From Verrucomicrobium sp. (lineage in GTDB: Bacteria > Verrucomicrobiota > Verrucomicrobiia > Methylacidiphilales > UBA1321), in the NCBI GenBank assembly GCA_017849585.1, contig JAFIGT010000004.1, positions 1 through 38,325 of the forward strand: a DNA stretch of 38,325 nt. Reading direction: 5' to 3'. Position 1 is the first letter of the stretch. Each line of letters starts with the position of its first letter. The translations under genes were made by a program, and so were the position numbers. Below the pieces are notes generated by a model, which saw only the letters and a program-made list of their open reading frames with translations, had not been told where the DNA came from and ran no database searches. Shown one piece after another: positions 1 through 38,325 of this stretch.

Positions 1-121
1 GCAGGTCCGACTGGATGGTCGGGATCAAGAGCGCCAGGGACTGGCGATCGATGTAGTTCAAAACCGAAATCAGGAACAACAAAGCGGCGATCCACCAGCG
101 AATGTATGGAATTTTGGGCAC
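1..121 (-). CDS. MFS transporter, N-terminal fragment (runs off the window)
   Basis: Only about the first 40 residues are inside the window. They read as a short basic start, a first membrane helix and the sequence LNYIDRQSLA. This is the typical end of helix 1 in the anion:cation symporter branch of the major facilitator superfamily (hexuronate and related sugar-acid carriers). The frame is open further upstream without an in-frame ATG, so I placed the start at the GTG at 119-121; no strong ribosome site supports it. It lies 11 bases after the stop of the beta-helix glycosidase on the same strand, so the two are probably co-transcribed, and uptake of the released sugar acid or oligosaccharide is a reasonable inference. 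The rest of the gene would be needed to settle the substrate. Confidence 0.7.
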   Translation of the reverse strand, partial: MPKIPYIRWWIAALLFLISVLNYIDRQSLALLIPTIQSDL

Positions 122-132
122 AGAAGATGTGG

Positions 133-1539
133 TTACGGCTCGAATGTGATATTGCGGACAAATTCGTTCACCATGAGATCACTGACCGACTGGACCTGCT
201 TTCCACCAATCGAGCAGTTCTTGAACGTAACCTTGTCGATGAGATGGTTCGCGTCCGCGCCTTTGAGAATGATCCTTCCATTGGGAGCTGTTACGTTGGT
301 AAAATACAGACCCTCATAATGCCCGCGCTCGTCGCGGAATCCGTTGTCGTTGCTGTAGCGTGTTTTTGCAATGATAATTTCGATGGCAGTCGGTCTTGCA
401 TCGACGACGGTCGGCCCTGCGGCATCAATGCGAAAATTTTCGAAACGAATGTCCTTGCACATCGCCCAGTCAGAATGGTCACTGCAAATCGCCACCAGCG
501 CGTAACTGAGAACGTCGATATTGCGAAATGTGATGCGTTCAAAGAGTCCCGTCTCCATTGAAGCCCCCACACGCAGGCCATTGCCAGCGGTGGTATTCCA
601 GATCACGCAATCTTCTGCCAGGCAATCTTGCGTGGGTGGCTCACCGTTGGAACGAGCATCCACCGCGTGCCAGCCGAAGCCATCGTCGCCGCATCGGATG
701 AAGCAACGCCGGGCCGTGAGTCGCTTGACCCCATCAATGTCGATGCCGTCGGTATTGACTTCCTTGCCAAGAAGATTCATGTCGCTGATATTTACATCGT
801 CAGTCAGCAAGAAGAGAGATTGCCACCAGGAGCCACCACGGACACCTATCCCTTCCACGGTGATATTGGAGGAGCGCTCGAAGAGAATGCCAAGCGTCTT
901 GTCCTTGCGGATCGAATGCGCGCTCGCATCAAGAATGCCTCGTCCCTTCACCACAACGTTCTGCACATTTCTGCCCTCGATCCTGCCTTTGACCAACGCC
1001 CCTGGTGCGAGATAAATCGTCTGTCCGGACTTCGGCTGGATCACACCCGCCTCGTGCACCCCGGGCGCAAAATAGAGCACAGCGGTATCTGTCGGTTTCG
1101 GTGGATTGATTTCCGGAGGCGTAGCAATAAGAGCCAAAGGCTGCTTACCGGGTACCTTGACCACGAGACGTAACGGTTGAGAAATCGTAAAGGTGATCGC
1201 TCCGTTTTTGATCTGGGGCTGGAGCCCATGACGCGAGGGAAGTACCTGACAGTCGCGCGCGTCGGGAGGCACTTGCACGGTTACCGCCGCCGAACCGCTT
1301 AGCGTGTAAAACGCCGTTTGAAAATCGTATCGGCTTTCATCATTAACCGGAACTTCCTTGCCATTAATTCTCACCCGATAGAGGGAACTGACCGGAGCTC
1401 CGGGAATCGCTGGTAGCGGTTGCACACCGTCCGCGGCGGGCAGATTGATCGATATTAAAAAAAAAGCAATAAGCGCAGATGGAAAGTACTTTCTAGGATT
1501 TATTTTTGTGGATGTTAATACCGGGGGAAGCGAAATCAT
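133..1539 (-). CDS. Secreted right-handed beta-helix glycosidase, GH28-like (clan GH-N)
   Basis: 468 residues from the ATG at 1537-1539, which has AGAGG about 7 bases upstream; the frame stays open further upstream but without such a site. Residues 1 to about 35 form a signal peptide (basic stretch, then SALIAFFLISINLPAADG). A beta-sandwich-like segment follows (about 40-150), then a parallel beta-helix. Clan GH-N motifs are visible: NTDG at 262-265 and the Asp pair at 285-286, which give the three catalytic aspartates of GH28 polygalacturonases. The usual GHG motif is GNG at 319-321, so the histidine is replaced by asparagine. Expected role: hydrolysis of a pectin-like or other acidic polysaccharide outside the cytoplasm. 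The MFS gene behind it fits a degrade-and-import pair. The substrate is uncertain; GH49-type activity is an alternative. Confidence 0.75.
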   Translation of the reverse strand: MISLPPVLTSTKINPRKYFPSALIAFFLISINLPAADGVQPLPAIPGAPVSSLYRVRINGKEVPVNDESRYDFQTAFYTLSGSAAVTVQVPPDARDCQVLPSRHGLQPQIKNGAITFTISQPLRLVVKVPGKQPLALIATPPEINPPKPTDTAVLYFAPGVHEAGVIQPKSGQTIYLAPGALVKGRIEGRNVQNVVVKGRGILDASAHSIRKDKTLGILFERSSNITVEGIGVRGGSWWQSLFLLTDDVNISDMNLLGKEVNTDGIDIDGVKRLTARRCFIRCGDDGFGWHAVDARSNGEPPTQDCLAEDCVIWNTTAGNGLRVGASMETGLFERITFRNIDVLSYALVAICSDHSDWAMCKDIRFENFRIDAAGPTVVDARPTAIEIIIAKTRYSNDNGFRDERGHYEGLYFTNVTAPNGRIILKGADANHLIDKVTFKNCSIGGKQVQSVSDLMVNEFVRNITFEP

Positions 1540-1973
1540 AAAAAGCCTCTTTTTGAGAGTGAGTTGAAGGATATATCCAATCATACAACACGTGTTTGGT
1601 TGTGAACAGAAAATATTATCTAAAACATGATTCATAACTATTAAAAAGGCTCTAAAAACAGGCAATTTTTACCCATTCTTTATAAATAGTCTGGCTCCAT
1701 TGAATTTGTCCTAATTTGATCATTGGCCTGAAACTAGGAACAAGCTCTGCGAAAGGCATCCCGGCGTAGGGAAGCGTATCAATTCTAGAGCTGACCTGGG
1801 GTGCGAAACCTTCAGTCGCTTCGATCGATGAAATGTAAGCGGCGCCCGTACAACTACCTGATTCGGAATACGTAATAAGTATAAATTTATGAGCAAATTA
1901 TGCAATGAGCCGCCATGGCCATCTCATTCGTAACCATTACACTCATGGTATAGAAAGCCACTGGAGATCTCAC
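1540..1973. other. Intergenic region between divergent genes
   Basis: This 434-base spacer separates the leftward glycosidase from the rightward PEP-CTERM gene and must carry both promoters. It is clearly more AT-rich (especially 1600-1720) than the flanking genes. I see no convincing gene; the 61-codon reverse frame at 1720-1905 has no motif or ribosome site. A 10-bp perfect palindrome at 1587-1596 is listed separately. Confidence 0.6.
1587..1596. promoter_or_regulatory. Candidate operator, perfect palindrome AACACGTGTT
   Basis: A 10-bp perfect palindrome with a central CG, 48 bases upstream of the glycosidase start codon on its promoter side. Sugar-responsive LacI-type repressors often bind palindromes with a central CpG, so control of the glycosidase-MFS pair is possible. 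The assignment rests on position and symmetry only; 10 bp can occur by chance. Confidence 0.25.
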
Positions 1974-2825
1974 ATGAATATTAGACCTTTCCGTATTCTC
2001 AATGCCGCACTCTGTTTGCTTTTGACCTCAATCGCAGGAAATGCCGCGGTCACTTTAGTGAGTGATAATTTCGACACCTTGGCCAATGGTGGAGCGCGCG
2101 ATGCTTCCGGCAAATATTCCACGGGAGCCACCGCGTCCACGTGGTGGTATGAGAGAACCAGCTCGCTGGCAGCTTCGGCCGTGAGTACTCCCACGCCAAC
2201 GGGCAATTTCTCCGGAAATTTCGTCCAGACTAATTTTACGGGTCCCAGCAATATGGGAGTGGTTTCATTTGCTTCCACAACCCTGGGAGTCGGCGACAAT
2301 CTGTCGGTTCAATTCGATTTCCGCAATCTGGCAACGCCTCCGTCGTTCGATCGCAACCCACAGTTTGGCTTATATAATGGAGTTAACCCCACGGCGGATA
2401 TGACCGGCACCAGCGCGGTGTCTGCGGGCTACAGCATCAATTTTACCGACGCGACCACAGACACGGCGACGATGACCAGCGACACCGATTTTTTTACCGG
2501 CAGCAGCATTGGATCCACGACCCTGCCGACGAATCCGGTGAGTGGGGCCTACACCGTCAACTTCCGGCTCGCCGTGGCCCGTACCAGCGCGTCCACGCTC
2601 ATCTTTAATCTTTATCTGGATGGTGTTCTCATCACCACCTTCTCCGATACGGCAGCCACCAACTTCACGTTCAATGAGTTCGCCTTGCGCGCGCGTACCA
2701 CCGCACAGATCGATAACCTCGTCATCGCCACCTCCGTACCGGAGCCTGGTTCCTATGCGATGGTTGCCATGGGGATAGCCATGATGCTCTTTCTGGGGTC
2801 GCGCAAGCGCCTGGCGCAGGCCTAG
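1974..2825 (+). CDS. PEP-CTERM sorting domain protein
   Basis: 283 residues. The ATG at 1974 is chosen because GGAG stands 7 bases before it and the protein then begins with a proper signal peptide (residues 1 to about 24). The middle is a beta-rich domain of roughly 230 residues without a recognised enzyme motif; it resembles the lectin-like or concanavalin-like extracellular domains common in this class. The C-terminus has the full tripartite sorting signal: VPEP, a hydrophobic helix, then the basic cluster RKR. Such proteins are exported, cleaved at the PEP motif by an exosortase and then anchored or released, usually in exopolysaccharide-producing Gram-negative bacteria. No exosortase gene lies in this window. 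Ligand and function are unknown. Confidence 0.8.
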   Translation: MNIRPFRILNAALCLLLTSIAGNAAVTLVSDNFDTLANGGARDASGKYSTGATASTWWYERTSSLAASAVSTPTPTGNFSGNFVQTNFTGPSNMGVVSFASTTLGVGDNLSVQFDFRNLATPPSFDRNPQFGLYNGVNPTADMTGTSAVSAGYSINFTDATTDTATMTSDTDFFTGSSIGSTTLPTNPVSGAYTVNFRLAVARTSASTLIFNLYLDGVLITTFSDTAATNFTFNEFALRARTTAQIDNLVIATSVPEPGSYAMVAMGIAMMLFLGSRKRLAQA

Positions 2826-2881
2826 CAGGAAGCATTGCCAAGGGCGTCCGATTATGGAATCGTCGACAGGTTCCATTTCCG

Positions 2882-3719
2882 ATGCTCATGACGCCGCTGC
2901 TCTTCACCCTCATTGTTGCGAGCACCTCCTATCTGGCGGGACTGCTCGGCTCTCTGGTTGGTGTCGGCGGTGGCATTATCGTTGTTCCCATCCTTACTCT
3001 CTTTCTCGGCGTTGAGATTCAACACGCCATTGCCGCCTCGATCATCTCGGTCATAGCCACCTCCAGCGGCGCGGCCTCCTCCTATGTGCGCAGCCATGTG
3101 GCCAACCTCCGGCTCGCCATGGTTTTGGAAATCGCCACGGCGCGGGGCGCTGTGCGGAGCGTTTCTCGCCATCCTCATTTCACCGCAATGGTTGTTCGTT
3201 CTCTTTGGGAGCATCTTGATCTACACCGCCTGGTCGATGTCCAAACGCAAGGACAGCCTGAAAATCTCCCTTCCGCCCGATCCGCTCGCGGATCGGCTGC
3301 GGTTGCATGGCTCCTTTTACGATCCCGCCAGCCGGAGCGAGATCTCCTACCGTGTGGCGCGGACCAAGCTCGGCTTCGCGGCCAGTTATATTGCCGGAAT
3401 TGTCAGCGGACTTTTGGGTGTTGGCGGTGGCATCATCAAAGTCCCCGTCATGAATCTCGCCATGGGCATTCCCATCAAAGCCTGCACGGCCACCAGCAAT
3501 TTCATGATCGGCGTCACCGCCGCCACGAGCGCTGCGGTCTACTTGATGCGGGGCGAGGTACAACCGTTCATCGCCGCTCCTGTGGCCATTGGCGTCTTGC
3601 TGGGGGCCAAGACCGGGGCGCGTATCATGGGACATCTCAAGAATGATCTCATTCGCTGGATCTTTGTTGCCGTCCTGATTCTCACTTCGATCCAAATGCT
3701 AGCGAAAGGCCTTCGATGA
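2882..3719 (+). pseudogene. TSUP (TauE/SafE) family permease, frameshifted
   Basis: Two overlapping frames together give one normal sulfite/sulfonate-exporter-type permease. The first frame (from 2882) supplies the N-terminal half with the glycine-rich LVGVGGGI signature and ends its homology at EIATARGA near 3149. The next frame continues with LCGAFLAILI, the central loop, a second VGGGIIKVP repeat and the C-terminal helices to the stop at 3717-3719. The family pattern around this point is EIATxxGALxGA. Adding back two bases in the GCGC run near 3146-3151 restores it exactly, so loss of one GC dinucleotide is the simplest lesion. It is either a real inactivating mutation or a sequencing error. 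The DUF1634 gene overlaps the stop by four bases, the usual arrangement for this pair. Confidence 0.75.
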
Positions 3720-4132
3720 AAACCGCAGAATCACCCGCTGGATCCATTTATGATATCGAAGGTGTCATCAGCAGCCTTCTGCGCTGGGGCGTGCTGGCGA
3801 GCTTGCTCTTGCTCAGCATTGGCACCCTGCTCTGCTTCATCTACTCAAACGATTACGGCGTCCACGGCGGCAGCGCGGCCGATCTGCAAGCCCTGATTCG
3901 ACCGGAAGCGGTAATGTCTTTCACCTTGGCGGAATTCTTTCGCGGACTGGCTTCCGGCCAAGGGCAGTCCCTGATCCTTGCCGGGCTGATCCTCTTGATT
4001 GCCACCCCCGTCTTGCGCGTGGCGATTTCCGTGGTGACTTTTGCCGTGGAGAAGGATTGGATTTTCGTCGGAATCACGTCCGTCGTACTGCTGTTTCTTT
4101 TATTTTCCTTTTTCCTTGGCAAACTCGGCTGA
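3716..4132 (+). CDS. DUF1634 family membrane protein
   Basis: 138 residues with three hydrophobic segments (about 22-44, 84-104 and 115-135). The order of charged and hydrophobic parts and the sequences SSLLRWGVLASLLLL and LRVAISVVTFAVEKDW match the DUF1634 family, small inner-membrane proteins that sit next to TSUP permeases. Its ATG overlaps the permease stop (ATGA at 3716-3719), so translation is probably coupled and the two products likely work together. The biochemical role is unknown; an accessory subunit of the anion permease is the common inference. If the upstream frameshift is real, this partner may be stranded or depend on re-initiation. Confidence 0.8.
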   Translation: MKTAESPAGSIYDIEGVISSLLRWGVLASLLLLSIGTLLCFIYSNDYGVHGGSAADLQALIRPEAVMSFTLAEFFRGLASGQGQSLILAGLILLIATPVLRVAISVVTFAVEKDWIFVGITSVVLLFLLFSFFLGKLG

Positions 4133-4188
4133 GTGATCGGCCGGAAGTATTTTTTGCGTTGCTGAATGTCATTTGATAGCGTGAAGCA

Positions 4189-6264
4189 GTGAGTGGAGAT
4201 CCTGCTGAACCGTCACACCCGATTTTGTACTATCGGGAGGATTGTCCATTCGCCAAACACTGGGCGCTGCGGGCGCAGTTGCGCAGCAATCATTCCTTTA
4301 CTCTCACGGCAAGTCATGACCGCTCCGTCGGCCACTTTCTTACCCTCCTTCTGCCCGACGGACGGATTTTTCACGATCTCTCGGCCATCGTGCGCGTGCA
4401 GTCCGAATTCGAAGGCCATACCCTGCCTTTACGGCTGCAATTCCTGCTTCCCAACATTTTCCTGTTCCTCGAATGGATTCTGCGTTACCTGCTCATCCGG
4501 CATGCGGACGTCCTGATCCTGCCTTTGCGCTCTGCCACGGAATACAGCACGGCGACCCAACTCTTTGTTCGGGCCATGGGATTGATTTATCTACTGGCTT
4601 TCGCCGGTGCCATCCCCCAGATGCCGGGATTGGTGGGGCAAAATGGGATCCTGCCGATGGAGTCATTCCCCTACCTGGACTGGCAAGGAGCGGCGGCTGA
4701 TCGGGCCGTTATCGGAACTTGTCTGCTGGGCGTTCTGGCCGGAGCGGGCATGCTTTTGCGTGTCGCCCCTTTTCTGAGCTCTGCGTCCGCCTATCTGCTC
4801 TACTCCGTGTTGATCAATGTGGGAGGAGAATTCTTCGCCTTCACCTTCGATCATTACCTGCTGGAAATAGGATTACTAGCTGTTCTCGCCTCACCCTTTG
4901 TCGGACGCCAATCTCAAACCACCGCGCCCCCGCGCGTTTTGATCTGGTACATCTGGTGGTTGCTCTTTCGCCTGTTCTTTTTCCCGCTGCTAAATTACTT
5001 CAGCAGCTCCAGCGGAGATTTCTCTCCGGCCCAGATCCGTTACGACCTGATGTGCCAGCCGCTGCCAACGCCGATGAGCTGGTGGATCTTTCAGACTCCC
5101 CACTGGCTTTTGTCCCTGCTCACGACTCTGAGCACGACTCTTTCCATCATTGCCCTCCTGGCCCTGCCTGCGGGCCGTAGGTGGCGTCCCTTAGCCGGGG
5201 CCGCGATTCTTCTCCTCACCTTTTGGGGATTACTCCTCGGCAACGGTTCCCTGACGCCTTGGCTGACGGCTATTCTCTGCCTCTTTTGCTTCGATGAAAG
5301 CTGGCTCAAACGCCTGAACCGCACTTCTCGACTGATGACGGAGACACGGCCTCCAAGTCTCTGGCGCCCGATTACGATTGGCAGCGCGGCTGCCGGCCTC
5401 TGGATTCTGTCGTTCCTGTACACCGCAGAGGGCTATGGTTGCGCCCTACCGACCTCGGCCGAAAATATTCTGCGCTGGTCGTCGTCATGGAAACTGATGC
5501 TCTCCCATATCGGCTATTCCCGCCCCATCAGTAAACGTCCTGAAATTATCATCGAGGGCAGCGCTGATGGCAAAAAATGGATCCCCTATCCATTTGGCTG
5601 GAAGCCCGGACTCCCCACCCAATCGCCGCGATTCTCGAGCCTCTACCATCCCCGATTGGACTGGCATATGTGGTTTCCGTTCACAGGAAATAGCAGCTAC
5701 TGGATTGGATCGCTTCTCTTCAATTCTCCGGGCCAACTCAGCCAATCCTATGAGTGGAAACCAGAACCAGCCTTGATCAATTTCATCAACGGACTCAAAC
5801 GCAACCAGCCGGAAATTGTCTCATTGCTGGAGACAAACCCCTTTCCCAATCACCCGCCACGGTTTATTCGACTGCAACTGTACGATTACCACTTCAGCCG
5901 AATGAAAGAGCGCCGAAAAAGCGGCAAATGGTGGAACCGGAAATTACTCGGCAGTCTTGATCTGGAAAAGGAAAAGCTCTACCCGCAGCTTCCTCCGCCC
6001 AAAGCTCCAGCCGCACAACCACCCACGGTAAAACCGCCCGCGCCCCCGGCGAAACCGGCGCCCGCCCCTGCGATAAAACCGGCAGCTCCAGCTCCCGTTT
6101 CTCCAGCTAAACCGACCGCACCGACTCCAGCAAAACCCAAAGGTCCTGCCGCGCCTGCCGCCGGTAGCGAATCCGCAGCGCCTGCGACGGTGTCGCCGAC
6201 GTTAACGAATCAGCCCCCAGTGGGAAGTGAACGGCCAGTAAACCATCAGGCCAGTCCCCACTAG
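4189..6264 (+). CDS. Lipase maturation factor-like membrane protein with degenerate DCC N-terminus
   Basis: 691 residues from a GTG start; no ATG start is available near the beginning of the homology. Residues about 10-85 resemble the DCC thiol-disulfide oxidoreductase domain, but the CxxC site is CPFA (Cys19, Ala22), so only one cysteine remains. From about 105 to 435 there are many membrane helices, and a soluble region follows (about 450-600), as in the lipase maturation factor family. Residues about 601-691 form a Pro/Ala/Lys-rich low-complexity tail. In vertebrates the family helps fold lipases in the ER; bacterial members have no settled role. The last 63 bases overlap the 3' end of lepB on the other strand, so part of the tail is encoded in DNA also constrained by lepB. 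Confidence 0.7.
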   Translation: MSGDPAEPSHPILYYREDCPFAKHWALRAQLRSNHSFTLTASHDRSVGHFLTLLLPDGRIFHDLSAIVRVQSEFEGHTLPLRLQFLLPNIFLFLEWILRYLLIRHADVLILPLRSATEYSTATQLFVRAMGLIYLLAFAGAIPQMPGLVGQNGILPMESFPYLDWQGAAADRAVIGTCLLGVLAGAGMLLRVAPFLSSASAYLLYSVLINVGGEFFAFTFDHYLLEIGLLAVLASPFVGRQSQTTAPPRVLIWYIWWLLFRLFFFPLLNYFSSSSGDFSPAQIRYDLMCQPLPTPMSWWIFQTPHWLLSLLTTLSTTLSIIALLALPAGRRWRPLAGAAILLLTFWGLLLGNGSLTPWLTAILCLFCFDESWLKRLNRTSRLMTETRPPSLWRPITIGSAAAGLWILSFLYTAEGYGCALPTSAENILRWSSSWKLMLSHIGYSRPISKRPEIIIEGSADGKKWIPYPFGWKPGLPTQSPRFSSLYHPRLDWHMWFPFTGNSSYWIGSLLFNSPGQLSQSYEWKPEPALINFINGLKRNQPEIVSLLETNPFPNHPPRFIRLQLYDYHFSRMKERRKSGKWWNRKLLGSLDLEKEKLYPQLPPPKAPAAQPPTVKPPAPPAKPAPAPAIKPAAPAPVSPAKPTAPTPAKPKGPAAPAAGSESAAPATVSPTLTNQPPVGSERPVNHQASPH

Positions 6265-7326
6265 GTTCGAGCGAACGACCGGTCCCCAGAACCGGCTGTC
6301 CGAGCTGTGGTAGCTGTTGTCACCCATGGCCCAGTAATTATCCGGCGCAAGCGTGAGTGTCTGCTGCGCGGTTTGCAACCATTCCTGCCGGGGCAAGATG
6401 CCGTAGCCACGATAACCGTCCTTCAGCGAATAGATGCGCTCGAAGGCTTCCGGCTTGCGGATGATGGAACCATTCACCTTGAGATAAGGAGGATCAATGC
6501 TGAGCACGTCACCCGGCACACCCACGCACCGCTTGATGTAGAATTGCGATCCCTCAATGCCGCTGCTGCGCAACTGGTCCTCGATGTAGCGGATACCAGT
6601 CGTTCGAAAGACAAAGACTTCGCCCCGCTCCGGTTTGCGGAAATTGTAAACCACCTTGTTCACCAAAACCTGGTCGCCCGTATCGATGCGGAAATTCAAA
6701 CGACTTCCGGCTGGCACCGAATCCCGTACCCGCAAGCCAATATCACGTTGCACGGCTTGTTGATTGGCCCAGATGCGAACGGTGCGGCCGCTGATATCAA
6801 CGTCGGTATATTCGAACCACGGCGTGATTGATCCGCCGCGCATGCTGTTGATGACTCCGCCCTGATGACTCTCGACCGAGCCATAGGTGCGACCAAGCGC
6901 GATCATTTCAAAGATCCGCACCGGCCACGAAGGCGGCGGTTCCTGCCGGACGACAATTTGCACGCCGTTGAGCGTGGGCTGCATCGATCCGGTGGGAATT
7001 TTAAAGGGTTGCAGGAAGTAAGAGCGTACGCCGAGAGCGATGACAATCGCCACGACGAAGACTTCCACATTCTCGCGCCAGCCATCCCATGGGCTGGAGG
7101 GAAAAAGACGTCCACCGAGTTTCAGGATCTCTTTCTTGAGCTTTTCCAGTGCGGGCAGATCTTTGTCCTCAATTGCCTTTTCGAGCGCTTCCATTTGCTC
7201 CTGGATTACCGTCACGTCTTTCGACGCGAGGATATCTCGGGAATAGATATAATTCTTGCGCAGGGCAAAGGCCATTTCTCGCGCTTCGCGCAACGCTTCC
7301 GCCTTGGAATTAGAGAACCAGCTCAT
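6202..7326 (-). CDS. lepB: Signal peptidase I
   Basis: 374 residues. This is the type I leader peptidase of the inner membrane, which removes signal peptides from exported proteins. A cytoplasmic N-terminal part of about 85 residues rich in charged helices precedes one membrane helix (about 88-104). The catalytic serine is Ser114 in IPTGSMQPT and the general base is Lys264 in YIKRCVGVPGD. The conserved GDNSYHSSDSRFWG box is at about 334-347. About 95 extra residues between the Ser box and the GDQVLVNK segment make it longer than the E. coli-type core; this looks like a lineage-specific insertion in the periplasmic domain. The ATG overlaps the lepA stop (ATGA). The pairing of lepA with lepB is a classical bacterial operon. 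Confidence 0.95.
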   Translation of the reverse strand: MSWFSNSKAEALREAREMAFALRKNYIYSRDILASKDVTVIQEQMEALEKAIEDKDLPALEKLKKEILKLGGRLFPSSPWDGWRENVEVFVVAIVIALGVRSYFLQPFKIPTGSMQPTLNGVQIVVRQEPPPSWPVRIFEMIALGRTYGSVESHQGGVINSMRGGSITPWFEYTDVDISGRTVRIWANQQAVQRDIGLRVRDSVPAGSRLNFRIDTGDQVLVNKVVYNFRKPERGEVFVFRTTGIRYIEDQLRSSGIEGSQFYIKRCVGVPGDVLSIDPPYLKVNGSIIRKPEAFERIYSLKDGYRGYGILPRQEWLQTAQQTLTLAPDNYWAMGDNSYHSSDSRFWGPVVRSNLVGTGLMVYWPFTSHWGLIR

Positions 7327-9125
7327 CGGGTGTCGGATTTGAGGACGGCGATAAACGCTTCCTGGGGGATATCGACTTTGCCAATCGATTTCATGCGCTT
7401 CTTACCCTCTTTCTGCTTTTCGAGGAGTTTGCGCTTGCGGGTGATGTCACCACCGTAGCATTTCGCGATGACGTTCTTGCCGACTGACTTCACATCTTCG
7501 CGGGCGATGATCTTGCCACCGATGGCCGCCTGAATGGCGATTTTGAAAAGGTGCGGCGGGATGACTTCCTTGAGCTTGGCGGCGAGTTGACGTCCACGCG
7601 CCTCGGCCTTGCTGCGTTCCACGATGCATGAGAAGGCGTCCATCGGCTCGCCATTGACGAGCATGTCCATCTTCACGAGATCGGCGGCGCGATACGGAGC
7701 GTATTCGTAATCCATCGAACCGTAACCACGGGTGATTGACTTGATGCGGTCGTTGAAGTCGACGACGATTTCATTGAGCGGGAGGTCGCAGCGCAGCATG
7801 ACGCGCTTGCCGTCGAGCGATTCGGTGTGTTCGCAAACGCCGCGCTTTTCCATGACCATCTGCATGATGTCGCCGATGTTGTCGTTGGGGCACATGATGA
7901 ACGCCTTGACCATCGGCTCACGGATTTCCTCGATGACGGACGGGTCCGGCATCTGCAATGGATTATCGAGCATGTAGACTTCGCCGTTGGTGCGGCGGAT
8001 CTCATACACGACGCTCGGGTAGGTCGCGATGATGTCCATGTTGTACTCGCGGCGGAGGCGTTCCTGCACGATCTCCATGTGGAGGAGGCCGAGAAAACCG
8101 CAGCGGAAACCAAAGCCCAATGCGGCGGAGCTTTCCTGCTGGAATGTCAGCGCGGGATCGTTGAGCTGGAATTTGGCGACAGCAGTACGGAGCTGTTCGA
8201 ACTCGGCTGTGTTGATGGGATAAATGCCGCTGAACACCATGGGGGTGACGTCCTTGAATCCGGGCAATTGCTCGGTGGCGGGGCGCTGGCTGTTGGTGAT
8301 GGTTTCACCAATCTTCACATCGGAGGCGGCCTTGATATTGCCAATGAGATAGCCCACGTCGCCGGGATTGAGGCGGTCCACCTTGAGCGGCTTGGGGCTG
8401 AAGACGCCAACTTCCTTGACCTCATAGCGGCCGTTGGAATGCATGAGCGTGATCGGGGTCCCCTGCTCGATGGTGCCGGAGAAATTGCGCACGTAGGTGA
8501 CAACGCCGCGATAGGTATCGAAGAGAGAGTCAAACACGAGACAGCGCAGGATGTCGTCGTTGAATTCCTTTGGCGCGGGAATGCGGGCAACGACGGCTTC
8601 CAGAATGTCCTCGATGCCGATGCCTGCCTTGGCGCTGGCCAGGATCGCTTCTTCGCCGGGAATCGCGAGAATGTCCTCGAGCTGCTTTTTGCAGGTTTCG
8701 ACATCCGCACTGGGTAGATCGATTTTGTTGATGACCGGAATGAGCTTCAAACCCTGCTTGTTGGCAAGGTGCACATTGGCCACCGTCTGGGCTTCAACGC
8801 CTTGCGCCGCATCGATGATGAGCAGCGCGCCTTCACAGGCGGAGAGACTGCGGGAAACTTCGTAGGAGAAGTCGACGTGGCCGGGGGTGTCGATGAGGTT
8901 CAGTCGATAGACGGTGCCGTTCTTGGCCGTGTACGACATCGTGACGGGGTGACACTTGATCGTGATGCCACGTTCGCGCTCGAGATCCATCGAGTCGAGC
9001 ATCTGGTTCTGCATCTCCCGGGCGGTAATGGTATTGGTCGCCTGCAGCAGACGGTCCGATAGAGTCGTCTTGCCGTGGTCGACGTGGGCGATGATGCAAA
9101 AGTTGCGGGTTAATTCCTGGGACAT
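7323..9125 (-). CDS. lepA: Elongation factor 4 (LepA)
   Basis: 600 residues, the normal length. This translational GTPase acts on ribosomes, with reported roles in back-translocation and in initiation or 30S assembly. The G1 loop is AHVDHGKTT (13-21), followed by DTPGH and the NKID guanine-specificity box. The EF-G-like domains follow, then the LepA-specific C-terminal domain with the closing segment GKVDIPQEAF. The start is the ATG at 9123-9125. It is the third gene of the VOC-rpe-lepA-lepB run on this strand, separated from rpe by 91 bases that could hold an extra promoter, and joined to lepB by a four-base overlap. Confidence 0.97.
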   Translation of the reverse strand: MSQELTRNFCIIAHVDHGKTTLSDRLLQATNTITAREMQNQMLDSMDLERERGITIKCHPVTMSYTAKNGTVYRLNLIDTPGHVDFSYEVSRSLSACEGALLIIDAAQGVEAQTVANVHLANKQGLKLIPVINKIDLPSADVETCKKQLEDILAIPGEEAILASAKAGIGIEDILEAVVARIPAPKEFNDDILRCLVFDSLFDTYRGVVTYVRNFSGTIEQGTPITLMHSNGRYEVKEVGVFSPKPLKVDRLNPGDVGYLIGNIKAASDVKIGETITNSQRPATEQLPGFKDVTPMVFSGIYPINTAEFEQLRTAVAKFQLNDPALTFQQESSAALGFGFRCGFLGLLHMEIVQERLRREYNMDIIATYPSVVYEIRRTNGEVYMLDNPLQMPDPSVIEEIREPMVKAFIMCPNDNIGDIMQMVMEKRGVCEHTESLDGKRVMLRCDLPLNEIVVDFNDRIKSITRGYGSMDYEYAPYRAADLVKMDMLVNGEPMDAFSCIVERSKAEARGRQLAAKLKEVIPPHLFKIAIQAAIGGKIIAREDVKSVGKNVIAKCYGGDITRKRKLLEKQKEGKKRMKSIGKVDIPQEAFIAVLKSDTR

Positions 9126-9216
9126 TTCGTGTGAACTCTCAAATAAATCTCTTTGCGGGCGATGTTTCGCCAGTCAGCCCGCTCTTCTGGGTGCAGCCTC
9201 CGTGCTGCCGATTTCG

Positions 9217-9897
9217 TTATCCTCCGGCGGAAACCTCCGCCGCGCGGGCGCGCAGTTCCTTGACGGCGGCGGTGGCATCTTCCTTGCGGAAAATGGACGT
9301 TCCCGCCACGATGACATTCGCGCCGGCCGCGACCGATGGTCCGATCGTGTCGGTGGTGAGGCCGCCGTCGACCTCGATGTCGAAATTCAAATTGTGTTGC
9401 TCGCGATACGCAACCGCCTGTCGGATCTTGTCGAGTACTTCCACAATGAACGGCTGGCCGCCGAAACCGGGATTCACCGTCATGCAGAGCAGCAGGTCGA
9501 CCTTCTTGAGCAGCGAGCCGCAATTCTGGAACAGGGTCATCGGGTTGATGGCGAGGCCGCATTTACAGCCCATGCCGCGAATGATTTCGAGCGTGCGCTT
9601 GACGTCGTGATAGGCCTCGAGATGCACGGTGAGGATGTCTGCCCCCGCCTCGATAAAAGACCGCGCGTAGCGGTCTGGTTGCTGGATCATCAAGTGAACA
9701 TCGAGCGGAATGGGCGTGAGCTTTTTCAGCGTCGCGACAAAGTCAGGACCGAAGGTCAGGTTGGGCACAAAGTGGCCGTCCATTACGTCCACGTGGATCA
9801 GGTCCACGCCCGCGGCTTCGATGCGCCGGACTTCTTTTTCGACGTTGCCCAGGTCACTGGCCAGCATCGAGGGGGCAATTTTCAGGGGTCTCTTCAT
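9217..9897 (-). CDS. rpe: Ribulose-phosphate 3-epimerase
   Basis: 226 residues, a complete TIM-barrel enzyme interconverting ribulose 5-phosphate and xylulose 5-phosphate in the pentose phosphate pathway. It shows the family signatures IAPSMLASDLGN near the N-terminus, HVDVMDGHFVPN (metal and catalytic Asp/His), HLMIQQP, the MTVNPGFGGQ loop and the second catalytic Asp in IEVDGGL, plus the phosphate-binding GTSIF near the end. Its ATG overlaps the stop of the upstream glyoxalase-fold gene by four bases (ATGA), so both are probably translated together. Confidence 0.95.
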   Translation of the reverse strand: MKRPLKIAPSMLASDLGNVEKEVRRIEAAGVDLIHVDVMDGHFVPNLTFGPDFVATLKKLTPIPLDVHLMIQQPDRYARSFIEAGADILTVHLEAYHDVKRTLEIIRGMGCKCGLAINPMTLFQNCGSLLKKVDLLLCMTVNPGFGGQPFIVEVLDKIRQAVAYREQHNLNFDIEVDGGLTTDTIGPSVAAGANVIVAGTSIFRKEDATAAVKELRARAAEVSAGG

Positions 9898-10274
9898 TTC
9901 TTCCGCTCAATGAGTTCAATTTCGTAGCCTTCCGGGCCATCGATGAAGGCAAATTTGGTGCCGGTGCTGCTGACGGTGGGGCCGTCGCTCAGCGGGTACC
10001 CCTTGGCGGTGCTTTCTTTGGCAAACGCTTCGATGCTGTCGACTTCAAACGCCAGATGGGTCAGGTCGGGCTGCACTTCCACATTCCCGGCCTTGGGATA
10101 ATGGCAAATTTCGATGAGTTCCTCGCTCTGCGGGGCTTTGAAAAAGGCGAGCGTCGAACCACGCGGTGAGGTATGGCGCTGCACTTCGATCAACCCGAGG
10201 ACTTCCTTATAAAAGTGGGCGGTCTTTTCGAGGTCATTGACCCGATAACGCGTGTGCAGGAGCTTATTCACCAT
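9894..10274 (-). CDS. Glyoxalase I-like VOC family protein
   Basis: 126 residues, the size of bacterial lactoylglutathione lyases. It has the two-module vicinal-oxygen-chelate fold: the N-terminal LLHTRYRVNDLEKTAHFY with metal-ligand His, a Glu in EELIEICHY, then DLTHLAFEV with the second His and the closing GYEIELIE with the last Glu. All four expected metal ligands are therefore present, which favours a true glyoxalase detoxifying methylglyoxal hemithioacetal. It heads the operon with rpe, lepA and lepB. Whether this organism uses glutathione is not visible here, so the thiol cofactor is left open. Confidence 0.8.
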   Translation of the reverse strand: MVNKLLHTRYRVNDLEKTAHFYKEVLGLIEVQRHTSPRGSTLAFFKAPQSEELIEICHYPKAGNVEVQPDLTHLAFEVDSIEAFAKESTAKGYPLSDGPTVSSTGTKFAFIDGPEGYEIELIERKK

Positions 10275-10442
10275 AGTTAACCAATTTCCCAGTCTTGGGG
10301 CGCGAAGTCAAGCGGCCAAAAGTCACAGAACGGTCACTTTAATGGGAAGCCAGGGAGCCGAAAGAAACTGTGGATACAATGCCTCCCGAACGCCGGCTCC
10401 AGCCGGGACGCCTTCCCCAACCGATTGACAAAGGTAGAACCG

Positions 10443-11753
10443 ATGAATTTGGACGATATATGTGTGCTCGACCGTGCGGAAGCCGGTGCCCAGCAAGATG
10501 TAGTGCGGCTCCATCAACTGGCAGGCCACGTTGACACTGTGCCTCAGGATACGAGCGCTGAAGCGGTGCATCAGCTTTTTCTCTCAAAGCCTAAACTACC
10601 GGGGGTGATGGTGGCGGAGGGACCGGTGCTGATCGGGCTTATCTCCCGCGCCACTTTTTTCCAACTCCTCAGCCGCAAGAATGGGCTGGCGGTGTATCAT
10701 CCCCGCCCCATCTCGCTGATGTTGCAGCATTCCAAGGCGAAGATGCTTCAGCTTTCCCCCACGAGCACCGTGCTGGAAGCGGCGGATCTTTGCCTGCAGC
10801 GGGAACCGGAATTCCTGTACGAGCCGTTCGTCGTCTCGAGCGGGAACGATCACCGTCTGATCGATTTCCATGCGCTGCTGATCGCGCAGTCGCAGTTGCT
10901 GCACAAAACGACGCAACGCAGTCAGCATCAGGAGGCGTTGCTGAAGAAGAAGAACCGCGAGATTCTGGACAGTATTTTCTATGCCCAGCGCATTCAGAAA
11001 TCGATGCTGCGGCATCCGGATCAGATGGACCGCTGGGGACTGGATCTGTTCCTGATCTTCAAGCCGCGCGATATCGTGTCGGGCGACTTCTTCTACGTGA
11101 CCGAGCATCGCGGGGTGGTGTACATCGCGGCGGTGGATTGCACGGGTCACGGCGTACCGGGCGCGTTCATGGCCCTGATCGGTCATAATCTGCTCGATGA
11201 CATTATTACGTCCAAAAACATCCGTGAACCGGACGCCATTCTTTCGTGCCTGCACGAGAGCATCCGTCGCAGCCTGAACCAAGGGAGCGACGCGGGCAGT
11301 GGTCGCGATGGAATGGACGCGTGCCTGTGCGCGATTGATCCGAGCTTGGGCATTCTCAAGTTCAGCGGTGCGAAACGTCCGCTCTATTTGTGCTCCGAGT
11401 CGCAGGAGATCACCGTGATCAACGGCGACCACCACAGTCTCGGCGGGATGCAGCGGGAACGCGCGCGGATCTTTACCACGCAGACACTCGACCTCGTTCC
11501 GGGCCAGACATTTTTCCTCACCACGGACGGTCTCGCGGACCAGCATTCGCCCAACAACGAGAAGCTCGGATCGGGCCGCTTGAAAGCCCTGCTGCAGGAG
11601 ATCCGATTCCTGCCGCTGGCCGAAAAGAAGCAGCGTATCGAGTGCGCCCTCATGGACCATCAAGGCGCGCAGATGCAACGCGACGACATCACGATCATCG
11701 GGGTCGAGTGGCTGGGCAAACCGGCAGTGCACCCCGTATTCATCCGCAACTGA
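10443..11753 (+). CDS. CBS-domain PP2C phosphatase, SiaA/RsbU-like
   Basis: 436 residues from the ATG at 10443, chosen over the TTG at 10425 because AAGG stands 8 bases before it. Residues about 15-150 form a pair of CBS modules (an adenine-nucleotide-sensing domain), followed by a short charged helix rich in Lys and Gln. From about 190 a SpoIIE-type PP2C domain runs to the end. Metal-binding aspartates are visible at 215 (SGDFFYV), 232 (AVDCTGHGVPG), in FFLTTDGLAD and in QRDDITIIGVEW. Expected reaction: dephosphorylation of a Ser/Thr-phosphorylated partner protein. The two downstream genes match SiaB kinase and SiaC, so SiaC is the natural substrate. In Pseudomonas SiaA the input is a membrane HAMP module; here it is cytosolic CBS. 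Confidence 0.85.
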   Translation: MNLDDICVLDRAEAGAQQDVVRLHQLAGHVDTVPQDTSAEAVHQLFLSKPKLPGVMVAEGPVLIGLISRATFFQLLSRKNGLAVYHPRPISLMLQHSKAKMLQLSPTSTVLEAADLCLQREPEFLYEPFVVSSGNDHRLIDFHALLIAQSQLLHKTTQRSQHQEALLKKKNREILDSIFYAQRIQKSMLRHPDQMDRWGLDLFLIFKPRDIVSGDFFYVTEHRGVVYIAAVDCTGHGVPGAFMALIGHNLLDDIITSKNIREPDAILSCLHESIRRSLNQGSDAGSGRDGMDACLCAIDPSLGILKFSGAKRPLYLCSESQEITVINGDHHSLGGMQRERARIFTTQTLDLVPGQTFFLTTDGLADQHSPNNEKLGSGRLKALLQEIRFLPLAEKKQRIECALMDHQGAQMQRDDITIIGVEWLGKPAVHPVFIRN

Positions 11754-11760
11754 GATCCTT

Positions 11761-12351
11761 ATGACCAGATCCCTCCCCTCCGACGAACTCACGCAACTGC
11801 GGCAGTTGCACGAAGCGGCCCTGAACTCCAATAAACTCATCCTCCTATTCAAGGGAGCTATCACGCAAAATACCTTGATCCGGATTGGCGGCCTCCTCCA
11901 TCTCACCCACGAGGAAACGCATCAGGATTTCTCCAAGAAACGACTCTTCTCCGTCCTGGTGGAGATGGCGCAGAACATCCTGCACTATTCCCAAGAGCGG
12001 GAGTTCTTCCCGAAGTCCCACAGCGTCGTCGGGGCGGGAAGCTTGCTGGTGAAGGAAAGTCCGGAAGCCTTCGAGATCGAGGGCAGAAATCTGGTGACCT
12101 CCGAGCAGAAGGCGCGTTTGGAATCCCGCTGCGCGCTGATCAATTCGATGACCGAAGAGAAGCTCCGGGAATTCTATCTGACGCAACGCCGTCAATCCAC
12201 CCAGCCTCAATCAAAGGGCGCGGGATTGGGACTGATCGAGATCGCGCGCAAGTCGAAGAGTCCCGTTGTCGCCCGGTTCAGCGAAGGCCCGAATGCACTG
12301 TATTATTACACCCTTTCCACCCGGATCAGCCGGGACTGCAGCCGCAACTAA
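11761..12351 (+). CDS. SiaB family protein kinase (DUF6272)
   Basis: 196 residues, starting 7 bases after the phosphatase stop. The fold is a GHKL-type ATPase resembling anti-sigma-factor kinases: an N-box-like segment VEMAQNILHYS (67-77, with Glu68 and Asn72) and a glycine box KGAGLGLIEIARKS (152-165). The pattern with the KGxITxxxL segment near residue 31 is characteristic of SiaB homologues. In Pseudomonas aeruginosa SiaB phosphorylates SiaC on a threonine, and SiaA reverses this. The genes flanking it here are exactly those two partners, which strongly supports the assignment although overall similarity to the characterised protein cannot be measured here. Confidence 0.82.
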   Translation: MTRSLPSDELTQLRQLHEAALNSNKLILLFKGAITQNTLIRIGGLLHLTHEETHQDFSKKRLFSVLVEMAQNILHYSQEREFFPKSHSVVGAGSLLVKESPEAFEIEGRNLVTSEQKARLESRCALINSMTEEKLREFYLTQRRQSTQPQSKGAGLGLIEIARKSKSPVVARFSEGPNALYYYTLSTRISRDCSRN

Positions 12352-12375
12352 ATCCCCCAACCATTCCCCCTCCCC

Positions 12376-12765
12376 ATGCAACTCAAGATCGAAGCCACCA
12401 CGACCACGCCGAGCGTGTCGTTCGACCCTGCCAGCGGCGTGCTGGAATTCTCCGGTCAATCCTATCCGGAGGATTCCCTGCCGTTCTATCAGGAAATCCA
12501 GGATGAACTCGCCGCGCATCTGGAGAAAAACAGTCAACCGCTGACGCTGGACTTCAAGTTGAACTACTTCAACACGAGTTCGTCCAAGTGCCTGCTCACG
12601 CTGCTCGAATCGGTCGAGCGGTTTCAGGCCCAGCGCGAAAACATCAAGGTGCGGTGGTTTTACGAAGAAGACGACGAAGACATGCACAGCAGCGGCATCG
12701 ATTTCAGTCTCGATATCCTGCTGCCGTTCGAGTTCATCCCGGTCAAGCAGCTGACGACCGTTTAG
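12376..12765 (+). CDS. SiaC-like DUF1987 phosphoprotein
   Basis: 129 residues, alpha/beta, with the DUF1987 features: an early FDPASGVLEFSGQSYPED strand-turn region, then LDFKLNYFNTSSSKCLL, and a C-terminal acidic EEDDEDM patch. The Thr at position 67 in NTSSSK lines up with the threonine (Thr68) that SiaB phosphorylates in Pseudomonas SiaC. Unphosphorylated SiaC there binds and activates the diguanylate cyclase SiaD, controlling cyclic-di-GMP and aggregation. No diguanylate cyclase follows here; the next gene is a convergent peptidase whose stop is 6 bases away. The output partner must therefore be encoded elsewhere or be different. Confidence 0.85.
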   Translation: MQLKIEATTTTPSVSFDPASGVLEFSGQSYPEDSLPFYQEIQDELAAHLEKNSQPLTLDFKLNYFNTSSSKCLLTLLESVERFQAQRENIKVRWFYEEDDEDMHSSGIDFSLDILLPFEFIPVKQLTTV

Positions 12766-12771
12766 CGCTGG

Positions 12772-13842
12772 CTAAATCTTCACCTTGAAATCATCGCCGG
12801 TGCGGGCGTCCTGCACGAAGGCGGTGATCAGGTTGATGATGCTTTCCAAGTCGCCGAGGTGGATCGCTTCGACCGGCGTGTGCATGTAGCGGTTCGGGAT
12901 GCCGATGGAGACGGACGGAATGCCGCCGCGTTGACGAAAAACGGAATCCGCATCGGTGCCGGACCAACGAGGATCGATGCCGCGCTGGAACGCGATCTTG
13001 TTCTTCGTCGCGAGCTTTTCGAGGCGATCGACGATGACCGGATGATTCACGCTGCCGCGGCTGAGGATCGGCCCTTTGCCGAGTCGCGCATCACCGAACT
13101 TTTTCTTGTTCGCAACGGGGATGTCCGTCGCCTGACCGACGTCCACCACGAGCGCCGCATCGGGCCGCACGGAATAGCCGACCATAGCCGCGCCGTAGAG
13201 ACCGTTCTCTTCCTGCACGGTGGAGGCGGAGACGAGACACGCCTTGAGCTTCTTCTTGTTCTCGGAGCACAGGCGCATGACTTCCGCCGCGATGAACGTG
13301 CCGACGCGATTGTCGCAGGCGCGGGCGATGTAGATGTCGTCGTTGAGTTGTTGAAAGCCGACCGTGTAGGTGATCAGGTCACCGACCGCGACGCGCTTTT
13401 CAGCTGCCTTGCGGTTCTCCGCGCCGATGTCGATGAACATCTCGTGCCAGTCGGGCACCTTTCCTTCCTTCGAGCGGTCTTGCATGTGGACGGCGAGCGA
13501 GCCAATCACGCCGAGCACGGCTCCGTTGCGGCCATGAATGTGCACGCGTTGACCGCGAGCCAGTGCGGCATCGGGACCGCCGACGGGTTGGAAATAGAGA
13601 AAGCCGTTGTCGTCAATGTACTGGACCTGAAAGCCGATTTCGTCCGCATGACCCATGACCATGATTTTCGGATGACCGCCGGGATTCACAATCGCTAGGG
13701 CATTGCCGTAAGCGTCGGTTTCCACGCGGTCGGCGAACTTTTCCACGTAGTCGATCCAGACGCGTTGACCGGCGGTTTCCGCGCTGGAAGGACTGGGGGT
13801 TTCGAGCAGTTGCGTGAGAAATTCGAGAGAAGATTTTTTCAT
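12772..13842 (-). CDS. M42 family metallopeptidase
   Basis: 356 residues, the normal length for the M42 glutamyl aminopeptidase / FrvX / tetrahedral aminopeptidase family. Ligands of the two-metal site can be seen in order: GHADEIGF (His, and the Asp nearby), ARACDNRVG (bridging Asp), TVQEENG (catalytic Glu and ligand Glu), VVDVGQATD (Asp) and RYMHTPVE (last His). It is expected to trim N-terminal residues from peptides in the cytoplasm as a large oligomer. The gene stands alone, convergent with the SiaC-like gene. The family was once annotated as endoglucanase; that name should not be used here. Confidence 0.9.
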   Translation of the reverse strand: MKKSSLEFLTQLLETPSPSSAETAGQRVWIDYVEKFADRVETDAYGNALAIVNPGGHPKIMVMGHADEIGFQVQYIDDNGFLYFQPVGGPDAALARGQRVHIHGRNGAVLGVIGSLAVHMQDRSKEGKVPDWHEMFIDIGAENRKAAEKRVAVGDLITYTVGFQQLNDDIYIARACDNRVGTFIAAEVMRLCSENKKKLKACLVSASTVQEENGLYGAAMVGYSVRPDAALVVDVGQATDIPVANKKKFGDARLGKGPILSRGSVNHPVIVDRLEKLATKNKIAFQRGIDPRWSGTDADSVFRQRGGIPSVSIGIPNRYMHTPVEAIHLGDLESIINLITAFVQDARTGDDFKVKI

Positions 13843-14094
13843 GGCACTTTCCCTAGTTTAGGCATAAGGACGGCAATTGACGAAAAGTTTTTTTACGTGC
13901 TCCCGAAGCCCCCCTCTGGACGACGTGAGCAAGCCTTGTGTCGCCGTGGCAGAACCGCGTTCAGACACGGCCACTCTGGGAGTGTGCGCTGCTTTTTCTC
14001 TTTTCCACGAATCCCCCCCCTCGTCACGCTGACTCGACAAATGCCAAAGAACCGAGTACCTATTATAGTGCTGAACTAAGCCTTATTTTTACTT

Positions 14095-14250
14095 ATGGAA
14101 AACATCCCTCCCCAGGAACAATCTGCGGAAGAAAAACGCGACCAAGTCTGCCCGGTCTGCGGGGAGTCGCTTGTTCAGGAAAAATGCAAGGTCGTCTGCC
14201 GCAGCAAACGATGCACCTACCGGATCGTCTTCAACTGCTCTGAATTCTAA
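14095..14250 (+). CDS. Small Cys-rich (zinc-ribbon-like) protein, 51 aa
   Basis: This short gene lies directly before aroD. It encodes 51 residues: an acidic, glutamine-rich N-terminus, then VCPVCG, a spacer with KCKVVCRSKRC and a closing segment YRIVFNCSEF. The two CxxC/CxxxC-type pairs suggest one zinc ion bound in a ribbon or treble clef. I recall very similar short proteins in other Verrucomicrobiota, usually unannotated. The stop is 4 bases before the aroD ATG, so the two are probably translated from one message. Function is unknown; a structural or RNA/protein-binding role would be typical for this size. Confidence 0.7.
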   Translation: MENIPPQEQSAEEKRDQVCPVCGESLVQEKCKVVCRSKRCTYRIVFNCSEF

Positions 14251-14254
14251 TACC

Positions 14255-14977
14255 ATGCCTCCGCTCGCCTCCCCCCTCGCCTCCTACAAGCCGCCCGTTT
14301 TCGTCGGCACCGTCATCACGCCGCGCGGCCTGCGTTTGCTCAACCGCGTCAAGTTGCCCGCACAGTTGATCGAAGTTCGAGTCGATGAACTCCTCGCCAA
14401 AGGCGTCACTGTCGACGAGATTGAACTCGCCCTCCTCAAGCGTGCCCACCCCGTGCTCCTCACCCTGCGCACCCGCGAAGAGGGTGGCGCGTACACGTGG
14501 CGCGGTTCCAAACGCGAAGAAACCTTCCTGCATCTCCTGCCCTTCGCTGAGCTGATCGATGTGGAACTCGCCCAGGCCAAGGCCATGCACCGCGTGCTCA
14601 AGGCCGCCAAGAAGGCGGGCAAATCGGTCATCTTATCGGCCCATTCGCTAGCTCAGCCGTTGAGCGCGGCGAAAATGAAAGCCCTCGTCGCCAGCTTCGC
14701 GAAGCACGATCTCGACTGCTACAAGATCGCCGCCCGCGTGCATGATCAGGACGATATCCAGCGTCTCGCCTCCCTTCTCTTTCATCATCAGGACCATCCC
14801 TGGGCCGTGATGGGGGTCGGTCCCCTCGCCGCTCATACGCGTTTGATTTTCGCAGTGTTGGGTTCGCGACTGGCTTACGGCTACCTCGATTCCCCGGCGG
14901 CACCCGGCCAGCCTTCAGTTGCCAAACTGAGAAGCCTCCTCGCGCCCTTCCAAAATGCCAAACCGCGTTCACGATAA
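14255..14977 (+). CDS. aroD: Type I 3-dehydroquinate dehydratase
   Basis: 240 residues from the ATG at 14255. The frame is open further upstream, but that part overlaps the small Cys-rich gene and has no homology. Catalyses dehydration of 3-dehydroquinate to 3-dehydroshikimate in the shikimate pathway through a Schiff base. Signatures: IEVRVDEL, LRTREEGG, IDVELA, the catalytic His130 in ILSAHS, the Schiff-base Lys157 in CYKIAA, the substrate Arg in HTRLIF and the closing APGQPS with the conserved Gln. The SAHS box differs slightly from the more usual SxHD. The 3' end overlaps the next gene by 23 bases, which couples an aromatic amino acid gene to a polysaccharide synthase; there is no obvious metabolic reason. 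Confidence 0.88.
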   Translation: MPPLASPLASYKPPVFVGTVITPRGLRLLNRVKLPAQLIEVRVDELLAKGVTVDEIELALLKRAHPVLLTLRTREEGGAYTWRGSKREETFLHLLPFAELIDVELAQAKAMHRVLKAAKKAGKSVILSAHSLAQPLSAAKMKALVASFAKHDLDCYKIAARVHDQDDIQRLASLLFHHQDHPWAVMGVGPLAAHTRLIFAVLGSRLAYGYLDSPAAPGQPSVAKLRSLLAPFQNAKPRSR

Positions 14978-17900
14978 TTTCGTCTTTCTCGACCCCAGCG
15001 GCAAACGCTGGCCACGCCTGCGCTGGATTCTCTTCGCAGGCGCCTGCCTGTTTTTTGTCGTCAGCGTCCTGTTCGTCCAGACGTTATTCGTCACACCGCG
15101 CATGGAATTGCCCGCCGCCGTGCGCCTGCTAAAAAGCGAACTGAAATCCTACAGCCAACCTGCCGCCTCTCCCAACGCGCCAAAACTCCCCATCCCCTTT
15201 CTCGAGAAGTATCAACTCGCTAAAAAAACACGCGCCACCCCCAAACCCAAGCGCACCATCAACGAAGGTATCCGCCTCGGTTACTATGTGGGTTGGGACG
15301 AAGACAGCTACACCTCGCTGCGCAAGCACGCCAGCTCCCTCACGCACATCGCACCGGAGTGGTTCACCATCGACTATGACGGAACGCTGCGCCGCAGCCC
15401 GGATGATCGCATTAAAAAATTCGCCGAGGAGAACGGACTGCGTCTCATCCCAATGCTGACAAATCTTTCCGATCGCGGCTGGCAGCCGGAAGCAGTCGAA
15501 ATTCTGGCCAATGCCTCGCTTGAAAAGCAGATGCTCTTCATCGGACAATTGCTCTACCGCCTCGACCGGGCCCACGCTCAGGGCATCCTGATCGACTGGC
15601 AGCAACTGGACCCCGCCTACAAGGACAAGTACACGCAGCTGCTCTCTCGCTTCGCGGAAGCCTTCCATCGCGAGAAAAAGGAAGTCTGGCTCAGCATTCC
15701 GGTGGGGCAGGAACTCTCTTCTTTCGATCTCGATAAGCTCCCCGAATTCGTCGATCACTTTGTCGCGCAACTCTACGATGAGAACGGTGAAGCCGATGCG
15801 CCGGGGCCCGTCGCGTCGCAAGATTGGTTTGAAGGATGGTTGCACGTCATGGTTGGCTACGGCGATCCGAATCAATGGATCATCGGCATCGGCACGCAGG
15901 GTTATGACTGGGCTCAAGGCCAGCCGGAAGCGGAGAGCATCGGCTTCGTCGACGCCATGACCCGCGCCGCCCATGCGAAGATCGAGCGCATCAAGGTGGA
16001 CGCGCCGTCATACAATCCCCACTTTTCCTACCTCGACGGTGACGTTCGCCATACGGTCTGGTTCCTCGATGCCACCACCATGCTTAACCAATCCCGCGCG
16101 GCCCAGGCAGAAGGCGTCGGCGGTTTTGCCATCGCCCGTCTGGGCACGGAAGATCCCAAAGTCTGGCGCGTGCTTGATCTTGTCAAATTTCCGGAGCTGA
16201 AACCCGAAATGCTCCAACCACTGGAGAACATCCCCACGGGCAACCGTATCGGCGAAGTGGGACGGGGTGAATTCGTCACCATCGATCTCTCCCACTCCGA
16301 CGGCAAGCGGCAGTTTACGATTGGAAAACTCAACCGCACCACGGCCGATTACACAAAATTGCCCGGCTACCTCACCCTCTTCCGGCAAGGAGAAGGCTCG
16401 CCGCGTGAAATCGCGATCACGTTTGACGATGGTCCCGATCCGGAGTGGACTCCCCAGATCCTCGACATTCTCAAGGAGCGTGGAGTCAAGGCGGCCTTCT
16501 TCGTCGTTGGCCATCAGGCTGAACAATATCCCGGCTTGATCAACCGCATCTTGCGCGAAGGCCACGAACTCGGCAGCCACACCTACACTCACCCCAACAT
16601 GGGCCAGATCACGCGTGAACAGGCCAAGCTCGAACTCAATGCCACGCAACGCCTGCTCGAAGCCATCACCGGCCGCTCCACCACGCTCTTTCGCCCGCCG
16701 TATAACGCCGATGCCAAGCCGCAAAACGCCGACGAATTGATGCCCATCGATGTCGCGCAGCAACTCAACTACCTCACCGTTCTGGAAAACATCGACCCAG
16801 AGGATTGGCAACGGCCCGGCGTGGATGAAATCGTGCGACGGGTAAAGGACCAGCGTCGCAATGGGGATATCCTCCTCCTGCACGATGCTGGCGGCGACCG
16901 CTCGCAGACCGTGGCAGCGCTGCCGAAAATCATCGATTACCTACAGAATCGCGGCGATGAAATCGTTTCACTGAGCCGTCTTGTCGGCATTCCGCAGAGT
17001 GAACTCATGCCGCCGCTCAATGCCGAGAGCGACCGCATCACCCGCTTCATCAGCAACACCGGATTCGGCATTTATCACCACGTCACGCAAGCCATGATCG
17101 CCTTCATGATCGTCGCAACCGGTCTCGTCGTCGCCCGCACTCTTGTCGTCATTGCCCTCGCCGCAGAACATCGCCGCATCGAAGCCAAGCTGGTTCTTCC
17201 CACCTTCGCGCCACCGGTCTCCGTCATTATCGCCGCCTACAACGAGGAGAAGGTCATCGCGGCGACTCTCGATTCCGTACTCCGCACCAACTACACCGGG
17301 GCGATTGAAATCGTCGTGGTCGATGATGGCTCCCGCGATCTCACTGCCGAGCGTGTGGAATCCGCATCGCAAGCCGATTCCCGCATCCGCCTCCTGCGCC
17401 AGGCAAATCAAGGCAAGGCACAAGCCCTGCGCAATGGTATGGCTGCGGCCAGACATGATATTTTCGTTCTCCTCGATGCGGACACCCATTTTCAACCCGC
17501 AACCATTCCGAACCTCGTCGCCCCCTTACGCGATGAAAATGTCGGCGCCGTTTCCGGCCATGCCAAAGTGGGTAACACTCGCAACTTCCTCACTCGCTGC
17601 CAGGCGCTTGAGTATGTCTGCGGATTCAATCTGGACCGTCGCGCCTACGCCATGTGGAACTGCATTACGGTCGTGCCTGGAGCGGTCAGCGCCCTGCACC
17701 GCAAATCGGTCGAGGCCGCCGGTGGCATTCAGGATGACACGCTCGCCGAGGACACCGACCTCACCCTCGCGATGCATCGCACCGGTTGTAAAATCGAGTA
17801 CATGCCGCGCGCGATCGCCTGGACCGAAGCGCCCGAGACGATTCGCAACCTCATCAAACAACGTTCCCGCTGGGCCTTTGGGACGCTGCAATGTCTTTGG

Positions 17901-18284
17901 AAACATCGCGACCTCGTGCTCGATTGGGATCATCCGGCGCTGGGCTGGTTCAGCCTGCCAAGCCTCTGGTTTTTCCAGATCATCCTCGTCGCGATCACCC
18001 CGATTGTGGACAGCATCCTGATTCTCTCCCTCATCCTTGGCATTTCTCCGCAAATCTGGATCTACGTCCTGCTCTTCCTCATCATGGACCTCCTGCTCGC
18101 GTTCCTCGCCTGTTGGATGGAAAAAGAGCCCTGGCACCACGCCTTCCGCATCATTCCGATGCGGCTCTTCTATCGCCCCCTCCTTAGTTGGGTGATCTGG
18201 AAAGCCATTGTCCGCGCCTTGCGCGGCGCACTGGTCGGCTGGAGCAAGGTCGAACGCACCGCATCGGTTCACGTCCCCAGTTGA
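14955..18284 (+). CDS. Three-domain polysaccharide synthase: GH18-like, CE4 deacetylase, GT2 transferase
   Basis: 1109 residues. A membrane helix at about 25-45 anchors it. Residues about 105-420 are a GH18-type barrel, but the DGxxxDxE motif reads QGILIDWQ (209-216), so the catalytic Glu is Gln216. Residues about 480-690 are a NodB/CE4 deacetylase with TFDDGP (489-494), SHTYTH, RPPYN and LLLHDAGG, all ligands present. A membrane helix follows (about 710-735), then a processive GT2 domain with VDDGS (Asp790/791), DADTH, EDTD and QRSRW (969-973), then C-terminal membrane helices. The set resembles PgaB plus PgaC fused in one chain, so synthesis and partial deacetylation of an N-acetylhexosamine polymer is the likely role. 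It overlaps aroD by 23 bases. Confidence 0.88.
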   Translation: MPNRVHDNFVFLDPSGKRWPRLRWILFAGACLFFVVSVLFVQTLFVTPRMELPAAVRLLKSELKSYSQPAASPNAPKLPIPFLEKYQLAKKTRATPKPKRTINEGIRLGYYVGWDEDSYTSLRKHASSLTHIAPEWFTIDYDGTLRRSPDDRIKKFAEENGLRLIPMLTNLSDRGWQPEAVEILANASLEKQMLFIGQLLYRLDRAHAQGILIDWQQLDPAYKDKYTQLLSRFAEAFHREKKEVWLSIPVGQELSSFDLDKLPEFVDHFVAQLYDENGEADAPGPVASQDWFEGWLHVMVGYGDPNQWIIGIGTQGYDWAQGQPEAESIGFVDAMTRAAHAKIERIKVDAPSYNPHFSYLDGDVRHTVWFLDATTMLNQSRAAQAEGVGGFAIARLGTEDPKVWRVLDLVKFPELKPEMLQPLENIPTGNRIGEVGRGEFVTIDLSHSDGKRQFTIGKLNRTTADYTKLPGYLTLFRQGEGSPREIAITFDDGPDPEWTPQILDILKERGVKAAFFVVGHQAEQYPGLINRILREGHELGSHTYTHPNMGQITREQAKLELNATQRLLEAITGRSTTLFRPPYNADAKPQNADELMPIDVAQQLNYLTVLENIDPEDWQRPGVDEIVRRVKDQRRNGDILLLHDAGGDRSQTVAALPKIIDYLQNRGDEIVSLSRLVGIPQSELMPPLNAESDRITRFISNTGFGIYHHVTQAMIAFMIVATGLVVARTLVVIALAAEHRRIEAKLVLPTFAPPVSVIIAAYNEEKVIAATLDSVLRTNYTGAIEIVVVDDGSRDLTAERVESASQADSRIRLLRQANQGKAQALRNGMAAARHDIFVLLDADTHFQPATIPNLVAPLRDENVGAVSGHAKVGNTRNFLTRCQALEYVCGFNLDRRAYAMWNCITVVPGAVSALHRKSVEAAGGIQDDTLAEDTDLTLAMHRTGCKIEYMPRAIAWTEAPETIRNLIKQRSRWAFGTLQCLWKHRDLVLDWDHPALGWFSLPSLWFFQIILVAITPIVDSILILSLILGISPQIWIYVLLFLIMDLLLAFLACWMEKEPWHHAFRIIPMRLFYRPLLSWVIWKAIVRALRGALVGWSKVERTASVHVPS

Positions 18285-18289
18285 TCTTT

Positions 18290-19399
18290 ATGTCTCACGC
18301 CAGCTTTCATCTCCCCTTCGTGCTTGGTCTGTTCGCCCTTCTCGGCGCGTGCAATCCCCCCGCCCCCACTCCTCTGCACCCGGATCTGCAGAAGGGCCAG
18401 CAACTGGCCATCCCCACCACCGGCGTTTATGCGGGAGCGTATATTGATTTCGGTGAGACGGAAGATGCCGTCACCCTCGAGGGTATTGAGGAATTCGAAA
18501 AGCTCGTCGGCAAACCCCAGGCCATCGTGGCGTCTTCCAGCTATTGGGGAGAGCAAACCTTTCCCCGCGCCAATCTGGAAATCATCTCGCGTTATGGTGC
18601 GGTGCCGCTGCTATTTTGGTCGCCATGGGATAAACCCTATGAGCAAAATCTTGGCCCGGACCGCTTCAGCCTCACCAATATCCTCGCCGGAAAATTGGAC
18701 GCCTATATCGACCACTGGGCCGACGCCGCACGCGACTACGGCAAACCAATTCTCGTCGCTTGGGGACTCGAGATGAATGGCACGTGGTTTCCGTGGTCGG
18801 GCCATTTCTATGGCGGCGGCAAGGTCGCTTCCATAAAGAACGGCAAGAAACTCTTTGCCGGGCCTGAGTATTACAAAAAGGCCTACCGCTATGTGGTCGA
18901 CCGCGTGCGTGCCCGTGGCGCTAAAAACATCCAGTGGGTTTTTCACGTCAACAATTACTCCTACCCGCAGGATCTGTGGAATCAGTTCGCGGAATATTAC
19001 CCCGGCCCCGACTATGTCGACTGGCTTGGCACGAGTGCCTATGGCAAGCAATTCGCGAAGGACCCCTGGGTGGAGCCGATCGATACGTACGAATATCCTT
19101 ACCACGATCTCGCCGCTCTCGATCAGGACAAACCCATGATGCTTGCCGAATGGGGCATCGGTGAATTCCCGAAGGCGGGCAACAAGGGCCAGTGGATCAA
19201 GGAATCCTTCTCGGAGATTAAAACCAAGTGTCCCCGCATCAAGGCCATCGTGTTTTGGCATGAACGCTGGCAAAACAAGGATGAATCTTTCAGCAACCTG
19301 CGCGTGCACTCATCGCCTGGCGCCTTGTCCGCCTATCGCGAAGGAATCGCCGATCCTTATTGGCTGTCGCGCCCGCAATTTGTTCCAGCCAAACCGTAA
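18290..19399 (+). CDS. GH26-like (beta-mannanase family) lipoprotein
   Basis: 369 residues from the ATG at 18290, only 5 bases after the synthase stop. The signal peptide ends in a lipobox LGAC (Cys21), so the mature protein is lipid-anchored. GH26 signatures are visible: the acid/base Glu161 in GLEMNGTWFPW and the nucleophile Glu287 in MMLAEWGIGE, with NIQWVFHVNN and DYVDWLGTSAY between them. Expected activity is endo-hydrolysis of a beta-linked polysaccharide outside the cytoplasm. Because it directly follows a polysaccharide synthase, cleavage or length control of the same exported polymer is more likely than mannan feeding, as happens with glycosidases in other exopolysaccharide operons. 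This last point is inference. Confidence 0.8.
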   Translation: MSHASFHLPFVLGLFALLGACNPPAPTPLHPDLQKGQQLAIPTTGVYAGAYIDFGETEDAVTLEGIEEFEKLVGKPQAIVASSSYWGEQTFPRANLEIISRYGAVPLLFWSPWDKPYEQNLGPDRFSLTNILAGKLDAYIDHWADAARDYGKPILVAWGLEMNGTWFPWSGHFYGGGKVASIKNGKKLFAGPEYYKKAYRYVVDRVRARGAKNIQWVFHVNNYSYPQDLWNQFAEYYPGPDYVDWLGTSAYGKQFAKDPWVEPIDTYEYPYHDLAALDQDKPMMLAEWGIGEFPKAGNKGQWIKESFSEIKTKCPRIKAIVFWHERWQNKDESFSNLRVHSSPGALSAYREGIADPYWLSRPQFVPAKP

Positions 19400-19421
19400 G
19401 TTTGGCGGTCCGCCTCCAAAC
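19400..19421. terminator. Possible terminator hairpin between convergent genes
   Basis: GTTTGG at 19400-19405 and CCAAAC at 19416-19421 flank a GC-rich centre that can also pair imperfectly. It lies right after the GH26-like stop and before the end of the RND permease gene. There is no T-run, so a Rho-independent function is doubtful. Confidence 0.3.
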
Positions 19422-19460
19422 CGATTTCCCTGGCTCCGTCGCAAGGGCAGCGCCAGTAAA

Positions 19461-22400
19461 TCAGGCCACCGGCTTCGGCTGTTCCTGCTCCATGTGCGCC
19501 ACGGGATTATGCTTACGGTGGCGCGATGATTTCAGGAAGGAATACTTATCGAGGACACCTTCCTGCAATTGCTCCATGTAGAGGAACAAGGCGGGAGTGA
19601 CATATAGCGTAATCAATTGCGAAAAAATCAAACCGCCCACGATGATCAAGCCCAGCGGAATGCGCGAAGCCCCGTCATTACCCCAGCCCAAGGCCAGCGG
19701 CACCGCTCCCATCAATGCCGCCAGTGAAGTCATCATGATCGGGCGAAAACGCTCCAGGCATGCCTCGTGCACGGCGGCATTTCGATCCAGCCCCTCATCC
19801 ATCCGCTGCAGGGCAAAATCGATCATCATGATACCGTTCTTCTTCACGATACCCATCAGCATGAACATGCCGATGAAGCCATAAAGTGAAAGCTCCTGAT
19901 TGAATGCCATCAAGGTCAGCAAGCCGCCAATCGATGCCACCGGCAGCGCGGACAACACCGTCACCGGGTGCAAGTAATTCTCGTAAAGAATGCCGAGGAT
20001 GACATACATCACAAAAACGGCGAAGAAGAGCATGGAAACCATCCCGTTGACCATCTGCGTGAATAGGTCCGCCTCACCTTGCAGGTTCGCCAGGACGCCC
20101 AATGGTACAACTTGTTTGCCGAGCGCCTCTACCTTGTCCGTCACGGTGCCGATCGCCACGCCAGGCTTCAAGTCGAAGAAAATACTCGCGGAGACAAACT
20201 GGTTTACGTGATTAACCGCCTGCGGTCCCAGCGTTTCCTCCCATGTAGCCACGGCACTCATCGGCACCGGTCCGGCTCCATTACTGGAATTCACATAAAG
20301 CAGACTCAAATCCTGCGGACGGGAACGGAAGCGATCGTCCGTCTCGACAATCACTTGATACTGATCCGAAGTTTTCTTCACCAGATACACATAGTTCTGC
20401 GAATAGGCATTGCGCAGAGTCGACTCGATCAACTGCGCCGTGACGCCATAGGTAGAAGCCTGGTCGCGCAAAATATGAATCTTTAACTGCGGCGTATTGA
20501 GCTGCATGTCGGAAGACACGGAGGAGAGCTCGGGAAATTCCCGCATTTTCGCCATCATCTTCTGCGCGGCACCGTATACTTCCTGCGGATCAATGCCTGA
20601 GATCGTATAGGCGTACTTGCCCTGATTATTGGAAGTCGCGCCGGTACTGATCTCCAAAGTAGGCTGGGGCCGAATCGCCGGAAAAATACCCGGCACCGAC
20701 ATTAGCGCGCCTGAAAGCTGGGCGTTGATCACATCAATGGACGGGCGCTTGTGCGTGGCCGCATCATCCAGAAAGGCGAGCACGAGACCAAATGAAGACG
20801 GGAGAAAGCCCGACAAATTGGACAACGTGATGGTCTGCTGCACGTACTGATTTTTGTGCAACACCGCGTCAATCTGCTTTTGGTACTCTTTCATCTGATC
20901 CGGAGAGGAACCTTCCGGAGCGATAAAGACGCCCATAATGAATCCACTGTCGCCCGTCGGCAAAAAGGTTTTCGGCACCTGCATATAGAGATAACAGGTA
21001 CCGACCATGCAAATGGCCCAAGTCACTGCCGAGACCCATCGATGATGCAGGAAGAAATAGAGCGAGTCGCCGTATCCCTTGATGACCTTCTTCAAAAACA
21101 CATCGAAATGACCTTCCAGCCATGTCTTCTTAGCCCCATGGCGATCATGCAACATGCGCGAACACATCAGTGGGGTGACAGTGATCGAGACCAGTCCCGA
21201 AGCGATGATCGAAAGTACAATGGTGACGGAGAATTCGCGGAAAATGCGTCCAACCAATCCCGGCATGAACACTAGCGGGATGAACACCGCCGCGAGGGAT
21301 AGTGTCATCGACACGATGGTGAACATGATTTCTTCCGCGCCCTTGATCGAGGCGGTCATGGCGTCTTCCCCCGCCTCCATGCGACGCACCGTGTTTTCCA
21401 AAAACACGATGGCGTCATCGACAAGGAACCCGATGGCCAGAGTCAATGCGAGCAAGGACAAATTATCCAGACTGTACCCGAGGGCGTACATCGGAATGGC
21501 CGTCAACATCAGCGACAGCGGCAGGGCCACCGCCGGGATGATGGTATCCGTCAATCGTCCCAGGAAGACGTAGATCACCAGCACCACCAAGCCGAAAGCG
21601 ATAAGCAGGGTTTCTTCCACGTCATTGACGGAACCGATAATCGTTTTGGACCGGTCGTAGAGAAGATACAATTGCATCGAGGCGGGGGTTTCCACCTGCA
21701 ATTGCTTGAGTAATGTCCGAACTGAAGCGGCCACGTCAACGGCATTGGCCCCCGCCGACTTGTTGACCGCCAGAACCACGGCCGCGCTCGGAACATCATA
21801 GCCGCGCAGCCAGATGCTGAAATTAAACCGCTCGTCCTGCACGCTGTTGTAGGACTTGGCCACGTCCTTTACGCGCAAGATGGAGCCATTTTTTTGAGAA
21901 ATGATGAGATTATCATACTGGCTCGCATTCTCCAACTGCCCCATGGGATTGAGCAAAAAGGTCCGCGTGGCCCCATCAAACTGGCCTGCCCCCTGATAGG
22001 TCGTGCCGCTCTGAACGGCGGTAACGAAATCGTTCAAGGTTAATCCCCGGATTGCGAGCTTCGATGGGTCGACTTTGATCAACGTGGCTGATTTTTGGCC
22101 ATAGACCGATACCTGCGACACGCCGTTCATGATGCTGATACGCTGGCCGATCTGGGTGTTGGCGTAATCGTAGAGCTGGCCTTCCGTCTGTGTATTACTG
22201 ACCAAGGCGATGTAGACAATGGGCTGGTCGTTTGGATTCGTCTTCGTGAACGTGGGCGGCGATGGCAAATCTGCCGGGAGATTTCCCGTGGCGCGGGTGA
22301 TCGCGGCCTGAACGTCGGTCGCGGCGGCATCGATGCTCTTGCTCAATGAAAACTGCAGGGTGAGCTTCGTGCTGCCCTGCGTGCTCTGCGAAGTCACCAA

Positions 22401-22634
22401 CTCCAATCCCGAAATCTGCATGAATTGGCGTTCCAACGGCGTGGCAATGTTGGAAGCCATCGTCTCGGGATTCGCGCCGGGGTAACCTACGTTGACCGTG
22501 ATAACCGGGTAATCCGTCGAGGGCAAATCGTTAACCGGCAATGCGAGGAATGAAATCACGCCGAAGACGACGATGGATGCCACCATCATCATCGTCATGA
22601 CCGGTCGCTCAATGCAAAGCTGGGAAATACTCAT
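19461..22634 (-). CDS. RND efflux pump inner-membrane permease (AcrB/MdtB-like)
   Basis: 1057 residues, full length for a hydrophobe/amphiphile efflux permease that exchanges protons for drugs or other amphiphiles. The N-terminus MSISQLCIERPVMTMM is typical. Two copies of the porter/docking region and twelve membrane helices are present. The proton-relay Asp pair is in AIGFLVDDAIVFLENTVRR, and the later repeat has MLMGIVKKNGIMMIDFA. The C-terminal tail ends in a short charged segment. It is the last gene of a three-gene operon and starts 21 bases after the adaptor stop. The closest named group appears to be MdtB/MdtC-type pumps, but the substrate cannot be read from the sequence. Confidence 0.93.
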   Translation of the reverse strand: MSISQLCIERPVMTMMMVASIVVFGVISFLALPVNDLPSTDYPVITVNVGYPGANPETMASNIATPLERQFMQISGLELVTSQSTQGSTKLTLQFSLSKSIDAAATDVQAAITRATGNLPADLPSPPTFTKTNPNDQPIVYIALVSNTQTEGQLYDYANTQIGQRISIMNGVSQVSVYGQKSATLIKVDPSKLAIRGLTLNDFVTAVQSGTTYQGAGQFDGATRTFLLNPMGQLENASQYDNLIISQKNGSILRVKDVAKSYNSVQDERFNFSIWLRGYDVPSAAVVLAVNKSAGANAVDVAASVRTLLKQLQVETPASMQLYLLYDRSKTIIGSVNDVEETLLIAFGLVVLVIYVFLGRLTDTIIPAVALPLSLMLTAIPMYALGYSLDNLSLLALTLAIGFLVDDAIVFLENTVRRMEAGEDAMTASIKGAEEIMFTIVSMTLSLAAVFIPLVFMPGLVGRIFREFSVTIVLSIIASGLVSITVTPLMCSRMLHDRHGAKKTWLEGHFDVFLKKVIKGYGDSLYFFLHHRWVSAVTWAICMVGTCYLYMQVPKTFLPTGDSGFIMGVFIAPEGSSPDQMKEYQKQIDAVLHKNQYVQQTITLSNLSGFLPSSFGLVLAFLDDAATHKRPSIDVINAQLSGALMSVPGIFPAIRPQPTLEISTGATSNNQGKYAYTISGIDPQEVYGAAQKMMAKMREFPELSSVSSDMQLNTPQLKIHILRDQASTYGVTAQLIESTLRNAYSQNYVYLVKKTSDQYQVIVETDDRFRSRPQDLSLLYVNSSNGAGPVPMSAVATWEETLGPQAVNHVNQFVSASIFFDLKPGVAIGTVTDKVEALGKQVVPLGVLANLQGEADLFTQMVNGMVSMLFFAVFVMYVILGILYENYLHPVTVLSALPVASIGGLLTLMAFNQELSLYGFIGMFMLMGIVKKNGIMMIDFALQRMDEGLDRNAAVHEACLERFRPIMMTSLAALMGAVPLALGWGNDGASRIPLGLIIVGGLIFSQLITLYVTPALFLYMEQLQEGVLDKYSFLKSSRHRKHNPVAHMEQEQPKPVA

Positions 22635-22655
22635 GGGAGGAATGGGGTAAGCCGC

Positions 22656-23822
22656 TTATTTCGCCTTTTCCTCAGTCGCCTTGACCGGAGCCGAGCCTCC
22701 GTGAGAGGGAGTCCCTTCCGCCGTAATGACGGATACTTTCGATCCGGGACCAATGCCCAATTGCCCTGTCGCCACCACGTTCTCCCCGTCGGAGAGTCCC
22801 TTGGTGATAACAATCTCATTCCCCAGTCGTTGTCCAGGGGCAACCGGACGGATATCCGCCGTGCTGTCGGGCTTGATGACGAAAACGTATGGCCCTTGCT
22901 GGCTGATTTGTACCGCGCTATACGGCACGACAAGAGCGCCTTTCAATTCCTTCAGGATGATGCGCACGCGCACGAATTGTCCCGGCCAAAAGAAGCGATC
23001 CTTGTTCGGAAGGATGGCCCGCAGTTTGACCGTACCGGTCGCCAGCTGTACCGCATTATCCACGAAGAATAACTCCGCATTGCGCATCGCCTTTTCGTCG
23101 TCGGGCGGGTATACCTGAGCCGTCAACTTGCCCGAGCCCAGATATTCGCGCACTTTTGGGAGATCCGGTTCCGCCACTGTAAAGTCGACGTACATCGGGT
23201 CCATGCGCTGTATCGAAAGCAACTGCGTCCCTGCCGTGGCAGAAACGACATTTCCTGCATCAACCAGACGTACGCTCGCGCGACCTTCGATCGGTGATGT
23301 AATGTAGCAATATTCCAGATTGATCTTGGCCGTCGCTATGTTCGCCAGATCGGATTTGACCTGCGCTTCCGCTGTGGCGACTGCTGTCTTGAGATTGTCA
23401 AAGTCCTGCGGAGACAGGTAATTGCCGGGGACCAGTTCCTTGGATCGGTCCATTTGGGATTTATTGAGCTCGAGGGTAGCTTGATCTTTTTTGAGATTCG
23501 CTTCCGCCAGATCGAGCGAAGCTTGATAGGGGCGCGGGTCGATGGTGAAAAGCTTGTCGCCTTTCTTCAAGTCAGCGCCGTCCATGAAATGGATATCCGT
23601 GATCTTGCCTGAGACCTGGGCCGAAATGGTCACCGATTCCACCGCCACGCAATTACCGATTTGCTCAAGATAGAGCGGCATGTCCTTGGTCACGACCTTG
23701 GCTGCCGTCACGGGGCGGGGCGGCATCTGATGCTGGGCCGGAGGCTTGCTGCATCCGCTTAGCAAGGCGAGCCCCGCGAGGGCGCAGAAAGCAAAGAGAC
23801 CGAGGTGCGAAGTGCGATTCAT
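22656..23822 (-). CDS. RND efflux periplasmic adaptor (membrane fusion protein)
   Basis: 388 residues. The signal peptide ends in a lipobox LLSGC (Cys24), so it is anchored in the inner membrane by lipid. It shows the adaptor order: first half of the lipoyl domain (SVTISAQVSGKITDIHF), a coiled-coil hairpin (about 95-165), the second lipoyl half (EYCYITSPIEGRAS), the beta-barrel and a membrane-proximal domain. This matches MdtA/AcrA proteins, which bridge the permease and the outer-membrane channel. It follows the TolC-like gene by 3 bases and precedes the permease, completing the pump. Confidence 0.93.
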   Translation of the reverse strand: MNRTSHLGLFAFCALAGLALLSGCSKPPAQHQMPPRPVTAAKVVTKDMPLYLEQIGNCVAVESVTISAQVSGKITDIHFMDGADLKKGDKLFTIDPRPYQASLDLAEANLKKDQATLELNKSQMDRSKELVPGNYLSPQDFDNLKTAVATAEAQVKSDLANIATAKINLEYCYITSPIEGRASVRLVDAGNVVSATAGTQLLSIQRMDPMYVDFTVAEPDLPKVREYLGSGKLTAQVYPPDDEKAMRNAELFFVDNAVQLATGTVKLRAILPNKDRFFWPGQFVRVRIILKELKGALVVPYSAVQISQQGPYVFVIKPDSTADIRPVAPGQRLGNEIVITKGLSDGENVVATGQLGIGPGSKVSVITAEGTPSHGGSAPVKATEEKAK

Positions 23823-23825
23823 AAA

Positions 23826-25367
23826 TTAGGGTGTCGGTTGAGCCGGAGTGGGAGGAGGCACCGAGCCATTGTTCGCGGCGAGAGGGCGCGGCAGGATATC
23901 CCCCGTGGCGTTGGCAAGATTCGCCGCCGCCGTATACAGATTGGAGCGGGACTGCGCCAGCGTCGCTTTCGCGGAGGCAAGGTTGTTCTGGGCGGTGAGC
24001 AGATCGAGCACGCTCTTCAGCCCTGTCTTGTAACTGATATTGGTCGAGTCGTAGCTCTGCTGGGACGCCGTGACCAGCGCTTCGGCGGCATCCACGGATT
24101 TGACCGCGGTTTTGAAGGCGATAAAGTTGATCACCACTTCCGATATCGCGCCAAGTTCCGCGCTCATCAATTGGGCTCGTGCCACTTCGGCCTGCCGTTT
24201 CGCGGCTTTCGCGGTATTCGCTACGTTACCACCATCGAATACGTTCCAACTGAGGGTAAACAGAGCCGAAGCCGTATCATTCTCGCCTTTGCCCTTGAAC
24301 GTGGGATTGCCATTCGTCCCCTCCACACGCGCATCGTAATAATTGCGCTGCAAATTGACGCCCGTGGTCAGGGTCGGCCATCTCGCCGCCTCGGCTTTGT
24401 TGGCCGTTTCCAGTTGCGAACGCCAGTTGGCATACTTTGACGCGAGGTCGGGTCGACGGCGCAACGCCACATCCACCAGCTTGTCCACTTCCTGCTCCAG
24501 TATCTTGGTCGATGGACGTTCCTTGGGCGGCGCCACATTGATGCTCGAATTGCCCGGCATGCCAACGCTGGTCAAAAGTTGCACCTGAGCCTGACTCAAC
24601 GCGCCGCGCGCATTTTCCAGATTGTATTGGTTCTGCGCCACGGTCTGACGCGCCTGATACACATCGGTGATCGGAGCCAGTCCCGCGCGACTGCGGATAT
24701 CGGTCGACTCGAGATTCGACTGTGCCAAGGCCAGTGCCGCTTCGGTGTTTTCCACATTGGCGCGGGTGTAATCGAGATTGTAGTAATTCGTCATCACGTT
24801 GAGCACCACCGTCTGCAACGCGCTGTTGAAATCAAAATTCTTCGATAGTAACGCAAACCGTGCTGACTCCACACCTGCCCGACGACCACCAAAGTCGAGC
24901 AGCAGATATTGAATCTGCATCTGCGGTCCCCCGCTGATTTGATCCAGCGTCGTCGTGCCCGGATAAACCGGCGATGTCGCATGGGAAGGCCCACCCGAAG
25001 CCGAAAGCGTTACGGTCGGATAATAAGCACTCTTCGCCACACCCACCTGGGCCTCGGATGCCAAAGCCGATTGCCACGCTTCGCTGGTGGAAGGATTGCG
25101 ACGCAAGGCCTCGTCGATCAAAGCCGGCAACGTCCAGATTTTATCCGGACCAATGAGGGAACCCGATGCCACCGCCTGACGTTCGCTCGCCGGCAAACCA
25201 GAAGGTTGCGCGATGAAGGGTTCATCCGAGTTTTTACTCGGAGCAATATCCCCCTTCAGTGGCGGCAATGCCGGCTTGTCCTCAGCCCTGAGCGCGAGGA
25301 CGCTCATCGCAAAAAGCACGATAGCTTGGCCCCAACGCAAAGACGAAATTTTAGTTAGGTTGAACAT
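23826..25367 (-). CDS. TolC-family outer membrane efflux protein
   Basis: 513 residues from the ATG at 25365-25367; a TTG five codons earlier is less likely. A signal peptide (to about ALRAEDKP) is followed by two structural repeats of the outer membrane efflux protein family, each with a long alpha-helical hairpin: about 90-280 and 310-490. Typical segments are NYYNLDYTRANVENTEAAL and DLLTAQNNLASAKATLAQS. The C-terminus is Pro-rich. The protein forms the trimeric outer-membrane exit duct. It is the first gene of the operon, so the promoter must lie in the 126 bases before the next gene (25368-25493), where I see no clear consensus or operator, and no regulator gene is adjacent. Confidence 0.9.
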   Translation of the reverse strand: MFNLTKISSLRWGQAIVLFAMSVLALRAEDKPALPPLKGDIAPSKNSDEPFIAQPSGLPASERQAVASGSLIGPDKIWTLPALIDEALRRNPSTSEAWQSALASEAQVGVAKSAYYPTVTLSASGGPSHATSPVYPGTTTLDQISGGPQMQIQYLLLDFGGRRAGVESARFALLSKNFDFNSALQTVVLNVMTNYYNLDYTRANVENTEAALALAQSNLESTDIRSRAGLAPITDVYQARQTVAQNQYNLENARGALSQAQVQLLTSVGMPGNSSINVAPPKERPSTKILEQEVDKLVDVALRRRPDLASKYANWRSQLETANKAEAARWPTLTTGVNLQRNYYDARVEGTNGNPTFKGKGENDTASALFTLSWNVFDGGNVANTAKAAKRQAEVARAQLMSAELGAISEVVINFIAFKTAVKSVDAAEALVTASQQSYDSTNISYKTGLKSVLDLLTAQNNLASAKATLAQSRSNLYTAAANLANATGDILPRPLAANNGSVPPPTPAQPTP

Positions 25368-25493
25368 CAGCGTTCTAAACAAGTCTTGAAATCATGCCAG
25401 CGAAGTTATTTAAGGCAAGTCTGCGAACGATTATTTCACACTTTTTTCGATAAATATTTCCGCTTAATAACGAAACACGTACGTGAATTATTT

Positions 25494-25994
25494 CTATCGT
25501 CGCTCGTCCCGCTGGACGAGTAGTGAAGCCCAACGGTCCGCAAATAGTAAGAGCGCCAAACCTGCAGCGAAATCAACCAAGTTTTTAGATACTGCGTACC
25601 CTGACTGCATTTGCAATGGCCTAGATGTGCCTTCTGCGGCAACGGAAAGAAAATAATGAATCCAGTTAAGCGTTTGTCCGCAGGATGAAAGACTTAAATG
25701 CAATCCCACTAGAACACAGGCAAAAGCGTAGAGGTCCCGGCGCGTAAGCCCACCCATGTTCACGATCGACGCATCCCCCCGACATACGAAATTGGCGAAT
25801 GGATATGCCACAAGCCAAAAAATCACACTACAGGCAAAGAAAAGCACCGCCCCCGAAAAGTTCCAAAAGTTGACCGGATGGTGGAAACAATCCTCCAATG
25901 ATACTAGCATCGCGCAAAATAATCCCGCAGCCTGAACGGTCCATGCGACAGCGAATAAACGCAGCACCACCGCAACGATACTTCTCAACGGCAT
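25494..25994 (-). CDS. Unknown membrane protein, four helices
   Basis: 166 residues from the ATG at 25992-25994. The 10 upstream codons that could extend it are the ribosome site itself. Four hydrophobic segments are seen at about 5-30, 45-68, 85-105 and 133-153, with small charged loops; the C-terminus is basic (VQRDERR). I do not recognise the family. It follows another small membrane protein gene by 19 bases on the same strand, so they may be co-expressed. The start has an unusual layout: AGGAGG followed by nine G and then ATG. Confidence 0.6.
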   Translation of the reverse strand: MPLRSIVAVVLRLFAVAWTVQAAGLFCAMLVSLEDCFHHPVNFWNFSGAVLFFACSVIFWLVAYPFANFVCRGDASIVNMGGLTRRDLYAFACVLVGLHLSLSSCGQTLNWIHYFLSVAAEGTSRPLQMQSGYAVSKNLVDFAAGLALLLFADRWASLLVQRDERR

Positions 25995-26010
25995 CCCCCC
26001 CCCTCCTCCT
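25995..26010 (-). promoter_or_regulatory. Ribosome binding site with a nine-G tract before the start
   Basis: Read on the minus strand this is AGGAGGA, then nine G, then the ATG at 25994. The AGGAGG core alone would decide the start. The homopolymer between core and start is prone to slipped-strand length change, which would alter the spacing and also offers several overlapping Shine-Dalgarno registers. Confidence 0.6.
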
Positions 26011-26013
26011 ATG

Positions 26014-26400
26014 CTAAGAGCCAAACTTGAATTTGCGTTTCTGGTCGACCACCTTCACGCCGCCCATTTCCATATCAGGACGAATGAACCACCACAGTAT
26101 CAAGCTGAGCGGCCAACCACAAAACGCCACCAACAGCATGACGAGATCGGGACGCATGGCACGACGTTTGGAATCTTCGTAGACCCAGATGAGACTACTG
26201 ATGTACATGGCTCCAATGGCCAGTATTCCACAGACCATTACTAACCCGAGAACAGCATCGCCTAAAATTGGAACAGGGATCATCCACACCATGAGGTAAG
26301 TGCCCCCCACGGAAAACAACAATCCCGTGAGCAAGACGAATACCTGCCATTTATTCATGGCCCGGCGCCCTGACTCGGGATTCAGTTGATTTGAAGTCAT
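26014..26400 (-). CDS. Unknown small membrane protein
   Basis: 128 residues from the ATG at 26398-26400; a second ATG at 26356-26358 would give 114 residues and begin just before the first membrane helix. Three hydrophobic segments: about 20-40, 47-73 and 88-105. The sequence ends with a charged stretch DQKRKFKFG. The pattern of a short cytoplasmic head, helix pair and SSLIWVYEDSKRR loop is seen in many small inner-membrane proteins with no known role. It is probably co-transcribed with the following membrane protein gene. Confidence 0.55.
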   Translation of the reverse strand: MTSNQLNPESGRRAMNKWQVFVLLTGLLFSVGGTYLMVWMIPVPILGDAVLGLVMVCGILAIGAMYISSLIWVYEDSKRRAMRPDLVMLLVAFCGWPLSLILWWFIRPDMEMGGVKVVDQKRKFKFGS

Positions 26401-26572
26401 AAACAATCCATGACTACATCATGTACAGCGCTTTCGATTCTCTCCAGACTGCGTCACACCGCAATACAATTATTGCAAAAGAGATGAACTCGGGCGTTTA
26501 TTCTTCTTCGACAGGCCTGGAATTCCATTCGACCTCCGCCGTTCAGGTCGCTAGGGTGACGACGATTTACCC

Positions 26573-27871
26573 ATGAATGCCAAACCTAAATTCGGCTTCG
26601 AAACCCGCATGGTGCATGCCGGGCACATTCCTGACAGCCTGACCGGCGCACGCGCGGTTCCCATTTACCAGACAAGTTCGTATGTCTTTGAGAATGCGGA
26701 TCATGCAGCGCAACTCTTCGACCTGAAACAGTACGGCAACATCTATACGCGCATCAGCAATCCGACCACTTCGGTGCTGGAAGAACGGGTGGCCTCGCTC
26801 GAAGGCGCAACCGGGGCGGTGGCCACCGCCAGCGGCATGGCGGCGCAGTTTGTGACGTTGATGACCCTCCTTTCGCCCGGTGATGAAATCGTCGCGTCGT
26901 CTCACCTCTATGGCGGGACAGTTACGCAGTTTGCCCACACGCTGCAGAAGCTTTCGGTCAAGGTCCACTTCGTTGATCCGACCAAACTGGAGAACTGGGA
27001 ACAGGCGATCACCCCGCAAACGAAAGCACTCTATGGCGAGACCGTGGGCAATCCGCGCGGGTCGATCCTCGATATCGAAGCGCTCGCGAAGCTGGCCAAC
27101 AGCAAGCGCATTCCCCTCATCGTCGATAACACCTTCGCCTCCCCGTACCTGTGCCGTCCGATCGAATTCGGCGCCACGCTCGTCGTTCACTCCGCCACGA
27201 AATTCCTCGGCGGCCACGGTAACTCCATCGGCGGTATCATTTGCGACTCCGGCAATTTCGACTTCTCGCACTTCCCGACCATCGCCGCGCCGTCGGGGGC
27301 TTACCACAATCTGCGCTTCTACGATACGTTCGGGCACTACGGTTTCCTGATGAAGGCGCGCGTGGAAACGGTTCGCGATGTCGGCTCCTGCCTCTCGCCA
27401 ATGAATGCGTTCCTCCTGCTGCAGGGCATCGAAACGCTCGCACTGCGGATGGACCGGCACGTGGCCAACGCCAAGACGATTGCCACGTTCCTCGACCAAC
27501 ACCCGCTCGTCGATTGGGTCGCGTACGCCGGACTGCCGAATCACCCGGATCATGCGCTCGCGCAGAAATATCTCCCCAAAGGCCCCGGCGCGGTCTTCTC
27601 CTTCGGCATCAAGGCCGGCACGTGCGGCGATGCGCGCGCGGCGGGCAAAACGTTTATCGAATCGCTTCAACTCTTCTCGCACCTCGCCAACATCGGCGAT
27701 GTGCGCAGTCTGGTGATCCATCCCGGATCGACCACCCACCAACAACTTTCCGACGAGGAACTGCGACTCTGCGGGGTGAACCCCGAGATGATCCGGCTTT
27801 CCATCGGACTCGAAAACGCGGAGGACTTAATATGGGACCTGGAACAGGCCTTTCATGCGATATCTCGCTAA
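26573..27871 (+). CDS. metY: O-acetylhomoserine sulfhydrylase (aminocarboxypropyltransferase)
   Basis: 432 residues, normal for the MetY branch of Cys/Met-metabolism PLP enzymes, which form homocysteine from O-acetylhomoserine and sulfide. Landmarks: GFETRMVHAGHIPDS, YGNIYTRISNPTT, ASGMAAQF, the Asp in IVDNTFASPY and the PLP lysine Lys210 in SATKFLGGHG. The MetY-type long insertion (GNFDFSHFP to about LRFYDTFG) is present, which separates it from MetB/MetC. The ribosome site is weak. The leader holds small inverted repeats (GCAATA/TATTGC at 26461-26476 and GACCT/AGGTC at 26531-26549), but I cannot match it to a SAM riboswitch class. The CoA-binding gene overlaps its last 40 bases. Confidence 0.92.
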   Translation: MNAKPKFGFETRMVHAGHIPDSLTGARAVPIYQTSSYVFENADHAAQLFDLKQYGNIYTRISNPTTSVLEERVASLEGATGAVATASGMAAQFVTLMTLLSPGDEIVASSHLYGGTVTQFAHTLQKLSVKVHFVDPTKLENWEQAITPQTKALYGETVGNPRGSILDIEALAKLANSKRIPLIVDNTFASPYLCRPIEFGATLVVHSATKFLGGHGNSIGGIICDSGNFDFSHFPTIAAPSGAYHNLRFYDTFGHYGFLMKARVETVRDVGSCLSPMNAFLLLQGIETLALRMDRHVANAKTIATFLDQHPLVDWVAYAGLPNHPDHALAQKYLPKGPGAVFSFGIKAGTCGDARAAGKTFIESLQLFSHLANIGDVRSLVIHPGSTTHQQLSDEELRLCGVNPEMIRLSIGLENAEDLIWDLEQAFHAISR

Positions 27872-28368
27872 ACACCACGCTGACCGCTGAACAACGCGCG
27901 CTCTACCAAGACCCCGCGACGATTCAAAAGCTGCTGAAGGAATCGAAGACCGTCGCGATCTATGGTCTTTCCACCGACACGCAGAAGGCGAGTTACTTCG
28001 TCGCGTCCTACCTGAAATCGCACGGCTACCGGATCATCCCGATCAACCCGAACGCGACGGAAATTCTCGGCGAAAAATGTTATCCCACGATCTCCGCGAT
28101 CCCGGACCAGATCGACATCCTGAACATCTTCCGCCGCGCGAGCGAAGTGCCACCGCTGATTGACGAAGCGATCGCGCGAAAGATTCCGGCGGTGTGGTTG
28201 CAGTTGCGGATCATTCATCTGCCGTCCGCCGAGAAAGCCCGCGCGGCGGGCCTGACCGTGATTCTCGACAAGTGTATCAAGATGGAGCATGGCCGTTATT
28301 TCGGCGGGCTCAGTCTCGCGGGGATGAATACGGAAATTGTGAGCGCGAAGCGGGCCAAGGCAACGTAG
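27832..28368 (+). CDS. CoA-binding domain protein (YccU-like)
   Basis: 178 residues. The start is the ATG at 27832, inside the metY 3' end, with GGAGG 7 bases upstream (27820-27824); the longer open frame upstream is only a shadow of metY. The Rossmann-type CoA_binding_2 fold is seen: TVAIYGLSTDTQKASY (nucleotide loop), YRIIPINPNA, the ERASEVPPLIDEAI-like helix and WLQLRI, ending with the typical CIKMEHGRYF. Such proteins bind coenzyme A or acyl-CoA; the physiological role is unknown. The 40-base overlap with metY suggests coordinated translation, perhaps linked to thiol metabolism (inference). Confidence 0.82.
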   Translation: MGPGTGLSCDISLNTTLTAEQRALYQDPATIQKLLKESKTVAIYGLSTDTQKASYFVASYLKSHGYRIIPINPNATEILGEKCYPTISAIPDQIDILNIFRRASEVPPLIDEAIARKIPAVWLQLRIIHLPSAEKARAAGLTVILDKCIKMEHGRYFGGLSLAGMNTEIVSAKRAKAT

Positions 28369-28379
28369 TCACCGATCAA

Positions 28380-28431
28380 TTGTAGGACGGCACTGCGTGC
28401 CGTCGCGGCGGTTCGCAGAACCGCCCTACAA
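28380..28431. repeat. REP-like double-hairpin element with inverted ends
   Basis: A 52-bp element. TTGTAGG (28380-28386) pairs with CCTACAA (28425-28431). Enclosed are two perfect hairpins, ACGGCA/TGCCGT (28387-28392, 28398-28403) and GGCGGTTC/GAACCGCC (28407-28414, 28418-28425). The whole can fold as a three-way junction. It lies between convergent genes, 12 bases after the CoA-binding stop, so it may end transcription from both sides. The layout resembles dispersed palindromic elements of other bacteria; copy number cannot be judged from one window. Confidence 0.75.
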
Positions 28432-28446
28432 CGCAGACACATTACC

Positions 28447-28809
28447 CTATTCCACAAACACCGTATCGGTGTGTTCGTAGCAGGGCGCGCAGCAGCAGAG
28501 GAACACGAGCGGGACGGTGCCGGTGTTCCAGATTTTGTGTTTCTGTCCGGGCGGAATGGCGATGGCGTCCTCGGGACCGACTTCGCGTTCCTCGCCCTCG
28601 ATACGCATCTTCCCCTGCCCGGTCAGGATATAGTAAATCTCCTCGGCCTTGGGATGATAATGTTCCTGCGTGGCTTGACCGGGCGGCAACGTGGCTTCGG
28701 CCAAACTCTGATTGCGGATGGACGAATTCCGGTACGCGAGCAGCTCCCGAATCTGAGAGCCGTCCGCCGTGATAAAGGGTTTTGTCGAAGAACGATTGAT
28801 GATGTCCAT
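28447..28809 (-). CDS. Cupin domain protein
   Basis: 120 residues forming a single small beta-barrel. Cupin motif 1 is visible as EHYHPKAEEIYYILTGQGKM (two His and one Glu as metal ligands), and motif 2 as IPPGQKHKIWNTG with the last His. The metal site is therefore intact. Late residues VFLCCCAPCYEHTDTV contain four closely spaced Cys, which is unusual. Function in single-domain cupins ranges from isomerase to sugar- or signal-binding; none is indicated here. The ATG directly follows the GC-rich hairpins at 28811-28888, and no Shine-Dalgarno sequence is visible, so the start and expression level are uncertain. Confidence 0.8.
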   Translation of the reverse strand: MDIINRSSTKPFITADGSQIRELLAYRNSSIRNQSLAEATLPPGQATQEHYHPKAEEIYYILTGQGKMRIEGEEREVGPEDAIAIPPGQKHKIWNTGTVPLVFLCCCAPCYEHTDTVFVE

Positions 28810-28810
28810 A

Positions 28811-28888
28811 GGCTTGGGGGCGCTGCCCCCAAGCCCACGCCAAGGGTATGATACCCTTTGGCCGGAGATTTGGAGGACGGAGTCCTCC
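28811..28888. repeat. Three consecutive palindromes between glyA fusion and cupin
   Basis: Three stems in 78 bases: GGCTTGGGGGC/GCCCCCAAGCC (28811-28821 and 28825-28835, perfect 11 bp, loop GCT); CCAAGGGTAT with a one-base-bulged partner (28840-28861); GGAGGAC/GTCCTCC (28872-28878 and 28882-28888, perfect 7 bp, loop GGA). They fill the whole gap between the fused glyA stop and the cupin ATG. There is no T-run. The stems differ in sequence, so this is not a CRISPR array. Confidence 0.75.
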
Positions 28889-28890
28889 GA

Positions 28891-31074
<2,184 letters not shown>

Positions 31075-31144
31075 CTCGGCGTGGAGCTCCACCTTACTGG
31101 TTGTCGCGAATATTTCACGTACTTTTGTCAAAAAAAGGGTGGCC

Positions 31145-31173
31145 GGGAGCTAAAAAATGCAAGCCCAGCTCCC
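31145..31173 (-). terminator. Candidate terminator downstream of the HTH gene
   Basis: Perfect arms GGGAGCT (31145-31151) and AGCTCCC (31167-31173) with a 15-base loop. On the minus strand a run of seven T follows about 8 bases after the stem. The loop and gap are longer than ideal, so termination before the fused gene is possible but not certain. Confidence 0.35.
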
Positions 31174-31274
31174 AACCGCTCCCAACGTCACCACTTCCCC
31201 GCTCCTGCCGGGGTGGATCAGAAGACGCGCCGGGGAGAATACCGCCTAAGTTCATGGCAGGAGCCGTTTTAGTG

Positions 31275-31793
31275 TTACAGCTTCGGAGTCGGCTTGGGTG
31301 GCACCAGCGGCGAATGCCATGGCGAAAGTCCGGATGGGAACAGACTGAATCCGGGCTTTTTCTCCTCAGAGGCCGCCAGTTCGCGCTGCTTCATGAGGGC
31401 GCGGAAAAACTGGATGAACTGGGTGGGCGTGAGTTGTTGGGTTTGGTAATAGCGGACGAACTCCATGCGGAGGAGGTAATCGACCGACTTTTCGAGATCA
31501 ACCGCGCTTTTGGTCTGCTCGGCAGCCATGGCGTCGAAGAATTCGTTGGCGTGGAGGCAATTTTCCTGCAGGTTGCGACGCCGTTCGCGCGCGTAGAATT
31601 TGCCGAGGGTGGTGTGGTGAATGGTGATGCCGTACTCCTGGCGGATTTTTTGGCTCACGCGGCGTAAACTGAGTCCCTGATTGATCCAATCGAGGATTTG
31701 TTCGCGACGTTCGCGGGGCCAGCGGTCAATGAGGGCATTGGAGCGCAACTTGGGGGCGGCAATGCCGATTTCTGGAAATTTCTGAGCGTTCAT
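31275..31793 (-). CDS. Unknown protein with helix-turn-helix-like N-terminus
   Basis: 172 residues. Residues about 25-75 (REQILDWINQGLSLRRVSQKI then ITIHHTTLGKFYARERRR) look like a resolvase/transposase-type helix-turn-helix, which would bind DNA through the second helix. Residues about 75-140 are helical and charged, and the C-terminus is Pro-rich. Distantly it recalls phage Mu gp27-type (DUF3486) small proteins, but no phage genes are nearby. The gene stands alone upstream of the phosphatase fusion, separated by 200 bases. The ATG has only AGGCG very close by, so the start is uncertain. Confidence 0.6.
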   Translation of the reverse strand: MNAQKFPEIGIAAPKLRSNALIDRWPRERREQILDWINQGLSLRRVSQKIRQEYGITIHHTTLGKFYARERRRNLQENCLHANEFFDAMAAEQTKSAVDLEKSVDYLLRMEFVRYYQTQQLTPTQFIQFFRALMKQRELAASEEKKPGFSLFPSGLSPWHSPLVPPKPTPKL

Positions 31794-31926
31794 GCGCCTA
31801 TTATGGGGGAGATCGACGCAAAAACGTTAGGCTTAGGTTCGTTAGGTGAGCTACGTGTGCGACATTTTCGCTGATTCTTCTGCTCCGAAGATTTTTTTAT
31901 CCACCCAGCCATGCCGGCGGTGAGGT

Positions 31927-32820
31927 TTAACCCAGTTCCGGCTTCAGCGCTCGCCCGAGGAGCTCATTGACCGCGACCTTGGGCGATTTCTGCTCGTAGA
32001 GGAGGCTGTAGATCTGGGTGATAATGGGCTTGGAATCGACGGGGATGGCGGTGTTCTGGAAAACGGATTTGACGGAGTGGACGCCTTCGGCGACGCCGCC
32101 GACTTCGCTCAGGATGGTGTCGAGCGGTTTCCCCTGCGCGAGAAGTTCGCCGACGCGATGGTTGCGGCTTTGCGTGCTCATGGCGGTGAGGATGAGGTCG
32201 CCCATGCCGCTCAAGCCCGCGAAGGTTTCGGGCTGTCCGCCCGCCGCGATGCCGATGCGGGACATTTCCGCGACGCAACGGGTGATGAGTCCGGCAAAGG
32301 AGTTGTCGCCGAGTTTGAGTCCCATGCAGACGCCGCCCGCGATGGCGTAGATATTCTTGAGCGCGCCGCCAAGCTCGACGCCAATGAGGTCGGTGGAGCG
32401 GTAGAGGCGGAAGTTCGGGTGATGCATCGATTCCTGAAACATCCGCGCGAGGGCTTCGTCCGCAGCCGCGATCACCGCCGTGGCGGGCAGGCCGCGGACG
32501 ATTTCGCCGGCGAGATTGGGGCCGGAGAGCGCGGCAAGACGGTTTTCGCCCCAGACTTGGCCGATGATCTGGGAGACGCGGCAGCCGGTGGAGATTTCGA
32601 GTCCCTTGCTGAGACTGACCACAGGAACGCCGAGGGCGGGGAATCGTACCAGCGTTTCGCGGATATACTGCACCGGGAGGGCGATTACGACAAAATCCGG
32701 GGTGACTTCGGGCCAGCTCTCTGCGGTGTGGTGCACGTAGTGGACCGTGCGCCCTTGGGATTCGAGCAGTCCGCCGATCGCTTTGCCCCAAGCGCCCGCC
32801 CCGAGAATAAGAATGTTCAT
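31927..32820 (-). CDS. gpsA: Glycerol-3-phosphate dehydrogenase [NAD(P)+]
   Basis: 297 residues, slightly shorter than the usual 330. It reduces dihydroxyacetone phosphate to sn-glycerol 3-phosphate, the backbone of phospholipids. N-terminal Rossmann motif GAGAWGKAIGG, the segment LSKGLEISTG, SGPNLAGEIVRG, the catalytic Lys in GGALKNIYAIAGG and the region GMGDLILTAMS are all present. The first loop after strand 1 is short, which may explain part of the length difference. Its partner plsY lies 97 bases upstream on the same strand and uses the product, so the two probably form an operon. Confidence 0.93.
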   Translation of the reverse strand: MNILILGAGAWGKAIGGLLESQGRTVHYVHHTAESWPEVTPDFVVIALPVQYIRETLVRFPALGVPVVSLSKGLEISTGCRVSQIIGQVWGENRLAALSGPNLAGEIVRGLPATAVIAAADEALARMFQESMHHPNFRLYRSTDLIGVELGGALKNIYAIAGGVCMGLKLGDNSFAGLITRCVAEMSRIGIAAGGQPETFAGLSGMGDLILTAMSTQSRNHRVGELLAQGKPLDTILSEVGGVAEGVHSVKSVFQNTAIPVDSKPIITQIYSLLYEQKSPKVAVNELLGRALKPELG

Positions 32821-32917
32821 GGATTCAAAAAAGAAAGCTTATGTGACTCTGACAGGGTGCGCTGTATCGCCGCCCCGTCACCAGACATACAGCAAATTCC
32901 GCCCCGCTCGTCAAAAA

Positions 32918-33559
32918 CTATGACGACTTCGGCTTGGGCTGGCCAATGCGCGATTCCGTTCCGGCGCGGATGCGGGCGATGTTCGAGCGATGCCGCCAGA
33001 TGCCCAGAATACCGGTCAGAAGCGAGAAGACAAAGAAGAGCCATTGGCCGGGATAGAAGAGGACCGTGGCGACCGGCAGCACGCAGCAGGCGGCAATGGA
33101 TCCGACGGAGACCATGCGGGAAAGGTAGGTGACGACAATCCACGTGGCAAGTGCGATGGCAAAGGTGATCGGCAGCAGGGCCGCGAGGACACCGGCGGAA
33201 GTGGCGATCCCCTTCCCGCCGTTGAAGTGGAGCCATGGGGTGAAATTGTGACCGAGCACGGCGGCCATGCCGGAAACGATGTAGAGCCCTTGATAGGAGT
33301 TCTCGTGCGACCAGTGGGTGAAGTATTGCAACGCGAGGAGCGGGAGAAAGCCCTTGAAGAAGTCACCGGCAAAAGCGAAGGAGCCCCAGCCCTTGCCAAG
33401 GACGCGCCAGGCGTTGGTCGCGCCGATATTGCCGCTGCCATGCTGGCGCAGGTCGACGCCGTTGATCCGCCCGGCGATGTAGCCAAACGGGATTGAGCCA
33501 AAGAAGAAAAGCGCGAGGGGGGACAGCACGTACGCCATAACGAGCCGAGAACATTCCAT
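32918..33559 (-). CDS. plsY: Glycerol-3-phosphate acyltransferase PlsY
   Basis: 213 residues from the ATG at 33557-33559; an ATG seven codons later (33538) is an equally plausible start, since neither has a clear ribosome site. Integral membrane enzyme that transfers an acyl group from acyl-phosphate to the sn-1 position of glycerol 3-phosphate. The PlsY motifs are visible: GSIPFGYIAGR, GSGNIGATNAWRVLGKGWG, GHNFTPWLHFNGGKGIATSAG and the segment with five to seven membrane helices. It is followed by gpsA, which makes its substrate. The gene diverges from the GT4 gene, with a perfect palindrome in the shared upstream region. Confidence 0.93.
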   Translation of the reverse strand: MECSRLVMAYVLSPLALFFFGSIPFGYIAGRINGVDLRQHGSGNIGATNAWRVLGKGWGSFAFAGDFFKGFLPLLALQYFTHWSHENSYQGLYIVSGMAAVLGHNFTPWLHFNGGKGIATSAGVLAALLPITFAIALATWIVVTYLSRMVSVGSIAACCVLPVATVLFYPGQWLFFVFSLLTGILGIWRHRSNIARIRAGTESRIGQPKPKSS

Positions 33560-33661
33560 AGGTGTGGATTACAATCGACCGTATACAGGCACGACAAGTC
33601 AAATCAGCGATTCCCGCAAAAATACTTCAGATCTCCACAGGAAATATGAGAAAAGTGCAAA

Positions 33662-33675
33662 TTGAGACGTCTCAA
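33662..33675. promoter_or_regulatory. Candidate operator, 14-bp perfect palindrome TTGAGACGTCTCAA
   Basis: A perfect palindrome in the 196-base region between the divergent plsY and GT4 genes, about 100 bases upstream of plsY and 80 bases upstream of the GT4 start. Chance occurrence of a 14-bp palindrome at a given spot is about 1 in 16,000, so a binding site for a dimeric regulator is a fair inference. The regulator is unknown. Confidence 0.4.
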
Positions 33676-33755
33676 CACAGAAAAGACTTTCCGCCGCGTT
33701 GTGCAGCGGTATCGTTTTTTCATCTTTTCGTACTTCAGAGGGGAATTCAGATTTT

Positions 33756-34961
33756 GTGAAAATTGCGTTGTTGCATTATACGGCGTGGCCGGAATTCGGT
33801 GGAGTGGAGAACGTGGTTCGCGATCAGGCCATTACGCTGATTCGTCACGATCACGAAGTACTGGTCATTTCCGGCGGCGGGGAAGACCCCGGGGATGGCT
33901 ACGCCTTTGCCGCCCTGCCCGAGCTGGCCTACGATTATCCCTTGCATGCGGAAGTGCGCAAGGTGCTGGAGACCGGTCAGTACGACCAGAATTTTAACAA
34001 GTATCGGGGCCTGCTCGTCGAAGTGTTGAAACCCGCGCTGGCAGAAATCGATCTGCTGATCGTTCACAACGTCTTCACGATGCACCATAATCTGGCGCTG
34101 ACAGCGGCGCTTCACGACCTTTCCACCACCGTCCGCATGGTGGCATGGACGCATGATTTGACGGCGGCGAATACGGATTACGCCCTGCCGAACCCCGGCA
34201 AGATGCCGTGGAGCCTGGTCAGCACGGCCTCGCCGAACGTGACATATGTGGCGGTGTCCGATGTGCGCCGGGATGAAATGGAGAAGCATCTCAAGCCGAC
34301 GCCCTCGGTCACGGTGATTCCCGATGTGATCGACCAGGGACGTTTGTTCAACCTGACGCCGGAGATGCGCGAATCGCTGGAGGCGCTGGCGCTGGAGGAA
34401 CGCGATTATGTTTTCCTGACCCCCGCGCGGATCATGCTGCGCAAGAATATCGACTTCGCCATCGAGATTGCCAAGGCGATCAAAGAAAAAGGACGCAATC
34501 CGCTCCTGCTCATCACCGGGGCTCCGGAAGCACACAGCAACGCCGCTGCCGAGTACGGTAAATTCTTGCGCGCTTCGTTGCCGGAGATTTTATTCCGGCA
34601 CGTGGTCTTTGTGAATGATCACTTCCCGGTGAAGGAAGAGATGATGCGCGATCTGTATGCGTTGGCCGATTGTCTGCTCTTCCCCTCGCGGCGCGAGAGT
34701 TTCGGACTGCCGATCATCGAGGCGGCGCTGCATCGCCTGCCCATCTGGTGCAGCAATGTCCCGGCCTTCCGTTCCATCCAAGGCGAAGGCGCGTTCCAGA
34801 TTGAAAATCTGACGCAACTCGACGATGCAATCGCGTGGCTGGAAGCACAGCCGAATTTCCGGCTTCACCGCCGTGCCCGCCAAGCCTACGATATGCGCCG
34901 CATTTACCGCGAACATTACGTCCCCTTTTTGACATCCATCACGTCACCCATTCAACCCTAA
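33756..34961 (+). CDS. GT4-family glycosyltransferase
   Basis: 401 residues from the GTG at 33756. The GTG is favoured because the homology begins right there (KIALLHYTAWPEFGGVE) and AGAGGGG precedes it by about 12 bases. The GT-B fold is complete: an N-terminal half with the acceptor-side glycine motif, a linker, and a donor half with TPARIMLRKNIDFAIEIA, the region LLITGAPE and the conserved EX7E-type segment ESFGLPIIEAALHRLPI. It should transfer a sugar from a nucleotide donor to a glycan or lipid in the cytoplasm. The donor and acceptor are unknown. It is followed by a DUF4380 gene after 23 bases, so the two probably share a message. Confidence 0.85.
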   Translation: MKIALLHYTAWPEFGGVENVVRDQAITLIRHDHEVLVISGGGEDPGDGYAFAALPELAYDYPLHAEVRKVLETGQYDQNFNKYRGLLVEVLKPALAEIDLLIVHNVFTMHHNLALTAALHDLSTTVRMVAWTHDLTAANTDYALPNPGKMPWSLVSTASPNVTYVAVSDVRRDEMEKHLKPTPSVTVIPDVIDQGRLFNLTPEMRESLEALALEERDYVFLTPARIMLRKNIDFAIEIAKAIKEKGRNPLLLITGAPEAHSNAAAEYGKFLRASLPEILFRHVVFVNDHFPVKEEMMRDLYALADCLLFPSRRESFGLPIIEAALHRLPIWCSNVPAFRSIQGEGAFQIENLTQLDDAIAWLEAQPNFRLHRRARQAYDMRRIYREHYVPFLTSITSPIQP

Positions 34962-34984
34962 CCCTCCACCCCTCCTCTTTTCCC

Positions 34985-35905
34985 ATGATCGAAGAAATCA
35001 ATTACCACGGCTGGAAACGCAATCTCCTCATCCGCCGCAACGGCATCGAACTGGTCGTCACCCTCGAAGTGGGGCCGCGACTCATCCGCTACGGATTCGT
35101 TGGCGGCCAGAACGTCTTCAAGGAATACCCGGAACAGATCGGCAAGAGTGGCGAGTCCGAGTGGCGCATCCGCGGCGGACACCGCTTCTGGACCGCGCCG
35201 GAAGCCGAACACAGCTATGATGTGGATAATGTGCCGGTGAACTATGATGTCCTCGGTGACGATTCCGTCCGCATCGTTTCCCCCGTGTCGAAATTCGGCT
35301 ATCAGAAAACGCTGCACATCTCCATGCAGGATGATGGCGGCGTGACAATCGAGCATTTGCTGCAGAACACAACGGACCAACCACTGGAAATCACCCCGTG
35401 GTCCCTCTCCGTAATGGCCGCCGGTGGAACGGCGATTATCCCGCAACCGCCCTTCCGGCCACATCCGGATGAGCGCCCCGAAGGAACGGAGAAAATCATG
35501 GAAGATTTTCTGCCGAACCGGAATATCACCCTCTGGCCATATACCTCGCTGTGCGATCCGCGCTTCACCCTCGGTAACAGCTACTGGCAGATCCGCCAAT
35601 CCACTGAACATGGCGCCACCAAACTGGGCCTCAAGCTACCCAACATCTGGGTCGGCTATCAGCTCAGCGACTGCGTGTTCTGCAAGAAGACGCCGTATAT
35701 TCCCGGCGCGTACTACCCGGATAATGGAGTGAACTTCGAACTCTTTACAAACAAGGCCATGCTGGAACTGGAGTGCCTGGCGCCTTTGGAAAAACTGGGA
35801 CCGGGAGCGAGTCGCAGCCTGGTGGAAAACTGGCGACTGTTCCGGGAATCGGTGAATTGGGCCGACGAAAACGCCGGATCGCAATTTTTTTCTCGTCTTG
35901 CTTAA
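34985..35905 (+). CDS. DUF4380 (galactose-mutarotase-like fold) protein
   Basis: 306 residues from the ATG at 34985; the longer open frame upstream only shadows the GT4 gene. The protein is beta-rich with no signal peptide. The opening WKRNLLIRRNGIELVVTLEVGPRLIRYGF and the segment RGGHRFWTAPEAE match DUF4380, a family with an aldose-epimerase/galactose-mutarotase-like fold that is common in Planctomycetes and Verrucomicrobiota. GGHRFW resembles the substrate loop of mutarotase-like proteins. Activity is unproven; sugar binding or epimerisation is the usual guess. The upstream GT4 gene suggests a role with the same glycan. It is followed after 31 bases by tRNA-His. Confidence 0.75.
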   Translation: MIEEINYHGWKRNLLIRRNGIELVVTLEVGPRLIRYGFVGGQNVFKEYPEQIGKSGESEWRIRGGHRFWTAPEAEHSYDVDNVPVNYDVLGDDSVRIVSPVSKFGYQKTLHISMQDDGGVTIEHLLQNTTDQPLEITPWSLSVMAAGGTAIIPQPPFRPHPDERPEGTEKIMEDFLPNRNITLWPYTSLCDPRFTLGNSYWQIRQSTEHGATKLGLKLPNIWVGYQLSDCVFCKKTPYIPGAYYPDNGVNFELFTNKAMLELECLAPLEKLGPGASRSLVENWRLFRESVNWADENAGSQFFSRLA

Positions 35906-35936
35906 AACGATATCCTAAAAAGATTGTTCACTCAAC

Positions 35937-36009
35937 GGCGGCCGTAGCTCAATGGTAGAGCTCCAGATTGTGGTTCTGGCTGTTGCGGGTTCGAGTCCCG
36001 TCGGTCGCC
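35937..36009 (+). tRNA. tRNA-His (GTG)
   Basis: A full cloverleaf can be drawn. The acceptor is GCGGCCG with CGGTCGC (one G-U pair), the D-arm has GCTC/GAGC, the anticodon stem is CCAGA/TCTGG around TTGTGGT (anticodon GTG, His) and the T-arm has GTTCGAGTC. The extra G at position -1 (35937) opposite C73 is the special identity mark of histidine tRNA. CCA is not encoded. Confidence 0.95.
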
Positions 36010-36023
36010 CTCCTGCGGTTTCC

Positions 36024-36047
36024 CTCTCAAAAAGGTCTTTTTGAGAG
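36024..36047 (+). terminator. Intrinsic terminator after tRNA-His
   Basis: A perfect 11-base inverted repeat, CTCTCAAAAAG (36024-36034) and CTTTTTGAGAG (36037-36047), 15 bases after the tRNA, with a two-base centre and TTTAAAA following. Its symmetry also allows action on the other strand. It probably ends the tRNA transcript. Confidence 0.65.
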
Positions 36048-36238
36048 TTTAAAAATCGCCCAGCATTACGCCTGCATTACACTTTGCGACTTTTTCCACT
36101 TTAAAGAGCAGCCACACCGGCCATCTCTTTCCGCCCACTTCGCAGCTTTGGGGCAAGTCAGCCCTAGTCCCCTCGCCCGCCATGCCGCCACAGGCGCGCG
36201 CGAATTAACCTCTGGCGGAATCGCAGGAGCCAATTCAG

Positions 36239-36661
36239 ATGAAAGTACTCACCATCAACGTTACTGACAAATACCACAACAACCTCACAAGAATCTGCAA
36301 GCACACCCGGCTTACCCCAGACGAGTTTATTGCAATGCTTACGGTTGATACGGTATGTGATTGCCCTAAGGACATCGGGAGCTTCTTGAGGGAATTTGTG
36401 GTGGATGCCATCGTCTATGATCTCAAAAAAGACGCCACAGCAATCTGTAGCGAATTGAACTCCCATGATGGTTCCGAGCGCACCCGGTTTCACGTCGTGC
36501 GCGCAGAACGTGGATGGATGGTGACGGCTACGGCGACGGATCAAGATTCATGGGCAGTAAAGCTTGCCAAGGCAACACCCGAATCAATGGGAGTCAGTCC
36601 AAAGTTGTTCTCCGAACTCAAGGCAATCGGAGCGACTTTGGATGCACTGAAAAACAAATGA
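36239..36661 (+). CDS. Unknown protein downstream of tRNA-His
   Basis: 140 residues, with AGGAG 9 bases before the ATG, so it is a credible gene. The first 45 residues (MKVLTINVTDKYHNNLTRICKHTRLTPDEFIAML) resemble the short strand plus helices of ribbon-helix-helix antitoxins, but no toxin is adjacent. The rest has a beta-strand-rich middle (TRFHVVRAERGWMVTATATD) and an Ala/Lys-rich helical end. I do not recognise a family. Its place right after tRNA-His and before broken genes and an IS points to accessory DNA. Confidence 0.6.
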   Translation: MKVLTINVTDKYHNNLTRICKHTRLTPDEFIAMLTVDTVCDCPKDIGSFLREFVVDAIVYDLKKDATAICSELNSHDGSERTRFHVVRAERGWMVTATATDQDSWAVKLAKATPESMGVSPKLFSELKAIGATLDALKNK

Positions 36662-36872
36662 TGGAAAGCAAGGCGGCAGCTTAACAAACTGTCCGCCTAT
36701 GCAAAAACATCATTCACACTTCCAACTCGGCCCTTCCTTTCGATTCGCGAGTATTGCGAACTCATGGGAATCAATTCCCGAACATTTTACCGGCAACTCG
36801 ACGCGGGCACATTGCCTGTTCGCGCTAAACGGATATGCACTAACCGGCGCAGAGAAAGTCGATGCGAGAAGG
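36662..36872 (+). pseudogene. Excisionase/AlpA-like HTH gene fragment
   Basis: The frame reads LPTRPFLSIREYCELMGI then NSRTFYRQLDAGTLPVRAKR, the start of a winged-helix DNA-binding protein of the excisionase/AlpA type, with the helix-turn-helix centred on SIREYCELMGINSRTFYR. It has no ATG at the expected place: a two-codon ATG ATG stands at 36658-36663 in another frame and stops at 36682. After about 36872 the homology ends and sequence belonging to an antisense AraC remnant begins. It is therefore probably a frameshifted and truncated remnant of an integrative element. Confidence 0.5.
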
Positions 36873-36874
36873 AA

Positions 36875-37026
36875 TCAGCGCTTTTCGGCGAAAAGCTTTC
36901 TAAACGATTTGGGGGACAATTTTTTGTAACGAAAAAACCGATGACTGAAGTGAGCGGCGTCGTAATAACCCAGATCCAGCGCGATTTCAGTCACGGATTT
37001 GTCCGTATTCAATAAAGCTGCCGAGG
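36875..37026 (-). pseudogene. AraC-family regulator, C-terminal fragment cut by the IS
   Basis: The minus strand encodes about 50 residues ending in a stop at 36875-36877: LLNTDKSVTEIALDLGYYD, AAHFSHRFFRYKKLSPKSFRKLFAEKR. This is the second helix-turn-helix of AraC/XylS regulators. Upstream of it the frame enters the left end of the insertion sequence at 37027, so the N-terminal part of the regulator lies beyond the element, outside the window. The gene is inactivated by the insertion unless read from inside the IS. Confidence 0.7.
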
Positions 37027-37066
37027 TGATTGGGTCCCCTGAAACTGGTCCAGATTGAGTGAGAGG
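37027..37066 (+). repeat. Left terminal inverted repeat of the IS
   Basis: Begins TGATTGGGTCCCC and continues to GAGTGAGAGG. It matches the complement of the right end over about 40 bases with a one-base indel and several mismatches. Confidence 0.8.
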
Positions 37067-37102
37067 ATTTAACCTGATAAAGGACAGGAAGAATCCAAGC
37101 AC

Positions 37103-37369
37103 ATGAAACAGAAGCGACACAGCACCGAGGAGATCATCCGGATATTGAGATCCGCCGACAGCGGCAGGACGGCGGAGGACGTTTGCCGGGACAACAACAT
37201 CACATCGGCGACGTTCTACCGCTGGAAGAAGAAGTACGGCGGGATGGAGTTGAAAGACGCGCGGCGCTACCGGGAGTTGGAGCGGGAGAATGCGGAGCTT
37301 AAGAAGATCGTGGCCGACCAGTTGCTCAACATCCGGGTCTTGGAGGCGGTGAACGCAAAAAAATGGTAA
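37103..37369 (+). CDS. IS3-family transposase OrfA
   Basis: 88 residues. An N-terminal helix-turn-helix (about 8-47, HSTEEIIRILRSADSG through NNITSATFYRWKKKYGG) recognises the terminal repeats, followed by a leucine-rich coiled coil (ELERENAELKKIVADQLLNIRVLE) for dimerisation. It ends 7 bases beyond the OrfB start. On its own it acts as a regulator or DNA-binding partner; fused with OrfB by frameshifting it gives the active transposase. Confidence 0.9.
   Translation: MKQKRHSTEEIIRILRSADSGRTAEDVCRDNNITSATFYRWKKKYGGMELKDARRYRELERENAELKKIVADQLLNIRVLEAVNAKKW
37357..37363 (+). other. Programmed -1 frameshift site A AAA AAA
   Basis: Seven A in the phase A_AAA_AAA at the end of OrfA (codons GCA AAA AAA TGG). 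Slipping back one base leads from OrfA into the OrfB frame, which is offset by -1. This is the standard way IS3-family elements make the OrfAB transposase. The OrfB ATG also overlaps it. Confidence 0.75.
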
Positions 37370-38271
37370 GCCCTGCGCACAAGCGGCGAGCCGTCCAGGT
37401 GGTGGTGGAGACTGGACTGTGCTCGCAGCGCAGGGCCTTTCGGTATCTGGCATTGAACCGGTCCAGCGGGCGTTATGAGCCCCAGCCACTCTCGGACTGG
37501 TTCCACAAATTGCGCCGACGCATCGAAGCGTTATCGAGGAAGTATCCGAGCATGGGCTATCGCAAACTGCGGCGACTCTTGCATCAAGAAGGCTGGCAGG
37601 TGGGGCGCAAACTGGTGCAGCGCATTCGGCGCGACTGCGACTTGCGGCTCAAACGCGCCAAGAGTAAGAAGCGTCGGCGAGGACGATCCACTGGAGTCAT
37701 TCCCACGCGAGCCGAGTACATCAACCACGTCCTGTGCTGGGACTTCATCGCCGATCGCACTGACAACGGCGGCAAACTGCGTGTGCTCTCGCTTATCGAT
37801 GAGCACACCCGCGAATGCGTGGCCGTGCACGTGGCTCGCAAGATCGTGGCGGCGGACTTGATCGCGGTAATGGAGCGTGTCATCGCCGAACGCGGCGTTC
37901 CCGGCTTCATCCGCAGCGACAATGGCCCCGAGTTCATTGCCAAAATGCTCCAACGCTGGTTGGCAGCGAAATCGATCAAGACTCTCTATATAGAACCCGG
38001 TAGCCCCTGGCAAAACGGCTTTGCCGAAAGCTTCAACGGATCGCTGCGCGCCGAATGCATCGACCGCGAATTGCTCCTGTCGGTGGCCGAGGCTCGCGTC
38101 GTGGTCAATGACTTCAAAGACTACTATAACAACATCCGTCCCCACGGCGGCATCGGCTACCGCACTCCCGCCCAGGCTCGACTCGAAGCTCTTGGCTCCT
38201 GTCGCCCTACGGGCTCCATCCGCCAAGAGCTTGATCCCATCCCATCATCTGTTACCCTTACCATCAACTAA
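37363..38271 (+). CDS. IS3-family transposase OrfB (DDE integrase)
   Basis: 302 residues. After an N-terminal helix-turn-helix (MGYRKLRRLLHQEGWQVG) comes the retroviral-integrase-type catalytic core. The DDE triad is visible: Asp in LCWDFIADRT, Asp in FIRSDNGPEF and Glu in NGFAESFNGSLR, with the YNNIRPHGGIGYRTPAQA tail typical of IS3. It cuts and joins the IS ends. It may be made from its own ATG or as a fusion with OrfA. All motifs are intact, so the element may still be mobile. Confidence 0.93.
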   Translation: MVSPAHKRRAVQVVVETGLCSQRRAFRYLALNRSSGRYEPQPLSDWFHKLRRRIEALSRKYPSMGYRKLRRLLHQEGWQVGRKLVQRIRRDCDLRLKRAKSKKRRRGRSTGVIPTRAEYINHVLCWDFIADRTDNGGKLRVLSLIDEHTRECVAVHVARKIVAADLIAVMERVIAERGVPGFIRSDNGPEFIAKMLQRWLAAKSIKTLYIEPGSPWQNGFAESFNGSLRAECIDRELLLSVAEARVVVNDFKDYYNNIRPHGGIGYRTPAQARLEALGSCRPTGSIRQELDPIPSSVTLTIN

Positions 38272-38286
38272 CTAACCAACCCCATT

Positions 38287-38325
38287 CCTCTCACTCGTTT
38301 TGGACCATATTGGGGGACTCAATCA
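38287..38325 (-). repeat. Right terminal inverted repeat of the IS
   Basis: Its complement begins TGATTGAGTCCCCC and continues to GAGTGAGAGG, matching the left end. The window stops at its outer base. Confidence 0.8.

Follow-up and report, generated by a model that had tools for sequence, protein, structure and literature searches.

A SiaABC-like partner switch with a CBS-pair input domain in a verrucomicrobial genome without detected GGDEF or EAL proteins

The best-described relative of the locus considered here is the SiaABCD system of Pseudomonas aeruginosa, in which SiaC, a protein with a STAS-like fold, is controlled by the phosphatase SiaA and the kinase SiaB and acts on SiaD (PMC7647112, PMC8457831). 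SiaC docks on the stalk helix of SiaD, with the residues involved including K77, V78, R80, I81, S82, D83, Y85, Q86, and M88 (PMC8457831), and within the open-access literature searched, it has been characterised only as a diguanylate cyclase activator in Pseudomonas (PMC7647112, PMC8457831). Here we analyse a 38,325-nucleotide stretch of contig JAFIGT010000004.1 from Verrucomicrobium sp. (referred to as the window), in which an intact operon of three genes, all on the forward strand and in the order A-B-C, occupies positions 10443-12765 (Table 1). The phosphatase and kinase genes are separated by 7 bases, and the kinase gene and siaC by 24. The phosphatase gene likely starts at the ATG at 10443, with AAAGGTAG at 10430-10437; a TTG at 10425 is only a mechanical start, and the ATG is preferred, in agreement with the original prediction.

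Table 1. Coordinates of the siaABC-like genes and their principal features in the window
Feature	Coordinates	Strand	Length	Basis
siaA-like gene: N-terminal CBS pair and C-terminal SpoIIE/PP2C phosphatase	10443..11753	+	436 aa	
CBS pair, predicted input domain, residues about 19-151	10497..10895	+		AF2 pLDDT, Foldseek and VIA matches
SpoIIE/PP2C phosphatase domain, residues about 187-426	11001..11720	+		PF07228, 6k4e fold match
siaB-like gene, GHKL-type SiaB-family protein kinase	11761..12351	+	196 aa	PF19788, NCBIfam
siaC gene, DUF1987 STAS-like phosphoprotein	12376..12765	+	129 aa	PF09345, 6kko
Thr67 codon, predicted phosphorylation site (Thr68 of P. aeruginosa SiaC)	12574..12576	+		Alignments

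Family matches support the assignment of all three genes to a SiaABC module. The phosphatase, of SiaA-type PP2C character, exceeds the Pfam cut-off for SpoIIE (PF07228, 1.5e-20) and matches the NCBIfam SiaA model at 2.3e-56, covering only profile positions 393-654 of 658; the nearest solved fold to its catalytic domain is that of SiaA-PP2C (6k4e, 32% identity, Z 23.4). Its acidic metal-site residues D215, D232, D362, and D414/D415 are invariant in the alignment of the three SiaA proteins that carry a CBS pair. The kinase matches PF19788 at 3.9e-34 and scores 141 bits with the NCBIfam SiaB-family kinase model, whose cut-off is 85, and the third protein exceeds the family cut-off for PF09345 (4.2e-39) and aligns with the crystallised P. 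aeruginosa SiaC (6kko) at E 1.3e-15. The NCBIfam equivalog scores for the Pseudomonas proteins themselves are not reached (191.6 versus 700 bits for SiaA, 73.8 versus 225 for SiaB, and 95.9 versus 150 for SiaC). Thr67 of the window SiaC is retained within YFNTSSSK and aligns to Thr68 of the Pseudomonas protein, and most of the docking residues are also kept in the alignment (Y31, Y65, N67, T68, S69, an acid at 110, and D114 in Pseudomonas numbering). The Pfam and NCBIfam matches support the original prediction that these genes form a SiaABC-like partner switch, and the alignment agrees with its proposal that the threonine of NTSSSK is phosphorylatable.

The CBS pair of the phosphatase is below threshold by Pfam (PF00571, E 0.033 with the whole protein and 0.0026 with the N terminus alone), and the same profile matches four of six aligned relatives at E up to 1. 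Despite this weak evidence we accept it, because an AlphaFold2 model of the N terminus is confident (mean pLDDT 84.8), all 50 Foldseek matches listed for that model are CBS proteins (best E 3.6e-6), and VIA gives a CBS match with Z 13.8 and an rmsd of 2.3 over 122 aligned residues. In the model, therefore, the N terminus has a CBS-pair fold where SiaA of Pseudomonas has its membrane sensor, as originally predicted. The accompanying idea that cytosolic adenine-nucleotide status is the input did not find support, because the ribose-binding motif is degenerate in both CBS halves. This motif in nucleotide-binding CBS pairs reads G-h-h'-T/S-x-x-D/N (PMC6429129); in the window the first half reads GLISRAT, with Asp/Asn replaced by Thr, and the second reads RLIDFHA, with Gly, Thr/Ser, and Asp/Asn all altered, so that neither half retains it. 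No Asp or Asn occupies the final position in either half in any of the six members of the aligned sensor family. Degeneracy of this kind would lower the chance of nucleotide binding without excluding it, and the ligand is probably not a classical adenine nucleotide. Fusion of the pair to the phosphatase suggests that the two are coupled. The same sensor subfamily is found on histidine kinases of Verrucomicrobiota (L046, L047, and L123-L134) and on a CheA/Hpt-like protein (L048), with E values down to 4.6e-34; the more distant matches, at E 1e-7 to 1e-14, come from 12 further genomes of the phylum, and nearly all of the proteins read from these are histidine kinases, with many hybrids among them. 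Where neighbouring genes were inspected for this group (L054-L056), neither SiaB nor SiaC was seen.

SiaC is rare, being found in 3 of 62 genomes of the order and in 4 of 388 genomes of a phylum-wide draw. Besides the window, a trio whose SiaA is of the CBS type was found in the congener G040 (locus L014) and in G006 (locus L015), a genome of another family that is 95% complete in 9 contigs; a tree built from the three proteins groups the three loci as one clade (UFBoot 90). No such trio was found in the other congener of the set, G039. In G006, the trio (L015:9201-12113, reverse strand) begins 108 bases after a phoU-like gene that belongs to a co-directional pst-type cluster, and apparent genes for an ArsR-type regulator and a PIN-type protein follow it, all as read by eye; no phoU-like gene was seen by the trio in the window or L014. 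The genes around the trio in the window (rpe, glyoxalase, lepA, lepB, M42 peptidase, aroD, and a gene for a GH18-deacetylase-GT2 protein) were rejected as its output because none is shared with L014 or L015. The last of these is a 1109-aa frame at 14955-18284 (+), 2.2 kb from the trio, that combines GH18, polysaccharide deacetylase, and GT2 domains and is a possible exopolysaccharide synthase. Elsewhere in the window, a protein bearing a PEP-CTERM sorting motif is encoded at 1905-2825 (+), and a single open frame at 28894-31131 (-) joins a low-molecular-weight phosphotyrosine phosphatase, RpiB, and serine hydroxymethyltransferase.

As originally noted, no GGDEF protein is encoded in the window, and the absence extends to the whole of the draft genome from which it comes (G000, 4.79 Mb, 96.09% complete, 43 contigs). 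Profile searches of six-frame translations gave no GGDEF and no EAL matches in G000, G039, or G040, whereas control genomes gave matches. G000 encodes one SiaC. In each of the SiaC-bearing relatives G006, G187, G104, and G204, one to three GGDEF matches were found, none of them on the contig of the trio. The proposal that the output is remote or different is thus strengthened in its second part and, in its simple form, doubtful in its first: a GGDEF protein with a SiaC-binding N terminus had been suggested as something to look for, and neither a GGDEF domain nor a SiaC-docking stalk was found in G000. By this measure, the locus lacks the siaD component that defines the SiaABCD system of c-di-GMP signalling.

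What SiaC might act on instead is suggested by related loci. The comparison set comprises nine other SiaABC loci, eight from Verrucomicrobiota and one from Cloacimonadota, none with the CBS pair of the window; they are not independent, as L050-L052 come from one genus and L016 and L049 from another. In all nine, siaC is directly followed by a gene for a protein with the stalk motif K/R-x-x-x-I/V-S/G-D-x-x-Q-x-x-L, the core of which (I/V-S/G-D-x-x-Q) is common to these loci and Pseudomonas SiaD. None of the nine stalk outputs has a GGDEF domain. The stalk is fused to a histidine kinase in seven loci (L016, L018, L049, L050, L051, and L052, together with the histidine kinase-REC protein of L017) and to a small Cys-rich domain in the other two, L053 and, in another phylum, L007; the stalk regions of the latter two are weakly matched by the NCBIfam SiaD model (E 0.0034). 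Motif identity and gene adjacency therefore point to a SiaC docking helix that sits on histidine kinases in Verrucomicrobiota. No paper on SiaC with histidine kinases was found in the open-access literature searched, which is no proof of novelty. The short stalk proteins of L053 (5133-5684, reverse strand) and L007 (3659-4129, forward strand) end in a Cys-rich domain of the form LPICSGCKKIRDD.GYWNQVESYI..HSEA.FTHG.CPEC that has no convincing Pfam match, and a neighbouring PAS protein in L053 (8257-10014) ends in the same domain. Six of the loci (L016, L018, and L049-L052) have a SiaA joined to an ammonium transporter (Amt); in L016 (9804-11960, reverse strand) and L018 (9746-11887, reverse strand), for example, a SpoIIE phosphatase with a complete Amt domain (PF00909, 8e-114 in L016) is followed by siaB, siaC, and the stalk histidine kinase. 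These are probably ammonium-sensing partner switches. A search of open-access papers turned up no Amt-SpoIIE fusion, the nearest known arrangement being the Amt-histidine kinase fusion Ks-Amt5 (PMC5764959). For six further SpoIIE relatives, found in Bacteroidota and Acidobacteria (L008-L013), the flanks examined contain no match to SiaB or SiaC.

No comparable stalk was seen beside siaC in the CBS-type clade, that is, in the window and L015, with the contig of L014 ending about 40 bases beyond the gene. Two stalk profiles (A1 and A4) were searched against G000, G039, G040, G006, and G007. The best score in G000 was 11.4 bits, and nothing was returned from G006 at E up to 10; true stalks, when withheld from the profile, reached 28-40 bits. 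One profile match in G000, on C23, belongs to a 163-aa protein without a stalk and was discarded. A degenerate DNA pattern for the stalk, applied to four of the five genomes, gave matches that read as chance and no candidate; the pattern excludes NTG codons at the Ile/Val position and missed the true stalk of G104 for that reason. Of the 37 HisKA kinases of G000, the 30 that were read have no stalk.

From these observations we infer, with somewhat better than even confidence, that the trio functions as a SiaABC partner switch and represents a distinct type gated by a CBS pair, with a cytosolic input and an output other than c-di-GMP. The direction of the signal, the phosphorylation chemistry, and the kind of partner would then be as follows. 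The cytosolic CBS pair would control the PP2C phosphatase; SiaB would phosphorylate SiaC on Thr67, and the phosphatase would remove the phosphate; and unphosphorylated SiaC would dock on a partner protein and switch it. The genome yielded neither GGDEF nor EAL domains, so this partner is presumably not a diguanylate cyclase. By analogy with the nine related loci, it would most likely be another helix-bound signalling protein, such as a histidine kinase, encoded away from the trio and with a docking helix that has diverged past recognition. This diverged, unlinked helical partner is our first guess and an unrelated target our second. It does count against the preferred reading that the conserved docking residues of SiaC would lead one to expect a recognisable partner helix, yet none was found.

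The second guess, that SiaC acts through a non-stalk surface on a quite different target, such as an anti-sigma/sigma pair or a metabolic protein, in the manner of the classical SpoIIAA/RsbV switches, is the more serious of the alternatives, although we consider it unlikely. It would suit the STAS-like fold of SiaC (PMC7647112, PMC8457831) and the failure to find a stalk protein in either G000 or G006, and a connection with phosphate metabolism would agree with the place of the G006 trio, behind phoU in a pst cluster. However, the CBS-type SiaC proteins retain most of the stalk-contact residues in the alignment, the neighbours of the trio in the window, L014, and L015 include no recognisable sigma or anti-sigma gene, and the association with phoU was seen in a single genome. 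A more ordinary explanation would place a classical stalk protein, with a GGDEF domain or a histidine kinase, in the part of the genome, roughly 4%, that the assembly does not contain. The 43 contigs of G000 allow for this, as does the contig end that hides the gene after siaC in G040, but it strikes us as improbable: the independent CBS-type genome G006 also has no detectable stalk, with unrelated genes after its siaC, and neither congener gave a GGDEF match. Nor could an adjacent partner have been lost to a contig break in the window, because the contig continues there into a convergent gene.

It may finally be asked whether the trio is simply a decaying remnant whose output gene disappeared together with c-di-GMP signalling. 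Its patchy presence in the order, the failure to find it in the congener G039, and the lack of a detected output gene would all be consistent with decay. The genes do not look like remnants, however, as the reading frames are open and the catalytic residues conserved in three genomes, the YFNTSSSK region of SiaC is invariant in the alignment of the clade, and dN/dS across the genus indicates purifying selection (0.10, 0.15, and 0.21 for A, B, and C, with dS near saturation). We regard decay as the least probable of these explanations, and quite remote.

If the preferred reading of a CBS-gated switch with a non-c-di-GMP output is true, the occurrence of intact SiaABC without detectable GGDEF domains, together with the docking helix on histidine kinases, would mean that the switch is separable from c-di-GMP, and threonine-phosphate partner switching would be joined to two-component signalling. 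A broader proposition, which we put forward tentatively and with a little less than even confidence, is that SiaABC is a general plug-in threonine-phosphate switch with a SiaC output untied to c-di-GMP, that it directly switches histidine kinases through a SiaD-type docking helix, and that the CBS-gated clade controls a novel class of partner in organisms without recognisable diguanylate cyclases.

Set against known systems, the locus is closest to SiaABCD of P. aeruginosa (PMC7647112, PMC8457831), with which it shares gene order, a PP2C phosphatase (32% identical to the SiaA PP2C domain), a SiaB-family kinase, and a SiaC with threonine in NTSS; it differs in having a CBS pair rather than a membrane-bound sensor on SiaA and no siaD, in a genome without detected GGDEF or EAL domains. 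The RsbU/RsbT/RsbS-type and SpoIIE/SpoIIAA/SpoIIAB switches share the logic of a PP2C phosphatase, a GHKL kinase, and a STAS-like substrate, whereas SiaC of the window is a DUF1987 protein with a predicted threonine phosphorylation site, and no sigma factor is encoded at the locus. The stalk-bearing loci (L007, L016-L018, and L049-L053) likewise combine SiaB, SiaC, and a SiaA-type phosphatase and have the SiaC phosphorylation motif and main docking residues in common with the window, but their inputs are Amt, PAS, REC-PAS-GAF, or membrane sensors rather than a CBS pair, and a histidine kinase or Cys-rich stalk protein directly follows their siaC, as is not the case in the window. The CBS-pair histidine kinases (L046, L047, and L123-L134) and the L048 protein, in turn, share the sensor subfamily of the window SiaA, which in the histidine kinases is joined to a kinase output and in the window to a SpoIIE phosphatase.
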